A DNA stretch of 64,000 nt from Echinicola pacifica DSM 19836 (GTDB taxonomy: Bacteria > Bacteroidota > Bacteroidia > Cytophagales > Cyclobacteriaceae), in assembly GCF_000373245.1 (NCBI RefSeq), contig NZ_KB890755.1, forward strand, positions 47,762 to 111,761. Reading direction: 5' to 3'. Numbering within the stretch: position 1 is the stretch's first letter; each line of letters begins with the position of its first letter. The translations under genes and the position numbers were made by a program. Below the pieces are notes generated by a model. The model saw only the letters and a program-made list of their open reading frames with translations, searched no databases and was not told the DNA's origin. Shown here in pieces: positions 1-64,000 of this stretch.

Positions 1-712
1 CGGAAGCCTTCGTAGCTTACCGCATTTGATGGGTCAGATTCGCCATAGACCTTAGCCTGGTCAGCCACCATTATGCTGAGTTTCGCTGGCGCAATGCTGA
101 GGCTTCCTGCAGTATAGGATAGTTCATAGTTGGTAGAGCTTAAGCCTGAGGCTTTGATCGCATAAGTCCCGACAACTTCTCCTTCTTCGCGAGTATATTC
201 CAAGGCTCCTTCCAGATCCGCTGCTCCATCTTCCTGCTGGAAGCCTTCGTAGCTTACCGCATTTGATGGGTCAGATTCGCCATAGACTTTAGCCTGGTCA
301 GCCACCATTATGCTGAGTTTCGCTGGCGCAATGCTGAGACTTCCTGCAGTATAGGATAGTTCATAATTGGCAGAGCTTAAGCCTGAGGCTTTGATCGCAT
401 AAGTCCCGACAGCCTCTCCTTCTTCACGAGTATATTCCAAGGCTCCTTCCAGATCCGCTGCTCCATCTTCCCTGCGGAAGCCTTCGTAGCTTACCGCATT
501 TGATGGGTCAGATTCGCTATAGACTTTAGCCTGGTCAGCCACCATTATGCTGAGTTTCGCTGGCGCAATGCTGAGGCTTCCTGCAGTATAGGATAGTTCA
601 TAATTGGCAGAGCTTAAGCCTGAGGCCTTGATCGCATAAGCCCCGACAGCCTCTCCTTCTTCGCGAGTATAGCTGAGCTCCCCTTCGAGGGCTGATGCAT
701 TATCCTCATTTT
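1..712 (-). repeat. Tandem 237-bp repeats encoding 79-residue MBG units
   Basis: The plus-strand string GAAGCCTTCGTAGCTTACCG recurs at about positions 3, 240 and 477, giving a 237-bp period (79 codons, in frame). Three units are nearly identical at the DNA level up to about position 668. A more diverged fourth unit lies at about 670-950. The array continues past the left edge, so the copy number is unknown. Near-identity between neighbours suggests recent duplication or gene conversion and possible length variation. Confidence 0.93.
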
Positions 713-3700
713 GGTAACCAGTGATCTGCACTTCAAATGCAGGATCCATAGCCCCATATATTTTTGATGCAAGGCTCACCCTGATGTCCAGTGGCGCCTT
801 ATTGACCACCACGGTCTGTATGAGGGAAGGTGCTGGGTTGGTCAGATCATCTCCTGCTTGACTAGCGGTGATTTCTGTGCTTCCTGCTTTAAGTATAGTC
901 GCCTGATTTCCCGAAATAGCAATGATACTTGGATCAGCTGCCGTATATAGGATTTCCAAATTTTGGTCTGTTTGTGCAGCCCCAAGGCTAATCATAGCTC
1001 CACCGTAGGTTTGCACTGGAATTTCCTTGAAAGCAATCTCTTGGTTGGCCTTTACCAGTCCAAACCACTTACTTCTAACACTTTCACCTTCGTCCTGCCC
1101 ATCACTTGGCTTGACTTCAAATGACACAAAATACCCTCTATCTTCCTCGGTGAGCGTATATACCCCACGGTTTTGGTCCGCTATTGGACTTGCATCGGTT
1201 CCTTCTGCATCAGTGGCTCTGAACCACTGGAAGGTGGAAGCTAACTCCCTATCCATATCGGCATCGGTATAGATATAGTTGCCATGCAATACTTCACCTA
1301 CGTTGGCCTCACCATAGATATAAACTTCCCTGGCCACTGGAGCCACATTCAATCTCTTATTAATGGATGCTTCCACGGCCTTACTTCTGTTCTCAGCCTT
1401 ATCGGTGAGCACCAGCGATAGGCTTAATTTGCCTTCGGCCAATCCTGATAAATCTATCCCGGCAAGCTGCGTTTTAGCTTCGGTCAGGGTGCCTGAACCC
1501 GTCACATTCTCCCCTCCTCCATCACTGGAGATGATATAAGAATAACTTGCCCCTATCTCCGCATTGGTGATGGTGAAGCTTGCCGCAGTCTGATTTTCCC
1601 GCCCTATCATCTCCTGATCAAAGCTCAACTCATGACCTGACGGGGCGGTCTGATCGATGAGGAATGACTTTAAGAAAAACTCACTTTCATTCCCCGCCTT
1701 ATCTGTAAACACAGCGATCAGGGCCGTTTCTCCGTCGGGAGATCCTTTGATCGAATGGCTATACCTCTCTTCATTCAGAAGGATAATTTTCCTATCATAA
1801 ACTAATGGCTCAGTCTCAAACTCATCCTGAATCAAAGCATATTCAAGCTGAACCTCTACTTCTGACACTTTTAAGAGAAAGGAGAAGAGGTAATCGGTGT
1901 TGGCGCCGATAAGCTCAGAATCCAATATAAAACTATAATCAGCTGGAGCCTCCGTGTCCTTGATAGACTGAACACTTACCACCTCACCCTTATTGCCATA
2001 AGTATCACTTAGGTAAAACTCAAAAGTGATTAGGCCCTCATTTAAGCCCGACAGGTCAAAACCTCTTCCAGAATTATCAATATTCTGAGTAACCGAGCTT
2101 ACTTCCAAAGATCCCGTTATCTCCTCCCCACCATTTTCGCTAGATATTTTATAAGTCAGGGTGGTTTTCTCCACTAAATCGGTTCCTGTGAACTTCACTC
2201 CTTTTACTAATCGCTTATTGATATAGCTGGTAAAATCAGAGTAAAGGTTAATCCCATATCCCGAAGGAGGCGCGGTATCTTTCACCGATTGGGCCTGAGC
2301 CGTTTTTCCTTTATTATTATAGCTATCGGTCAGTACAAGCGACAGATTAATGATCCCATCCTTCAAGGCCGATATATCAATTTCGCTCACCTGCTGACTA
2401 GCTGAAGTAATGGTACCAGCACCTGTCACAGTACCCGGGAAATCAGGATTGGAATAGGAATAGGTATAGCTTGCACCGATCTCTCCATCAGAAATGGTGA
2501 AACTCGCTTCTTTATGGTTATTCAATGCATATGTAGCCTGATCCATCGCTACGCTATATCCTTCCGGACCTTGGGCATCTACTTTCACCCCAATGGTGGC
2601 CCCTACATTATTCAAGCTTAAGTTGGCCGCTTTACCGGGGCTACCAGATTGCAGCAGGCCTCCATTGGCGGCAAGGCTCTTGATACTTAATCCATCTGTA
2701 TCCCTATCACCAGAAGCTACCGTATATCTAAACATCAATGAACTACTGCCCGATCCTGCGATATATGCAGCGGATCTGGTTTCCTCACCGATGGTCAATT
2801 CTATTGCAGGAGTTCCTCCAGAAGTATTTATGCTCAGGGCTTGATCAAAGTTGACGGTAAAATCCAGGGACTGCCCAGCAACATAGGTAGCATTGGCCGG
2901 CACCAAGACGGAGCTTACCTTCGCGGCGGGAAATACCGAGGTGAGGGCATCACTGAATACTGCACTAAAATGAGTATTATAAGCTGCGAATTTAATTAAC
3001 TCATCATCGGAGGATTCATTTGTATAGGTAATCGATAGGTCTGAATAGCTTACCACACCATTTTTGCCCGCCACAGTGACAGTGTTTGTGTTATAGTCCG
3101 TGTCCCCTGAGCCTTGGAGTTTTACCCCTGTACCACCCAGGATAAAGAGAGAAATGGGTGTTTCATATCCCGTATCGACGAGGCCTTCCTTATTCACGGC
3201 GGCCAATTGTGGGACGGTGGTAAATGCGGTACTCTCTCCTGAGGTAATGCTTAGAGGTGCAGGCTGAGTGCTAAACACCATTTTGGTGGCCACCACATCG
3301 GCCACCACGCTATTTGACTCTATTAGATCAAAGTTAGTTCCCACTCCATCCTGATCATTAGCGTATAGGGTATAGGATTCTTGATCCGCCGTGGCAAAAT
3401 AAGTCAGTGCATTAAAGGAAGCGACCCCCTTGATGGAGCTTACTGAATTCCCTGAAAGTGATCCTGGGCTTGCCTCGGTTAAGGTGATAGTTTCGATAAA
3501 ATCAAGGTCAGTATTACCAAAGGCATCCACCGCCTTTACGACAGGGGGGCTAGAGAGAACGACCCCTGACACTGTATATCCCGGCTGAGTACTAAATACC
3601 AGGCGAGAGGCTTCGACCTCCATCTTTGTGCCTGTACCATTATTGAGTGCGGTGATTTCTCCCACCTGGGTGCCATACTTACCCACTTCAATAAAGTAAT

Positions 3701-5150
3701 TTTCTTCTATATTGAAAATAAGCGTATGACCATCAGTCAATCCTGTATTGTCATTATAAAAGGCTTGCAGGGTATATACCTCAGAGCTGCCATCCGCCAC
3801 GGAAATTTTGAGGTCTCGAAATAAAAGCAGATTATGTGATGGATCATAAACCCCTTCCGCTTTCACTTCATCGGGTCCCGAAAGTATATAGGTGATTTTC
3901 GCTCTATCTGCAGAGGTGCTCGTTCCTCCCACCACCATGGAAATATCTGTCACGATCAGGGGTAAGTCATCATTTGTACCTCCGTCAGAAAGGGTAAAAT
4001 CAAATAGGCTCACGGCCTCTTCATAGCTGTCCGCCGTACTTGGCAGACTCACGGGCTCGGCCACACCAGAAGCGGCCGTTACATTTCCATCTTCATCGTA
4101 GTCTTTGGTCGTAAAGTTCACCACATTTCCGTAGGCAGTGCCCACCGAATTCGTGGCATAAGCTCGATAATAATAGGTGGTATTAGGACTAAGGTCTGTG
4201 ATAGTGGAGGAAAAAGCTCCTGATCCAGAGCCGATTTCCTTCTTATCCGTTTCATCCCCATTGATTACTGGATTATTCGTAGAATAAGAATACACTAAGC
4301 CTCTTTCGGTAACTGTGGCACCACCATCATCGGATATATTACCACCCATCTGAGCCGAATTGACCCCAATGGAGGACGCTGGAGAATTACTTGTGAGAGT
4401 TGGCAGGGCAGCCGACTGCGCCTCATCAAAATCGAAATTATCGAAAAGCATATAGAAAAATGGCATAGGGATATTATTAGCATATACCTGTATCCTATCG
4501 ATATTAGCCCAATCAGTACCCGAAAAATTCAAATTTCCGGCAATATTATCTGTGCTTTCAGAATTGAAGGCGACCCTATTACTTCCAGTGCCATAACTTC
4601 CTGTTACATATGGCCTAAAACTTACTCTTACCTTTTCTAAATTATCATTATATCCAATAAGTTCAATTTCATCGGTATAGCGAGTCCCCGATAAATCGAT
4701 CATTAAACTGAAGGAATTCAATTTAAAATCATTCGATAGATCAACCGATTCTATAACCGCGGAGCCCACAGTTCCTTCCCATGATTCCATAGAGAAGTAG
4801 CTGCCAGAAAAGGAGGGCGGCATCCCCGGGGAACCAGACTCTATTCTCGAATAGTTTAACCCTATAAATCGTAATGCACCGATTATTTTATTGTTATCAC
4901 TACCATTAGCGGTGGCCCCTTCAAAATCCTGATCAGCAGGGGCCGTACCTACTCGAAGACTGGTAGCAGGAAGGCTTTTGGCATTGAGGCAGGTAAAAAT
5001 TACGCCTTGATGAACAAATATTAGGCACATCGCCAAACGGAGCAGCCTAATTGGCCGATTGAGAATCAGGCCAGGAATAAGGCTCTGGAAAACAGAACGA
5101 AAGAGACATACGATTCCCTTAAGCCCTTTTTGAGAGTAGCTTTGCACCAT
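1..5150 (-). CDS. Giant secreted MBG-repeat surface protein (partial, 3' end outside window)
   Basis: One reading frame runs without a stop from an ATG at 5150 to the left edge (about 1716 codons), so the C-terminus is missing. The N-terminus has a long basic region and then a hydrophobic segment (about residues 38-55), consistent with a secretion signal; an internal Met near residue 41 is an alternative start. Residues 60-235 look like a concanavalin-like or CBM-like beta domain. Residues 237-340 resemble fibronectin type III (motif TYYYRAYATNSVGTAYG). Long Ig-like segments with a recurring 'IGASYTYSYS' motif follow. The visible end is a run of MBG-type repeats (motif AKVYGESDP). No catalytic domain was recognised. 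In Bacteroidota such proteins are usually adhesins or surface scaffolds. The gene is separated from the sulfatase upstream by 970 bases and is probably its own transcription unit. Any type IX sorting tail would lie beyond the edge. Confidence 0.85.
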   Translation of the reverse strand, partial: MVQSYSQKGLKGIVCLFRSVFQSLIPGLILNRPIRLLRLAMCLIFVHQGVIFTCLNAKSLPATSLRVGTAPADQDFEGATANGSDNNKIIGALRFIGLNYSRIESGSPGMPPSFSGSYFSMESWEGTVGSAVIESVDLSNDFKLNSFSLMIDLSGTRYTDEIELIGYNDNLEKVRVSFRPYVTGSYGTGSNRVAFNSESTDNIAGNLNFSGTDWANIDRIQVYANNIPMPFFYMLFDNFDFDEAQSAALPTLTSNSPASSIGVNSAQMGGNISDDGGATVTERGLVYSYSTNNPVINGDETDKKEIGSGSGAFSSTITDLSPNTTYYYRAYATNSVGTAYGNVVNFTTKDYDEDGNVTAASGVAEPVSLPSTADSYEEAVSLFDFTLSDGGTNDDLPLIVTDISMVVGGTSTSADRAKITYILSGPDEVKAEGVYDPSHNLLLFRDLKISVADGSSEVYTLQAFYNDNTGLTDGHTLIFNIEENYFIEVGKYGTQVGEITALNNGTGTKMEVEASRLVFSTQPGYTVSGVVLSSPPVVKAVDAFGNTDLDFIETITLTEASPGSLSGNSVSSIKGVASFNALTYFATADQESYTLYANDQDGVGTNFDLIESNSVVADVVATKMVFSTQPAPLSITSGESTAFTTVPQLAAVNKEGLVDTGYETPISLFILGGTGVKLQGSGDTDYNTNTVTVAGKNGVVSYSDLSITYTNESSDDELIKFAAYNTHFSAVFSDALTSVFPAAKVSSVLVPANATYVAGQSLDFTVNFDQALSINTSGGTPAIELTIGEETRSAAYIAGSGSSSLMFRYTVASGDRDTDGLSIKSLAANGGLLQSGSPGKAANLSLNNVGATIGVKVDAQGPEGYSVAMDQATYALNNHKEASFTISDGEIGASYTYSYSNPDFPGTVTGAGTITSASQQVSEIDISALKDGIINLSLVLTDSYNNKGKTAQAQSVKDTAPPSGYGINLYSDFTSYINKRLVKGVKFTGTDLVEKTTLTYKISSENGGEEITGSLEVSSVTQNIDNSGRGFDLSGLNEGLITFEFYLSDTYGNKGEVVSVQSIKDTEAPADYSFILDSELIGANTDYLFSFLLKVSEVEVQLEYALIQDEFETEPLVYDRKIILLNEERYSHSIKGSPDGETALIAVFTDKAGNESEFFLKSFLIDQTAPSGHELSFDQEMIGRENQTAASFTITNAEIGASYSYIISSDGGGENVTGSGTLTEAKTQLAGIDLSGLAEGKLSLSLVLTDKAENRSKAVEASINKRLNVAPVAREVYIYGEANVGEVLHGNYIYTDADMDRELASTFQWFRATDAEGTDASPIADQNRGVYTLTEEDRGYFVSFEVKPSDGQDEGESVRSKWFGLVKANQEIAFKEIPVQTYGGAMISLGAAQTDQNLEILYTAADPSIIAISGNQATILKAGSTEITASQAGDDLTNPAPSLIQTVVVNKAPLDIRVSLASKIYGAMDPAFEVQITGYQNEDNASALEGELSYTREEGEAVGAYAIKASGLSSANYELSYTAGSLSIAPAKLSIMVADQAKVYSESDPSNAVSYEGFRREDGAADLEGALEYTREEGEAVGTYAIKASGLSSANYELSYTAGSLSIAPAKLSIMVADQAKVYGESDPSNAVSYEGFQQEDGAADLEGALEYTREEGEVVGTYAIKASGLSSTNYELSYTAGSLSIAPAKLSIMVADQAKVYGESDPSNAVSYEGF

Positions 5151-5400
5151 AATAGTTGGTTTATTGAAATTTAAATAAATAGTGTTCGTGAGTGAAAATC
5201 TGAATTCGAGGAGTTGGTGATCCAATAATTCATTGTACAATTTTAAGAAAAATAAGCCTAGCTCGAAAACTTATTGCCCCTCACCACCTGTAAACCAAAA
5301 GGTAGTTTTAATGAATAAACAGCACAATTACGACCATAATCCAATTTCAATATCTTGAAAAGCAAAAAATGCAATTTAAACTCGTGCTTACAAAAATGAA

Positions 5401-5422
5401 ACTTTAGGTGATTTTTACCTAA
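5401..5422. promoter_or_regulatory. Imperfect palindrome TTAGGT-N7-ACCTAA, candidate operator
   Basis: TTAGGT (5404-5409) and ACCTAA (5417-5422) form a perfect 6-bp inverted repeat, within the direct repeat ACTTTAGGTGATTT. The site lies about 250 bases upstream of the start of the MBG-repeat gene. Related sites occur at 5562 and at 44453, the latter upstream of the first susC. The binding protein is unknown. Confidence 0.4.
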
Positions 5423-5561
5423 TTTATAATGATTACAAATAATATTTTCGGAATTTTGCCTTATAAATCTCGGAAAGCCCCTCTGGATTCGCAATAAAAA
5501 ATCCTCATTTTCCGCAATAGCAAAATATTTTTCTGATCTATTCTCAGCATCCGTAACCCTT

Positions 5562-5583
5562 ACTTTAGGTGATTTGCACTTAA
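5562..5583. promoter_or_regulatory. Second copy of the ACTTTAGGTGATTT element
   Basis: The 14 bases at 5562-5575 are identical to 5401-5414. The right half-site is degenerate (ACTTAA instead of ACCTAA) at the same 7-base spacing. It lies about 410 bases upstream of the MBG-repeat gene start. Confidence 0.35.
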
Positions 5584-5974
5584 AACATAGGGTTGCTCAC
5601 CACAACGAAGCACTGGCCTAATTAAGATAAAATACTCATATAGAAGTATTTATAACTAACCTCAGCGTTAAAACCCCATTCAAACTGTAATAGAATGGAG
5701 GCTCTGTCTTCAAATCATAATAAAACCTCATTGGCGGCCTATACTCAAGGAGGCCTGCATCGGCCAAAGGCAGTCCTGCGATGCACCCAATCATCTGCTT
5801 TTTATTCTATTTCCCACTTATATTAAGAATATTTATTAGTGAAATAAACTCAGCATTATGTCCACATTTCCAAGCTATTTTCATACTGAAATAAGTTCTC
5901 CTGATAAAGGAGGAGATTCACAATGACCATTTAATCCTAGCAAGGAAGGTTATCATTAAAGCCCCCGCCAATAC

Positions 5975-6016
5975 CCAGTCCACAAGGGAGCCAATACAGG
6001 ACCCCTTGTGGACTGG
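5975..6016 (-). terminator. Long hairpin downstream of sulfatase, terminator-like
   Basis: CCAGTCCACAAGGG (5975-5988) pairs perfectly with CCCTTGTGGACTGG (6003-6016) around a 14-base loop, about 105 bases past the stop of the sulfatase at 6121. No good T-run follows on the minus strand, so it may be a 3' mRNA-stabilising structure rather than a classic intrinsic terminator. Confidence 0.5.
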
Positions 6017-6120
6017 AGACTGTACTAGGTAATTTGTACACCTTAGAGAAAAGTACCTCCCTCTACGCGGCTATACTTTCCTTCAGTCCATGGCCAAGCC
6101 TTCCAACAAAAATAATTTTC

Positions 6121-7764
6121 CTACCAGAAATCATTGTCTTTTTTGACCTGCATATCCTTATATATCTGGATGTATTTTTGGTCCAGCTCGGGGCTGTCTT
6201 TATACTGAGCGCGCAAGTCATCCAGCTGCAATTTTAGCTCCTGCACCTTATCGGCATAGGCAGGGTCATCATAGACATTATTCATTTCCAGCGGATCCTT
6301 CGCCCGATCGTATAATTCCCATTCATCAATATCATAGTAGAAATGAGCCAACTTAAATTCTTTGGTGACGATGCCATAATGGCGTTTTACCATATGTACG
6401 CTGGGGTATTCATAATAGTGATAATAAACCGCATCCCGAGTCCATTGCTCCCTGGCCCCAGTAAGCAGAGGCATCAGGCTCTCCCCTTGCATGTCGTCCA
6501 GAGCAGTGATACCGGCAGCTGCTAGTAGAGTCTGAGCAAAATCAAGGTTTTGCACCATTTCGTCTTCGGTCGTTCCTGGCTTGATGACATTCGGCCATTT
6601 CACCAGCAGAGGAGTTTTGAAGGATTCATTATAGATAAATCGCTTATCAAACCAACCATGCTCCCCAAGGTAAAAGCCCTGATCAGAGGTATAGACCACG
6701 ATGGTATTCTCAGCCAAGCCACTTTCCTCCAGATAATCCAGGACCCTGCCTACATTATCATCCACAGAGGAGATACAAGCCAGATAATCCTGCATATACC
6801 GCTGGTATTTCCACCGCATCTTCTCCTCCTCCGTCATAGAAGGCCAGTTCTCCTCAAAATCAGCATTGATACCATCCAGGACCAGATCATATTTGGCCTT
6901 CTGCTCAGCAGTAGCCCGACCATAAGGGCCATAGAAACCATTCTCAAACTCCTCGACTTTTGGGCTTGCCTTCTCTCCCATTCGCTCCAGCACCTCAGGT
7001 CTCACCTTGCTATCATGGCTGTACATCATATGGGTAAGCAGGTTCATCTCAGCGTCCTTGGCCGCAGTACCGCGGTTACTATAATCGTCAAAAAGGGTCT
7101 CGGGCTCTGGGAATTGCTTCTGAGTAAACTCAGCAAATTTCTCTGGATTTGGCCACCAGGGACGGTGTGGTGCCTTATGCATATACATCATCATGAAGGG
7201 CTTCCTAGGATCTCTTTCGTCCTTCAGCCAATTTAGCGTCAGGTCCGTGATGATATCCGTCACATAGCCCATGATGGTGGTATCCCCACGAGGGGTATTA
7301 AAATCCGGATTAAGGTAATAGCCCTGACCGGGCAAAATCATGAACTCATCCACTCCCTTGGGATTATTGCCAAAATGAAGTTTGCCAAACATGGCCGTCT
7401 GGTAGCCCTCCTGCTGGAAAATCTGCGGAAAGGTCACCTGACTGGTATCAAACGGCATTAGATTATCAATCTTGCCATTGATATGCGTATGCTTCCCAGT
7501 CAAAATCGTGGCTCTGGAGGGAGCGCAAATCGAGTTACTCACGCAGGCATTGGTAAAAAGCATCCCCTCATCCGCTATCCTATCAATATTGGGGGTCTGC
7601 AGCAGTTTATCATCATAGGCGCTGATGGCCTGATAGGCATGGTCATCAGACATGATGAAAAGGATATTGGGGCGCTTATCAGCTTGGGTTTCCTCCTTTT
7701 GGGAGCAAGAATAAATCCCCAATACCAGCAGGGCAGCTATCAAATAGTGATTTTTATTTCTCAT
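6121..7764 (-). CDS. S1-family (type I) sulfatase lipoprotein
   Basis: Predicted formylglycine-dependent sulfatase removing sulfate esters from an exported or surface glycan. The signature CAPSRATILTGK contains the Cys that is converted to formylglycine (about residue 80 from this start). The N-terminal metal-binding DD follows LFIMS. The start at 7764 is preferred because MRNKNHYLIAALLVLG then gives a compact lipoprotein signal ending in IYSC; an in-frame ATG at 7791 would add nine residues. The core (MSDDHAYQAISAY, NSICAPSR) resembles the N-acetylglucosamine-6-sulfatase group of S1 as I recall it; the subfamily is unverified. It is the last gene of the polysaccharide cluster, 177 bases after the beta-helix gene, and a long hairpin follows. 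It would need a maturase encoded elsewhere. Confidence 0.93.
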   Translation of the reverse strand: MRNKNHYLIAALLVLGIYSCSQKEETQADKRPNILFIMSDDHAYQAISAYDDKLLQTPNIDRIADEGMLFTNACVSNSICAPSRATILTGKHTHINGKIDNLMPFDTSQVTFPQIFQQEGYQTAMFGKLHFGNNPKGVDEFMILPGQGYYLNPDFNTPRGDTTIMGYVTDIITDLTLNWLKDERDPRKPFMMMYMHKAPHRPWWPNPEKFAEFTQKQFPEPETLFDDYSNRGTAAKDAEMNLLTHMMYSHDSKVRPEVLERMGEKASPKVEEFENGFYGPYGRATAEQKAKYDLVLDGINADFEENWPSMTEEEKMRWKYQRYMQDYLACISSVDDNVGRVLDYLEESGLAENTIVVYTSDQGFYLGEHGWFDKRFIYNESFKTPLLVKWPNVIKPGTTEDEMVQNLDFAQTLLAAAGITALDDMQGESLMPLLTGAREQWTRDAVYYHYYEYPSVHMVKRHYGIVTKEFKLAHFYYDIDEWELYDRAKDPLEMNNVYDDPAYADKVQELKLQLDDLRAQYKDSPELDQKYIQIYKDMQVKKDNDFW

Positions 7765-7854
7765 CGTAAGACTATTTAAAACAATACTCAATTATATATT
7801 TCCAATCGGAATATTTCAGCTATTGGCTGGCAAGAAGAGTAGGTTTTTTCCTGA

Positions 7855-7883
7855 AGTAGATTTATGATCCTCATAAATTTACT
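7855..7883. other. Inverted repeat between beta-helix gene and sulfatase
   Basis: AGTAGATTTATGA (7855-7867) and TCATAAATTTACT (7871-7883) pair with one mismatch around a 3-base loop. The repeat lies in the 177-base gap upstream of the sulfatase and is either an operator or a short hairpin. No T-run follows on the minus strand, so a terminator is less likely. Confidence 0.4.
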
Positions 7884-7941
7884 CTGGACCCCGATCTTCT
7901 CCCTTCCTGGCTACAGCATTGCAGAAAGCCCTTCCTCATGG

Positions 7942-9372
7942 CTATTCACAGGAAATGCGCTGTAGGGTATTGTCCTGACCTTGATCATGAATCTCTCCGC
8001 AAGACTGGCCGCTCACCTCTTTGCTGCTTGCTGGCAGGTACACTGGGTATCCTGTCAGGTTGTTCAGGGTGATATTGCGGGCTTCGTGGTGGTTTTGGGA
8101 AGCATTATTTCCATGAAATAACCTAATATTGCCCTTATCGCCTCCCATCTGGATTTTCAGGTCGGGATTCACCTGGGCCTCAGAATTTCTCAAGGTAATC
8201 GTATGATTGCTGCCCGCAATATATGCCACGCTATGCATGCCATTATAGTATTCATCAATGGCCGGAAGAATGGTGATATCCGCATCGAACTGCTTATCAT
8301 TATTATAGGTACTCTGATATACAGGACCATAGGTGGCATCTGCACTGCAATTCACCACCTGACCGGAGCCTAGGGAATAGCCATTCTCACATCCGATGGC
8401 GGTGCAGCCTTCCACATATTTTGCTCCAGTAGCATGAGCCAGCGTCACGCCAGTCCGCATATATTTGATGGTACAGTTTAATACGGTTGGGTTGGAGGTT
8501 CCGCGCTCGTATTCCAAGCCATCGATCACGGTTTCGCCGGCATTATATGCGCGCACTCCCGCTTCCCCAAGGCTCAACATATATCCAGCGGGAAGCTTAT
8601 AGCCCCAAGCGGTCATGAGGCCCACCTTATCGGCAGGCGATCCACTGCCCTCTTCCGCAAGCATATCGTCTGTGGACCGCATTTCTCCCTCCACATAGCA
8701 GCCCTCCACCAGTGGATTGCTGGCAGCCTGCATGAAGATGCAGTGACCATAGGACCTATGGATCAAAGTGCAGTTTTTCACATGATTTGACTCCCCACGG
8801 ATCAGCAGTGCGCTATGCTTTTGATGAGCGATGACTGGCCCTCCCCCTTTGCCAAAGGCATCTCCGTAGCCATAAGGAAAAGAACCTTTCACCGTAATGT
8901 GAAATCCCTCCACCCGATTTGAGCGGCCATCCATCACGATATTACAGGCTCCTTTGGTTGGGGCATCATGGACAGATCCATCATCCACCAACCTGAGGTT
9001 TTTGAGAATATTATGGTTGCCAATAATCTGAATTTCATACACCTTATGATTTCCGAAGGACTTAAACACGGCAGTTTCCACATTGAGGGTGACGTCGGTG
9101 AAGTCATAAGTACTATTGTTCCCCTCAAATAATAATAGCACCTTACAGTCTCTCCCTGCGATCACCGTCTCCGAGGTGTATTTACCTTCCTCCACCTCTC
9201 TGGCAGTGATGGAGTAGCTGCCAGGCTTTAGCTTCACATGCACCTCATCCTTATCGAGATAGGGAAGTAATTCCTCCAGGGAACTCACCAGAGTCTGACC
9301 CATGCTGACGGAGGAAATCATGAAGAGTGCCATAAAAAGGCATTGGGGTATCCATTGCTTATACATATCCAT
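7942..9372 (-). CDS. Secreted right-handed parallel beta-helix protein, possible polysaccharide lyase or hydrolase
   Basis: A 476-residue protein with a Sec signal peptide (hydrophobic segment about residues 12-25, likely cleavage after SVSMGQ). The body is rich in short beta-helix rungs with repeated 'N-x-V-x-N-C' patterns (HVKNCTLIHRS, PLVEGCYVEG, TVLNCTIKYM, YVEGCTAIGC). This fold is shared by pectate lyases, PL6 enzymes and several glycoside hydrolases. No family-defining catalytic motif was recognised, so the substrate and even catalysis are open. No C-terminal sorting domain is visible. It follows the lyase at 9538 by 165 bases and precedes the sulfatase at 7764, so a role on the same glycan is inferred from context. 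Confidence 0.8.
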   Translation of the reverse strand: MDMYKQWIPQCLFMALFMISSVSMGQTLVSSLEELLPYLDKDEVHVKLKPGSYSITAREVEEGKYTSETVIAGRDCKVLLLFEGNNSTYDFTDVTLNVETAVFKSFGNHKVYEIQIIGNHNILKNLRLVDDGSVHDAPTKGACNIVMDGRSNRVEGFHITVKGSFPYGYGDAFGKGGGPVIAHQKHSALLIRGESNHVKNCTLIHRSYGHCIFMQAASNPLVEGCYVEGEMRSTDDMLAEEGSGSPADKVGLMTAWGYKLPAGYMLSLGEAGVRAYNAGETVIDGLEYERGTSNPTVLNCTIKYMRTGVTLAHATGAKYVEGCTAIGCENGYSLGSGQVVNCSADATYGPVYQSTYNNDKQFDADITILPAIDEYYNGMHSVAYIAGSNHTITLRNSEAQVNPDLKIQMGGDKGNIRLFHGNNASQNHHEARNITLNNLTGYPVYLPASSKEVSGQSCGEIHDQGQDNTLQRISCE

Positions 9373-9423
9373 ATTTTATAATGCTAAATTCTATTCTAAT
9401 GATAAGCCCCGACTTGTGGCTTA

Positions 9424-9537
9424 TTACTTTGTCTGTGGATGACCATCATTTATGTTTTGGAACGAATAATCATTTTTGGCGCCAGCCAAATACCTCGCTC
9501 CATACAGCAAATAATGAGGATCAAAGCTAGACGCCTG
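9424..9537 (-). other. In-frame 37-codon extension beyond the amber stop of the lyase at 9538
   Basis: Directly after the TAG at 9538-9540 the same frame stays open for 37 codons to a TAA at 9424-9426. The translation begins QASSFDPHYLLYGARYLAGA and has an ordinary protein-like composition. It is either a former C-terminus cut by a recent TAG, a readthrough extension, or the remnant of a lost gene. It has no start codon of its own. Confidence 0.45.
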
Positions 9538-11514
9538 CTACCTCGTACCTATCGATCCCGACTCGGCTAGTTCATTGAAAACAGGCGTAAACTTAATGGT
9601 AATGGTCGACGAAGAGGCGGGCTTATCCAGGTCCACACCGATCCTATATGCCGGGCCACCCTCTCGCAGGTGCTCCACCGGTACGAGCTCATCGTGCAGG
9701 CTTATCCCTTCGCCAAGCACCTCTACTTTGATCCTATGATCTCCATTGTCCAATAGTACCGTGCGGGAATTGAGGAGCTCATAGTCCGACAGGGTCATGA
9801 TGGCAAGCCCAAAATCCATGGGTTTCTCAGCAGAAAAATGGTCTGAAATTATGATGGTCCCATCACCCGACTTTTGATTGGTCATGGTACGAGTGAGGCT
9901 GGTCAGCCCGGGCACTGAATAAGCGGGCTTTAAGTCCATCACCACCTGATCTTCCTCATCGGTGAAGTTCGTGGATAGTATGCGACCAAAGTGGTTTGCA
10001 CCATTGCTTTGAAGGCTGTTATTTACCTTGGGCACCGGATGCCCCCAGGAGCTTCGTGCAGGATTGTCCTTCGAAAAAGCCCCAGCCCTGTAGGATGGGG
10101 CGCCTATATCGCCAGAAATCAACCCATCTCCAATGGTGATTACATAACTACCCACATCGCTATGATTGTGATTTTCGGCATTATGGCCAGCTTTGATCGC
10201 GATCGAAAAAGGCACCTGCTGCTGACCCCGGGATAATACAATTCCGAAATCATCAAAATAGGTTACCTCCGGCAAGACGATCTCCTCCTGCTCTGCAGAA
10301 AAATATCGCGATGAATCTGACCATATTATCAGGGCTTCCACCACCTCATCCACGATAAATTTTTCAGGCTTATTTGACCCATAATGCGCGGCAGACATAT
10401 AATAAGCGAAGTTATCGCTATCATCTTTGACCCTCGTCACCCCATCCGAAAAGGGAGCATAAAGGCCTGGATACAGCTGATAGTTTTCCGGAAAATTGGC
10501 CACTCGCTGGAGTTTTTCAGGATTGTCAAACTCAAATAGATCCACCTTCCCCCCGGTATAGTCTGATAATAATTCTGCCAAATACAAATAATGCCCAAAA
10601 CCATAGCTCCAATAGCCTGTTCCCTCGGAGCAATAGCCATCTTCCCCAAAACCTGATAAATAATACCTCATGCTATTCAGTGCACAGCCTACCGCTGCCA
10701 CCCGATCCTCGTCCTTCTCGGCACTTACCAAGGTAGTAAACACACTGCCACTTGTACAGACCGAATTCCAATTGCTGGTGGAGCGTATCCAGGAATTACT
10801 GATGGGATCTTCTTCCTTACAGGAGGCCAGATAAGAGTCGATAATCCTCCATTCCAGCTGTTCCCTGATGTCGGTTTTTAAGTCCGTGGAGAGGCGGTCT
10901 TCCAACAGACTATTAGCAAGGGCCAGGACCAATCCAAACTTCCTGGCACCAAGGTCTATCGCCACTCGGCGGCCTTCAAGCACGCTATTTTCGGCATCAT
11001 CATGGTTGGGATGCAGCCAGGACTTCATCTCCATAATCGCCCGGATATACACTTCTATTTGTGGTAAATACTCCCCCCTATTTTGGATACATTCCGCCAC
11101 AATGAGCTTCTCGAGACGATCCATACTGCGGTAATAGCGGGGCTTATAGATACCCCGATTCCCCTCCTTATTGGCTAGCCTATAGATGGAGTCGGATATG
11201 GGTACCTCAGGCTGAACCTCCATAAAAGAAAGTGCTTCCTCAAGGGTTTTCTTGCCAAAACTAGTACCGGCTATTTGCTGCCAATAGTTGCGGTCAGAAA
11301 TGGGCTCGGCCGGCTGGTAAGCGCCGGTGGGCAATAGCTCCTGGAGCATCGCCAGCTGGGCCTCATTGGGGTAGATCTCCTTCCCTTCGGTGAGAGACAG
11401 GTACTTAGCGATGTCTAGTTTAGAATCTGATTTCTTCTGCTGCCCAAAAGCCGCAGCAGGTAGTAAAATCCCTATTACTATTAGGCGGAGAATGAGTTGA
11501 TGGATAGAATGCAT
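9538..11514 (-). CDS. Heparinase II/III-fold polysaccharide lyase
   Basis: Predicted secreted lyase cleaving uronate-containing chains by beta-elimination. The signal peptide spans about residues 1-24 (LLPAAAFGQQ). An alpha-helical toroid domain contains NWNSVCTSG and EGTGYWSYGFGHY, positions typical of the Asn/Tyr active-site regions. The C-terminal beta-sandwich has the hallmark NHNHSDVGSY (about residues 447-456) followed by HPVPKVNN. At 658 residues the size is normal for the superfamily. The exact PL family is not assigned. It lies 25 bases after the lyase at 11540, so the two are probably co-transcribed. It ends in TAG, after which the frame remains open for 37 codons. Confidence 0.88.
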   Translation of the reverse strand: MHSIHQLILRLIVIGILLPAAAFGQQKKSDSKLDIAKYLSLTEGKEIYPNEAQLAMLQELLPTGAYQPAEPISDRNYWQQIAGTSFGKKTLEEALSFMEVQPEVPISDSIYRLANKEGNRGIYKPRYYRSMDRLEKLIVAECIQNRGEYLPQIEVYIRAIMEMKSWLHPNHDDAENSVLEGRRVAIDLGARKFGLVLALANSLLEDRLSTDLKTDIREQLEWRIIDSYLASCKEEDPISNSWIRSTSNWNSVCTSGSVFTTLVSAEKDEDRVAAVGCALNSMRYYLSGFGEDGYCSEGTGYWSYGFGHYLYLAELLSDYTGGKVDLFEFDNPEKLQRVANFPENYQLYPGLYAPFSDGVTRVKDDSDNFAYYMSAAHYGSNKPEKFIVDEVVEALIIWSDSSRYFSAEQEEIVLPEVTYFDDFGIVLSRGQQQVPFSIAIKAGHNAENHNHSDVGSYVITIGDGLISGDIGAPSYRAGAFSKDNPARSSWGHPVPKVNNSLQSNGANHFGRILSTNFTDEEDQVVMDLKPAYSVPGLTSLTRTMTNQKSGDGTIIISDHFSAEKPMDFGLAIMTLSDYELLNSRTVLLDNGDHRIKVEVLGEGISLHDELVPVEHLREGGPAYRIGVDLDKPASSSTITIKFTPVFNELAESGSIGTR

Positions 11515-11539
11515 TTATTCCGGGTTTAGTGCTATGCGG

Positions 11540-14275
11540 TTAAAACTTAATTTCCTGATATCCCCCAGCTTCAAACTGGTAGGTTTTGCTATTAATCCTA
11601 AGGCTTATGGACACCTCATTATGGAGGTAATACTTACCTGCGACCTTTTCCAGCAGCACATTCCCCGGTTCTTCGGTTTTGATTTCTAAACCTAGAGCGC
11701 TTAATAGGCTGCCATTCCCAAGGAATAATACCCAATCCTCAGTTCCCTTGTCTGCCACCATTGCAAAATCTCCATTGCTGGTCATCTCCTGGTACTTGGC
11801 GGTCTTATGATCATGCGAGGAAAAGTGATAATCGACACGCCCAGATTTATGCTGCACCTGCACCCCTACGAAATCCGAGGCACCATTCTCATCTTCGAAG
11901 CCAGAGATAGATGCGATGGCACTCCCCTGGGTAGAGGTATATGGCTCATACACGCTGATAAAAGGATGGTCCCAAGCCTCTCCATGCTGCCTGGCCGCTA
12001 GGGTCAAATAGGGGGAATGAGAAACATCATAGGGGAAATCATGTCCTTTTTTGAAGGCGGTGGTGGCGGGAGATTTGAGGGAAAACACCTCGCGTCCCTC
12101 CATGCCTTTCATCCATAAATTCATATAAATATCCTCTTCATTCTCTGGAAAATCCACCTTCCAACGAGCCTGATAGTCTGCATTGGTCTTCACCGACTGC
12201 TTGTCCCATTGGTAATCAAGGGCAAATAAATGTCCACCAGCAAAGGCCATTTCTTCTGAGGGCTTCAGCGCCAAAGGCTGCTCGTCTATTCCTAATATCT
12301 CCAGGGTCTGCCCGAGATTATGGTAGAAATAGTCATGATATTTGTCTCCATTTCGCTGCTTCCGGGAGCGGAATATGTCCAGATAATAGCCGCTGCTTTC
12401 GCTGGTTTTAATGATGCTGACCAGCCTTTGCTGATCACTGCGGCTCTCAGGCTCCAGGAAATACACCTCCGCAAAAGTCAGGTCCTGATAAAAACCAGTT
12501 TTCTGCCCAGAAGCGGGGTATTCTGCGATCAGGTCATAGGCATGATTACTCAGCATCACAGGATAAGAGGAGATGCCATCCACCATGACGGTATTATGAG
12601 CGGGAAATTGGGAGTAATATTCCAGGTAGTCTGGCTGGAAATAACTCGAGCCCCTGCCTGACTCAGCCCCTAATACGAAACCCTTGCCATATAATTCCAT
12701 ATTGATGCCATTGGCATGCATATGATTGCCGAGCGATCCGGAGAGGGAAACCATCAGGTCATTCTCCTTGTCCATGCCTGTACGCTGCACATGCCAGCTT
12801 ATATTGGGAGCATAGAAAGTCTGACTGATATATTCGTCCATCCCGGCCGCTGGATAGGCAGGGTTTAGCTCCAATGCGCTGCCTTCGGTGAAGGAGGCGA
12901 TGGAAGGCCGAGGTCTTTTCTCAGACTTAGTAGCACCCGCATTTGGCTCAAATAATCGGTACATACCCGTAAATTCCTTCTCCAAATCCGCATCACCCGA
13001 CTGCTGGGCGATCCAGATCAAATCCGCCATCGGCTGGGTATCCACTGGCCCATAATAGGAATCGCCAAAGGCCGTAATCTGGCCATTTGGAAATAGGTAT
13101 TGCGGAAGCATTTCGACTGCCTTCCTGATCGTAGGGGTATAGGGAAGGATATTGAAGTCCAAGGACTTATAAAAATCCCGGTAAAAATGAGTCAGATCCT
13201 TCGTCACCCCCATGGAATAGCTTGGGCATTCTGCCCAAACGCCATTTTCAGGATCATATCCGTAGGACAGGAATTTGGTCAATGACCACTGCCGGGCAGA
13301 AGTCTGGTTGAGTAAATAATCTATATAATACTGTCGGCCTTTTTTATCTTTATAGTTTTGGTCATCCTGTAAGATCATGGCCACCTTAAGGATTATTTTG
13401 GCCTGGTGAAGGTTCCAATTGTTCTGGGGCACGCCATTCTGAATAATCAGGTCCGCCCACTTCTTGAAGGTCGCCTCATAATTAGCGATGTTTTGAGGAT
13501 GCTTTTCCCTGATATATCCATGCAAATAGTCGTATAGCTCTGATAAGTCCACCAGGATATTCTCATGAATCACCTGAAAAGAGGATAGCCCCACCAAGGT
13601 TTGGATATGGCTATTGGAGATGTCGATAGGCTCCTCCCGGTAATACATCCCTGCCATATAGGTATCAAAGAGCTCAAAGGAAAACTGAGCATAGGTCTCC
13701 TTTTCTTCCAGCCAATATAAGAAAGCTGCATCCCGCGCATAGCCTATAATTTCCTGGTTGATGCTCTCGATCCCCTTGCCAGTTTTCGATTGTTGTACCC
13801 ATTCCAGAGGATTCCCCTCCTTGGCTCTATTATGGAAATATAATCCACGCTCATCATCCATATAAGGAAGGACATCCTCCAGCTTTGGTCTGCCAAATGG
13901 GGTAACAGGATCGCGAGAGCCTGAAAACCTCACCGTTGGCACCGGCGCTTCTCCTTCTGCATAGGCATAATTTATCCCATCAATATACACCTTGGTGGCC
14001 TTGCTGCTCCAGTACATCTGTAATCGCGACACCATCCATTCGGGGTCTTGCTTATACTGGTCAATATAAGGATCGATGCGCTCGTGAAGGCCTTCCACAA
14101 TCTGTCCCTCTCGGCTGCCAGCTCCCAGCTTTGACTGAAGCTCATTCTGACTGAAAGATTGGAGTCTAGGGTAATCGGTGGAAAAATGATCAGGCAGGGG
14201 AATTTGCACTTCCTGCTGCGCCATGCTCAGCCCCGTGACACATATACCCCAAACCAAAATTATAAGCTTTTTCAT
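11540..14275 (-). CDS. Large heparinase II/III-like lyase, paralogue 1 of 3
   Basis: A 911-residue secreted enzyme (signal peptide about residues 1-19, ending SMAQ). It shares a distinctive N-terminal block (DPEWMVSRLQMYW, then APVPTVRFSGSRD) with the proteins at 21519 and 44922. The helical toroid has NNWNLHQAK and CPSYS, the likely catalytic Asn/Tyr regions. The beta-sandwich has GNHMHANGINMELYGKG (about 513-529) and AHNTVMVDG (about 557-565), with the conserved His residues of the superfamily intact. Inferred function is eliminative cleavage of a uronate polymer. A TAAA-N4-TTTA site lies 73 bases upstream of the start, and a hairpin separates it from the esterase gene, so it probably begins its own transcript including 9538. 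Confidence 0.86.
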   Translation of the reverse strand: MKKLIILVWGICVTGLSMAQQEVQIPLPDHFSTDYPRLQSFSQNELQSKLGAGSREGQIVEGLHERIDPYIDQYKQDPEWMVSRLQMYWSSKATKVYIDGINYAYAEGEAPVPTVRFSGSRDPVTPFGRPKLEDVLPYMDDERGLYFHNRAKEGNPLEWVQQSKTGKGIESINQEIIGYARDAAFLYWLEEKETYAQFSFELFDTYMAGMYYREEPIDISNSHIQTLVGLSSFQVIHENILVDLSELYDYLHGYIREKHPQNIANYEATFKKWADLIIQNGVPQNNWNLHQAKIILKVAMILQDDQNYKDKKGRQYYIDYLLNQTSARQWSLTKFLSYGYDPENGVWAECPSYSMGVTKDLTHFYRDFYKSLDFNILPYTPTIRKAVEMLPQYLFPNGQITAFGDSYYGPVDTQPMADLIWIAQQSGDADLEKEFTGMYRLFEPNAGATKSEKRPRPSIASFTEGSALELNPAYPAAGMDEYISQTFYAPNISWHVQRTGMDKENDLMVSLSGSLGNHMHANGINMELYGKGFVLGAESGRGSSYFQPDYLEYYSQFPAHNTVMVDGISSYPVMLSNHAYDLIAEYPASGQKTGFYQDLTFAEVYFLEPESRSDQQRLVSIIKTSESSGYYLDIFRSRKQRNGDKYHDYFYHNLGQTLEILGIDEQPLALKPSEEMAFAGGHLFALDYQWDKQSVKTNADYQARWKVDFPENEEDIYMNLWMKGMEGREVFSLKSPATTAFKKGHDFPYDVSHSPYLTLAARQHGEAWDHPFISVYEPYTSTQGSAIASISGFEDENGASDFVGVQVQHKSGRVDYHFSSHDHKTAKYQEMTSNGDFAMVADKGTEDWVLFLGNGSLLSALGLEIKTEEPGNVLLEKVAGKYYLHNEVSISLRINSKTYQFEAGGYQEIKF

Positions 14276-14347
14276 CTTGAATTAATTTGATGATTATTCA
14301 TTTATATACATTTCACCGGGCCCTCTTCTCCCATCTATTCTCCAATA

Positions 14348-14359
14348 TAAAACCTTTTA
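14348..14359. promoter_or_regulatory. Candidate LacI-type operator TAAAACCTTTTA
   Basis: 12-mer of form TAAA-N4-TTTA, 73 bases upstream of the lyase start at 14275. It is identical to the sites at 24302 and 33900 and is the reverse complement of the site at 34160. Confidence 0.55.
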
Positions 14360-14364
14360 CTTGA

Positions 14365-14430
14365 ATTAAATAAAAAAAACTCAATCGGAAATAAGTCAAT
14401 GGAAAACCCCGTAAAGGGGAATTCCATTGA
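14365..14430 (-). terminator. Hairpin plus T8 tract after the esterase gene
   Basis: TCAATGGAA (14396-14404) pairs with TTCCATTGA (14422-14430), and inside it CCCC pairs with GGGG around loop GTAAA. On the minus strand a run of eight T follows about 16 bases later (14372-14379). The structure starts about 32 bases past the esterase stop. The distance to the T-run is longer than ideal for an intrinsic terminator. Confidence 0.6.
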
Positions 14431-14462
14431 TTATAAATATGAGCTTAAGAGCTTGCTCTAGT

Positions 14463-15347
14463 TTATTTCTGCATCGTCGGAGGCCCTTCGATATAGCCCA
14501 AAGAGGCTAGGAATAAATCTGCCTCTATGGTGGTGAGGCGGTAATATATGCCATCACCTTTATTATTATTAAAGAAGCCATGGCCCTGTCCTTCGTAAAG
14601 GTGCAAGTCACATCGGCTCCCTACCTCCTCCATTTTTTCCTTATAGTTTTCGGCTATGGATACTGGAATCAGATGATCCTCAGTACCTAGAAACACCACG
14701 GTAGGCGGTGTGCCGGCGGTGATATTATGAGCAGGAGATATCTCCAAATAACGATCACCCATCCGCTTATGCTCAAAGCCATCGGGGCCATTATCAAACA
14801 CTGGATTATAAAGTACCAGGGCATTGGGGACTGCGCTGATAGAAAGATCTTCTCCTTCTTCATCCAGACCTGGAAGCGTACCGCAGGCAGCAGCCAAGTG
14901 GCCGCCGGCAGAGCCACCAGAGGCGACTATCCGATCTGAGTCTATATTCAAATCCCCGGCATTTTCTCTCAAAAACCTCATGGCTGACTTGGCATCATTC
15001 ACCGCCTCATAGGGAGTGGTCTGATGTCTGGACTTCACCCGGTAATCGGCCAATACCGTGATCATGCCTCTGGAGGCAAAGTAATTGGCCTGTGGGCGAA
15101 ACTGCTCGATCGTACCGCCATTCCATCCTCCACCGAAGTAGAAGATGATGGTGGGGTAATCCTGTGCCTCATCAAATTCCTCAGGATAGGTAAAGGTCAA
15201 TTTTAAGGTATCCTCATCGACCACCTTATAGATAAGGTCAAAGGAATTTTCGATGTCTATTTTTGCCGCGATCGTAGCCGACTGCCGGGCCATTGCTGCT
15301 CCCAGGCTGACCATAAATAGAGCAATCAATACAAGGTAATTCTTCAT
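14463..15347 (-). CDS. Secreted alpha/beta-hydrolase, acetylxylan-esterase/BD-FAE-like
   Basis: A 294-residue hydrolase with a signal peptide (residues 1-20, ending AAMARQ). The oxyanion segment FYFGGGWNGGT takes the place of the usual HGGG. The nucleophile elbow is GGSAGGH (Ser about residue 145). The acid region is GTEDHLIP and the catalytic His is in GQGHGFFN. This matches carbohydrate O-acyl esterases of the hormone-sensitive-lipase/BD-FAE type. The inferred role is removing acetyl or similar esters before lyases and sulfatases act. It lies 4 bases after the sulfatase stop at 15352 and is the last gene of the sulfatase operon before the hairpin at 14396. Confidence 0.87.
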   Translation of the reverse strand: MKNYLVLIALFMVSLGAAMARQSATIAAKIDIENSFDLIYKVVDEDTLKLTFTYPEEFDEAQDYPTIIFYFGGGWNGGTIEQFRPQANYFASRGMITVLADYRVKSRHQTTPYEAVNDAKSAMRFLRENAGDLNIDSDRIVASGGSAGGHLAAACGTLPGLDEEGEDLSISAVPNALVLYNPVFDNGPDGFEHKRMGDRYLEISPAHNITAGTPPTVVFLGTEDHLIPVSIAENYKEKMEEVGSRCDLHLYEGQGHGFFNNNKGDGIYYRLTTIEADLFLASLGYIEGPPTMQK

Positions 15348-15351
15348 ACTA

Positions 15352-17172
15352 TTATATTTTTTTAACTTCTACAAAATAAGCTCCAAGCTCCTGTCCGTCC
15401 TCTAAGATAAACCATGTTTTCAAGAAGGTGTCCCCTTTTCGTAAGTGAATAGTATATTCGACAAATTCATGGTCTCCTTCCACCGGTTTTATCCAATCGA
15501 CATCTTGAACATTTAGTCTAGCCTCCTTAATATTAAGTGCCACCCCTGCTTTACTTTCGCTAACGGAGGTGCCGGGTATCGCTGGTCTTGGCGGTGCCGG
15601 GGCATTTAGGGCCAGTCCGGTCTCCTCAGGCCATCTACGCAACCGTATTCTATAGTCTCCGCTTTCTTCCACACGCACGGTCCAGAAGCCATTGTCTATA
15701 AATCCCTCCCGTATATGGCGCTGATGCCAGGGGCTGATCTCCTCGGTATGCCAGTCGTGGCTATAAAGCTTCACTGGATTAGCCTCCTCATGTCCCAGAT
15801 AGATGCGAGGTTGATCTTCATATCCGGGGAGGAGCTCCTTCCACCATTCTTCATAGGCAGCGGTAAACGCAGCCATTTTATCAGGGTGTTGCTCCGCTAT
15901 ATTCGTGCGCTGCTCGGGATCTGTTTCCAGATTGTATAGCTCCACTCCATCGATCAGCCTCCACTTCCCTTGCATCAGGGAGGTTCTTCTCCATGGCTCC
16001 GGCACCTCGGTCCGCTGCGAATTGGTAATCACTATACGCTCCTCAAAGTTCGCTTTATCTCCATGGATTAGAGGCAGCAAGCTGCTGCCATCGAAGGATA
16101 ATTCGGCCTGCACCTCCAGCTGACACATTTCTATCAAGGTGGGCACCACATCATAATGCGCCGTCAGCTCATTGATATCTTTACCGGTACTGATCCCTCC
16201 GGCTTCCCAGTGGATGAAGAGTGGCACACGATGGCCTCCCTCGTATTTGCTGGCTTTGATACCACGCATTCCCGCATTATATCCTTCGCTCACAAAACCA
16301 TCCAGCCTATCACCTACTACCTTCGCCCCCTGGGCAGTACCATTATCCGTCATGAATATCAAAATGGTGTTCTCCTTCAACTCCTTCTCCTCCAGGAAGG
16401 AAATTAGCTTGCCGATATTTTCATCAATATTGGCTATCATACCATAAAATGCCGCATTAGGAATATTCTCATTGTCCCGATAGGGATCTATATATTTGTC
16501 CTCCACGAAATAAGGGGAATGGGCCGCATTGGTGGGTAAGTAGCAGAAGAAAGGCTCGTCGGCATTATCCTCCATAAAATCCATCGCTTCCTCAAACCAT
16601 ATATCCGTGCAGTAGCCTTCATATTTCTCTAGCTTGCCATTATGAAGATAGGTATCATTGAAATAGTCATTATCAAAATAATCCATGGTCTGCTCAATGC
16701 CGCCGCCGCCGTGCACGAGCACTTCCTCAAAGCCCTTATCTTCCGGGCGGAAGGGATAATTATCTCCCAGATGCCATTTGCCAAATATCCCTGTTTTATA
16801 GCCATTGTCTTTCATGATCTGGGCCACAGTCACCTCTCGCTCCAGCAATAAGGAACGACCATTGACGGTGTGCCAGACCCCTGCACGATTGGCATTATGT
16901 CCGGTAAGTAAGGCTGCACGACTCGGTGCGCAGGTGGGATTTACGTGGTAATCCGTAAATCGTGCACTTACCGAGTGAAGCTGATCTATATTTGGAGTCT
17001 TGATATAGGGATTTCCAAGACTGGCGATGTCTCCATATCCCTGATCATCCACCAGGATCAGGATCACATTGGGCTGGCTTCTCTCCTGTGCCTGCAAGGC
17101 CGCAGAAACAATCAATAAACCAATGGCGATCATGCCCAGGGTCTTTTTATATAAGCTTGATTTTCGTATCAT
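15352..17172 (-). CDS. S1-family sulfatase with C-terminal beta domain
   Basis: A 606-residue secreted sulfatase. The signal peptide ends near ALQAQE. The metal-binding motif is VDDQGYGD. Cys81 lies in CAPSRAALLTGH, the formylglycine site. It is longer than the neighbouring sulfatases: after the alkaline-phosphatase-like core (to about residue 460) there is an extra region of about 140 residues (containing HDWHTEE, then GFIDNGFWTVRVEESGDYR) that looks like a beta-sandwich and may bind glycan or shape the active site. The subfamily is not assigned. It lies 16 bases after the sulfatase at 17189 and 4 bases before the esterase, so these genes are co-transcribed. Confidence 0.93.
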   Translation of the reverse strand: MIRKSSLYKKTLGMIAIGLLIVSAALQAQERSQPNVILILVDDQGYGDIASLGNPYIKTPNIDQLHSVSARFTDYHVNPTCAPSRAALLTGHNANRAGVWHTVNGRSLLLEREVTVAQIMKDNGYKTGIFGKWHLGDNYPFRPEDKGFEEVLVHGGGGIEQTMDYFDNDYFNDTYLHNGKLEKYEGYCTDIWFEEAMDFMEDNADEPFFCYLPTNAAHSPYFVEDKYIDPYRDNENIPNAAFYGMIANIDENIGKLISFLEEKELKENTILIFMTDNGTAQGAKVVGDRLDGFVSEGYNAGMRGIKASKYEGGHRVPLFIHWEAGGISTGKDINELTAHYDVVPTLIEMCQLEVQAELSFDGSSLLPLIHGDKANFEERIVITNSQRTEVPEPWRRTSLMQGKWRLIDGVELYNLETDPEQRTNIAEQHPDKMAAFTAAYEEWWKELLPGYEDQPRIYLGHEEANPVKLYSHDWHTEEISPWHQRHIREGFIDNGFWTVRVEESGDYRIRLRRWPEETGLALNAPAPPRPAIPGTSVSESKAGVALNIKEARLNVQDVDWIKPVEGDHEFVEYTIHLRKGDTFLKTWFILEDGQELGAYFVEVKKI

Positions 17173-17188
17173 CGGGTACTTATTTAGG

Positions 17189-18547
17189 TTATTCTGATAT
17201 TATTTCTACTCCTGCACTGACGTCCTTTTCCCAGACCTGCAACTTATGGAGCATATCCACCACGATCTCAGGATGGCGGCTAGCCAGGTCCTTGCTCTCG
17301 GAAAGATCAGTGCTCAGATTATACAATTCGGCTTTCTTATCTCCTTCTTTTTGGTTTACCACCAGTTTCCACTCGCCGGTACGAACGGCTGCCTTACCCT
17401 TAAAACGCCAAAAAACGTCTCTTGAACTAATGGCATTACCGGTAAGAAAATGATCCTTAAGGCTTATGCCATCCGAATGGAGGTTTTGGGTCCCGCCACC
17501 TGCCAAATCCACAAAGGTGGGGAGCAGGTCCATCGTCAGGACAGTTTCCTCGCTGACCGTACCTGCTGCTATTTTGCCGGGATAATATACAATGGCTGGC
17601 ACGCGATGTCCTCCTTCATATATGGAGGCTTTGGAGGCTCTCAGCGGGCCATTATCCCCTCTTCCTCCTGCTGCACCATTATCTGAGCAGAACACCACAA
17701 TGGTATTTTCTAATAATCCTTCCTCTGCCAAGGTCTTCATAAGCTCTCCTATGCCCTCATCCATCGTCTCTATCATCTCGGTATAAATGCTGGCCACGCT
17801 ATCATTGGGCACCTTTCTGATAAAATCCCCGCTGCCCTCCACGCGAAGAGGAGCGTCATTTCTCCCTTGGATAGGATAATGCGGCGCCTCCTGAGCCAGG
17901 TACAGAAAAAACGGTTTTCCTGTCTTCTTCGGATGGTTATCTATAATAAACTGCTGTCCATAGGACGTGATTAAGTCGGTGGTATAGCCCGGTTCGTCCT
18001 TGATCTCCTTACCCTGCCACCAGTCCAGGTAGCCCGCCTGATCGATATGGGAATGATAATCAATATTGCCACTTACAAAACCTGCAAACTGGTCAAAACC
18101 CTGAAATGTAGGATTATATTCCCTGCCATATCCCAAATGCCATTTTCCATACATTCCACACTGGTAGCCGGCATTACTGAGCACCTCCGCCATCGTATCC
18201 TCTTCCAGGGATAAGCCCACCTCTCGGTGATCGGCGGCGGTGATTACTCCCTCCACTCCTGTTCGCTGCTGGTACTTGCCAGTCATCAATGCTGCTCGTG
18301 TGGGGCTGCAAACCGGCCCATTGGCATGAAAATCCGTAAACCGGATTCCATTCGCTGCCAATTGATCCAGATGGGGAGTGTGAACCGTTTTGCTGCCATA
18401 ACAAGACAGCTCTCCATAACCCAGATCATCTGCCATAATCAGAATAATATTGGGCTGAGCAGTCTGTGCCTGCCCCCATGCCGGAAGCAGCATCCCCAAT
18501 CCGAGAATCATCCTATAGCAGTTTTGCTTTATCTTCACCGTATTCAT
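17189..18547 (-). CDS. S1-family sulfatase
   Basis: A 452-residue secreted arylsulfatase-type enzyme. Its signal peptide ends in WGQAQT. Metal ligands lie in MADDLGYGE and the formylglycine Cys80 in CSPTRAALMTGKYQQR. Later core motifs YGKWHLGY and CSDNGAAGG are intact. Length is typical of a single-domain S1 enzyme. The substrate position (which sulfated sugar, which carbon) cannot be read from the sequence by eye. It is the third of four consecutive sulfatase genes; gaps are 46 bases upstream and 16 bases downstream. Confidence 0.93.
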   Translation of the reverse strand: MNTVKIKQNCYRMILGLGMLLPAWGQAQTAQPNIILIMADDLGYGELSCYGSKTVHTPHLDQLAANGIRFTDFHANGPVCSPTRAALMTGKYQQRTGVEGVITAADHREVGLSLEEDTMAEVLSNAGYQCGMYGKWHLGYGREYNPTFQGFDQFAGFVSGNIDYHSHIDQAGYLDWWQGKEIKDEPGYTTDLITSYGQQFIIDNHPKKTGKPFFLYLAQEAPHYPIQGRNDAPLRVEGSGDFIRKVPNDSVASIYTEMIETMDEGIGELMKTLAEEGLLENTIVVFCSDNGAAGGRGDNGPLRASKASIYEGGHRVPAIVYYPGKIAAGTVSEETVLTMDLLPTFVDLAGGGTQNLHSDGISLKDHFLTGNAISSRDVFWRFKGKAAVRTGEWKLVVNQKEGDKKAELYNLSTDLSESKDLASRHPEIVVDMLHKLQVWEKDVSAGVEIISE

Positions 18548-18593
18548 TTTAAGTTATTTAGGGTTATGAGAAACCAGATCAATCCCAAAGGGG

Positions 18594-20048
18594 TCAGTCT
18601 CGAGTCCAGATATGACTATCGTCCAGTAATTTCTGATATTCAGATTCCAGAAGTTTTTTCATCCTTCGGAGGTCCTTGGTATTTTTTCCAGCTAGGTCAA
18701 TGGCCTCTTCTTTGTCGTTTTTCATATGGTACAATTCGAAATCCGTCAAGCTAGCCTGCCTTACCGAATCTTCATTGCCAGTATAAACATTTTGAATTTT
18801 AGGTAGGTAATCGTTGTCCATCTTTAGCCTGGCTAATATCTTCCAATCGCCATCACGCATGGCCACTACCTGGTCATTCAGAGCGTTATAGAAACTCCAT
18901 AACAAAGGCGTCTTCCGATCAAACTTCCCAGACTTCAACAGGGGTACGATCGACTCTCCATCTAATTCCCGATCTGGAAGCTCTGCTCCCGCCAGTTCGC
19001 AGAAAGTAGGCATAAAATCCAATGAGGAAACCACCGCATCGGAGTTTCCGGAATAGCCTTTCTGACCCATCCAATAGATAATTCCCGGCACCCTAAACCC
19101 AGCCTCATTGGTCCAGAGTTTCATCCCCTTTAGGTCTCCGGGAGAGCCATAAGATCGGGAGGCTTTGGGATAGCGGTCGAGTGTCTCAGGGCCATTATCA
19201 GAGGTAAAGATCACCAGGGTATTTTCACCATAATTTTTCTCTATATATTCCATCAGTCTTCCCACCGCAAGGTCCACATTGGCCACATTGGCAAAGTACT
19301 CTGCCTGCTTCAGGTTTTCCGCCATGGGTAAGTATTTATCGACCAGGTCTTGTGGAGAAGCCACGGGCTCATGGGGTTCATGGAAGGCAATCTGCAGGTA
19401 AAACGGCTGGTCTTTTTCTTTGGTTTCCAGCCACGAAACGGCCTCATCCACCACAATCTGGCAGCTGTACCCTTCGATCTCTCCAAGATTCTCCCCATTT
19501 CTGACAAAATTATTAGGGTTTTCGTGACTTGGCGCCGCATTATTGTGCGTGGCAAACCAATGATCAAAACCGAAATGATCGGGAGTCGGCTGCTCCTCGG
19601 AGTTAAACAGTGAGCTGCAATGCCATTTACCCGAAAGGCAGGTGGCATATCCCACGGACTTCAGCCTCGAAGAGATGGTCTCCTCATGGGCCTGGAGGTG
19701 AACCATATCCCTATTATCAGGGCGTTGTTTTTGTCCCCCAATAATAAAGTCGTAAACCCCAGCTCTATTTGGGCTACGCCCCGTATATAATCCCACCCGG
19801 GAGGGAGAGCATACCGGAGCTGCAGAATAAAAATTCGAAAATTTCATACCTTGAGAGGCCATCTTATCCAAGTTGGGGGTCTCAATCACCGGATGACCAT
19901 AAGAGGACAAATCCCCATATCCAAGATCATCGCATAAGATAACCACGATATTTGGCTGGCCTGAGACCTTTTTCTTTTCATGAAATGAAAATAGACTTAC
20001 CGTCACTAAAATAAGGAGGAGGGAAATTGACTTATACATTTTTTTCAT
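18594..20048 (-). CDS. S1-family sulfatase
   Basis: Secreted sulfatase with metal motif CDDLGYGD, formylglycine site CSPSRVGLYTGR (Cys about residue 80 from this start), SGKWHCS and TSDNGPET. The start at 20048 is chosen because its ATG overlaps the TGA of the preceding sulfatase in an ATGA arrangement (20045-20048) and gives a compact signal peptide (MKKMYKSISLLLILVTVSLF). An ATG at 20060 would add four residues. The overlap indicates translational coupling. The active-site region differs from its neighbours (VGLYTGRSPNRAG), so a different sulfate position or sugar is likely. Confidence 0.93.
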   Translation of the reverse strand: MKKMYKSISLLLILVTVSLFSFHEKKKVSGQPNIVVILCDDLGYGDLSSYGHPVIETPNLDKMASQGMKFSNFYSAAPVCSPSRVGLYTGRSPNRAGVYDFIIGGQKQRPDNRDMVHLQAHEETISSRLKSVGYATCLSGKWHCSSLFNSEEQPTPDHFGFDHWFATHNNAAPSHENPNNFVRNGENLGEIEGYSCQIVVDEAVSWLETKEKDQPFYLQIAFHEPHEPVASPQDLVDKYLPMAENLKQAEYFANVANVDLAVGRLMEYIEKNYGENTLVIFTSDNGPETLDRYPKASRSYGSPGDLKGMKLWTNEAGFRVPGIIYWMGQKGYSGNSDAVVSSLDFMPTFCELAGAELPDRELDGESIVPLLKSGKFDRKTPLLWSFYNALNDQVVAMRDGDWKILARLKMDNDYLPKIQNVYTGNEDSVRQASLTDFELYHMKNDKEEAIDLAGKNTKDLRRMKKLLESEYQKLLDDSHIWTRD

Positions 20049-21511
20049 TCTTGATTCCAAAGTTTATAGGGGTCATCATGCTTTTGCATTTGATCGAGCA
20101 GCAAGGCTTCCATTTCTTCCAGCTTCGCTTCATACTCAGGCAGGCCTGCCAGGTTCGTCTCCATCTTTCCAGTCATTTGGTGCTCAGGAAGGTATTCATG
20201 AGGGTTTTCGGCTAGATTGAAGAGTTGTGTTTCTCTCACCTCTCCATCCATCACATCGTATTTGATGAGTTTCCAATCTCCTTTTCGCACCGTCCTCATT
20301 CCCGGCTTGGTACCACCGCAATACACTCCATACTGTACCTCTCTGATCGTTTGCTTTTCACCGGTGAGCAGAGGCTTGAAGCTTTTCCCTTCCACTGTTT
20401 CAGGAATCTCTATTCCCGCCAGATCACATAGTGTAGGCAGGACATCCAATAAGTAAATATTACCTTCTACACGCTGTCCCGCTTTGATGCCGGGACCTTG
20501 CACGATGAAGGGAACCCGCCAGGTATGCTCATAGAGATTTTGCTTTCCCATCAGCCCATGACGGCCTATGGACATGCCATGGTCGGAGGTATAAATAATA
20601 TAGGTATTGTCCAGCTCACCCATGTCTTTAAGCTTTTGCAGCACCTTGCCCAGCTGGATATCAATATTCTCAGAGCAGGCATATTCACGGCCTAACTCAT
20701 TTCGTACGGTTTGCTCATCCCTATTTTTCCATACCCCACTGACACGCTCTTCATCTCTGAGCTGTGGATGTCCATGAAAGAAAGGATGCTCTATCAGGTA
20801 ATTTTCCTGAAGCGGGGGTTGTTTAGGGTTGGCAGGTGGAAGGCTATTTTCATCCTTATGATTTACCGCACCGTATTTCTCCAATAGTTCCGGCGTGCCG
20901 TCCCGAGTATCATGAGGATGGGAAAAACCAAAATAGATCAAAAATGGATCTTCCTCTTTGGTGGCCTCACGGTCACCTAAATAATCCAACACCTGCTCCG
21001 CATGCCATGCGCTGCCTGTATCATCAGTGCCTCCCCGCTTGGTGGCATCTTTGACCACTGAAAACAGCCTATTGGCTCCGGGGTACGAATTTCCTGCTTT
21101 ACAGGTTCTCATCGTTTGGTATCCGGCCCTGTTAAACACCGCCGGCAGGCTCTGCTCATCCAGGGGATGGGGGTCGGTTTGTTTCTGAAACTGAGCACTT
21201 GGAGGAAGATGCCATAGCGTCCTTCCTGTCATGATCATATGTCTGGAGGGCGTGCACACCGCTCCATTCATGGAGCCCATATGACGGGCACTTTCGAAGA
21301 CCATACCTGAGGAGGCCAGCTTACTTATATTCGGAGTTTCCAGGATGGACTTGGCATCATATACCTGCAAGTCAAATGGCGACTGATCGTCCACCAGCAC
21401 AAATAAGAAATTTGGACGTTTGGCTTCTTCTTTGCTCTCGCAAGAAGATATCATCCCCCCGACAAGGATCGCGAATATAAACCTTAATACTCTATGGTCT
21501 TTGATCTTCAT
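20045..21511 (-). CDS. S1-family sulfatase lipoprotein
   Basis: A 488-residue sulfatase with a lipoprotein signal (LVGGMISSC, Cys24). Metal ligands lie in LVDDQSPFD and the formylglycine Cys86 in CTPSRHMIMTGR. Later YTSDHGMSIGRHG is intact. The ARHMGSMNGAVC stretch before the active site sets it apart from the other sulfatases here. The lipid anchor suggests action at the cell envelope on oligosaccharides. It follows the lyase at 21519 by 7 bases and is coupled to the next sulfatase by the ATGA overlap, so it belongs to the operon starting at 24224. Confidence 0.93.
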   Translation of the reverse strand: MKIKDHRVLRFIFAILVGGMISSCESKEEAKRPNFLFVLVDDQSPFDLQVYDAKSILETPNISKLASSGMVFESARHMGSMNGAVCTPSRHMIMTGRTLWHLPPSAQFQKQTDPHPLDEQSLPAVFNRAGYQTMRTCKAGNSYPGANRLFSVVKDATKRGGTDDTGSAWHAEQVLDYLGDREATKEEDPFLIYFGFSHPHDTRDGTPELLEKYGAVNHKDENSLPPANPKQPPLQENYLIEHPFFHGHPQLRDEERVSGVWKNRDEQTVRNELGREYACSENIDIQLGKVLQKLKDMGELDNTYIIYTSDHGMSIGRHGLMGKQNLYEHTWRVPFIVQGPGIKAGQRVEGNIYLLDVLPTLCDLAGIEIPETVEGKSFKPLLTGEKQTIREVQYGVYCGGTKPGMRTVRKGDWKLIKYDVMDGEVRETQLFNLAENPHEYLPEHQMTGKMETNLAGLPEYEAKLEEMEALLLDQMQKHDDPYKLWNQE

Positions 21512-21518
21512 TTTTAGG

Positions 21519-24224
21519 TTAATCTATAGTAATTTGAATATTATATCCAGCAGGATATTCCTTTTCACCTTGCTTGGGAAGGCTGATTTTTATGGGCTGA
21601 TCTGAGCTATAACTGTATTTACCCTCCTTATATCTTAGCTCAGCGCTCATCGGGCCTTCAAGACTTTCGATTTGATAACCATCGAACCTGATTTTCTTTC
21701 CTTTACCCAAATACAGGTATTCCAGACGTCCATTTTTTAAGGAAGCTATGCCGAATATGCCTTCAAAAGCACTGTCATGCTCCCCTTTATACTCCTGCTC
21801 ATCTGTGGCATTGAAGATATACTGCTCATTATCCTTGCTACTTACTTTTAAGCTCACAAAATGCTCGGAGGCTTGCAGCCTGGTGATTTCTTCTATGGAC
21901 TTTTCACCCTCCTCATACGATTCAAAAACAGCTACAAAAGGGCTTGTTGCCGCATTATTATCAGTTTGTCTAATCAACAATGCTGGGGTTTTCTCAGGGC
22001 TTTTATTTATTTGCTCCGGGCTGACATCTGGTCTCAGCGTGGTGGGTGGGGCATCCATCTGGAAAATCGTCCTGCCTTCCTGGCCCATCATCCACATATC
22101 CACATGGATCTTTGGCGAGCTGGTCGATAAGATCCAAGAGGACCTAAAATCCTCGCTATGCCTGACGCTTTTTACTTCCGAGAAATAAGAATAGGCCGGA
22201 TGAGGGGCATTGGGAATGGAGTCCTCCATCAGCGGCAAAGCTGTTCCATTGGTGGTAGTGAGCAGATGTTCATTCCCTAAACTATGATGTAAATAATCAT
22301 TTTCCTCCAGATCTGATCTAAATATATCAATATAATAACCAGAGCTTGGCGATGTCCTCACCATGGCGATCATCCTTCGCTTTTCATCTGCGCTAATATC
22401 AGCAAAGGAGAAATTTTCGGAAGTGGTCACCTCATTATAGAAGCCGTCTGCTGGCACGAAGGGATCCATCGCATTGATGGTGATTTCCCCCTTTTTATAT
22501 CCCTGAACAATGGTATTGCTTCCTACAACTCCTGTATAGTAGTTCATATCAGCAGACCAATAGGACTCGTATGCTGCTCCATCAGGAGCCAGTGCCCATC
22601 CATTGCCGTAGAACTGCCAGGCAAGCCCATTAGAGGAAAGGTGGCTTCCTTCCCGGCCTCCGTATAGGGTAAACATCATGCCGTCCTGATCATCATTACC
22701 ATTTTTCATAATCATATGCCTATGAAATGGCGAATAAGCAGCGCGATGATAGGGCAAGGTACTGTCCTTAGTGCTCAAGGGCTCGTTCAGCACGATCCCC
22801 CTCCAGCCGCCATTGGACCTCTGGTACTGACCGGCCTGGAAGCCTTTATTGAGCACGGCAGCGATCTTCTGGGCATTGATAGTGTCGCCTTCCCAGGTAT
22901 AATAAGTTAGTAAGCGCTCAAAAACCGCATAGTCCAGTGGGCCACCTCTCATATCTCCAAAGACCACCAAATTGCCCCTTGGATCCAACCATCCTAAATT
23001 AGCCATTGCCGCTTTTTGAAGGAGTGGATTATCCCCGATGGTATTTACCCCATTAGCATATAAGGGCATAGCCATCTCCAAAACCACCCCAATCATCGCA
23101 GAAGCATAGCCAGGCGACTCGGGCCATAAGCCGGTATGTTTGTCATAATTCTTGATGATTTCTGGAAGTGCATCGTGGTATTCCCTTGATATTTCGGTAT
23201 AATAAGGAATATAATACTCCCGTCCTTTGCCATCTTCATAATAGTCGTTGGTCTCCAATACCAGCATACTGCTAAGGATATGTCGGTAGCGGTTTACATT
23301 CCAATTGCCCTTACTACCTCCACGGACCAATCCTATTTCTATAAAACGCTTAAATACCTGGCCCGCAAGATCGGTAACATTCATATCAAGCTGCGCTAAA
23401 TGGTCAGCAGGGTTATCCATCATATAATCATGCAAAAAATCATAAGCTGTGGCGGCGGGATATTGGCGATCATCATGGATCACTTCGTAATCATAATAAC
23501 CCAAAATTCCTCCCGGCTCATATCCACCCGGGCCTTTGGAGGAGCGCTCAGGATCCAGTGGCGGCTGCATATAGTAGGTACCTATCAGCCAGGTCCAAAG
23601 GATATCAGCAGAAAATTTAGCGTAATTTTCGTCCTGGGTCATATAATAAACAAAGGAAGCCTTCTCCGCTAGTTCGAGGATCTCCTTATTATTATTTCGG
23701 ATCATATGTCCGCTTTCTTTATAAGGCACCAATATAGGTGTGCTATCTCCCGAGGATCTGCTGATTCCCCACATGTCCCCAGTCTCATTATAGGGTGTGC
23801 GCTCCTCCAGAGGGACATTTCGGAAGTCATTCCACCTTCGCATGCCTGGCAGCCGAACCGTCGGTACCGGCGCATTGCCTTCACCATAATCCCAATCCTG
23901 ATCCTTGATATAGCATTGCGTATAATGCTCACCCTCCTTCCAGTACATCGCCAGACGAGAAACGATCCAGTCCGGATCAGTCTGGTGTCTGCTGACATAG
24001 GGATCCACTTCTGCTAATAATGCCTCCCAGCTTTCCTCTGCCCATCCATTATTGCGGATTTTCTGCTCTAAGGCAGAACGGTCGTATTGAGCCCCAAATA
24101 ATACGGGATGGGAAGCCGTCTCCTGCCCGGAAGAAACCGACTGAGCCATGGAATCTCCTATCCCCAAGCTCAGGCAACTTAGCGCAAATACTACTCTTAT
24201 TAATCGATCAATATTGATTATCAT
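21519..24224 (-). CDS. Large heparinase II/III-like lyase, paralogue 2 of 3, with altered His motifs
   Basis: A 901-residue secreted protein with the paralogue block DPDWIVSRLAMYW and APVPTVRLPG. The signal peptide ends near SMAQS. The helical-domain motifs GNWNVNRYR and SPGY are present. In the beta-sandwich the equivalents of the conserved His motifs have changed: GSHLSSNGLAWQFYGNG (about 523-539) replaces NHxHANG, and GSNTIVQG (about 566-573) replaces AHNTVxVDG. It may be a lyase with changed chemistry or a non-catalytic paralogue. It is the first gene of an operon with four sulfatases and an esterase. A TAAA-N4-TTTA site lies 78 bases upstream. Confidence 0.82.
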   Translation of the reverse strand: MIINIDRLIRVVFALSCLSLGIGDSMAQSVSSGQETASHPVLFGAQYDRSALEQKIRNNGWAEESWEALLAEVDPYVSRHQTDPDWIVSRLAMYWKEGEHYTQCYIKDQDWDYGEGNAPVPTVRLPGMRRWNDFRNVPLEERTPYNETGDMWGISRSSGDSTPILVPYKESGHMIRNNNKEILELAEKASFVYYMTQDENYAKFSADILWTWLIGTYYMQPPLDPERSSKGPGGYEPGGILGYYDYEVIHDDRQYPAATAYDFLHDYMMDNPADHLAQLDMNVTDLAGQVFKRFIEIGLVRGGSKGNWNVNRYRHILSSMLVLETNDYYEDGKGREYYIPYYTEISREYHDALPEIIKNYDKHTGLWPESPGYASAMIGVVLEMAMPLYANGVNTIGDNPLLQKAAMANLGWLDPRGNLVVFGDMRGGPLDYAVFERLLTYYTWEGDTINAQKIAAVLNKGFQAGQYQRSNGGWRGIVLNEPLSTKDSTLPYHRAAYSPFHRHMIMKNGNDDQDGMMFTLYGGREGSHLSSNGLAWQFYGNGWALAPDGAAYESYWSADMNYYTGVVGSNTIVQGYKKGEITINAMDPFVPADGFYNEVTTSENFSFADISADEKRRMIAMVRTSPSSGYYIDIFRSDLEENDYLHHSLGNEHLLTTTNGTALPLMEDSIPNAPHPAYSYFSEVKSVRHSEDFRSSWILSTSSPKIHVDMWMMGQEGRTIFQMDAPPTTLRPDVSPEQINKSPEKTPALLIRQTDNNAATSPFVAVFESYEEGEKSIEEITRLQASEHFVSLKVSSKDNEQYIFNATDEQEYKGEHDSAFEGIFGIASLKNGRLEYLYLGKGKKIRFDGYQIESLEGPMSAELRYKEGKYSYSSDQPIKISLPKQGEKEYPAGYNIQITID

Positions 24225-24301
24225 TCTTATGCTTTTTTTTCAGTAAGAAAATCCATTACTAAAGGCTCAAAGGGTGGATTCCTTGCAAATCGAAATATGC
24301 C

Positions 24302-24313
24302 TAAAACCTTTTA
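24302..24313. promoter_or_regulatory. Candidate LacI-type operator TAAAACCTTTTA
   Basis: Same 12-mer as at 14348 and 33900, placed 78 bases upstream of the lyase start at 24224, in the 232-base gap after the MFS transporter gene. Confidence 0.55.
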
Positions 24314-24440
24314 AAAGAACTACTATATTTTTCTCCATAAAGCCTCAATTCTTTGCTTCTTTTGGAAGTCCATTCCTCCACCTGACCAGAAACCGCATGT
24401 TGGAGGGACAAATAATTATTCTTCCCTATAAAATCACTGC

Positions 24441-24455
24441 GCCTGGAGCCGAGGC
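24441..24455 (-). terminator. Short hairpin after MFS transporter stop
   Basis: GCCT and AGGC arms pair around a 7-base loop immediately after the TAG of the transporter gene. ATAAAAT/ATTTTAT flanks can extend the stem. A short T-rich stretch follows on the minus strand. Weak evidence. Confidence 0.3.
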
Positions 24456-24456
24456 A

Positions 24457-25782
24457 CTATTTTATCAATTGCTTCTGCAGGTCCTCCAGGGATTTACCCT
24501 TGGTCTCTGGCAGGAATCTAACCGCAAACCACAGGTGTAAAACCATTGCCACAAAGAAGAAACCGAATGCTATAGCACCTCCATTGGCCAGCTCAGCCAC
24601 CATAGGGAAGGTCCAGGTCATCACCGCTGCCCAAAACCAATGGACAAAAGTGCCAAATGCCTGCCCACTTGCCCGTACTGAATTGGGGAATATCTCTGAA
24701 ATAAATACCCAGATCACTGCCCCCTGCGAGAAGGCAAAACTGGCAATGAATCCCATCAAATAAATTAAAACTCCATAGCCGGAGAAATTCTGTATATGAA
24801 AGGACCAGGCGGTAAGGCCGAGACTGATGATCATCCCTACAGATCCGATAATCAACAGCTTCTTACGACCTATCTTATCAATTACCGTCATTGCCAATAC
24901 CGTGAAGATCATATTGGTAAGTCCTATGGCTATGGCTTGCAGCAAGGCGGAATCTTCTCCGATCCCCGTCATTCCAAAAATCCGTGGGGCATAATACATG
25001 ATGGCATTGATCCCTGAAAACTGGTTGAATGTGGCCAGCATAAAGGCGAGAAGTAATGGATAACGGTATTTTCTACTGAAAAGCTTCACGCTTCCTGCAT
25101 GCTCTCCATCCATTAGCGAAGCCTTGATCTCTGTCAGGGTATTGCGAGGATCTAAGGTCCCCAGTTTCTGCAATACATTCAGCGCCATCTCATCCCTGCC
25201 CACCTTGACCAGCCATCGTGGACTCTGAGGAATGGTAAATAATAATAGTAAAAACAATACTGCCGGCACGGCTTCCACGCCCAGCATCCATCGCCAGGCC
25301 TGATCATCGATCAGATTATTGATTATATAATTTGAAAAGAAGGCCAGTAAAATTCCGAAAACGATATTGAACTGAAACAGCCCCACCAATCTACCTCGAT
25401 ACTGGGCGGGGGCAATCTCGGAAATATACATGGGGCCCAATACGGAGGAAGCTCCTACGCCTAGTCCACCAAGAAAACGGTAAAACAAGAAACCTTCCCA
25501 AGACACGGTAAGCGCACATCCCAAAGCAGAAACCGCATAAAATACCGCAAGCACTACCAAGGTATTGCGCCTTCCAAAGGCCTCACCGGGCTTGGCGGCA
25601 AACATGGCACCAAAGATAGTCCCGATCAGCGCAATGGCATTGGTGAAGCCATGGGCAAAACCCTGCAAGCCAAATACCTCCTTGATGGACTGCTCCGCAC
25701 CGGAGATTACGGCGGTGTCAAACCCAAATAGCAAGCCCCCCAAAGAAGCTACTATAGCTCCCAAAAATAATTTCTTAGTCAT
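24457..25782 (-). CDS. MFS sugar porter (inner-membrane monosaccharide transporter)
   Basis: A 441-residue, strongly hydrophobic protein with about 12 predicted membrane segments. Sugar-porter signatures are present: FGFDTAVISG in segment 1, a GRRNT-type loop after segment 2, IPQSPRWLV before the central loop, and the C-terminal PETKGKSLEDL. Probably a proton symporter for a monosaccharide released by the secreted enzymes, such as a hexose, xylose-like sugar or uronate; the substrate cannot be read by eye. It lies 50 bases after the GH88 gene, which links uptake to the end step of oligosaccharide cleavage. A 232-base gap with an operator-like site follows. Confidence 0.92.
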   Translation of the reverse strand: MTKKLFLGAIVASLGGLLFGFDTAVISGAEQSIKEVFGLQGFAHGFTNAIALIGTIFGAMFAAKPGEAFGRRNTLVVLAVFYAVSALGCALTVSWEGFLFYRFLGGLGVGASSVLGPMYISEIAPAQYRGRLVGLFQFNIVFGILLAFFSNYIINNLIDDQAWRWMLGVEAVPAVLFLLLLFTIPQSPRWLVKVGRDEMALNVLQKLGTLDPRNTLTEIKASLMDGEHAGSVKLFSRKYRYPLLLAFMLATFNQFSGINAIMYYAPRIFGMTGIGEDSALLQAIAIGLTNMIFTVLAMTVIDKIGRKKLLIIGSVGMIISLGLTAWSFHIQNFSGYGVLIYLMGFIASFAFSQGAVIWVFISEIFPNSVRASGQAFGTFVHWFWAAVMTWTFPMVAELANGGAIAFGFFFVAMVLHLWFAVRFLPETKGKSLEDLQKQLIK

Positions 25783-25832
25783 TTAGGTATCCGTTTATGA
25801 TTCATCATTCATTAAAATATCAGGCGTATTAA

Positions 25833-27077
25833 TCAGCTCTTTTTGGCCTGAGCCTCTTTATATTTCTTTAGCCTGATTAAGGCTTCTACATAGTAATAGT
25901 CCGCATAATTGATGGAGGCATCGATTTCGGATCCTCCGGGATGATGACCCGTCGAATGCAGTAAGAAAGCTGAATTTTGGTCCCTACTTTGATAGCGCTC
26001 AGAGGACAATTCCACGATCATTTTTTCGGCCAGTTCCATATACTTGGCTCCCTTTTCGCCGCCCACCATGGGACCCAGCTCCAATAAAGCGGAGGCCGTC
26101 ACTGCCGCAGCAGAAGCATCTCTGGGTGCATCAGGGATATCAGGCGCTGAGAAATCCCAGTAAGGAATCAGATCTTCCGGCAATTGGTCCAAGTACACAT
26201 CGGTAACTTTCTGTGCAAAATCCAGGAATTTGGCATCTTTCGATTCTCTATATACCAGGGTATAGCCATAGATCGCCCAGGATTGGCCCCGCGCCCACAT
26301 CGTGGAATCGGCATAACCCTGATGCGTCACCCCCTTGATCTTCTCCCCACTTTCACGATCATATACCACCACATGATAGGAAGAATAATCCTCCCGGAAA
26401 TGATGCTCCATCGTGGTCTCGGCATGGTCGATGGCTATGGAATCAAAACGCTCCTCTCCCCCATTATCAGCACTCCACATCAGAAGCTCCAGGTTCATCA
26501 TATTGTCCATGATGGTATTATGCTGAGGCCATTCCATATTGGGCACATCCCGGGGCCAACTCAGGATAGTACCCACATTGGGATTATACAAGGTGGTAAG
26601 CTGGTCTGCCGCATCTAGGATCACCTGCTTGTACTCCGGATTACCGGTCAGTCGATAGCCATTGCCAAAGCTGCAAAATATCTGAAACCCAATATCATGA
26701 TCCAGCGGTGCCTGCAGTGATAGAGGCGTCAAAAAACGGGTGTATTTATCTGCCGCCTCTTTCCATTGCTCAGTTTGGGCATATTCGTATAAGTACCATA
26801 GCGTCCCCGGCCAAAATCCACTGGTCCAGTCTTCCACCGGCACATAGCGCCAGGCCGTTTCGCCCTTTTTGATCGTACGAGGAAAAACCGAGTCTTCAGG
26901 GATCATTTGCAGGGTTTTCTCCGCCTGTGCCAGACAGTAGTCCAGCTGATCATCCACCTTAAACTCTTCCTGACTTAGCTCCTCCTGCTCATTATTTTGC
27001 TTTGGACCCTCACATGCTCCAAACATCATAATCATGGAGAGCAGTGATAATGCTATTTTCCTATTTTCTAATATCAT
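25833..27077 (-). CDS. GH88 unsaturated glucuronyl hydrolase, lipoprotein
   Basis: Hydrolyses the unsaturated uronic acid left at the non-reducing end by polysaccharide lyases. Both GH88 catalytic Asp motifs are visible: DHDIGF and NTIMDNMMN, about 63 residues apart, as in the Bacillus enzyme family. HQGYADSTMWARGQSW is also typical. The start at 27077 gives a clean lipoprotein signal (MILENRKIALSLLSMIMMFG then AC). An in-frame ATG at 27110 would prepend an acidic stretch but lies only 3 bases from the upstream stop. The gene follows a lyase at 27114, consistent with sequential action. A second GH88 gene lies at 55209. Confidence 0.94.
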   Translation of the reverse strand: MILENRKIALSLLSMIMMFGACEGPKQNNEQEELSQEEFKVDDQLDYCLAQAEKTLQMIPEDSVFPRTIKKGETAWRYVPVEDWTSGFWPGTLWYLYEYAQTEQWKEAADKYTRFLTPLSLQAPLDHDIGFQIFCSFGNGYRLTGNPEYKQVILDAADQLTTLYNPNVGTILSWPRDVPNMEWPQHNTIMDNMMNLELLMWSADNGGEERFDSIAIDHAETTMEHHFREDYSSYHVVVYDRESGEKIKGVTHQGYADSTMWARGQSWAIYGYTLVYRESKDAKFLDFAQKVTDVYLDQLPEDLIPYWDFSAPDIPDAPRDASAAAVTASALLELGPMVGGEKGAKYMELAEKMIVELSSERYQSRDQNSAFLLHSTGHHPGGSEIDASINYADYYYVEALIRLKKYKEAQAKKS

Positions 27078-27113
27078 ATTTAGTATCGTTTCATCGTTAT
27101 TGTCCTTCATTTG

Positions 27114-29411
27114 TTATTTGATAGGCAGGCGGAAGGTGAAAAGCCCATTTTCGTCTTTCTCCATTGAGCTTGCCTTCTGACCGTTTAGTAGAAACTTGCC
27201 GAAAGAGGATTTCCCTAAGCTGATCTTTGCCCCTGCCTGACCATCGATATAGGCTGTGCCTTCGTGGCTTATTTCTCCATAAAACTTTGATAGAGAATGA
27301 GCCATTACCTGTCCTTCCCTTCTCAAATAACTGCCATGGCCAATAAAAAACTGCTTAACATTTTCCGGCTTGGTTCGGTCAACACCTGCTTCAAAAGTTA
27401 GTGCTGTCAGGTAGGCGTCCGTTTCCCATCCGTTCATAGATATCACACTATTCCTATGCTTCATGCGACCATCTGCCAGAAGGTTAAAATACACTTCTGT
27501 CACCTCGCCATTTTGGGTGATTCTGATACCCAAAAAGTCCTTTCCTTCAAATTTCTCAAGTATTGGCAGTTCCTTGCTTCCCTCCTTCAATAGGATGGCA
27601 TTGATAAATTTGGTCCTAATGGATTCCTCATGATGACTAATGGACCAATATGGCAGCTGCTTTTCGGGCTCATGATCCTTATACCCCATTCTTTCCTCTA
27701 AGCGCATCTGCTCAGGAAAATCATGTGGCAGGCCTCCATCAGGAAAGGTCTCCGGATAAAGTGCCTGCACCAATACCTCAGCTTCTCCCTCCTTTATGGA
27801 TAGATATTGGCCATTTCTTTTAGAAGTTCCATTATAATGCAATAGCCACTCAAACTTGCCCGGCTGATGAGCCAAAAGGTCATCAATCACCAGAATCACA
27901 TCCCCTACCCATAAGAAGCTCCGGTAATTCCTTCTCAGCAGCTGAGCATAGGGACCGGAGGCATCCGCCAATAGGTACTTGTATTTTTCGCCCTCTATCA
28001 GGTGATGTAAATCCCCATGATTGACAGTACCGAAATAGGGGTCTTTCCTATCCTGTCCTTCCCCATCAAATAAAATCACATTATGTGCTTCACTTTGGCA
28101 ATAATACTCCGTGTATAAGGGATTACCATAGGAGGAATTTCCTGAATCAATAATGAGGTTTTTGCCTTGGTGAAATAAGATAAAAGAGCCCGCATCCGCA
28201 TGAGCATGGTTCCAGCTAAAACCAGATTTTACTGCTAACAGGCTGGCATTATCATCCCAGGAACTACGCATAGTAGCCCAATCCATCTCCTCATACAGGT
28301 GGGAGGTGGCCAGATCAGGCCTAAACCCAGGATCCAAATCAGGAAGGTCAGGATGTAAAATCAGCCCTATGGGCGAATTAAGTTCTAAGCCTTCCATGTC
28401 GCTACCTACATTTACCTTATCAAGGTACCAAGCGTACCGCTCGTCCTGATAGCCCAGATTATATAGCAGGACCACGCATGAATTTCCATTTCGATGGATG
28501 TCGGTATCTCCGAAATTCACCGACATGGGAGCATCATCTTTCACGTAATAGGTAGTTTGGATAAAGAAATCCACGAACTTCTCCAGAATCGGAAAATCCT
28601 CTTGCTCCATGGAGGACATAGCATTCTCCATGGCATATCGGAATAGTAAATACTGAGAAACCCCATAAGCCGCATAATTGATGCTTTCGTAAAATCCACC
28701 ATCCTGATCGAAGGTGGGTATCTTGTTTTGCAGCACAGATCCAGAATAGCCGATCCACTCCGCAGCGGTACCTGCTATTTCGCTGATCCAGGTCTGGGCC
28801 TCGGGGATTTCATTTCGCACCGCAATGGCCGATAGTCCAGCCATATAGACACAGGCACTCCACCAGTTATGCCCCATGGTATCAAAAGTGTGGAAGCTAG
28901 TCTCAGGAGATAGCCAGTTTGCCATTTGCGGTTTTATGCCTAGCCTCACGATGCCTTCCGCTATTTTCATTTTATCCTCTTTCGACAAATACCCATAAGC
29001 CGCATCAAAGCCCAGAGATAAGAAAAACGAGGTATGGGAAGTTTTCAGACCTCCTGTCCACGAAGGACTTCGATTCAGCAGCCCCTGGCTCTCCCATGTT
29101 TCTGTATCAATGGAGGACAATAAAATATCTCTGATTTTTTTGGCATAAACGTCCTTGCCGGTCATCCGGTAAGCCAATGCTAGCACCTGGCAATCTGCTG
29201 CATTCTGTCGTGATGATTGTAGGACTTTATCGGCTTTTTCGAGCTGATCCTGCCAGGCCTTCTCCACTATATCATCGTCTTTTATTTGAGCCTTTAGCCT
29301 TTCGATATTATCATCAGTATATAATAAGTAGTCTCTTTTCTGCGCAAAGCTATTTCCACTTAGCCCAACAAATAATACACTGAATACGATTGATATGAAT
29401 ACCCTGATCAT
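27114..29411 (-). CDS. Heparinase II/III-family lyase
   Basis: A 765-residue secreted lyase with a signal peptide ending SFAQK. The helical toroid contains GHNWWSACVYMAGL and DGGFYESINYAAYG, likely carrying the active-site Asn and Tyr. The beta-sandwich has NHAHADAGSF (about residues 400-409) and AHNVILFDG, the superfamily His motifs. It is clearly distinct from the three long paralogues and from 9538. It sits between GH97 (16 bases upstream) and GH88 (3-base gap to the longer GH88 start), forming a tight lyase plus uronyl-hydrolase pair. Exact PL family not assigned; PL12/PL21-like is the closest general description. Confidence 0.88.
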   Translation of the reverse strand: MIRVFISIVFSVLFVGLSGNSFAQKRDYLLYTDDNIERLKAQIKDDDIVEKAWQDQLEKADKVLQSSRQNAADCQVLALAYRMTGKDVYAKKIRDILLSSIDTETWESQGLLNRSPSWTGGLKTSHTSFFLSLGFDAAYGYLSKEDKMKIAEGIVRLGIKPQMANWLSPETSFHTFDTMGHNWWSACVYMAGLSAIAVRNEIPEAQTWISEIAGTAAEWIGYSGSVLQNKIPTFDQDGGFYESINYAAYGVSQYLLFRYAMENAMSSMEQEDFPILEKFVDFFIQTTYYVKDDAPMSVNFGDTDIHRNGNSCVVLLYNLGYQDERYAWYLDKVNVGSDMEGLELNSPIGLILHPDLPDLDPGFRPDLATSHLYEEMDWATMRSSWDDNASLLAVKSGFSWNHAHADAGSFILFHQGKNLIIDSGNSSYGNPLYTEYYCQSEAHNVILFDGEGQDRKDPYFGTVNHGDLHHLIEGEKYKYLLADASGPYAQLLRRNYRSFLWVGDVILVIDDLLAHQPGKFEWLLHYNGTSKRNGQYLSIKEGEAEVLVQALYPETFPDGGLPHDFPEQMRLEERMGYKDHEPEKQLPYWSISHHEESIRTKFINAILLKEGSKELPILEKFEGKDFLGIRITQNGEVTEVYFNLLADGRMKHRNSVISMNGWETDAYLTALTFEAGVDRTKPENVKQFFIGHGSYLRREGQVMAHSLSKFYGEISHEGTAYIDGQAGAKISLGKSSFGKFLLNGQKASSMEKDENGLFTFRLPIK

Positions 29412-29427
29412 TAGCTACTTAATTAGA

Positions 29428-31431
29428 TTATAAATGGCCTTTCGGTAATTTCTTCACCTCGCTGGAGTCAGTTGCAGGGGATATATATACCGCCGCGCCA
29501 CCGCTGGCCTCCAGGTCAAAACTCAGTTGATCCGCCGCGGTAACGGTATAGCGCAGACTCCTCACCTGGGTCCTGCTGTCCATGCTGGGATCGTCTATAT
29601 AGATATGAGCGATATAGCTTTTGTCCTGATCGAGAAAATCCAAATCATAGGTGATCTCCCTGGGCTCGGTGTTGGTAATACTTCCTATAAACCATTCCTG
29701 CTTCGAGCAGCGGGCCACCGTAATGTATTCTCCGATTTGTCCATGCAGCACCTGGGTATCATCCCAGACGGTCTTTATTTTATCAAAAAACGCCAACTCA
29801 GCCTCTCCTTTATAGAACTCCGGCTTATCATACCAATACAGGTATTGCAGGGGGCTATAGTATATTGCCGCTAAGGCCAGCTGGTGGGCATGGCTGGTTT
29901 TTATGCGATTGCTAAAATAGCAGATGGTATAATCTGCGGCCCCAGCCAGGTAGCGGGTAAATGGCAAGATGGTATTATGGTCTGCATCGGGCATTTCTTC
30001 ATTTCCTCGAATGCCTTCCTGGGTCATCAGGTTGGGATAGGTACGACTGAAGCCTGTAGGGCGATATTCATCATGAACATTGACCATCAGCTGATGATCT
30101 GCAGCTTTACGGATGGCCTCATGCATCCAGCTGGTCCATTTATCAGAGCCAATATGTACAAATCCAAACTTGATTCCCTTGAGCCCCCATTCCTGATATA
30201 GCGGCAGTATTTCGTCCAGCTGCTGCGCCAAAGCCCTTTGATTGACATATACGATGAGGCCTATGCCCTTACTTTCCCCATAGCTGATGACCTGAGGAAG
30301 GTTTAGGCCTATGGTAGGGTCCACGGTGCTGGCATCGGAGGAGACTTTCATCTCTGGCCCATACCATCCTGCGTCTAAGTGGACATACTGCAAGTTGCGG
30401 GATACCGCAAAATCCACCGCTTCCATTACGGCCTCTGTCGTCAGTCCCGAGCGGAATACCTTCCCAGGCTTGATCCAGGAGGTATCTTCAATTTTATTCT
30501 CTGTATTAAGGTTGAGGATCAAATCATTATTTTCAATTAATTGGCCAGGAGAATCCGCCGCCATGATCACCCTCCAGGGACTGCGGAAGGGTGTAATCAC
30601 ATCTACTTGATTGTATAGGGAGGTCTCTAAGGTGGCAGGTTTATGATCACTCAGCCGGAATTTTGTCCGGGCAAAATCCACTAGCCGAGCTTCGGTAAGG
30701 GCTACGGTAAGTCCATTCTTCAGGCTCAAAGTAAGCGGACGCTCGCTTTCACCCTCCCAATCCTTCAGAGGCTTGCGCTCATAGGGCCCCTGAGCCCAAA
30801 GTTCATAATAAGCATAAGTTTCTTCAGGAAAAGTAAAGGAGGTCTGCTCTCCAGCGATATGCAAAAAAAGTCCGTTTTTCGATTCGGGAAAAGAATAGCA
30901 GAAGGCCAGTCCTTCATCATAAGCCCTGATGATCAGGTCCATTTCGTACTGCTGCCGCTTATCATAGGAGGTCCCCGCATGCCCCTCTTCCAGCGATCCC
31001 TGCTGATTTCCGAATTTCTGGAAATGCAGCGTTAGTTCATTATAATGATCGACAATTTCACTTCGTTCTCCATACACTGGCGTCCAGGTCGCCTTACGGC
31101 TATCTGTACTTTGGCCGATGAGGTCCAGGTTTTGGCTCCATAGTTCTGTCGTATCTTCTGGCACCGAAAGCGCCGATTCAAAAAGTTGGTTTTCAATCAA
31201 TACCCCAAGCTCGGACTCCAGGATGATCTCTTTCTCCTTAAAAGTAAGGGAATAATGCAGCTGTTTTTTTCCTTCCCCCAAATCCCTTTGGTACACTAAG
31301 AATCTAAAATCACCATTGGGAGACACCACTTCCTTTTGGCTATTTTCTATTATTTCCTGTCCTATACACAGTGGCGTTGCCAAAATTGAAAAGGCATAGA
31401 GGACCAGTTTTTGGTAGGTTATTTTAATCAT
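29428..31431 (-). CDS. GH97 family glycoside hydrolase
   Basis: A 667-residue exo-acting glycosidase with a signal peptide ending near PLCIGQ. It has the GH97 plan: an N-terminal beta-sandwich (VVSPNGDFRFLVYQ), a central barrel (HLDAGWYGP, GLKGIKFGFVHIG, NVHDEYRPTG, RTYPNLMTQEGIRGNE, LPFTRYLAGAADYT) and a C-terminal beta domain. GH97 includes inverting alpha-glucosidases and retaining alpha-galactosidases. Here the position used as nucleophile Asp in retaining members reads IKFGF, and the position of the inverting base reads VHDEY, so neither textbook signature is complete. It would trim a neutral alpha-linked sugar. It lies 72 bases after the ROK kinase gene and 16 bases before a lyase gene. 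Confidence 0.92.
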   Translation of the reverse strand: MIKITYQKLVLYAFSILATPLCIGQEIIENSQKEVVSPNGDFRFLVYQRDLGEGKKQLHYSLTFKEKEIILESELGVLIENQLFESALSVPEDTTELWSQNLDLIGQSTDSRKATWTPVYGERSEIVDHYNELTLHFQKFGNQQGSLEEGHAGTSYDKRQQYEMDLIIRAYDEGLAFCYSFPESKNGLFLHIAGEQTSFTFPEETYAYYELWAQGPYERKPLKDWEGESERPLTLSLKNGLTVALTEARLVDFARTKFRLSDHKPATLETSLYNQVDVITPFRSPWRVIMAADSPGQLIENNDLILNLNTENKIEDTSWIKPGKVFRSGLTTEAVMEAVDFAVSRNLQYVHLDAGWYGPEMKVSSDASTVDPTIGLNLPQVISYGESKGIGLIVYVNQRALAQQLDEILPLYQEWGLKGIKFGFVHIGSDKWTSWMHEAIRKAADHQLMVNVHDEYRPTGFSRTYPNLMTQEGIRGNEEMPDADHNTILPFTRYLAGAADYTICYFSNRIKTSHAHQLALAAIYYSPLQYLYWYDKPEFYKGEAELAFFDKIKTVWDDTQVLHGQIGEYITVARCSKQEWFIGSITNTEPREITYDLDFLDQDKSYIAHIYIDDPSMDSRTQVRSLRYTVTAADQLSFDLEASGGAAVYISPATDSSEVKKLPKGHL

Positions 31432-31456
31432 AGGTTTTTGGGTGAATTATATTTCC

Positions 31457-31489
31457 AGATTTCAAGGGGCATTGACGCCTTCGAAATCT
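31457..31489. other. Hairpin between ROK kinase and GH97 genes
   Basis: AGATTTC (31457-31463) pairs with GAAATCT (31483-31489), with partial pairing of AAGGGGC/GCCTT inside. It occupies most of the 72-base gap, so it may reduce readthrough or protect processed mRNA ends. Confidence 0.35.
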
Positions 31490-31503
31490 TGTATTAGCAC
31501 ATT

Positions 31504-32457
31504 CTAATTTTCTTCATAAACTGACTTTTCTTTAGCCACCAGCAGGGCAGCACCAAAGACACCGGCGCTATCTCCCAGCTTAGCCTTCACCAATGGGGCG
31601 TCAAAGCTATTATTGAAAACCATTTTATTGAGAGTCAGCAGGCTGTCTTTATAGATATTTTCAATATTGCTCACTCCTCCACCGAGCACGATGACGTCCG
31701 GGTCAATGATATTCACCACCACACTCAGGGCTTTGGCAAAGCCGTCTGTCAGTCGGAAGATCGTCTTTACCGCATCTGGATCGGCCTCCACTTCTGCCAA
31801 TAAGGCTATTTCTCTCAGGGTTTTCCTTCTTCCAGACAAGCGATGATAGTATTTCTCCAAGGCTGGGCCAGATATCATCTGCTCATTACAGCCATTCTTG
31901 CCGCAATAACAGAGGTCTCCCGCCTTATCCAGCAGGTTATGGCCCCATTCTCCGCCTATGCCATGCTTGCCATTGATGATCTCACCGCGGACCACCACTC
32001 CTCCACCGACGCCGGTACCAAGAATAACTCCAAATACCACCTCTGCATCAGGATAGAGTTCATTGACCACGCCGAGCTTGGTCTCTGCCAGAGCAAAGCA
32101 ATTGGCATCATTCGCCAATATAATATCCACTCCCAGCACCCGCTGAAGGTCCTCCTTGAAGGGCTGGCCGTTTACCACGATCGCATTGCAGTTCTTCATC
32201 TGCCGCTTTTGGGGAATATAGGTCCCAGGACTTCCCACACCTAGCAGGCTTGGGGAGTAGCCCGCCTCTGCCACCATGATGCTAAAGAGCTTGTGGAATT
32301 GCCCCAAAATATGTTCATAACCCAGGTGGGATTGTGTCTCCACTCTATACCTGAAAATCACCTCTGGCTCTTTGGCTGACAATAGAATTACTCCTTCTAT
32401 CTTGGTCCCACCAAAATCAATTCCCCACAAATTCTCTTGGTTAAAACTTGGTTTCAT
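31504..32457 (-). CDS. ROK-family sugar kinase
   Basis: A 317-residue cytoplasmic kinase without a signal peptide. It has the phosphate-binding motif GIDFGGTKIEG, catalytic Asp117 in NDANCF, the ATP segment LGTGVGGGV, the ExGH motif GEWGH and the zinc motif CYCGKNGCNE (Cys183, 185, 190). These mark a ROK glucokinase, fructokinase or N-acetylhexosamine kinase; the exact sugar cannot be read. No DNA-binding domain is present, so it is not a ROK repressor. It is the only cytoplasmic sugar-processing enzyme in the window and would act on sugars imported by the porter at 24457. Confidence 0.9.
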   Translation of the reverse strand: MKPSFNQENLWGIDFGGTKIEGVILLSAKEPEVIFRYRVETQSHLGYEHILGQFHKLFSIMVAEAGYSPSLLGVGSPGTYIPQKRQMKNCNAIVVNGQPFKEDLQRVLGVDIILANDANCFALAETKLGVVNELYPDAEVVFGVILGTGVGGGVVVRGEIINGKHGIGGEWGHNLLDKAGDLCYCGKNGCNEQMISGPALEKYYHRLSGRRKTLREIALLAEVEADPDAVKTIFRLTDGFAKALSVVVNIIDPDVIVLGGGVSNIENIYKDSLLTLNKMVFNNSFDAPLVKAKLGDSAGVFGAALLVAKEKSVYEEN

Positions 32458-32538
32458 TTAGTTGATATTTTAAAATTGTCCTGCATGGCTCCATATAAAT
32501 GATTCCATAGCTCAGCCATTATTGTTTTCTAGATTTAT

Positions 32539-33762
32539 TTATTTCCCCACTTCCACCACCAGGGGTTTCGCGAGCGTCTGGGCAAAGGATTTTAAATAGT
32601 GATCCCAGTCCTCAGTGGTATTAAACTGGCCGCTTTTGTCCCAGCCAAAACCAGCGTAATATTCGACTTTAGTCGCATTTTTTTCACCGATCACAAGGAT
32701 ATGACTGCCATCCGGATATTCTACCCGATGATCCTTTGAGCTGGCGATCGATGAGGGGGCCATTACAATCCCCAATCCCAAATGAGAGTCATCTATAGCT
32801 TCCCAATACCTAAAAATACCAGCCTCAGGATCAGTCATTACCGTCCCCTTTTTATCATGGAGGCTAATACCTATGGCCGGGCTTAAGGACTGGTCAAGTC
32901 CTGTGAACTCAGAAACAAAATGGCTGAGATTTGACCCCAGGTCCAAGCTTATCAGTTTGGTTTCCGAAACCTGCGTATCCCCCACCTGCCATGGCGCGTA
33001 TTCCAATTGGAATACTGTACGTATAGGACCTTCGGCAATTTTCTTATAGGAAATAAAATTCTTAGAGATATATAAAGAGTCTTCCAGCCAGATGCCTGTT
33101 CCTCCTATTCCACGGCTGCTGCCAACATGATAGGGATCATATCCTTCTCCCGAGTCGATATGGTAAGCACCTTCCTGCGCGGTATTTTTGGCATACCAGG
33201 AATTGATAATGGGGTATTCTACTCTTTTCAGCCAGGCATCCATGCCGCTGGACAGCGTCCCACCATATTCAGATGCTTCTATTCGCCGCTGAGCTTCGGG
33301 CCCATAAGTCCTGAAGGCCACGCGGTCATTCTCCCAGGTATAATCGTCGGTACGCTCAGGCACAAATCGCGAATACGTCATATGCTGAGCCTTGGGTTTT
33401 TCCTCTCCTTCCTGGAGCAGTCTTACCTTATACTTCTTACTTTCACCGGCCTGCAGGTCCACCTGAAAAATCCACTGATCCATCTCCTCATCCCCATCGA
33501 TGTCAATCCACTGATCCACCAGCAGCTTGCCCGATGCGATCTCCTCCACTACCAACTGGCCACTGTCAGAACTGCTAAGTAAATCTGAAAAATCCGCTGG
33601 TGCTAGGTCCACCGTTACTGATTTGCGGTCCACTTCTGATGGATTGGATAGTACTATCTCCCGAGAAGTGTCCGGGGAACTGCAATTCATAAATAAAGAT
33701 GCCAAACCATAAACCATGATTCCTGGCATTCCTCGCACTATCGACCTGCTACTGCTCTCCAT
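32539..33762 (-). CDS. DUF4861-family secreted lipoprotein
   Basis: A 407-residue protein with a likely lipoprotein signal (Cys27 in LFMNCSS, a loose lipobox). The region RTDDYTWENDRVAFRTYGP is the recognisable hallmark of DUF4861, a family found beside uronyl hydrolases in Bacteroidota polysaccharide loci. Function is not established from the sequence; an enzyme or accessory protein acting on uronate oligosaccharides is inferred from context. It is the first gene after a 1.36-kb non-coding region that carries candidate LacI operators, the nearest 138 bases upstream of its start. The ROK kinase follows after 81 bases. Confidence 0.78.
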   Translation of the reverse strand: MESSSRSIVRGMPGIMVYGLASLFMNCSSPDTSREIVLSNPSEVDRKSVTVDLAPADFSDLLSSSDSGQLVVEEIASGKLLVDQWIDIDGDEEMDQWIFQVDLQAGESKKYKVRLLQEGEEKPKAQHMTYSRFVPERTDDYTWENDRVAFRTYGPEAQRRIEASEYGGTLSSGMDAWLKRVEYPIINSWYAKNTAQEGAYHIDSGEGYDPYHVGSSRGIGGTGIWLEDSLYISKNFISYKKIAEGPIRTVFQLEYAPWQVGDTQVSETKLISLDLGSNLSHFVSEFTGLDQSLSPAIGISLHDKKGTVMTDPEAGIFRYWEAIDDSHLGLGIVMAPSSIASSKDHRVEYPDGSHILVIGEKNATKVEYYAGFGWDKSGQFNTTEDWDHYLKSFAQTLAKPLVVEVGK

Positions 33763-33899
33763 ATTTCTTTAAATTCTATTCTTAAAATCTTAATTCGTCA
33801 GTCTTCAACCCTTACAAAATTGACCTTCCACACTCATTATTACTTATCTCGCTAAAATGGTCTTGGGCTAATAGAGCCAAGAAGGTCAGGTATAATTCA

Positions 33900-33911
33900 T
33901 AAAACCTTTTA
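33900..33911. promoter_or_regulatory. Candidate LacI-type operator TAAAACCTTTTA
   Basis: Lies 138 bases upstream of the DUF4861 gene. It is part of an 18-bp sequence (33900-33917) repeated in inverted orientation at 34154-34171, which could let a tetrameric or dimer-of-dimers repressor loop the 240 bases between. Confidence 0.5.
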
Positions 33912-34159
33912 ATAAATGAAATCAAAATTCCTGAACCCTCAAAAATCCTGAATAATAGATTAAACCTATATTATAAAACCCAAATATTGAACGTACCCAT
34001 GATTCTCTTCTTAATTGAGGCTGAAGAGTAATCTTATTTTAAAATCATAAAACTATACGTTTCATGAAATTATATTCTGCTTATTATGAAATATTCACTC
34101 CTATCACACGACCAACTGCACTATTCCCAATATCAATTCTCAAATATAAAATGATTTAT

Positions 34160-34171
34160 TAAAAGGTTTTA
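34160..34171. promoter_or_regulatory. Candidate LacI-type operator TAAAAGGTTTTA
   Basis: Reverse complement of the 33900 site; both are embedded in the same 18-bp inverted repeat (34154-34171 here). Confidence 0.5.
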
Positions 34172-34473
34172 CTTTTTTTTAATAAAATCTTCCTAAAAAG
34201 TGAGATTATCGGATTGGTTTGCGCGATCCATCGAAGGGAATACCGGATTCGGATAAACCAGAAAGTTGATTTTCATTACGTTGATTTTCATTATTCTGGC
34301 TGATAGCCAATACTATTAAATACGGCCTATACTGGCTCGAAAGCGGTATTTAATGGCAATCCCTCACGAGCTCTTTAGGCTTGATGGTTTATATAAGTAA
34401 GGATTAATAGCCTCCATTGGATAGGGAAAACAAGCCTTAATTTGCTCAAATTCCTCAATGATTAGAAAGCAAT

Positions 34474-34507
34474 AAACATGACTTCTGAACTTTCAGAAGC
34501 CATGTTT
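34474..34507. terminator. Strong hairpin, possible bidirectional terminator
   Basis: AAACATG-A-CTTCTGAA pairs with TTCAGAAG-C-CATGTTT around a 2-base loop. It lies about 610 bases past the LacI stop. There is moderate T-richness on the minus strand afterwards (TTTATTGCTTTC). Confidence 0.45.
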
Positions 34508-34770
34508 GACTAAAAACCCCTATTATGATTCATTTCTACTATAATACCTTATTGACCTTTAAATAATGTCAAAGATCACCCTGTCTATTTTCTATCCTGA
34601 TTCGATACCGCTAGCAGCTATTCCCAAATCTCTCCCATGCCTGAAAGCGATAGCTAAAAGGAATTACCTGCATCATTCCCGAACTTATATCCTATGATGT
34701 TCCTATCTATTATTGATAGCTCTAGCCCAGAGAAAGCTGATTTACAGCAGTGATATTTATGGATTAATTT

Positions 34771-34791
34771 GCCGGGAACAAAATTCCCGGA
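34771..34791. terminator. Hairpin CCGGGAA/TTCCCGG downstream of LacI gene
   Basis: Perfect 7-bp arms (34772-34778 and 34784-34790) around CAAAA, about 330 bases after the LacI stop. No T-run follows on the minus strand; on the plus strand GGGATTTTCTCCC follows and can form a second small hairpin. Confidence 0.35.
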
Positions 34792-34821
34792 AGGGATTTT
34801 CTCCCACTAAAACCTCAAAGG

Positions 34822-34833
34822 TAAATTGTTTTA
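34822..34833. promoter_or_regulatory. Candidate LacI-type operator TAAATTGTTTTA
   Basis: Sits within GTAAATTGTTTTAC (arms GTAAA/TTTAC), the same architecture as the site upstream of the LacI gene. It lies far from a start codon, about 285 bases downstream of the LacI stop, so its role is uncertain. Confidence 0.35.
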
Positions 34834-35118
34834 CTAAAATGCCTATGTTTTTTCAAAAAACCAAATAAAAAAGCTAAAATACCAAGGATAAATAGCAGGG
34901 AATTTGGGGTTAAGCTGTAGAATTTATTGTATGACAGGTAGGCCTATGCACTTCAGCCCTAATCCTCCAGACCTGAGGGCATTGCACTATGGCTATTTAA
35001 GTCTGAGCGAATGGTAAAAAGTCTTTTCACCCCCTACAAAAATCAGGAGGAAGGGATCGTTTTAGAAGAATTGTGGATAGGCAGGGATATAGTGATGATC
35101 CCCGTAAGACCCATTGGA

Positions 35119-36141
35119 TTAAGGCTTATAGCTGGATTCTCTCACCACGAGACTTCCTGGCAGTTCGGCATAGATTATCTTTTCTTTTCCATCCGGCATA
35201 TTCAGTTGCTTAAGCATGATTTCCATTAGCTTGTCTGCGATGGATTCTATAGGCTGGGAAAGGGCAGAAATAGTTGGCGAATAAAGTTCAAACACCTCAC
35301 TATCATCAAAACTCATGACTCCCATCTGGCTGGGTATCGCTACTTGGAGCTTTTTCAGCACCCGCAATCCACTTTTAGCCAGGTAGTTAGTAGCAAAAAA
35401 CAAAGCATCTAAATCCTGTGTTTTATTCAAAAATGCTTCCACCTGATCCCCTGTCTTTTTATTTTTGAGATCCTTAAAATTGATTTCAAGGACATTGCTC
35501 TTCAGATCATATAAATCGATGGCTTTTTGGTAACCATTTAGCCGGTCCACCATCTGCGACTGACTGGAATCCAGAGTGACAAAACCGATATTCCTATAAC
35601 CTCCCTCGACCATATGTTTTATTGACTTGAAGGTACTTTCCATATTGTCAATAATGACATGACTCACATCAATGGATTCAAAATACCTGTCAAATAATAC
35701 TACGGGCTGTCCCTCTTGCAATAATTGCTTGATGTCCTCCTCAAAGTCTGATGGTGGGGTGATAATATAACCATCCACCTGTCTGTCCTTAAACAGCTGC
35801 ACGAGATCCCGGGTCTTCTGTGCGTCATTTTCGGTGCTGCAAAAAAGTAATTTGTATCCATTCTCATAAGCCTTCTCCTCCATCAAACGGGATATGCTCG
35901 AGAAAAATGCATCCGATATGTCCTCCACCATAAAGACTATGATATTGGATTTTCCCGTCCGTAATCCCTGCGCCAACTGGTTAGGCTTATAACCTACCTC
36001 CTTGACGTAATTCTGGACTTTTTTGATAACCTCCTCGCTGATTTTCCCCTTGGCTTTATTGTTCAAAATAAATGAAACAGTGGTGATGGAAACATTCAGC
36101 TCCTTGGCAATATCGGTAATGGAAATCCTTTTCTTAGACAT
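35119..36141 (-). CDS. LacI-family transcriptional regulator
   Basis: A 340-residue cytoplasmic DNA-binding protein. The N-terminal helix-turn-helix is clear (ITDIAKELNVSITTVSFILN, about residues 8-27), followed by the hinge NQLAQGLRTGKSN. The rest is a periplasmic-binding-protein-like effector domain (IIVFMVEDISDAFFSS, DGYIITPP, VVLFDRYF, GYRNIGFVT). It probably senses a sugar or oligosaccharide from this locus and represses or activates it. It is the only transcription regulator in the window. A palindrome 97 bases upstream (36238) suggests autoregulation, and related sites precede several catabolic genes. It is monocistronic, flanked by 0.67 and 1.36 kb of non-coding DNA. Confidence 0.95.
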   Translation of the reverse strand: MSKKRISITDIAKELNVSITTVSFILNNKAKGKISEEVIKKVQNYVKEVGYKPNQLAQGLRTGKSNIIVFMVEDISDAFFSSISRLMEEKAYENGYKLLFCSTENDAQKTRDLVQLFKDRQVDGYIITPPSDFEEDIKQLLQEGQPVVLFDRYFESIDVSHVIIDNMESTFKSIKHMVEGGYRNIGFVTLDSSQSQMVDRLNGYQKAIDLYDLKSNVLEINFKDLKNKKTGDQVEAFLNKTQDLDALFFATNYLAKSGLRVLKKLQVAIPSQMGVMSFDDSEVFELYSPTISALSQPIESIADKLMEIMLKQLNMPDGKEKIIYAELPGSLVVRESSYKP

Positions 36142-36237
36142 AATAACGTAAATATAACACTATTTATAAAAGATGAGAATCGTATCCCAAGCCAGTTCTC
36201 AGTCCATCAGGAAGGCCTAGACCCCATATTAAATTGG

Positions 36238-36249
36238 TAAATCAATTTA
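36238..36249. promoter_or_regulatory. Candidate LacI autoregulatory operator TAAATCAATTTA
   Basis: Sits in the near-perfect palindrome GTAAATCAATTTAC (36237-36250), 97 bases upstream of the LacI start. LacI-family proteins typically bind even palindromes of this kind. Confidence 0.6.
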
Positions 36250-36671
36250 CAGACACCTATAAAACTATAAATCAATCACTTATATCAAAAATCATCAGGA
36301 AACCCGCTATTTTTTGGTCAAAACCCCTATCTAAAATAAATCCTATAAATATTCAAATAAAGGTTCATATTCCTTACTGCTTTTGAAATAAAGGTACATC
36401 ATCCACCCAAATTGTCCTAAGCCCAGAATATCTGTGAAAATACATTCCCTATAACCAGTAAACGGTACTCCTTCGCTTGTTGCTCCGAATATTACAGGGA
36501 AGGCCCCTTCCCTTTGATAGATAGACCTATTGGGTAAATCACCTTTCATTAGGCTTAGTCAAAATGATCTTTACTGTTGGGTTTTCTTACACAAAAAGAA
36601 GTATAAAATTCCTTTCAGGGTCACCCTTAGTGCCTGACACTTGGCTAAATCTAGGGTTTATTCTTAAAAAT

Positions 36672-36806
36672 AAGGCTGTCCACTCGCTCACCTTGAATGC
36701 TTACATTTCTGCTAAGCAGTTATTGTTTCTCAGTTTTTCCAATCCTGAAGAAATAATTCCTTCTCAAATTCCGAGTTAATTATGGAAATGAACAGTGGAC
36801 AGCCTT
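36672..36806. mobile_element. 135-bp MITE-like element or large inverted repeat
   Basis: AAGGCTGTCCACT (36672-36684) and AGTGGACAGCCTT (36794-36806) are perfect 13-bp inverted repeats bounding 109 bases with no gene. The ends are reminiscent of insertion-sequence termini beginning GGCTGTCC. No clear target duplication is visible apart from a possible TA. It could alternatively be a long-loop terminator for the DUF4998 gene, whose stop lies 10 bases away. Confidence 0.4.
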
Positions 36807-36815
36807 TATATTGAA

Positions 36816-37511
36816 CTATGGATACTCTACAATAAACCTATTAGACTCAAAGAGCTCAATGGCCCGGGGGCTAGGAAGGAATGAGCTGATGATTTCAAAT
36901 TCGGATCCTTCCAGGCAGTCTGTAATCAGGGTTTCGGTTTCGTCATTTTGCACCATAATACTTTTCTGCTGCATAGAGGTATCTGTATAAGTAAGGTTGG
37001 TAAAAGCCATCTTATTAGCTGCAGAGGTCCATTTTATGGTCACCACCCCCTCTTCGACCTGTAGGGAATTTACACCTCTATTGATAAGGCTTTTGCGATA
37101 AAGTTCCCCATACACTTTGGCAGGTACTTCCGTTCGCACAGAGCTATTGCCATTGTCATCCATCAAGAAAAGCCCCAGGGTATATTCTCCCTCTTCCATG
37201 GCCACATCCACCGTGACAGTGTCCTTTCCAGACTTTCTACGAACGATATCGAATTCATGATGAAAAGAATCATCCGAGGTTTTCAGAATGGCCTTGGTGA
37301 TTTTAGGATCAGCATTGATCGCAATCCATAGCCTTACCTTATCAAATCCCTCCCCGAGTAGCACCGTATCCGCCATACCGATATAAATTGTCTCCCCATT
37401 GCGGGCAAACTCCTCATACGTTTCGGAGGTTTCCGTACATGAGATTACTCCACTGATCATTGCTATCAGTAAGCAATAATATATAATAGAATTATTAATG
37501 ATCTTTTGCAT
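36816..37511 (-). CDS. DUF4998-type surface lipoprotein
   Basis: About 231 residues from the ATG at 37511, giving a lipoprotein signal (MQKIINNSIIYYCLLIAMIS, then GVISC). An upstream ATG at 37535 would overlap the preceding gene by 22 bases. The start of the mature part (CTETSETYEEFARNGETIYIG) and the Ig-like body resemble DUF4998 proteins that accompany SusCD pairs. Likely a surface glycan-binding or accessory protein (SusE/F position). It lies 2 bases after the DUF4959/5000-type gene, so the four genes from susC onward form one operon. It ends beside a 135-bp inverted-repeat element. Confidence 0.75.
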   Translation of the reverse strand: MQKIINNSIIYYCLLIAMISGVISCTETSETYEEFARNGETIYIGMADTVLLGEGFDKVRLWIAINADPKITKAILKTSDDSFHHEFDIVRRKSGKDTVTVDVAMEEGEYTLGLFLMDDNGNSSVRTEVPAKVYGELYRKSLINRGVNSLQVEEGVVTIKWTSAANKMAFTNLTYTDTSMQQKSIMVQNDETETLITDCLEGSEFEIISSFLPSPRAIELFESNRFIVEYP

Positions 37512-37513
37512 AA

Positions 37514-38722
37514 TTACTCGATTACTTGTCCCCAAAAATTGATTTCCATAAAGTGTAAAAACTTCTGTCCTGACCAGGATTCTTTATTCACAAATCTGAT
37601 ATACCGTACTGGAGGAGCCTCTGCCAGGCATTCGAACTCTTCCCCTTTAACCGCCTGCGCCTCATCTTCGGCACTTAAGGTGCCTAATGGCGCTCCGGAA
37701 GGCTTGATCACCTCACCATTCTCCACGAGTTTTTCCCATCCATCAAGGCTAGCGCCTCCATCGGCAGGGATTTCGTTGGTTCCCCATACATCAAAGAGGT
37801 GAGGATTGCCATGCCGAAAAGCCCAGCTGCCCTGTCTTTGCCAGAATTTCATCCTGCTCAGCTTCACCGTCTTGCCCAGGTCCATGCTGAAAATATGGTA
37901 TTTCTCCGCATAAGGTGGGACGATCTCACCCGGTTCACTTTGGGAAGTATGAAATCCCGAGCCACTAAGGGAGCCATTCCATAGGTTGGACTTTACCCAG
38001 CCATAGGCATCTGATTGGTCGCCTTCCAGGACCAAATCCTTGAAGTCTTCAATGGGAATAAAGGATTCCTCTAAGGGGATCAGCTCTTGGCTCAAAAACG
38101 AGGTTTCATTATTCCATCGGTCAATGGCCTTGATTGCAAATTTTCTCTTCTCCGGAAGCATGCCTCTGAAGGTAAAATGGCTGCGCTGACTATCGCTGAT
38201 AAATGCCGACTGCGCATACACCATATCCCCTGATTCATTTTCGATATACAATTTCAATTCGACCGAAATCGCATCATTATTTAGATATTTGATGCGCACG
38301 CCGCCGAAGTCCTCCACCAAAACCAGGCTTTCGAAAAGTAAATCCACGGGAGCCGTCAGGGGAGAAATCCTCACGGTGATAGGTTCGGAGTAATTATTAC
38401 TTCTATCCATCACTTTCAGTTGTACATCCTGAGGCTTCTGCTCTCTCAGTCCCTCTATGATCACAAAATCCTTAAAAACGGAGGATTTGGCATTTACCTC
38501 CCGGCCATTGTCCAGGAAATAAGTGGCTTCCACCAGAAGGGCATCTTCGTCATTTGGTACTTGATATTCTATTTTGGCACCGCCAGGCATATTAGTGACC
38601 ACCACTTCCTGGATGCTCCCCGGAGCAATGGAATCCTTTACCAAAGGTCCACGTTCATCTTCCTCACAAGCCCCAAGCAACGATACGGCGAGAAGGCTGA
38701 AAATTATTTTTATGTATTTCAT
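37514..38722 (-). CDS. DUF4959/DUF5126/DUF5000-type surface glycan-binding lipoprotein
   Basis: A 402-residue lipoprotein. The signal ends LLGAC (Cys19), followed by the acidic EEDE stretch expected of a surface-export signal in Bacteroidota. Two fibronectin-like modules follow (about residues 30-215; 'IAPGSIQEVVVTNMPGGAKI' is the typical opening). The C-terminal module is a discoidin-like beta-sandwich (about 230-400) with SMDLGKTVKLSRMKFWQR, LFDVWGTNE and VRYIRFVNKE. The inferred role is capturing the polysaccharide for the SusCD complex. It lies 28 bases after susD and 2 bases before the DUF4998 gene. Confidence 0.85.
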   Translation of the reverse strand: MKYIKIIFSLLAVSLLGACEEDERGPLVKDSIAPGSIQEVVVTNMPGGAKIEYQVPNDEDALLVEATYFLDNGREVNAKSSVFKDFVIIEGLREQKPQDVQLKVMDRSNNYSEPITVRISPLTAPVDLLFESLVLVEDFGGVRIKYLNNDAISVELKLYIENESGDMVYAQSAFISDSQRSHFTFRGMLPEKRKFAIKAIDRWNNETSFLSQELIPLEESFIPIEDFKDLVLEGDQSDAYGWVKSNLWNGSLSGSGFHTSQSEPGEIVPPYAEKYHIFSMDLGKTVKLSRMKFWQRQGSWAFRHGNPHLFDVWGTNEIPADGGASLDGWEKLVENGEVIKPSGAPLGTLSAEDEAQAVKGEEFECLAEAPPVRYIRFVNKESWSGQKFLHFMEINFWGQVIE

Positions 38723-38750
38723 GGTTATGACATTTTCAGTTTTACAAAAA

Positions 38751-40655
38751 TTACCATCCTGGGTTCTGCACTAAGTTGGAATTAGCGATCATATCTTCTT
38801 CGGCGATTGGCCAGAAATAATCTCTATTCAGAAACTTATAAGCGCCCACAGATACAATATTGTAATAGGTATCGGTGGTTTCGCCTTCCACATTCCATCC
38901 ACGGATCTCGGAGTTCAGGTATTCTGATGCCAGTTTCCATCTTCTCAGGTCCCAGAATCTCACTCCCTCGAATACCAGCTCAATAAGCCGCTCCTGACGG
39001 ATAATCTCCCGCATCCCTTCCTGCGTACTCGGCTTGGTAGGGTTGCTAGAATGCTCCGCCCAGGCCTGCACCACGCCCTCCAGTCCTGCTCTCTCTCGCA
39101 CTAGATCCACCCATTCATAAGCGAGGGCTGGACCGTTGCTTTCGTTAATCGCCTCTGCATACATGAGGTACAGATCGGCCAATCGAATCACTGGAAATGG
39201 ATAGGATCTCGCGGTATATCCAGACCCGGAAGTCCGCTGTACATTTTCGTAATAGACCATTTTCTTGGCCAAATACCCACTTTGGGACCAGCCAGTAGCA
39301 TCAAGGATACCACCTTTTTCGCCTTTTTTGGCTTCTAATATCAGCGCATCATCATCATTCTTTACACCATGACCAAACCAAACCCCTCCATCAAATCCCA
39401 AAGAGGCATAGAATCTCGGCTCACGGTTTAGATTTAGCACCGCCGTTTCGAAGCCTGGCTTCACATAGTTTTTATGCTCAGGGCTGGCCGTGGCCACCTG
39501 ATAGCGTTGGGCATAAGCATAGTCAAGGTCTTCATTGATGGGTACCCCATTCTCGCTGTAGAACATCTCTGCTATTCGTAAAGGTGGAGACCACCAGGAC
39601 TTCACACTTTCGCGGGTCTCGGCAGTAAGGTCCTTGGCGATTTTTCCCTGGGCCCAAGACTGGAAGCCTCCGGAAACCTGACTGTCTGATCCTCCCCAGA
39701 TGACCTCACTGTTCCATCGCTCGGCCATGGCTCCACGGAGACTTAATTTAATCACCGTGGTATCAGACCAATCGGTAGGCGCCTCAGTAAAGTGATACAG
39801 CGCATGGCCAGCGCTGTGAGCCAGCACTATCGCCTCCTCACAGGCCGTGGCAGCTCTTTGCCATTTGGTTTCATCATATACTGTGTTGATCAGCTGTCTT
39901 CCCTGGCTGTCCACGAAGCTTTCGTAATCCTTATTTCCATTGAAAAGAGGGCTGGCAGCGGTGAGCAGCACTCGTGACTTCAGGGAGGCGGCAATGGGCG
40001 CTGTGATCCGGCCGAGCTCTAATCCGGTATCCTGAATTTCTACTGGTAGATCAGGAATAGACTCATCGAGCAGCTGGACGATATAATCCACCACCTCATC
40101 CACAGGGTCTCTGAATACCCGCACGGCATCCACGCCAGCACTGACATCTATATTCACATCGATGATGGGGATAGGTCCATACATCCTCATCAGGTAAAAG
40201 TGATAATAGGCCTTAAGGAATTTTGCCTCGGCGATCCATCGGATTTTTTCGTCTTCACTTAGGTCAAAAGGCATATCAATATTCTCTAGGAAAATATTAC
40301 AATCCCGAAGGGCCACAAACAAGTTGCGCACGGTACCTCGGTTACCCCAGTATCCCAGGTCGGGAACCACTACATTTTGTCCACCACGGGCGATTCTTCG
40401 GGCAGGCCAATCTCGCGAAACATTATCATTGACTGATATCTCATCCCCTGCGGCTAGGGCCGGGTTCAGGTTGGAAGAATATGGAGGCAAGTTTCCGTAT
40501 AGGGTTGCCAGCACCCTCATGGCCCCTTCCCGGGTCTCAAAGGCTTCCTCGATCACGGCAATATTGTCGGGGACCACGTCCAGGAAATCTCCACAGGAGC
40601 TAACCGACAAAGTAAACACTACCGATGCTATATATTTAATGATTGTATTTTTCAT
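38751..40655 (-). CDS. susD: SusD/RagB-family glycan-binding lipoprotein
   Basis: A 634-residue outer-membrane lipoprotein (signal ending SVSSC, Cys21, then GDFLDVVPDN, the usual SusD opening). TPR-rich helical body with SusD landmarks: AEAKFLKAYYHFYLMRMYGPIP, ADLYLMYAEAIN, RQERLIELVFEGVRFWDLRRW and the C-terminal PIAEEDMIANSNLVQNPGW. It acts as the lid of the TonB-dependent SusC pore and binds the substrate. It starts 18 bases after susC. Gene symbol used in the generic family sense. Confidence 0.95.
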   Translation of the reverse strand: MKNTIIKYIASVVFTLSVSSCGDFLDVVPDNIAVIEEAFETREGAMRVLATLYGNLPPYSSNLNPALAAGDEISVNDNVSRDWPARRIARGGQNVVVPDLGYWGNRGTVRNLFVALRDCNIFLENIDMPFDLSEDEKIRWIAEAKFLKAYYHFYLMRMYGPIPIIDVNIDVSAGVDAVRVFRDPVDEVVDYIVQLLDESIPDLPVEIQDTGLELGRITAPIAASLKSRVLLTAASPLFNGNKDYESFVDSQGRQLINTVYDETKWQRAATACEEAIVLAHSAGHALYHFTEAPTDWSDTTVIKLSLRGAMAERWNSEVIWGGSDSQVSGGFQSWAQGKIAKDLTAETRESVKSWWSPPLRIAEMFYSENGVPINEDLDYAYAQRYQVATASPEHKNYVKPGFETAVLNLNREPRFYASLGFDGGVWFGHGVKNDDDALILEAKKGEKGGILDATGWSQSGYLAKKMVYYENVQRTSGSGYTARSYPFPVIRLADLYLMYAEAINESNGPALAYEWVDLVRERAGLEGVVQAWAEHSSNPTKPSTQEGMREIIRQERLIELVFEGVRFWDLRRWKLASEYLNSEIRGWNVEGETTDTYYNIVSVGAYKFLNRDYFWPIAEEDMIANSNLVQNPGW

Positions 40656-40673
40656 CTCTCTATTGATTTTTTA

Positions 40674-43600
40674 TTAAAACCCAATGTGAATCCCCATATT
40701 AATCACACGCTGGAGGGGGTAATTTAGCCCATTGCCTCCCAGCTCAGGATCCCAGAGGTCAAACACACTCCAGGTGTATAAATTGGTGCCTGAGGCGTAA
40801 ATTCTGAAATTGGTCATACCAAGTTTATTGGATGGTTTCTTGAGTAGATTATAGCCAATTTCCAATTGCTTCAGTCTCAGGAAAGCTCCATCTCTAAGCC
40901 ACCAGGTACTGGTTTGGGTATTATTGTGTATCACCCCAGTGGACAGCCTCGGCCATATCGCATAGATATCCCTATTTTCTTCCGACCAATGACTGTCGGC
41001 ATAGGCCTGAAGAAGCCCATTTTCGCTTAGGTATCCATTGCCAGAAGCAGAAGCATTGATCCCCGCTTCCTGTACCGAATTGATAAATGGACCCGTGGTC
41101 ATCGGGTTGATAAAGAAGGACACCTCACTTAGGCCTTGGAAAAACACGTTGATATCAAATCTTTTGTATCCGGCAGAAAAGCCCATACCGTAGGTGATTT
41201 TCGGGATTCGAGGATTTCCTATTGGAGCCATATCGAGCTCGGTGATCACTCCATCCCCATTGAGGTCCTTATATTTGATATCTCCCCCACCATAGTCTAT
41301 CCCTGGCGCACCAAACTGCGTCGGGGAATTCACGGCTTCCTCATCATCGACAAAAAGCCGCTCGGCGATATATCCCTGGCTCACACTTACATTATTACCA
41401 ATAGTGGACTTCCAAGGCGCTCCTATTTCTGCGTAATTGGGCTCTTCGTAGACCATAAACTCATTGTCTGCATAAGTGAAAGTTCCGCGGCCCAGCACCC
41501 ATAATTCATTATTGAAATAATGATTGATATCTATGGAAGCATCAATCCCTTGGGCATCTACTACGCCCACATTGGTCTTCAACTCGGCCTGTAATCCCAA
41601 GGTGGAAGGGATATCTGCCCGGCTTTGCAGGATACTGGAGCGGTTTTCCTTAAAGGCATCCAATCTGAATTGCACCGCATCGTCAAAGAGATTCATCTCA
41701 AAACCTATATTCAGTTTCTCCGCCAGCTCCCAGGTCACCAAGGGGTTGGCATATCTCGTGATGGACACTCCCGGCAAGCTTTGATTTAGCTCTCTGCCAA
41801 AGGTGGCGCCGCGAGATCCATTATTGAGGTTGACCTCAGACAGGTAAAAAAATCGGTCGTTTCGGGTATCACCAATCTGGTCATTCCCCACAAAACCATA
41901 GGAAGCCCTTAATTTCAATCGGCTCACGATACCTGGATTGTCTCTCATAAAGTTCTCATTGGAGATCAACCAGCCCACCCCTACGGAAGGGAAGAAACCA
42001 AAGCGGTTGTCCTCCGCAAAGCGTTCGGAGCCATTATAACCAAAGTTAAATTCGGCGAAGTACTTATTGTCGTAATCGTAATTGTACCTACCGGAAATCC
42101 CCAGGTTTCTGCTGGGAAGGGAGAGTTGCACTGTATTGGCATTGCCATCCAGGTACTCTCGGGCGATCACCACGACCAGCCCACCTACAGTATGCTTATT
42201 GAAGGTTCGGTTATAATTGACCGCCGACTCCATATACAATACCGAGTTGTTTAACCGCTGACCTGGCTGCAATTCCAAGGATTCATCTCCAGAACCCAAG
42301 GCCGTTCGGATCAGGGAATAGTCCTCAGTATTGGGGTCAAAGGTGGAGACTCTATAGAAGTAAGGAGAGTAGGATCGCTTATTTTCAAAGAAGGAGGTGG
42401 TATTCACATTTCCCAATACCCTAGCACTCAAGCCGGGCGTAAAGGAATCCAGCTTCTGCTTGAATTCCAGCTGTACCAAGGACAGCTGCCGACGGGTGTC
42501 CCGGTAGCCTCTTTGCAATTCGGCATAAGGATTAAACCACACCGGATTGGAGCTATCGTCTCCGCCGCCGCCGATACCTCGAGGAGGCAGGCCATTGCCG
42601 AATAGAATATGTGGCACGCCCTCCAAGCTTGGATCTGCGTCATACACTGCTCTGAATCGCGTCGGGCTCGTTCGTACCGCCGCATTATAGATGGCGTTGC
42701 CGCCTTGAAGTGGACCTCGATAATCATCAATTGTCGAATGCAGTCGAACAATCATTTCCGTATTTTTATGCAAGTCAATATTCACATTGGATCGCAGAAG
42801 GTATTTTTTCAGGTTAATACCATTGGTGAAATTATTGGTATTGTCAGCTTTTAGAAGACCGTTGTCCTTATTCAGGGAACCAGCCACATAATAGCGGACC
42901 TTGGGGCCACCCCCGCGGACGTTCAGGTTGATCCTGCTGGTATTAGCATAATCCTTAAACAGGGTATTGTACCAGTCTGTCACGGGATAGATATTGGGAT
43001 TGCCACCACGGATGGTGCCAGCGATCTGCTCCTCGGAGAAAGTAGGAAAATCCCCACGTGTTCTATTGGCCTCATTTTGCAGCCTCATATGAGTGACCGG
43101 ATCCGCGAGCTCCACCAGTTGGGTGGGCGAACTGAAGGAGGATTCTATCCTTAGATTCACCACTGCGGGGCCTTCCACCCCTGTTTTGGTGGTGACTAGG
43201 ATAATCCCATTAGCACCTCTCGCTCCATAGATAGCGGTGGTGGTAGGGTCTTTCAGCACGGCGAAACTCTCGATATCATCCGGCTGCAACCTCGCCAAAT
43301 CATCCACGGTAAGTTCCACTCCATCAATTAAGATCAATGGTCCGTTCTGATTGTTAAAAGAGGCCACTCCACGCACAAAGAACTGGGCATTATCTGCTCC
43401 TGGCTCTCCACTGGTCTGGTAAGATACTAGGCCTGCCACTCTTCCCGCAAGAGAAGTGGTCAGGTTACTGGAGGGAATCTTAAGTTCCGAAGGGTTCACC
43501 GAGGTCATGGCTCCCACCACGCTTTCTTTCTTCTGCGTGCCAAAGCCCACCACGACGACCTCTTCTAAGCCCTCAAGATTTTCCTTCAACTCCACGGTGA

Positions 43601-44132
43601 TGGTGGAGCGGCCGGAAACCGCTATTTCCTGACTCTCGTAGCCTACAAAGCTGAAAATCAAGGTTGCATTTTCATCAGGAACCTTAATGGTGAAATTACC
43701 ATCTATATCCGTTACAGTGACGATGTCTGAGTTCTTTACCCTTACGGTCACGCCAGGAAAGCCCAGTGGATCGTCTGAGGTGAATACTCTCCCGGATATA
43801 GAGATCTCTAGCTGCTCAGCTCCCGCAGCGCTTGCGAGACCTGCTGGATTTTTGTGGCCAGACAGGGAAGCTTCGAGGCTGGATTTCCCTTTGAGGCTTA
43901 CAGAATTCCCTGAAGGGGTAAATCGTTTTTCTAACGAGATGTATTTTTTATTATCATCAATTGAAAAATCCTTTTCATTAGTTGATAATTTGACAACATC
44001 TGTGTCGTTGGGATGGGTTTGGGCCTGTATGGGCCGGAGGTTTAGCAGGCTAATAAAAAATAGGCTAGCCCAAAATACAGCCCTCAGTTTTGGAAGCCAG
44101 CAGAGCTGGTCCATGAGTAGTGATTTTTGCAT
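40674..44132 (-). CDS. susC: SusC/RagA-family TonB-dependent receptor
   Basis: A 1152-residue outer-membrane transporter. The signal peptide ends around PIQAQT. Residues 45-105 are low in recognisable structure. A carboxypeptidase-regulatory-like domain follows (ISGRVFTSDDPLGFPGVTV to IFSFVGYESQEIAV, about 110-180), then the plug (EEVVVVGFGTQKKESVVGA, LILIDGVELT, VLKDPTTTAIYGARGANG) and a long beta-barrel ending GIHIGF. It imports oligosaccharides with SusD. It is the first gene of a four-gene operon after a strong terminator and a 789-base leader region with two candidate regulatory sites. No sigma-regulator N-terminal (STN) domain is apparent. Confidence 0.96.
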   Translation of the reverse strand: MQKSLLMDQLCWLPKLRAVFWASLFFISLLNLRPIQAQTHPNDTDVVKLSTNEKDFSIDDNKKYISLEKRFTPSGNSVSLKGKSSLEASLSGHKNPAGLASAAGAEQLEISISGRVFTSDDPLGFPGVTVRVKNSDIVTVTDIDGNFTIKVPDENATLIFSFVGYESQEIAVSGRSTITVELKENLEGLEEVVVVGFGTQKKESVVGAMTSVNPSELKIPSSNLTTSLAGRVAGLVSYQTSGEPGADNAQFFVRGVASFNNQNGPLILIDGVELTVDDLARLQPDDIESFAVLKDPTTTAIYGARGANGIILVTTKTGVEGPAVVNLRIESSFSSPTQLVELADPVTHMRLQNEANRTRGDFPTFSEEQIAGTIRGGNPNIYPVTDWYNTLFKDYANTSRINLNVRGGGPKVRYYVAGSLNKDNGLLKADNTNNFTNGINLKKYLLRSNVNIDLHKNTEMIVRLHSTIDDYRGPLQGGNAIYNAAVRTSPTRFRAVYDADPSLEGVPHILFGNGLPPRGIGGGGDDSSNPVWFNPYAELQRGYRDTRRQLSLVQLEFKQKLDSFTPGLSARVLGNVNTTSFFENKRSYSPYFYRVSTFDPNTEDYSLIRTALGSGDESLELQPGQRLNNSVLYMESAVNYNRTFNKHTVGGLVVVIAREYLDGNANTVQLSLPSRNLGISGRYNYDYDNKYFAEFNFGYNGSERFAEDNRFGFFPSVGVGWLISNENFMRDNPGIVSRLKLRASYGFVGNDQIGDTRNDRFFYLSEVNLNNGSRGATFGRELNQSLPGVSITRYANPLVTWELAEKLNIGFEMNLFDDAVQFRLDAFKENRSSILQSRADIPSTLGLQAELKTNVGVVDAQGIDASIDINHYFNNELWVLGRGTFTYADNEFMVYEEPNYAEIGAPWKSTIGNNVSVSQGYIAERLFVDDEEAVNSPTQFGAPGIDYGGGDIKYKDLNGDGVITELDMAPIGNPRIPKITYGMGFSAGYKRFDINVFFQGLSEVSFFINPMTTGPFINSVQEAGINASASGNGYLSENGLLQAYADSHWSEENRDIYAIWPRLSTGVIHNNTQTSTWWLRDGAFLRLKQLEIGYNLLKKPSNKLGMTNFRIYASGTNLYTWSVFDLWDPELGGNGLNYPLQRVINMGIHIGF

Positions 44133-44287
44133 AATATGGTTATTTTGGTTGGGTATAGAATTAACTGGTCTTAATAATTATTGCCGTTTTATTAAACAAC
44201 AATCATTTCGACCAATCAAGGCAATTAAAAACTATTATTCAACTAAACAATAGTATAATAACAGTATTTAATTTTGATAATTATAAG

Positions 44288-44299
44288 TAAATCATTTTA
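44288..44299. promoter_or_regulatory. Candidate LacI-type operator TAAATCATTTTA
   Basis: TAAA-N4-TTTA within GTAAATCATTTTAT, 156 bases upstream of the susC start. It differs from the site in front of the LacI gene at one central position. Confidence 0.45.
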
Positions 44300-44452
44300 T
44301 TTCCCAAGTCAAAGAATTATTTTCACTCCTGCAAAAATCCGCATACTCTTCGCAAATAAAATACTGATAATGAGTAAACAAAACCACAATATACCATCTA
44401 CAATAAAATAAGCTACTGAAAAAATAATATAACTCAATATTTAGTTTCAAAA

Positions 44453-44470
44453 TTAGGTGAATTTACCCAA
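44453..44470. promoter_or_regulatory. TTAGGT-N6-ACCCAA element upstream of susC
   Basis: TTAGGTGAATTTACCCAA is an imperfect palindrome about 320 bases upstream of susC. It resembles the elements at 5404 and 5565 upstream of the MBG-repeat gene (shared TTAGGTGA core). Confidence 0.35.
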
Positions 44471-44665
44471 TTAGACCTTCAGCCCTTATTAGCCTTAAAA
44501 CTCCAGTGGCGAGATACTATTTAAACCCCAAAAATCATTAAATAGAGGGAGGTTTGCTTACGCAAGAAGTCCATTTTGCTTCATTAAATCTTTAGAATAA
44601 TTGAAACTATATAATTAAGAATAAAATATGCCAATTATATACCTCCCATTTATATAAATAGTATT

Positions 44666-44702
44666 AAAACAAAAATCCCCCCTAACAATATGTAGGAGGG
44701 AT
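44666..44702 (-). terminator. Intrinsic terminator after the lyase at 44922
   Basis: On the minus strand the arms ATCCCTCCTA and TAGGGGGGAT (44675-44702) pair fully if one G-U wobble is allowed, with an 8-base loop. TTTTTGTTTT follows directly. This separates the enzyme operon from the susC operon. Confidence 0.8.
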
Positions 44703-44921
44703 ATAAAGCCATTTTTACCTATTCATTCGGGACGGATTCCTTAGCCCTCAAACCTCCTGAAAGGTCTGTTTTTGAAAATGGGAAAAGCACTAAAAATAGA
44801 CCCACATAACTTTCGCTTTCGTACTCCTAGACTGCTGCTCTTAAACTTCTTTTTATAGAGGTATTGAAAGTAAAAATGCTAAAACGATTTATTACTTTTA
44901 GTGGATTCACTAAGCGAAAGA

Positions 44922-47714
44922 CTATAAACCGGGAATCAAGAGTTTCTGAAAGGGCCGCTCCAGGCGAAACTCTATTTGTCCAGTATCGCTAATGGGTCTC
45001 CCTTTCCTACGAATGGTGTTCCCCTGATCAGTAATGATAATTTCTTGGTTTCCCGACATCAATTCCATAGGCACCTTCAGCACCATAGCCTGTTCATTTT
45101 GCAGCATAAAGCCACCCTCCTCGGCCTGAATCGTGAAAGTCACCGCCTTACCAAGGGAAAGAAACTCCCATTGGTCAAACTTCATCCGATAGATATCAGC
45201 GCCTAACAAAAACTCCATTTGTTGATTAGCCATATTCTTACGATGAAGACTTAAAAGTCCCTTTTGGTAATAATCTTCCCCATCTATCTCAGAATTTAAA
45301 CTAATCCCCACTCTCCATACATCCTGATAGCCATCTTCAAGATCTACGATAATCTTTTGTTCTCCTTCCTCAAATTCATCAAATTGCACCTGCTGAACCA
45401 CCTTACTTTCTCCATTGATATAGGGGTTAAACAGCAGCACAAAAGGCTTGTCCCAGGCCTCTTCCTGTCTGCGAAGAATCATCGTCGGCAGCTCCTGCCC
45501 CAGCATTTCCCGAGGAGCGGTACCCTTACTGAGGGCATTGCTTTTGGGAGCACTCACTGAATAGATCGCCTGGCCGGGCTGACCTTTAATCCATGCTTTC
45601 ATGATCTGTGTCGAGAGGCCTTCTCCCTCGAGGGTAAATAGAGCAGTCAAATCCCCATCCACTACGGACTTTTTCTTCCTGGAGAAATAATCGTAAGCTT
45701 TCAATTGCTCCTGATCTGAATTTAACTCTGTCGTCTCCTCCAGTGCAATTAATTGCTCTTGGTTATCAAAGAAGGTAAGGGATTGGCCGAGGCTATGATA
45801 AAAATAATCATGCATCTGCTCCTCATCCTTTATTTTGGCAGATCGGAATATATCCAAGGCATATCCTTGCCCCGAAGGGGATAAGGCCAAGGCGGTAAGG
45901 CGCTGCTGATTCGACTGGGTTTTGGGCTCTACAAAAGATACCTGCACAAAACTCGCCTGATCGAATAGCGGAAAAACCTCCGGCTTAGGAAAGCTGGCCT
46001 CCAAAGTATAAGGGTGAAAACTCCTCATGGAGGAGTAGGTAGATTTGCCATCCACGGCCACAGTATTATGAGCGGGGAATTTCGAATAATATTCCAGAAA
46101 ATCGGGATGCCAATAGCTCGATCCACGCCCCATATCCGGTGCCCAGACATAGCCATTTGCAAAAAGCTCCATGGAGATACCATTGGCCTGAGAGTGATTC
46201 CCAAAAGAGCCCACTGTGGACACCATCATGGCATTGGCGCCTGTGCCGAGCCGCTGCACAAACATACTTACATTCGGCGCATAAAAGCTCGGAGTGATCA
46301 GGGTAAATTTCTCTGCCTCCGCACTAGCTTCGGCCAATTGGTCCACATAAAAGAAGAGTTCGAAGAGCCCGTCACCCTTTCGCTCATAATGGCCCTTATC
46401 CACCAGATCCTGCAGGAGCGGAGTAATTGCCTCTTCCCTATCCCGTTTGGCATGCTTTCTATAATTGGCGATCAGCATCTCAAAATTCTCTGGAGGCATG
46501 GTCATATGCCCCGAGTCTCCAAAGCCTACGGTAAAGCCAGTGGGGAATAAATACTGAAATGCAGCCAAGGCGGCCTTTTCCACCAAGGGGAAATTATCAA
46601 ATTCATTCGTCTGAGATGAATTATCCAGCACGGTCAGGATCTCCAAAAGCGTGCCTGTCACATGGACCGAATAAGAGGGTGATTCTGGCCATATCCCTGT
46701 TTTCTGATCATAAATCAGGATCGATTCCTTCAAGGCCACTTGTCGAGGAGTGGATTCATCAAAGGTCATCTTGAGATAATATTGCTTGCCCTTGCCATTG
46801 CTATATTCATGATCATCCTCCAAGGCCATGGCGATATAGGTCAGAAATCTAGCCTGGAAAAAATTCCAGTTGTTATCAGGAATACCCTTTTCGATAATCT
46901 GGTCTCCCCATTTCTGAAACACCCGCTGAGAAGGCTCCAGATCTCTCCCCTGCTCCACGAAGTAATCGTACAAGAAATCATAAGTCAGGGTCAATGGAAT
47001 GACGATGCCCTCATGAATCACCTCAAAAGTAGCTAAACCAGAGATATTGGCCTGACTGGACTCATCCATCACATGAGGTGGATTACGCTGATCCATTCCA
47101 TCTATATACTGAAAGAAAACAGGCTCCGCCAATTCGGCATATTTACTCTCTCCTGTGAGCCAATACAACAAAGCTGCGTCCTGGGCTATGCTAATGATCT
47201 GCTCATTGATCCGCTCTATCGCATGACCCGACTCTGAAGGATGCACCCAAGTCCATTCCTTCGTTTCCTTATGCTGCATATAGATCCCCCGAGGATCATC
47301 CGAATAAGGTATGAGTTCCTCCAGTGGGGCAGTTCGGTAATCTGTCGCCCAATCTCTAGTGCCCGAAAAACGAACGGTGGGTACAGTTGCCTCGCCCTCA
47401 GCGTGGTCATAATCGCCCCCCATTAGATAGACATCGGTATGCTTAGTGTCCCAGTACATCTGTAACCTGGACAGTAGCCAGTCCGGCTGCTTCTCCACAT
47501 AATCCAGGTAAACTTCCAAGCGGTCCTTTTTGCGCTGAATAAAATCACGCTTCCAATCAGCAGTCTCCAAGGAAGCCTGAAATTCGGCCTTCCTGGCATC
47601 GGTAATGTATATTCTGGGATGCTCAGATGGCTGATGCTGAGCATGTACTTGCTGCAGCAGGAATAGGAATAGAGATAAAAGAAATAGTCGAATCACAGAG
47701 CAATATTGAATCAT
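44922..47714 (-). CDS. Large heparinase II/III-like lyase, paralogue 3 of 3
   Basis: A 930-residue secreted enzyme with a signal peptide ending VHAQHQ. It shares QPDWLLSRLQMYW and ATVPTVRFSGTRD with the proteins at 11540 and 21519, and is closer to the former. Helical-domain motifs NNWNFFQAR and SPSYS are present. Beta-sandwich motifs are GNHSQANGISMELFANG (about 503-519; the second His of NHxH is Gln) and AHNTVAVDG (about 548-556, intact). Inferred to be a uronate-specific lyase. It is the last gene of the enzyme block, 84 bases after the SGNH gene, and is followed by a clear terminator. Confidence 0.86.
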   Translation of the reverse strand: MIQYCSVIRLFLLSLFLFLLQQVHAQHQPSEHPRIYITDARKAEFQASLETADWKRDFIQRKKDRLEVYLDYVEKQPDWLLSRLQMYWDTKHTDVYLMGGDYDHAEGEATVPTVRFSGTRDWATDYRTAPLEELIPYSDDPRGIYMQHKETKEWTWVHPSESGHAIERINEQIISIAQDAALLYWLTGESKYAELAEPVFFQYIDGMDQRNPPHVMDESSQANISGLATFEVIHEGIVIPLTLTYDFLYDYFVEQGRDLEPSQRVFQKWGDQIIEKGIPDNNWNFFQARFLTYIAMALEDDHEYSNGKGKQYYLKMTFDESTPRQVALKESILIYDQKTGIWPESPSYSVHVTGTLLEILTVLDNSSQTNEFDNFPLVEKAALAAFQYLFPTGFTVGFGDSGHMTMPPENFEMLIANYRKHAKRDREEAITPLLQDLVDKGHYERKGDGLFELFFYVDQLAEASAEAEKFTLITPSFYAPNVSMFVQRLGTGANAMMVSTVGSFGNHSQANGISMELFANGYVWAPDMGRGSSYWHPDFLEYYSKFPAHNTVAVDGKSTYSSMRSFHPYTLEASFPKPEVFPLFDQASFVQVSFVEPKTQSNQQRLTALALSPSGQGYALDIFRSAKIKDEEQMHDYFYHSLGQSLTFFDNQEQLIALEETTELNSDQEQLKAYDYFSRKKKSVVDGDLTALFTLEGEGLSTQIMKAWIKGQPGQAIYSVSAPKSNALSKGTAPREMLGQELPTMILRRQEEAWDKPFVLLFNPYINGESKVVQQVQFDEFEEGEQKIIVDLEDGYQDVWRVGISLNSEIDGEDYYQKGLLSLHRKNMANQQMEFLLGADIYRMKFDQWEFLSLGKAVTFTIQAEEGGFMLQNEQAMVLKVPMELMSGNQEIIITDQGNTIRRKGRPISDTGQIEFRLERPFQKLLIPGL

Positions 47715-47798
47715 ATGTATAAAATTTTACTTCCAGCATCATCGCATTTATTCTTATCCAGCGAATAATAGACTATCTGGGGTCCAATCTCTGGCGGA

Positions 47799-48839
47799 TC
47801 ATAATACCTCCTGGATACTTTCCAACAGTAGTTTTTCCATGATTTGATAGCCTTCCAGGCTTGGATGCACGGTATCCCGCCCAAGGCCTGGCTTCAAGGC
47901 CTTATTTTCATCCACCATAGGGCTATAATAATCGAGGTATTTCAGGTTGTTTTTTAAGGCATATTCAGCCAGGATCTTATTGATGGCTAGGATATCTTCT
48001 GATGGGGCGATCCCCGGTCGCCAGGAATAATTTGCCGCAGGCAGTACTGAGCATAGGATTACCTTCAGCCCCTTAGCCTGTGCCAGCTCAGCCATGGAAA
48101 AAATATTTCCGGTGATCTGAGGGATGGTCGAAGGGCCCCGATTAGCCGCCAGATCATTAGTACCGCCAAGGATGGCGACCACTTGTGGCTCCAGCGCTAA
48201 GACATCCTGCCTGAAGCGTAGCAGCATCTGAGCCGTGGTCTGTCCGGAAATACCTCGGTTTATCAGGGGATTATCCTTGAAAAAAGCGGAATCTGCGCGC
48301 TCCCAGGATTCAGTAATGGAGTCTCCCATTAATACTGTCACAGGTTTCTTCTTTTTTGCAAGCAGCTGTTCGTTGGCAGCTTTATATTTGGAAAGGTTTG
48401 GCCAATCATCTGAAGGGATCATATGCATTTTCACCACTGCATCTTCAGCCATTTTAGCCGAATTGGGTAGTAATATACGGTCGCCCTCTGGGCTCAGCTC
48501 CAGCGGCGTATCTGGTAGCAGCCAGGCCTCCAGTACAAGTAAACTCTTATCCACAGTAAGGCTTCCATCCGCAGGCCACTGATCCACATGGGCATAGTAA
48601 ACCGACTTCTTTTTGGAATAGGAGCCCCATTCTGGGGAATCTGAAAAAACAATAGGATCACCATAATCCCCTTGGTCAGGCTTCCCTTGCTGGGCCCAGC
48701 CAAAGAGAGGAAGCAGGAGAAAAAGTCCAATTGCGCAGCTAACCCTCCATGGGCTGTGTGGCCTGAGCAGTGAGTCCATATGCTTGCATTTTTTGGGCAT
48801 AGAGGCCTTTAAAGCCATAGATTTAGGGTCAATCATCAT
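47799..48839 (-). CDS. SGNH/GDSL esterase with an N-terminal GH29-type beta-sandwich
   Basis: A 346-residue secreted hydrolase. The SGNH core (about 165-346) has the standard order: GDSITE (Ser174), the NRGISGQTT block, GGTND (Asn228) and DTVHP (Asp322, His325). Inferred role is glycan deacylation. The N-terminal module (about 58-140) contains EWGSYSKKKSVYYAHVDQWP and matches the C-terminal module of the GH29 enzyme at 51282 (DWGRYTTKDGVIYAHVFDIP) in spacing and pattern. The ATG at 48839 overlaps the upstream stop by 4 bases (ATGA), implying coupling. Met21 (48779) would give a shorter signal region and cannot be excluded. It lies 84 bases before the lyase at 47714. Confidence 0.9.
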   Translation of the reverse strand: MMIDPKSMALKASMPKKCKHMDSLLRPHSPWRVSCAIGLFLLLPLFGWAQQGKPDQGDYGDPIVFSDSPEWGSYSKKKSVYYAHVDQWPADGSLTVDKSLLVLEAWLLPDTPLELSPEGDRILLPNSAKMAEDAVVKMHMIPSDDWPNLSKYKAANEQLLAKKKKPVTVLMGDSITESWERADSAFFKDNPLINRGISGQTTAQMLLRFRQDVLALEPQVVAILGGTNDLAANRGPSTIPQITGNIFSMAELAQAKGLKVILCSVLPAANYSWRPGIAPSEDILAINKILAEYALKNNLKYLDYYSPMVDENKALKPGLGRDTVHPSLEGYQIMEKLLLESIQEVL

Positions 48840-51205
48840 TTGAGTTTTAAGGTGGTTTCTACTTGGTTTCTCATCACGGTTATTTCCCCTTTGGAGGATT
48901 CTATAGCCTTCCAGTCGAGAGCTTGCAAGTCTTCTATTGTATTGATCTTATGATCAGCCACCTTAAGGATCACATCATTTTCTTTGAGTTGGAGACTTTG
49001 AGCTTGGCGGTCCATAACTTTCATCACGAGCACTCCGGCGATCTCTCTCAGCCCTGAGGCAGATTGCTCAGCCATAGTTTCTATGGATTTCAATTTCATC
49101 CCCTTCCATAATATGGTATTAGAAGCTTGTATTCCTCCTTGCATCCCCGCCTCTATCGCAGGAACCTCAGGTGTTTTGGCGATCTTCTTAAGTGCAGGTA
49201 GCTGCACGCCAAACTCATTCATTGGGAAATTATTAAATCCCTGCTTGATCGGCTCCGAATCCGCTGGAAGCGTATAGTTTAGACTTTTGGGATCTGCAAA
49301 TTCTGCTTCGAAATAACTACTGGAGGCATCTACCCCTTTGGCTTGGGTGACGATCAAGGCCTCTTCATTGGTAAAGAAATTTTGATCCACTTCCTTCCCC
49401 CATCCTTTCAGTCGTACATCCTGGTGCGTGGTCATCACAATATTGTTTTTGAACACATCCTCAGAATTGGCGAACCATACATGAGGATGAAAGCCATTAT
49501 TAATCATAATATTATTCTCTACCAGCCTATCAAATCCTTCTCTCAATTTTATCCCGCCATTCAGGCACAGGTTATTATAGATATGGTAATTGGAGGAGCC
49601 ATCATCCAGGTCGATATCCCAGCCATGGTCACATCTGAAGCGGTTATTATTAATGGTAGTGGTGCGGATCGCATCCCAGGCCACCATCGATCGGCGGGCA
49701 GTGGTCAGGCTGTCCATCACACCCCGGTTTGGGTGCCAAAATCGATCCCTACCCCAGGAATTGAAAGAGCCATGGTCACCGGTTTCCATTACGGTATTAA
49801 ACACATCATTATAAGAAATGACATGCCCTCCCCAGGTGCCATCGCCGATATTGATGCCGGCACGAGGAACATCATAGATGCTATTATGGCTCACGGTGAT
49901 ATCCATCGCCATGGCGATCTGAACCCCCGCAGCCTGCTTTTCCAAACGCCCAATACGGTAGATTAGGTTATTATCCGCCAGGCAGTTTTTGGGATATTCG
50001 TTGGTCTGAGGGCCAGACACGGTGTCCATCTCTGATAGCGGCACATATTCAGTATAGGTAAAACTGGGCGACCTCACCGCCGAGGCTTTCCCCACAAAGG
50101 ATATAGCCGAGGCGCCACTATCGTGAATATGATTTTTGGAAATGGTGATATTACGATTATAGCCACTCACCATGATGACATTGCCACCGAGGTCGGTAAA
50201 CTCACAGGCGGTAATCCGGCAGTGCTCGGCACCTTCCACGAATAAGGCGGCTCCACGGTAGATGGACCAATCACTCCTGAGCAGCTGTTCATATTCTTTC
50301 ATAAAAGTCCTGCGGGTGTACTTAAAGGTGATCCCCTCCACTTCAATATTGCGCACCGGATTCTCCTCCGTGCCCACTATCTGGATCAGATCATCCAGTC
50401 TGGCGATCTCAAAGGTGGAATGATCCAATTCCATCCCCTCCTGCGGCCAAAAATAAAGCATGCCCGCCTCCTGATCATAAAACCACTCGCCAGGGCTGTC
50501 CAGCTCCTCAAAGATATTTTCCACCATCCTGAATTTCTCATGGGGCGCTGAAGGGCGGTTGTTTTGAAATCCCCCGGTCCACTCCACTTCTCCCTCTTCA
50601 CTGACGCCAGTAATTTCATAATGAAATCCTCCCCATCGACCTCTATGCATGGCATGGAAAAAACCACCTTTGGGATTCTTCCATGACTGTACTCGCTCCG
50701 GAGACAGGGCGTCAGCAGCATGCCCCTGCCAGTCGCCACCATTCTCATCGAAGTTGGGATAGCGAGCTAAAATCTGCGGGCTACCATTGACAATAAATTG
50801 ATCAAACTGACGGTCTTCCGCCAGTGCGGCGCTATATATGCCCGTCGAATCCTGCTTCCATTGCAGGTTTAATTTCTTTGCGCCTGAGAGCGTTACTAAC
50901 CCGGCGTCTTCTCCTATGATCTTCAGCCCGCTGAGTTTCGGACCGATAAGCAAGGATTCTTCTAATTGGTATTCTCCGGGAAGCACATGAAGAATTATTT
51001 CCTTTTTTGACTGCTCAGCCTTCAGGCTGCGAGCATGGTCCAAGGCCTGTGAAAAAAGCTTGAAAGGTGCCTCCCTGGTTCCATCTGCGGGATCCGCCCC
51101 TTGCTTACCAATATAAATATGAGCGGGATCCTCCGAGCACCCCGTGCTCAGGACAAAGGAGGACAGGAGTATAAGTAGAAAAATTGAAGGCCAGGTTTTG
51201 GTCAT
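48836..51205 (-). CDS. Beta-helix lipoprotein with C-terminal PDZ domain (GH141-like)
   Basis: A 789-residue lipoprotein (signal ending VLSTGC, Cys23). Residues 30-130 match the opening of right-handed beta-helix glycan enzymes (IYIGKQGADPADGTREAPF). A long helix region follows (about 280-620) with repeated N-x-I patterns (ITISKNHIHDSGASAISF, ITVSHNSIYDVPRAGINI). The last 100 residues form a PDZ-like module (GVLVMKVMDRQAQSLQLKEN, then VILKVADHKINTIEDLQAL). GH141, which includes alpha-L-fucosidases and xylanases, is the nearest family I can suggest. A PDZ domain on such an enzyme is unusual and might mediate protein assembly. It lies 76 bases after GH29 and overlaps the SGNH gene by 4 bases. 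Confidence 0.8.
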   Translation of the reverse strand: MTKTWPSIFLLILLSSFVLSTGCSEDPAHIYIGKQGADPADGTREAPFKLFSQALDHARSLKAEQSKKEIILHVLPGEYQLEESLLIGPKLSGLKIIGEDAGLVTLSGAKKLNLQWKQDSTGIYSAALAEDRQFDQFIVNGSPQILARYPNFDENGGDWQGHAADALSPERVQSWKNPKGGFFHAMHRGRWGGFHYEITGVSEEGEVEWTGGFQNNRPSAPHEKFRMVENIFEELDSPGEWFYDQEAGMLYFWPQEGMELDHSTFEIARLDDLIQIVGTEENPVRNIEVEGITFKYTRRTFMKEYEQLLRSDWSIYRGAALFVEGAEHCRITACEFTDLGGNVIMVSGYNRNITISKNHIHDSGASAISFVGKASAVRSPSFTYTEYVPLSEMDTVSGPQTNEYPKNCLADNNLIYRIGRLEKQAAGVQIAMAMDITVSHNSIYDVPRAGINIGDGTWGGHVISYNDVFNTVMETGDHGSFNSWGRDRFWHPNRGVMDSLTTARRSMVAWDAIRTTTINNNRFRCDHGWDIDLDDGSSNYHIYNNLCLNGGIKLREGFDRLVENNIMINNGFHPHVWFANSEDVFKNNIVMTTHQDVRLKGWGKEVDQNFFTNEEALIVTQAKGVDASSSYFEAEFADPKSLNYTLPADSEPIKQGFNNFPMNEFGVQLPALKKIAKTPEVPAIEAGMQGGIQASNTILWKGMKLKSIETMAEQSASGLREIAGVLVMKVMDRQAQSLQLKENDVILKVADHKINTIEDLQALDWKAIESSKGEITVMRNQVETTLKLK

Positions 51206-51227
51206 TTTGTGGTTGGGCTAAATGGAA

Positions 51228-51270
51228 AGTATCATTTCAAAAAGCATGATAAGCTTTCTGAAATGATACT
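51228..51270. terminator. Long hairpin between GH29 and beta-helix genes
   Basis: AGTATCATTTCA (51228-51239) pairs perfectly with TGAAATGATACT (51259-51270), and AAAGC/GCTTT extend the stem inside. It fills the 76-base intergenic gap. There is no strong T-run, so partial termination or mRNA stabilisation is more likely than full termination. Confidence 0.5.
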
Positions 51271-51281
51271 ATAATTATTAC

Positions 51282-52670
51282 TTATTTCTTAAGGTCAATC
51301 TTAATTACCGTCACCTCAGAGGCTGGCAGATCGCTAGGAAGGCTAAGGCTGTGGCTAGCTTCATCATAGCTTAGTTTTGAGGAAGGGGAAACCAATAATT
51401 CCACCTTGTCCACAGCTATATCGGCATTCAGCGTTACCTTGCCGCCTGCGGGGATGTCAAATACATGTGCGTAAATCACCCCATCTTTGGTGGTGTATCG
51501 TCCCCAGTCAGGCTTTTCATATGGACTGGACTTGGCACCATAGATGGATTCTCCATTTTCCTTGATCCAAGCGCCCATATCTTCCAGTCGCTCCACACTT
51601 GGCCCCGGAATCTCTCCCTCGGAGGTAGGCCCCACATTGAGCAGCAAATTACCGCCTTTGGATACGATATCCACCAAATCTCTGATGAGTGTCTCAGAGC
51701 TCTTCCAGTTATGATCCACCGACTTGAAGCCCCAGGTATTGTTCATGGTAAGGCAGGATTCCCAGTCCACACCCGGTATTCCAGTGTCAGGAATTTCCTT
51801 CTCTGGCGTACCAAAATCCCCTGCAAAGGTTCCTGATTTGTTCATTCCGCTCATCCCTGTACGGCCCTTATCCACGCGGTTGTTCACGATGGTATTTGGC
51901 TGAATATCCCGTATAAAACTATATAGCTCCTTCCCCATTTCGGTGGTATAATCAGGAATCCAGTCGCCATCAAACCATACGACGCCCACATCACCATAGT
52001 TGGTAAGCAGTTCCTTCACCTGAGGTTTCAGGTAGTTTTCATAATATTTAGGAAAGTCGGGGTTAAAGACGGTAGAATCTCTTTGGCCCGCATTATAATT
52101 AGGATAAAGGGGAGCTTGAGCATCTGGATGATGCCAATCGACGATGGAGTGGTAGAAGCACAGCTTGATATCTTCTTTTTTGCAGGCCTCGGCGAGCTCG
52201 GCAAGAATATCTCTCTTAAACGGGCTGGCATCCATAATATCATAATCGGTCACCTCCGAATCCCATAGGCAGAAACCGTCATGGTGCTTGGTGGTGATCA
52301 CGATATACTTCATTCCGGCATCCTTGGCTATTTTTACCCATTGATCAGCATCGAATTTTACGGGATTAAACTGCCCGGCAAATTCCTCATATTCTTCCAC
52401 CGGAATATCCAGCTTATCCATGATCCACTCGGCATTTCCTCGTACCGTATCTCCCTTATATATCCCCGCAGGAATGGAGTATAATCCCCAGTGGATAAAC
52501 ATCCCAAAACTGGCATCTCTCCACCATTCCATACGCTCCTCATCGGGGAGTTTCTCGGTAGAGGCCATCGCAGCAGCTTCATGATCTGCGTTTTCAGACT
52601 TATTCTGGGTACAGGCAGATTGTACTACAAGTGCCAATACCATTAGATGTAGTAAGGTTTTCTTAATCAT
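51282..52670 (-). CDS. GH29 alpha-L-fucosidase lipoprotein
   Basis: A 462-residue exo-fucosidase with a lipoprotein signal (VVQSAC, Cys20). The barrel domain has the family landmarks FGMFIHWGLYS, TTKHHDGFCLWDS and VVWFDGDW, whose Asp (234) matches the GH29 nucleophile. LLLNVGPTSEG closes the barrel. The C-terminal beta-sandwich (about 376-462) is recognisable by YEKPDWGRYTTKDGVIYAHV. It releases terminal alpha-L-fucose from side chains of the substrate; this is the clearest hint of fucose in the target glycan. It overlaps the DUF1961 gene by 8 bases, indicating coupling. A hairpin follows in the gap to the beta-helix gene. Confidence 0.95.
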   Translation of the reverse strand: MIKKTLLHLMVLALVVQSACTQNKSENADHEAAAMASTEKLPDEERMEWWRDASFGMFIHWGLYSIPAGIYKGDTVRGNAEWIMDKLDIPVEEYEEFAGQFNPVKFDADQWVKIAKDAGMKYIVITTKHHDGFCLWDSEVTDYDIMDASPFKRDILAELAEACKKEDIKLCFYHSIVDWHHPDAQAPLYPNYNAGQRDSTVFNPDFPKYYENYLKPQVKELLTNYGDVGVVWFDGDWIPDYTTEMGKELYSFIRDIQPNTIVNNRVDKGRTGMSGMNKSGTFAGDFGTPEKEIPDTGIPGVDWESCLTMNNTWGFKSVDHNWKSSETLIRDLVDIVSKGGNLLLNVGPTSEGEIPGPSVERLEDMGAWIKENGESIYGAKSSPYEKPDWGRYTTKDGVIYAHVFDIPAGGKVTLNADIAVDKVELLVSPSSKLSYDEASHSLSLPSDLPASEVTVIKIDLKK

Positions 52671-53502
52671 TAGTATTCATTTTAGTATAAATTTCAATAT
52701 TTCTGTAAGCCGCTGAGCGGGTAAACATATGCCGCAAGCCTATCCGCCCCTCTCTTACTGGCGCTGCACTGGAGAGATCCCAGGAGAAGTATTCCTCCCG
52801 TCCATCACCGACCACGCTTAGGCTAAGTTCCTTATCGGTCTTGACCCAGGTCAACTGATAACTTACCCCAGGCAAGAAAAGCCCGGTGCGCTCGTAGGAG
52901 GGTGGAATCTCCGTTTTTCTAAATTCCTCCACCGTCGGTGCTGGGTACCTGCGTATCCGAATATAATCATTGGTCGGGTCCTCATTGACCATGGGGAAGG
53001 CCGCATAGCTGACGTGAAGCAGGTTCATATTCTTCCAATAAGTACTCATGGCAGGTACTTTACGGGCCTCATTCCACTGACTAATGTCTTTATCAAATCC
53101 CTCCTCCCCTGTGCCTGTCGCCTGAATATAGAGGATATTTACATTGATAATCTGTGAGTCTAAACGGGTATAGTCATAGCGGATTTTCACATCCCCGGCA
53201 AAGGACTCCCTTGTCCAGAGCACTGCGTGATGAGCATCATCCAGATTGGTAGGACCGGCACTGAAGGCCATTCCTTTATCTGTATGCTCGATTTGCGCCA
53301 GCTCTCCATCCAGGAACCAATGTGCGCGATAGTCCTCCATCCCCGAATCCTCCATCTGGAGTGTCCAGTCCGTCCCGCTGGCCTTCACTTGGTCCTTCTC
53401 CTGCTCATTGTTTTTCTTTGTCCCACAACTTCCTAGCAGCAGGGCAAATAAAACATAGAGTAAAGGCTGGCTGCTCCTGAGCATAGTTGGCTTATTTCGC
53501 AT
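52663..53502 (-). CDS. DUF1961-family lipoprotein (concanavalin-like)
   Basis: A 279-residue lipoprotein (signal ending LLLGSC; the Met at residue 7 is an alternative start). The mature part has the pattern of DUF1961 proteins: GDVKIRYDYTRLDS, VNILYIQATG, MNLLHVSYAAFP and DYIRIRRYP, ending in a beta strand with GRIGLRHMFTRSAAYRNIEI. The fold is probably a concanavalin-like jelly roll, so glycan binding or lyase/hydrolase activity is possible, but no function is established. It lies 7 bases after the FAD oxidoreductase gene and overlaps the GH29 gene by 8 bases. Confidence 0.78.
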   Translation of the reverse strand: MRNKPTMLRSSQPLLYVLFALLLGSCGTKKNNEQEKDQVKASGTDWTLQMEDSGMEDYRAHWFLDGELAQIEHTDKGMAFSAGPTNLDDAHHAVLWTRESFAGDVKIRYDYTRLDSQIINVNILYIQATGTGEEGFDKDISQWNEARKVPAMSTYWKNMNLLHVSYAAFPMVNEDPTNDYIRIRRYPAPTVEEFRKTEIPPSYERTGLFLPGVSYQLTWVKTDKELSLSVVGDGREEYFSWDLSSAAPVREGRIGLRHMFTRSAAYRNIEIYTKMNTND

Positions 53503-53509
53503 AGTAATT

Positions 53510-55171
53510 TTAATCTTCTTTATAGTTTAGCACCTGCCCGTCTTCCTGAAGTTTGCTCTTCAGCAGCTCATAATCCAGCTGATGCAGGCTCACTTTATTT
53601 TCCATACTCAATACGGCGGCGGTGGCGGCACTCTGTCCCAAAATCATAAACACAGGCTCCATCCGCACCGAGCCAAAAGCGGTATGGGAAGCGGAGACGC
53701 ATACTGGCACCAAAAGATTTTTGCATTCATTTTCCTTCGGCAAAATAGTCCCAAGTCCTATCTTATACGGTCCTTTGAGGTGTACCCCTAGATCCCCTTC
53801 ATTCTGCACATAGCCATCAGGCTTGATATACCGCTGTACATTATGCGAGTCAATGGTATAGGAGCCCATTCCAATAGATTTGGGGGTATTATAGGCCAAG
53901 GTGACGTCATGCTCGGTAAGCACATATTCGCCCTGCATGCGGCGAGCCTCACGGATATAAAGCTGATGAGGCCAATGGTTATTATCGGTAAACTCATCCT
54001 TTGCCAAGCCCCATTGCTTCACCTCGTCCTGCACGTCTTTAGGCATACGAGGGTCATTAGCCATGAAATAAAGCATACCTTTTTGGTAGTCCTCATGCTG
54101 CTTTATGATCTCCCTTCTTCGGGCATAACTCGCATCTGGGTAATCGTAATTTTTTCCAATATTATCACTGCTAAATGGCCCATGATTATTGGTATCTGTT
54201 TTCTTATTAGGTATAGGGTCAAACTTCGTAAAAGTCTCTCTCCACCCCGATTGGAATACCCGAAGCATGAGTTCATATTGGGAAGGATCATAGTTTTCTG
54301 GTTTGGGGAAAGGCAGTCTATTCTCTGGCAGGTCGGTCATGCACAGCCGAAAACAATAGGCTTGGATGCGATGGTCTCCCTCGCCTTTTTGCCCGGGATC
54401 CTCCACGGAGATAAGTGGCAATACTCCACTGAGCGGATCACCAGGGACCACATAAGGGGATATATCTTTCTTATACCAATGGTCATGATGAAGTACTCCG
54501 GTCTGCACGCCATTCCAGTTTTCGCCATAGCGCTCATTGGACTCTCTGCCCACGGTATAGGACACGCCGGCGCTGGCCATCAGGTCTCCCTCATAGGTGG
54601 CATCTATGAACATCTTGCCGGTATATTCAGCACCACTGAGCGTTTGGATCGACTGGATGCTTCCGTCGATGACCTGTACTCCATGGTCCCGATCGAGCCA
54701 TTCATCCTTATAGATTTCTATGGAATAATCGGCAATAAAATCCTCAAAAACTTGCTCTGCAATATGCGGTTCAAAAATCCACATGGTACGCTTATCCCCA
54801 TCCATGGCCACTGTTCCTTGGCCTTTATTGCCATATTCCGATTTCTTCTGCCAGTTCCAGCTATCATCGGACTGGTAGTAATCATAGATGCGCTGATAAA
54901 ACTCACGGGAAAGCCCGCCGATTACCTCTTTATTTCCGGTATCGCTAAAGCCCAGCCCACCGGAAGATAGGCCACCCAGATGGCGATCGGGTGATACGAT
55001 GATGACGGACTTACCCATCTTCCGCACTTGCACTGCTGCCACCACCGCGGCGGAGGTCCCCCCATAGATGATTACATCGGCAGATTTTGTCTTTGCAGGA
55101 TTTGCAGACTGAGCATGGCTGGTATAGTTTAGGGTCAAAAATAATACTAATCCTAAAAGGTATTTTTTCAT
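53510..55171 (-). CDS. Secreted FAD-dependent oxidoreductase (FAD_oxidored type)
   Basis: A 553-residue exported protein (signal ending SHAQS). The N-terminal dinucleotide fold reads DVIIYGGTSAAVVAAVQVRK with a degenerate glycine motif, followed by HLGGLSSGGLGFSDTG typical of this family. The C-terminal FAD contact region is ASHTAFGSVRMEPVFMILGQSAATAA. Relatives occur often in Bacteroidota glycan loci, sometimes annotated as xanthan-lyase-like, but the reaction is not settled. Oxidation of a sugar hydroxyl is an inference. It lies 37 bases after GH88 and 7 bases before the DUF1961 gene, within the enzyme operon. Confidence 0.87.
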   Translation of the reverse strand: MKKYLLGLVLFLTLNYTSHAQSANPAKTKSADVIIYGGTSAAVVAAVQVRKMGKSVIIVSPDRHLGGLSSGGLGFSDTGNKEVIGGLSREFYQRIYDYYQSDDSWNWQKKSEYGNKGQGTVAMDGDKRTMWIFEPHIAEQVFEDFIADYSIEIYKDEWLDRDHGVQVIDGSIQSIQTLSGAEYTGKMFIDATYEGDLMASAGVSYTVGRESNERYGENWNGVQTGVLHHDHWYKKDISPYVVPGDPLSGVLPLISVEDPGQKGEGDHRIQAYCFRLCMTDLPENRLPFPKPENYDPSQYELMLRVFQSGWRETFTKFDPIPNKKTDTNNHGPFSSDNIGKNYDYPDASYARRREIIKQHEDYQKGMLYFMANDPRMPKDVQDEVKQWGLAKDEFTDNNHWPHQLYIREARRMQGEYVLTEHDVTLAYNTPKSIGMGSYTIDSHNVQRYIKPDGYVQNEGDLGVHLKGPYKIGLGTILPKENECKNLLVPVCVSASHTAFGSVRMEPVFMILGQSAATAAVLSMENKVSLHQLDYELLKSKLQEDGQVLNYKED

Positions 55172-55208
55172 ATCGAAAGCGATTATTAAGGCTTGCTAAT
55201 TAATTTGA

Positions 55209-56393
55209 TCAAAGTCCCATTTTCTTCAGCTTGAGAAGGGCTTCCATAAAATAATAGTCGGCATAGACGATGGGTACATCTACTTCGGACTTTTTCGGCA
55301 TATGCCCAGTGGAATGTAGCAAAATAGCGTCATTCTTATCCCCAGCCAGATAGCGGTCCGTGGACAGCTCCGTCAATAGGCTGATGGCTACTTTTTGGTA
55401 TTCTTTTTCCTTCTTTTTATCATGGACCAATTGAGAAAGCTCTAATAATGCCGAGGACGCAATGGCCGCTGCAGAAGCATCCTTAGGAACATTAGGGATG
55501 TCGGGATCATCAAAATCCCAGTAGGGCACCTTGTCCTTTGGCAGGCGTTCAATAAAGTGATCCGCTAGCTTCTGGGCAGTTTCCAGAAATTTCTCCTCTT
55601 GGGTCTCGCGATAGCAGATGGTAAATCCATAGATCCCCCAGGTTTGGCCCCTAGCCCACATGGACTCATCAGCATAGCCTTGGTGGGTCTTGCCCTCTAA
55701 AAATTCCCCCGTGACATCATCAAATGAGGCCAGGTGGTAGATGGAATAATCATCTCTTATCAGGTTTTCCATGGATACTTCCGCATGGCGGGTCGCTATA
55801 TCTGCTAGCTCGCGGTCGCCTCCATTCTTTGCCGCCCAATACAGTAGCTCTAAATTCATCATATTATCGATGATGGTATTATGAGGGTACTGAGGCTTGC
55901 TTGGCCAGGAGTGAATGGTCCCCACCACCGGATTGTATAAGGTGGCTAAGGTGTCTGCTGAGGCTAGCAAAACCTCCTTATACTTAGGATTGCCCGTCAG
56001 CCTATAGCCATTACCATAGCTGCAATACATCATAAAACCAATATCATGATCGTTTGCAGGGCTTTTGGAGATTATCTCTAAGGCCTCCGTGTACTTTTCA
56101 GCCTCCTCCTTTAAGGATTCATCTTGGCTAAACTCATAACTATACCATAATACCCCGGGCCAAAATCCGCTGGTCCAACCGGTCACTTTGGTGCTCTCCC
56201 AATGCTGCTGGCCCTCAGGAATATTCCTAGGAAACAGGTCATACGTCTCCAAAAAAGGTAGGCTTCCCTTCACCTTTCCGATACAGTATTCCAGCACTTT
56301 ATCGGTATTCAGTTTGGTACTAGCCATGCTGAGCAGTCCAACGCAGCCTATCGCTAGCAATAAGATTCTAAAAGGCTTTACTAAATTTTGCAT
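55209..56393 (-). CDS. GH88 unsaturated glucuronyl hydrolase
   Basis: A 394-residue enzyme related to the one at 25833. The catalytic Asp motifs are NDHDIGF (Asp117) and HNTIIDNMMN (Asp176), with HQGYADESMWARGQTW. It removes the 4,5-unsaturated uronic acid from lyase products. The N-terminus is hydrophobic (about residues 8-24) and looks like a cleavable or anchoring signal. The mature part starts without the acidic spacer seen in the other GH88 lipoprotein. It follows the SGNH gene by 130 bases. A perfect palindrome TAAATCGATTTA lies 89 bases upstream, so it probably starts its own transcript with the FAD, DUF1961 and GH29 genes. Confidence 0.94.
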   Translation of the reverse strand: MQNLVKPFRILLLAIGCVGLLSMASTKLNTDKVLEYCIGKVKGSLPFLETYDLFPRNIPEGQQHWESTKVTGWTSGFWPGVLWYSYEFSQDESLKEEAEKYTEALEIISKSPANDHDIGFMMYCSYGNGYRLTGNPKYKEVLLASADTLATLYNPVVGTIHSWPSKPQYPHNTIIDNMMNLELLYWAAKNGGDRELADIATRHAEVSMENLIRDDYSIYHLASFDDVTGEFLEGKTHQGYADESMWARGQTWGIYGFTICYRETQEEKFLETAQKLADHFIERLPKDKVPYWDFDDPDIPNVPKDASAAAIASSALLELSQLVHDKKKEKEYQKVAISLLTELSTDRYLAGDKNDAILLHSTGHMPKKSEVDVPIVYADYYFMEALLKLKKMGL

Positions 56394-56481
56394 TCTATAG
56401 GTTTTGGTTATTTATGAGTTTATTTTAATCTTCCCCGCCCTATTTTCCCCAATCAAAGCCAGGTAAAATAGATGTTTTTAC

Positions 56482-56493
56482 TAAATCGATTTA
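56482..56493. promoter_or_regulatory. Candidate LacI-type operator TAAATCGATTTA
   Basis: Perfect 12-bp palindrome with the CG centre typical of LacI-family operators, 89 bases upstream of the GH88 start at 56393. Confidence 0.6.
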
Positions 56494-56523
56494 ATATAAA
56501 AAAGAATTTGCAGAAATGATAGA

Positions 56524-57246
56524 TTACTGCCCCAAGAATTCACGTAGATATCCGGGATATCCACCGAGACTGTCCTCTGCTCTCTGCTGATCACCCACTC
56601 CTTTGGTCAATGAATCCCCAAAACACAGTACTGACTGATCCTCAGTCATCGCAGTCTCCTTTTTTATAAATTGATATAATGCGCTTGCCATAAATCTATA
56701 TCCCAAACTGGTGAGATGGACTCCATCTTCCAGCCCGCTATTGTATTTGTTACGGATAAATAAATCCGAATTGTGAGCGGGAAGGTTTCTATCGGAGAAG
56801 GCTTTATTTAGGTCAAAATAATAATAGCCTGAATCCACCGCCAGTTGCTTCATCCGCATACGCACCGCGTCAATTCTGTCATTTGGGGCGATATCGGCGG
56901 AATCTCCAGGATGGCGCTGCCGAAGATAAATCTCATCCACGGGCGGTGGGCTCATCAGGATTATTGTGCTGCCATTGGAGGAAATTCGCCGCGTGATTTC
57001 CATCAAATTATCGGTGTAATCCTCCAATGAAACTCTTTTCTTCGAATTCAACATATCATTGGTCCCCACCATTATGATCACCCAGTCGGGATGAAAGGCC
57101 AAGACATCATGGTCTACACGATCGAGCAGGTCTCGCGAAGTATTGCCACTCTGGCCTGCATTCAGCCATTTACCTGAACCTTGGGCATTCATATGCTGGA
57201 TAGACGCAGCCCACAGCGCTATTACTATCCATCCTTTACTGATCAT
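56524..57246 (-). CDS. Circularly permuted SGNH/GDSL hydrolase
   Basis: A 240-residue secreted protein (signal ending HMNAQG). The SGNH blocks occur in permuted order: block II NAGQSGNTS (about 29-37), block III VGTND (Asn63), block V EDGVHLT (Asp174, His177) and only then block I VLCFGDSLTKGVGD (Ser212) near the C-terminus, ending YPGYLREFLGQ. Joining that end to the mature N-terminus (GSGKWLNAGQSGN) restores the normal order. All four catalytic elements are present, so activity on acylated glycan is plausible. The start at 57246 overlaps the lyase stop in an ATGA arrangement, and the signal peptide abuts block II, which argues against a simple truncation. Confidence 0.88.
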   Translation of the reverse strand: MISKGWIVIALWAASIQHMNAQGSGKWLNAGQSGNTSRDLLDRVDHDVLAFHPDWVIIMVGTNDMLNSKKRVSLEDYTDNLMEITRRISSNGSTIILMSPPPVDEIYLRQRHPGDSADIAPNDRIDAVRMRMKQLAVDSGYYYFDLNKAFSDRNLPAHNSDLFIRNKYNSGLEDGVHLTSLGYRFMASALYQFIKKETAMTEDQSVLCFGDSLTKGVGDQQRAEDSLGGYPGYLREFLGQ

Positions 57247-59735
57247 TGTGCTGTTTCGGTCTGCTGGCTTCCATCTTTGGCTATTTTGGTAAAGTCCACG
57301 GTGACAGGTGCTTTTGGGTTTTGTAAGTTCCTGATCTTAATGATATGCTGGCTCCCATCTTTCATCTTCACCATTATTTGCTCTGGATTATCATTGCTGA
57401 TACTCTCCACCTGCGCTGCACCAGAATGAGGCTCTATCAAATTAATAAAAACGGCTTGTGTGCCTTCTTCCCGAATCAGGTAAGTTCTCCTATCAGGGTT
57501 ATTCCTGATGTCCCTTTGCTTGCCCCCATTGGCATAGGTGGCGAGCATGGAAGTACCTTCCTTTGGCCATAAGGTATGCAGATCCATCGCATGCCCCTGA
57601 TCTTCAAAACTCAGCCTAGCCCTATCTCCGAAGGAATACCATTGGCCCTGACTGAAATACTTATAAGGACTGCTATGATCGGTGCTTACCGAATCCAGCA
57701 AGCCTCCCTTCGGCGATGCCCTCTGAATGTCCCTGAAACCGACAGGGTGGAAAAGCCAGTCATAGGTCCTGCTTTCCTCCGCTTCCATAAAATCCGCTAA
57801 AATAAGGTAGTCATCAGTCAGCACCGTAAGTCTTCGCTGAAATACTGGACTGTGTTCTGGCAGGTAATCCTTATCATCCCAAGGGGGAAATTTATCGATA
57901 TTAAAGGTAGGAATCTCCCTCCACCTGGCCCTAACCTCTATCATATTGGCTTGCAGCAGTTGTCCGCTGTATAGCATCACCTGATATGCAGGAATTGCTT
58001 CTTGTTGCATTTCGTCCACCACCACCATATTATGAGCAGCGGAGGTCTGTACAAATTCCTTATACCCCGGGCTTCCATAGCCAAACCAGGCCATTTCGGT
58101 CCCAAAATAATGATGTCCATCCTTATTGATATCCAAGAGGGCAGTCCGATCAAAATGGCCATGCCAACCCCCATGGGTTCCATACTTGGTATATACCTCA
58201 AATTGTTTTTCTGAATCGTCTTTAATTCCTTGAGCTCGTAAGGCTGTCAACCCCACATTGGGAAGGCTGGCGGTCGCCATTCGGGGATCTTCGGCAAGCG
58301 GGAGCTCATCGATACCATACATCAGGGCCTCCCAGCTGTCCCGCTCCGAATGAGACAGTACCCAGGCTAGCTCGGGACTCCGGTAAGCTCGGTAAGCAAT
58401 CTCATAAAATGGATGCGGTGAGGTCAGCACTCCGTCATTATTCGCCACCAGATTGGCCGAATTATCCATCATGGGAATATAGGCATGAGCCATATCTGAA
58501 AGGCTTCTGCTAGGCTGCTTGACAGGTCCCCAAATTTCAAATTTCATCCCTGTAAAGCCTTCCTTCACTGTATCGAAATCCTTACTTTTATACTTATAGG
58601 GGAAAGGATAATGGTAGATATCCCAACCATAATTGGATAAAGCCTGGGCGGCCAGAAGGTACTTATGAGTGACCAGATAGCAATAGCCGGGAGTCCCCTC
58701 AAACCACCATCCATCGGACATGACACCGCGACCAATCTGGTCTGCCATGCCACCGTCAGCCTTTATCATAAAGTGAATCGCCTCTATATCCTCTAGAAAC
58801 AAGGCCACCATCAATGCGCCCACATTGGCACTTGCCTGATGATTCATGATCCCCAGAGAGGACATATGCTCTCTGCTGGTATGGAGAAAATGCTTCATGG
58901 TGTTTTCAATATCAGATTTTTCCTGCTCTGAGAATACCTCCTCCTCATACAGGAGATCACATAATGCGGCATAAAATTGAAAAAATCCTCCTTCATGCAC
59001 CTGTACCCCGGAGGTCGCCGCACCGATGGACAGATAGCCTGCCTCTGCATCAGCAACTTCCAGTATTAGTTTCTTTAATTTCTCAAGGTACTCCTGATTA
59101 CCAAAAAGTTTGTATGCCAATCCCACTTTGAAGGCAATTTCCATATCCTGAGGGGAATAATTGAGGCTCGACCAGACCTTGGTGGGGCGGGCTTTGGTGA
59201 TTACCTCTCGTTTTGGCACCTCATAATTATCGGCAAGATTTTTTAATTCTAAAGCGTTTTCTTTGGCCCAGGGGGCCGTCTTTATTTTAATGCCAGCTTC
59301 CTGTAAAAGCTCTGGATTGACCAATAAAAATGGGTGGGATTTTGACCTTACTGTAAATAGGTCAAAGTAAGTCAGTAGCTTTTCATCCCTTGATTTCACC
59401 AATAGCCTTGCATTTTCATACGCTCCTTTTGGATAGTTTTCATTGATATCCACCAGGACTTTTTGCTCCATGGAGGAGCCTGCGGGCAAGGTAATTTCTT
59501 TGTTTTCTATATGATAAGTAAAGCCCAGTGCTTCGGGCTCATTGAAGGCTAAACTTAGCTGTTGGGACTGATTTGTTGGATTGTTTAGGGTAATGCGATG
59601 TTCGATGGTACTTCCTGCATCACCGGCTTTGGAGGATATCCCCACAGGGAATTCCTGCCCCAGGCATGGCAGACTGATCCATACGCATAAACTTAGCAGT
59701 AATCCTAAACGGAGGGTTATTTTGGGAGTAAGCAT
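57243..59735 (-). CDS. Heparinase II/III-fold lyase with N-terminal Ig-like domain
   Basis: About 830 residues from the ATG at 59735, which gives a compact signal peptide (MLTPKITLRLGLLLSLCVWI, ending LGQE); an ATG at 59762 would add nine residues. A beta domain of about 110 residues comes first (ITLNNPTNQSQQLSLAF). The helical toroid then carries MNHQASANVGAL and FEGTPGYCYLVTHKY. The beta-sandwich has THGGWHGHFDRTALLDI (about 520-535) and SAAHNMVVVDE, variants of the superfamily His motifs. It is distinct from the other five lyases. It is the first enzyme after the second SusCD pair, behind a hairpin, and is coupled to the permuted SGNH gene by a 4-base overlap. Confidence 0.85.
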   Translation of the reverse strand: MLTPKITLRLGLLLSLCVWISLPCLGQEFPVGISSKAGDAGSTIEHRITLNNPTNQSQQLSLAFNEPEALGFTYHIENKEITLPAGSSMEQKVLVDINENYPKGAYENARLLVKSRDEKLLTYFDLFTVRSKSHPFLLVNPELLQEAGIKIKTAPWAKENALELKNLADNYEVPKREVITKARPTKVWSSLNYSPQDMEIAFKVGLAYKLFGNQEYLEKLKKLILEVADAEAGYLSIGAATSGVQVHEGGFFQFYAALCDLLYEEEVFSEQEKSDIENTMKHFLHTSREHMSSLGIMNHQASANVGALMVALFLEDIEAIHFMIKADGGMADQIGRGVMSDGWWFEGTPGYCYLVTHKYLLAAQALSNYGWDIYHYPFPYKYKSKDFDTVKEGFTGMKFEIWGPVKQPSRSLSDMAHAYIPMMDNSANLVANNDGVLTSPHPFYEIAYRAYRSPELAWVLSHSERDSWEALMYGIDELPLAEDPRMATASLPNVGLTALRAQGIKDDSEKQFEVYTKYGTHGGWHGHFDRTALLDINKDGHHYFGTEMAWFGYGSPGYKEFVQTSAAHNMVVVDEMQQEAIPAYQVMLYSGQLLQANMIEVRARWREIPTFNIDKFPPWDDKDYLPEHSPVFQRRLTVLTDDYLILADFMEAEESRTYDWLFHPVGFRDIQRASPKGGLLDSVSTDHSSPYKYFSQGQWYSFGDRARLSFEDQGHAMDLHTLWPKEGTSMLATYANGGKQRDIRNNPDRRTYLIREEGTQAVFINLIEPHSGAAQVESISNDNPEQIMVKMKDGSQHIIKIRNLQNPKAPVTVDFTKIAKDGSQQTETAQ

Positions 59736-59763
59736 AGTTTGGGAATAAATCAATAAAACCAAG

Positions 59764-59796
59764 CTCTGACCACTACCTATAGAGGAGTGGTCAGAG
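59764..59796 (-). terminator. Hairpin after second susD
   Basis: CTCTGACCACT (59764-59774) pairs perfectly with AGTGGTCAGAG (59786-59796) around an 11-base loop, in the 84 bases between the susD stop and the lyase start at 59735. GGTTTTATTG follows on the minus strand. It probably acts as an attenuator, keeping SusCD expression above that of the downstream enzymes. Confidence 0.6.
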
Positions 59797-59819
59797 TATT
59801 TTGGTTAAGCAATTTTATT

Positions 59820-61496
59820 TTACCAACCTGGATTTTGGCCCAGGTTAGGGTTTAGATTTAACTGATCTTCCGGCATAGGGTCGAGGTAGTTTTTATCTGC
59901 CCAGTTTCTAGTTGAAGCAGCTTGGAATAAAAGGTATCCATCTTTCAGTCCTGGGTAAATCGCAGTAGGATCATCTTCATAATTTGTGCCTACTATTTTC
60001 ACTCCCAGCATATCCATAGGCATTTCCACTTCGGCAGTTTTCCATCTTTTCAGGTCAATAAGCCTCTGGCCTTCTGCGGCGAGCTCCACGGTTCTTTCTC
60101 TTCTGATTTCTGTACGCATATCCAAGCCATTGGCATTGACAAAGGCGTTCGTTAAGGCAGGCATGTCCACGCGGGCTCTCACCACATTCAAGGACTTGTT
60201 CAGGTCAGCATCGCTAATCATCCCATCTCTTTCAAATACCGCCTCAGCATAGGTCAGAAGCACCTCAGCATACCTGATGATCGGAGAGTCGTATCCTTCT
60301 TCACCGTCTTGGATTTCCTCAGAACTCACAAATTTAATCCAGTTGTAACCAGTAAGTGTATTGGAACCTAGAATTGGTTCGTAGATATTACACTGTCCTT
60401 TTGGACAATATTCATTGAATGGAATCCGGAAGGTATTTGACAATCTGAGATCCCGGTTCTTAAATTCTGCGTCAATGGCAGGGTCATTAGGATTTCCTCC
60501 TTTGTATAAAGGTGACTGGCTGATCGGCAGGCCATCCTCACACAGGTACATATCCAGCAGCTTCTTGGTAGGAGAAGAGTGATAGCTGGTCATGGCATGA
60601 GAGATATTACCACGCTGCGACCGGATGATTCGGTCATATTTAGCGACCATCACGTGCTCACTAAGGTCATTTTTGGTGAGTCCACCCGGATTACTTTCCG
60701 GCCCATTCATCACGAATAGGTAACGATAGCTATCATCACCAAGGCCTTTGAACAGCTCGTGCTCCCCAGCAGTAATGACGGCGTTGGCCGCATTGGCTGC
60801 CTTGGTCAATAATTCATTGGCGCGGTCAGTATTGCCACGGAATTTCTGCCAGGTTCCCTCAAACAAAGCCACTCGTGCAAGTAATGCAGAAGCTGCCTGA
60901 GAACTCATTCTTCCCTTATCAGTATCCGGGATAGCACTCTCTATAGGTAATAAAGGGATCGCTGCTTCCAAATCAGTGATAATGCTATTGGCAGATTCTT
61001 CTCTGGTATTTCGAGCGGCGGTAAGCTGTGGAGAATCCACATCTAGCACCTCATCTACCACCACAAACTGGCCATAAGTCTTAAGCAAATCAAAATTCAA
61101 ATAGGCTCTAAACAAATAGCCCTCTCCTACAAACTGGCTGATTTCCTGAGGATTTGAATAATTATTGGCCTGTCTCAGGAGAATATTGACATTCCTAAGT
61201 CGAGAATATGCTCTGCTCCATCGGGCATCAGTGGTAGGTACAATATTGGTCCCCGAACTGATATCGTTCACGATATCATCGGTCTCAAAATCGGAATCAC
61301 TGGTGACAGCGGTGAGGTCCTGAGGCCTGGGCAGATAGAAGTAAAATTCGTTTGCTGCCTGCTTAAAATCTGCGGCAGTCTTCCAAAATGTTGCTTCCGA
61401 AAGTTGTGCTTCTGGATATAGCTCTAGCTGTTCGCTACAAGAACCCATGCTGATAGCCACACCAAGTACGAATATATATTTATAGATTGTTTTCAT
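59820..61496 (-). CDS. susD: SusD/RagB-family lipoprotein, second copy
   Basis: A 558-residue lipoprotein (signal ending SMGSC, Cys20, then SEQLELYPEAQLSE). SusD landmarks: EGYLFRAYLNFDLLKTYG, YAEVLLTYAEAVFE, RRERTVELAAEGQRLIDLKRW and the C-terminal PMPEDQLNLNPNLGQNPGW. Pairs with the SusC gene that starts outside the window. It is only distantly similar to the SusD at 38751, so the two pairs probably recognise different parts or sizes of the substrate. The gap from susC is 18 bases; a hairpin follows. Confidence 0.95.
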   Translation of the reverse strand: MKTIYKYIFVLGVAISMGSCSEQLELYPEAQLSEATFWKTAADFKQAANEFYFYLPRPQDLTAVTSDSDFETDDIVNDISSGTNIVPTTDARWSRAYSRLRNVNILLRQANNYSNPQEISQFVGEGYLFRAYLNFDLLKTYGQFVVVDEVLDVDSPQLTAARNTREESANSIITDLEAAIPLLPIESAIPDTDKGRMSSQAASALLARVALFEGTWQKFRGNTDRANELLTKAANAANAVITAGEHELFKGLGDDSYRYLFVMNGPESNPGGLTKNDLSEHVMVAKYDRIIRSQRGNISHAMTSYHSSPTKKLLDMYLCEDGLPISQSPLYKGGNPNDPAIDAEFKNRDLRLSNTFRIPFNEYCPKGQCNIYEPILGSNTLTGYNWIKFVSSEEIQDGEEGYDSPIIRYAEVLLTYAEAVFERDGMISDADLNKSLNVVRARVDMPALTNAFVNANGLDMRTEIRRERTVELAAEGQRLIDLKRWKTAEVEMPMDMLGVKIVGTNYEDDPTAIYPGLKDGYLLFQAASTRNWADKNYLDPMPEDQLNLNPNLGQNPGW

Positions 61497-61514
61497 GATT
61501 ACTATTATTTTTTC

Positions 61515-64000
61515 TTAGAAAGAGATATCTAGACCCACCGTATAGCTACGATAGAAAGGATAATATGATGGAGCGCTATTGACCGCTTTCTCAGGGTCAA
61601 ATCCATCTTTGATCCCGGTGATTTCCCACATATCAGTTCCATTGAAGTAGATTCGTGCTTTTTGAACCTTGATTTTGTCAAGTAAAACCTGAGGAAGGGT
61701 ATAGCCCACTATCAAGTTTTTCAATCTCATATAAGCACCACTTTGAATCACTCTATCGGAAGCATTATAGTTCCATGTTCTCACCCCACCATTCAGCGTC
61801 AGCCTTGGGTATGGAGCGTCAGGATTCTCTTCTGTCCAGGTATTATTATAGAAAACAGAGTTTTGGTTTTTCCACCATCTTTTGAATGGGGCACTGAGTG
61901 TGGCGTTTGGATCACGGATGATATCACGCTTAGCCACTCCCTGGAAAATTGCTGCAAAATCAAAGTTCTTCCAGCTAAAGCCTGTGTTTAGGGAGAAATT
62001 ATGATGAGGGTCAGAGTCTCCCAGGAAGACCACATCACCTTCTTCACCATTTTCGCCATATACATTGATCTTTCCATTGCCATCCAAATCCTTATATTTC
62101 ACATCTCCCATTTTCAACTGCTGATTTACACCACCTAGCGTCAGGTATTCAGCCAATTCATTTTCGGAAGTGATATATCCATCAGACATATACCCAAAAT
62201 ACGAGTTGATCGGGTAGCCTTCTCTGGTTTTTACTAAACCTGCAGAGTATGAATCTGCTCCTTCCATAGAAAGCAATTCGGTACGGTTGTCAAAGTAAAT
62301 CAGGTCCACATGGTAGCTGAAGTCTCCGATACGATCTTTCCAGCCCAATACAATTTCATAGCCCCAGGTCTTCAAGTGGCCAGAATTGGTATCAGGGGCA
62401 TTGGCACCCAATACGTCTGGATAGGTGACTCCCACCAACATATTAGGATTGTCCTTGATAAAATAATCAAAACTACCGGTCAGCTTATTGCCGAGAAACC
62501 CGAAGTCAATACCAATGTTTTTGGAGATCACTCGCTCCCAGGTTCTATCATAACTCACCATCCCTGCGGTGGTGGCAGAATTGATAAACTGAGGCGATAC
62601 GCCAAAAGGATAATAGACTGAATTCAAGTTGATTCTAGGGATATAATCATAATTCCCGATACCACTTTGGTTACCTACAGACCCATAAGAAGCTCTGATT
62701 TTCAGGTTATCAATGAAAGAAACATTCTTCATAAAATCCTCTTCAGACATTCTCCAGGAGGCCATCACACCACCAAAGCCTGACCACTGATACCCAGGGG
62801 CAAATCTCGATGATCCATCATACCTAAAATTAGCTTCTAAAAAGTATTTACCATCGTATTCATAGTTCAGTCTGGTAAATCCAGAGGCGATGGCCCAGTC
62901 ATAGGCATCGGCATCATTGAATTGCTGATCAGCGGCACCTGTGTTTAGCGTATGGATCTCAGGAGAAATCAGATCAAATCTATAAGCACTAAAATTATCA
63001 TACTGTTGCTTCTCGAAGGATCCACCCACCATTAGGTCAAAATAATGCTCTCCCACCTTCTTAGAGTAGTCTGCATAGCCTGTATAGTTATAGTAGTTGG
63101 TGATTGCTGTGGACTGCCCTGCTTTACTTCTTGCAGGAAAAGTGGTCAGAGGTACTCCGTCATAATTATAGAACTGTACGATATTCTCCCAGTATTTATT
63201 ATCATTGGCCCAGTACTTACCGCCCCCTACACCGACAAGCTTGAGGTCTTCGGTGGCATCATATTCAATTTTAAAGTTGGCAGAAAGTCTATTTCTGATC
63301 GTACGATTGTCACCACCCAGTTCTGCAAGCCAGTTAGGAGTGGCCACATTCATCCAGGAATAAGGCTGTCCAAGTGGATTTTCGGAAACGATAAATGGTG
63401 GGTCAAAATCAGCTAGCACATTATTCATTAGTGAAGGTTCCACGACATTTTCACGCTCATAAGACAGGACCGTAGAGATCTTAACTTTATCAGACAAGGT
63501 GATGCCATAGTTGGATCGGATGCTGGTACGCTTCACGGAGTTATTTCCCCACTGCAGCAGCCCCTGGTCATCAGTAAGACCGAGGGAGATTCTATAGTTT
63601 GACTTTTCAGATCTTCCGGAGATACTCAGGTTATTGGCCCACATGGAATTGCTTCCCCAGAGGACATCCTGCCAGTTGTTATCAGCAAAAGTCTGATCAT
63701 AAGGGTATTCAAAACCAAATACGGTTGGAGATAAGGCCCCGTCATAGCCATTGATAAAGTACTCACCATAGCCGTTATTATCCCATCTGTTGGCGGTGCC
63801 ATCATTGGCGGAGGCTTCGTCGAACATCTCGAAGTATTGCTGGCGGTTGGTCAGAGTTTTGTCCAAGCCCGGAGATTTCACGGTAAAGCGGGTATTAAAA
63901 GTCACGGTAGGTTTTTCGCCTTTACCTTTTTTGGTGGTAATCAATACCACTCCGCCGGCGGCACGTGCCCCATAGATAGCGGCAGATGCATCCTTCAATA
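61515..64000 (-). CDS. susC: SusC/RagA-family TonB-dependent receptor (partial, N-terminus outside window)
   Basis: The open frame runs off the right edge, so signal peptide, carboxypeptidase-like domain and most of the plug are missing. The first visible segment is the end of the plug (KDASAAIYGARAAGGVVLI), directly followed by a TonB-dependent barrel of about 800 residues ending YTVGLDISF. Typical SusC barrel motifs are present (FRYDGSSRFAPGYQWSGFGG, LKIRASYGSVGNQSGIGNYD, YKDLDGNGKIN). It transports oligosaccharides together with the SusD at 59820. Confidence 0.95.
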   Translation of the reverse strand, partial: LKDASAAIYGARAAGGVVLITTKKGKGEKPTVTFNTRFTVKSPGLDKTLTNRQQYFEMFDEASANDGTANRWDNNGYGEYFINGYDGALSPTVFGFEYPYDQTFADNNWQDVLWGSNSMWANNLSISGRSEKSNYRISLGLTDDQGLLQWGNNSVKRTSIRSNYGITLSDKVKISTVLSYERENVVEPSLMNNVLADFDPPFIVSENPLGQPYSWMNVATPNWLAELGGDNRTIRNRLSANFKIEYDATEDLKLVGVGGGKYWANDNKYWENIVQFYNYDGVPLTTFPARSKAGQSTAITNYYNYTGYADYSKKVGEHYFDLMVGGSFEKQQYDNFSAYRFDLISPEIHTLNTGAADQQFNDADAYDWAIASGFTRLNYEYDGKYFLEANFRYDGSSRFAPGYQWSGFGGVMASWRMSEEDFMKNVSFIDNLKIRASYGSVGNQSGIGNYDYIPRINLNSVYYPFGVSPQFINSATTAGMVSYDRTWERVISKNIGIDFGFLGNKLTGSFDYFIKDNPNMLVGVTYPDVLGANAPDTNSGHLKTWGYEIVLGWKDRIGDFSYHVDLIYFDNRTELLSMEGADSYSAGLVKTREGYPINSYFGYMSDGYITSENELAEYLTLGGVNQQLKMGDVKYKDLDGNGKINVYGENGEEGDVVFLGDSDPHHNFSLNTGFSWKNFDFAAIFQGVAKRDIIRDPNATLSAPFKRWWKNQNSVFYNNTWTEENPDAPYPRLTLNGGVRTWNYNASDRVIQSGAYMRLKNLIVGYTLPQVLLDKIKVQKARIYFNGTDMWEITGIKDGFDPEKAVNSAPSYYPFYRSYTVGLDISF

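Follow-up and report, generated by a model that had tools for sequence, protein, structure and literature searches.

On sequence grounds, we confirm that the gene at positions 56524-57246 (minus strand) of the window, meaning the whole 64,000-nucleotide stretch of Echinicola pacifica DNA analysed here, encodes a circularly permuted SGNH hydrolase. The SGNH hydrolases are a large and well-studied superfamily whose members are recognised by an N-terminal GDSL block. The open reading frame (ORF) begins with ATG, specifies 240 amino acids and carries all the superfamily motifs, namely GDS(L) with its Ser, the block II Gly, GxND and DxxH. These motifs depart from the usual S-G-N-H order and run G-N-H-S (blocks II-III-V-I), an assignment drawn from the ORF together with Pfam and HMM matches. 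The original prediction had placed the Ser block at the C-terminus behind blocks II, III and V with every catalytic residue kept, and both points hold: GQSGN, GTND, DGVH and CFGDS occur in this order, and Ser212, Gly34, Asn63, Asp174 and His177 are all present.

The same architecture is common to 45 ORFs; L007 and L047 have the same sequence, so the distinct genes number 44, and two further members, L142 and L143, stand outside this count. Residue conservation was read from an alignment (A2) of 42 of these ORFs, from which the frame-broken L002, the partial ORF L059 and L047, the second copy of L007, had been dropped. From the N-terminus, a probable signal peptide (residues 1-21; 57184-57246), judged by eye from its hydrophobicity and with the domain match beginning at residue 22, runs straight into block II (GQSGN, residues 31-35; 57142-57156), where Gly is found at residue 31 in all 42 rows and at 34, the predicted oxyanion position, in 41. 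Block III (GTND, residues 61-64; 57055-57066) supplies Asn63, conserved in 41 of 42 rows, and block V (DGVH, residues 174-177; 56716-56727) supplies Asp174 and His177, each conserved in all 42. Block I (CFGDS, residues 208-212; 56611-56625) reads CFGDSLTKG, with GDSL at 210-213; its Gly and Asp are invariant, and the predicted nucleophile, Ser212, is retained in 38 of the 42. The chain ends 28 residues past Ser212. From rotation, HMM, selection and model results, we assign the C-terminal tail (residues 201-240; 56527-56646) as the displaced beta1 strand, block I and helix alpha1. All of these features lie on the minus strand.

Rotation of the sequence against SGNH profiles

When the native protein is compared with Pfam PF13472 (Lipase_GDSL_2), it matches in two stretches, the better of which covers profile positions 30-177 with 90.7 bits (cut-off 32.9). 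Rotation of the protein, so that residues 201-240 precede 23-200, yields a single stretch spanning positions 1-177 of 178 with 100.5 bits, and this bears out the expectation that the permutation would be complete. A second profile, the canonical HMM, was built from 88 SGNH sequences chosen for a GDS-like motif ahead of the body. Scores against it rise on rotation in all 42 permuted members, with mean gains of 7.5 bits for the whole sequence and 14.2 bits for the best domain. When the mature window protein is opened at each position in turn, the single-domain score peaks at 127.6 bits (native 114.0, median 96.6), and the best openings fall at mature residues 175-181, immediately ahead of the Ser strand. 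Given the rotation gains in both Pfam and canonical-HMM scores and the outcome of the opening-point scan, we reject the idea that the C-terminal block I is a chance motif.

The reciprocal comparison agrees. Applied to 88 canonical ORFs with body matches of at least 45 bits (a few genes are included twice, and two such pairs are confirmed), a permuted-family HMM places the tail segment ahead of the body in 77 and behind it in none; a separate tail segment is unreported in the other 11, and in several canonical ORFs the tail and body pieces abut. The permuted order spans this HMM in 43 of the 45 permuted ORFs, the exceptions being L002 with its frame break and the partial ORF L059. An internal reference for the normal block order is present in the same locus, where a protein encoded at 47799-48839 (minus strand) has a canonical SGNH domain at about residues 170-336. 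An unassigned N-terminal region stands ahead of that domain.

Distribution, genomic setting and proposed function

Among the matches listed from named genomes, permuted members come from at least four phyla: Bacteroidota, Lentisphaerota, Planctomycetota (Gimesia) and Acidobacteriota. Searched with the single protein, 12 of 195 related genomes, its own included, give strong matches (E <= 1.5e-26), and the next value is 5.1e-12. In a phylum-wide sample, 4 of 395 genomes exceed 250 bits and the next reaches 85 (best of up to seven candidates per genome), and 4 of 395 genomes in a class-wide sample match at E <= 1e-40; the three samples overlap and each contains the source genome. The same single-protein query found no relative on viral contigs. 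Plasmids gave two weak matches, neither of which covers 80% of the query. The Ser tail is under purifying selection with a constraint like that of the body in seven pairs, among which dS is unsaturated in both parts for L005/L008 only, where the tail counts are small.

Exactly five rows of the alignment deviate at catalytic positions, and all five have an alpha/beta-hydrolase-like domain behind the permuted domain. In L006, L009, L011 and L012, Asn replaces the Ser of block I; in L010, His replaces Asn63 and Asn replaces Gly34. The SGNH site of this fused branch thus looks degenerate from its residues and, since each fused member has lost at least one catalytic residue, the fold can therefore persist without a full site. 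By eye, a GHSYGG motif is present in the alpha/beta-hydrolase-like domain of all five, and L010, the sole fused member scanned, gives weak sub-cut-off matches to glucuronoyl-esterase and dienelactone-hydrolase families. Other arrangements were also noted. In Arcticibacter svalbardensis (L031 4621-6624), a beta-helix protein that resembles window 7942-9372 (35% identity) lies in frame ahead of the permuted SGNH. A 1562-aa ORF (L051 1819-6504) carries the permuted SGNH at its end, and its first 1300 residues have no Pfam match at E up to 0.01. At L022 1489-3471 (minus strand), a canonical SGNH appears by eye to stand behind a region like the alpha-L-fucosidase of the window.

The surroundings of the gene are those of polysaccharide breakdown. 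Upstream, a heparinase II/III-like gene (57243-59762, minus strand; PF07940 at 25.6 bits, just over the cut-off of 24) overlaps the start of the permuted gene by 4 bases, its stop codon running into the ATG. Downstream, 130 bases separate the permuted gene from a GH88 unsaturated-glucuronyl-hydrolase-like gene (55209-56393, minus strand; PF07470), and a gene for a FAD-dependent oxidoreductase (53510-55171, minus strand; PF12831) is a recurrent neighbour of the permuted family. Across the window as a whole there are five sulfatases, one alpha-L-fucosidase, enzymes of families GH88 and GH97, and SusC/SusD-like proteins named by eye. Three heparinase II/III-like genes score over the Pfam cut-off (starting at 57243, 27114 and 44922) and one just under it (11540), and two more without a Pfam match (9538 and 21519) were recognised by eye.

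Given this setting, we consider it probable that the product is a secreted, single-domain permuted SGNH hydrolase that hydrolyses an O-acyl ester on oligosaccharides of a sulfated polysaccharide. Its likeliest role would be that of a secreted carbohydrate O-acyl esterase within a sulfated-polysaccharide utilization locus. The predicted triad is Ser212, His177 and Asp174, with Gly34 and Asn63 forming the oxyanion hole. The ester, most likely O-acetyl, would be cleaved on oligosaccharides derived from a sulfated polysaccharide containing fucose and uronate, and its removal might clear the way for the lyases, GH88 enzyme and fucosidase of the locus.

The association with the FAD oxidoreductase raises other possibilities. 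A homologue of this enzyme is encoded near the gene in 17 of 30 permuted loci (weakly in L032) but in none of 50 canonical SGNH loci, whose mean length is similar, with a Fisher p of 1.2e-9 that serves as a guide only, because the loci are non-independent and the taxa represented are not the same in both sets. It is missing from the other 13 loci, six of which are shorter than 8 kb. Among larger regions of further genomes, the homologue occurs in 4 of 12, and in the fused clade in 0 of 3. Both Acidobacteriota loci (L057 and L058) have it as the second gene along, and in several loci the FAD and permuted ORFs overlap or nearly touch. Of 101 neighbours, 49 were scanned (from 26 loci; two are second neighbours), and 14 of these are FAD_oxidored proteins. 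NCBIfam gave no informative name for the neighbours, and PDB sequence searches with the FAD enzyme and with the upstream lyase-like protein found no relative of either. The literature searched yielded nothing useful on this FAD family beside permuted SGNH genes.

A broader interpretation, which strikes us as rather unlikely, is that these proteins make up an undescribed, single-origin G-N-H-S branch of at least four phyla that has specialised alongside the FAD oxidoreductase, for example in lactone or ester hydrolysis, and in which one branch has become degenerate and fused to an alpha/beta-hydrolase. We likewise regard it as unlikely that, instead of being a deacetylase, the window protein hydrolyses what the neighbouring FAD enzyme makes, as a lactonase or another kind of ester hydrolase. 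The recurrence of the FAD homologue near permuted and not canonical genes, extending to both Acidobacteriota loci, would suit such a partnership, whereas its absence from 13 of the 30 loci and from the fused clade, and the failure of the PDB sequence search to find a solved relative, argue against it. The linkage with the FAD oxidoreductase makes an unknown step of polysaccharide breakdown testable.

It is quite unlikely that the protein folds as a permuted SGNH domain and yet is no hydrolase in vivo, serving as an acyltransferase, the activity ascribed to AlgX, AlgJ, PatB1 and WssI, or as a carbohydrate-binding pseudoenzyme. Such roles are brought to mind by the loss of Ser or Asn in the fused clade, and by the other published permuted SGNH groups that we found, which act in polysaccharide O-acetylation. 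However, GDSL, GxND and DxxH are all intact in the window protein, whereas AlgX and AlgJ are described as having Tyr in place of Asn and a DxH motif. Moreover, a scan of 20 window proteins revealed no membrane-bound acyltransferase family, and catabolic families dominate.

Predicted structure and origin of the permutation

An AlphaFold2 model of the mature protein, generated with 42 sequences, has a pLDDT of 92.1 and a pTM of 0.91. The block I segment forms a strand at residues 185-189 (block mean pLDDT 95) and the C-terminus forms a helix (pLDDT 87); between the two, from Ser191 in mature numbering, the model is less certain, with ten-residue block means of 76 and then 69. When the tail is deleted from the query, with the tails of the other 41 alignment rows kept, the prediction is still confident (94.9). 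DSSP shows that the strand at residues 6-10 (beta2) is then gone and that the strand at 34-38 is shortened to 34-37. The SGNH sheet has the order 2-1-3-4-5, in which beta2 is an edge strand and beta1 its sole partner. The loss of beta2 on tail deletion is therefore as expected if the tail strand fills the canonical beta1 slot, which is indirect evidence, drawn from models, for that placement.

Sequential structure aligners match SGNH esterases to mature residues 1-182 (best Foldseek E 3.4e-8). Among the 50 matches listed, 46 stop at or before residue 183, and the other four, all to Axe2, reach 219. Among the chains listed by PDB sequence searches (the best 60 of 70 in one of them), none aligns with both body and tail in a single piece. 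In the proposed permutation, the SGNH chain would have been opened in the alpha1-beta2 loop to give the order G-N-H-S. A short linker, eight residues long in the model, would connect what was the C-terminal helix to the former N-terminal strand. The beta1-Ser-alpha1 unit, now the last part of the chain, would re-insert between beta2 and beta3. Terminal strand-helix units are typical domain-swap elements, and the tail might conceivably complete the fold of a second molecule in a dimer instead of its own. We judge this very unlikely given that the single-chain model, a monomer prediction, places the tail strand with a pTM of 0.91.

In a relative of the same genus (G010), a frame change ahead of the Ser block breaks the gene (L002 1459-2250, L144 9084-9850), and therefore the permuted gene may be dispensable. 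This copy is only 53% identical to the window gene, its GH88 and FAD neighbours are 78-82% identical to theirs, and a counterpart of the adjacent heparinase-like gene was looked for at that locus but not found. Decay, replacement, a sequencing error or a split enzyme are alternative explanations for the break. The reading under which the original prediction would have failed, a degraded tandem pair in which the first block I is gone and the frame continues into the start of a second SGNH copy to give a non-functional product, has in its favour this frame break and the fact that tandem duplication is a standard route to circular permutation. It is rejected as hardly credible because the order is the same in 43 of 45 ORFs over several phyla, the catalytic residues are conserved, and the tail has invariant residues and is under purifying selection. 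In addition, the gap to the GH88-like gene is just 130 bases, so no second SGNH copy follows the window gene.

Tandem duplication followed by trimming may still have been the route to the permutation, and the evidence favours neither yes nor no. In the motif list of all 45 ORFs, no N-terminus carries another GDS-type block I, and a full reading of eight extended or divergent members, together with part of L051, revealed none either. A separate, non-tandem canonical SGNH occurs in two permuted loci, L050 and, weakly, L036. A quick maximum-likelihood tree, based on a rotated alignment of 42 permuted with 47 canonical rows, mixes one canonical group into the permuted ones when left free, and two changes are required by its starred branches. 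Keeping the permuted rows in a single group improves the fit by 20.5 log units, with a p-AU of 0.784. A single origin of the permuted family is compatible with these trees, not proven by them.

Relation to known permuted and canonical enzymes

The closest known enzymes are the PF13472 SGNH hydrolases, such as the acetylxylan esterases Axe2 and AlAXEase, which have the same blocks I, II, III and V and share the alpha/beta/alpha fold over mature residues 1-182. In contrast to these enzymes, the window protein carries block I at the C-terminus and is opened in the alpha1-beta2 loop. Linear profile searches catch such permuted proteins only partly. We found no description of a G-N-H-S permutation of SGNH in the literature searched, which lay mostly outside subscription journals, was accessible in part and did not include CDD or InterPro notes. 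Within these sources, the arrangement is new for SGNH.

Other SGNH permutants are known. According to published accounts, AlgJ/AlgX, PatB1 and WssI have a circularly permuted SGNH core with the spatial triad kept, the order being H-S-G-N where it is given (PMC9487903, PMC4148444, PMC5697884, PMC10302187). These proteins, PatB1 being of the DHHW type, are opened between blocks III and V and act in O-acetylation. Their motifs are altered: AlgX/AlgJ have GTSYS, DxH and a Tyr replacing Asn, and PatB1 has TDHHW. The window protein, by contrast, is opened to give G-N-H-S and has classical motifs. We therefore reject membership in the AlgX/DHHW group: the protein has neither the H-S-G-N order nor DxH or TDHHW, and it has DxxH and the Asn. 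Pfam at E up to 10 likewise placed no AlgX or DHHW model on it, in a search where weak matches can be filtered. Since the AlgX precedent indicates that block order does not define the superfamily, the window protein is filed as a permuted SGNH variant.

As a natural permutant under selection, with its nucleophile at the C-terminus, this protein indicates that the SGNH fold tolerates a second, different opening point, and it offers a ready comparison for folding and engineering studies. By analogy only, the permuted NlpC/P60 proteins (LRAT, YaeF/YiiX) have also had their nucleophile shifted from the N- to the C-terminus, as described in PMC3142127, in an unrelated papain-like cysteine-enzyme fold unlike that of SGNH.
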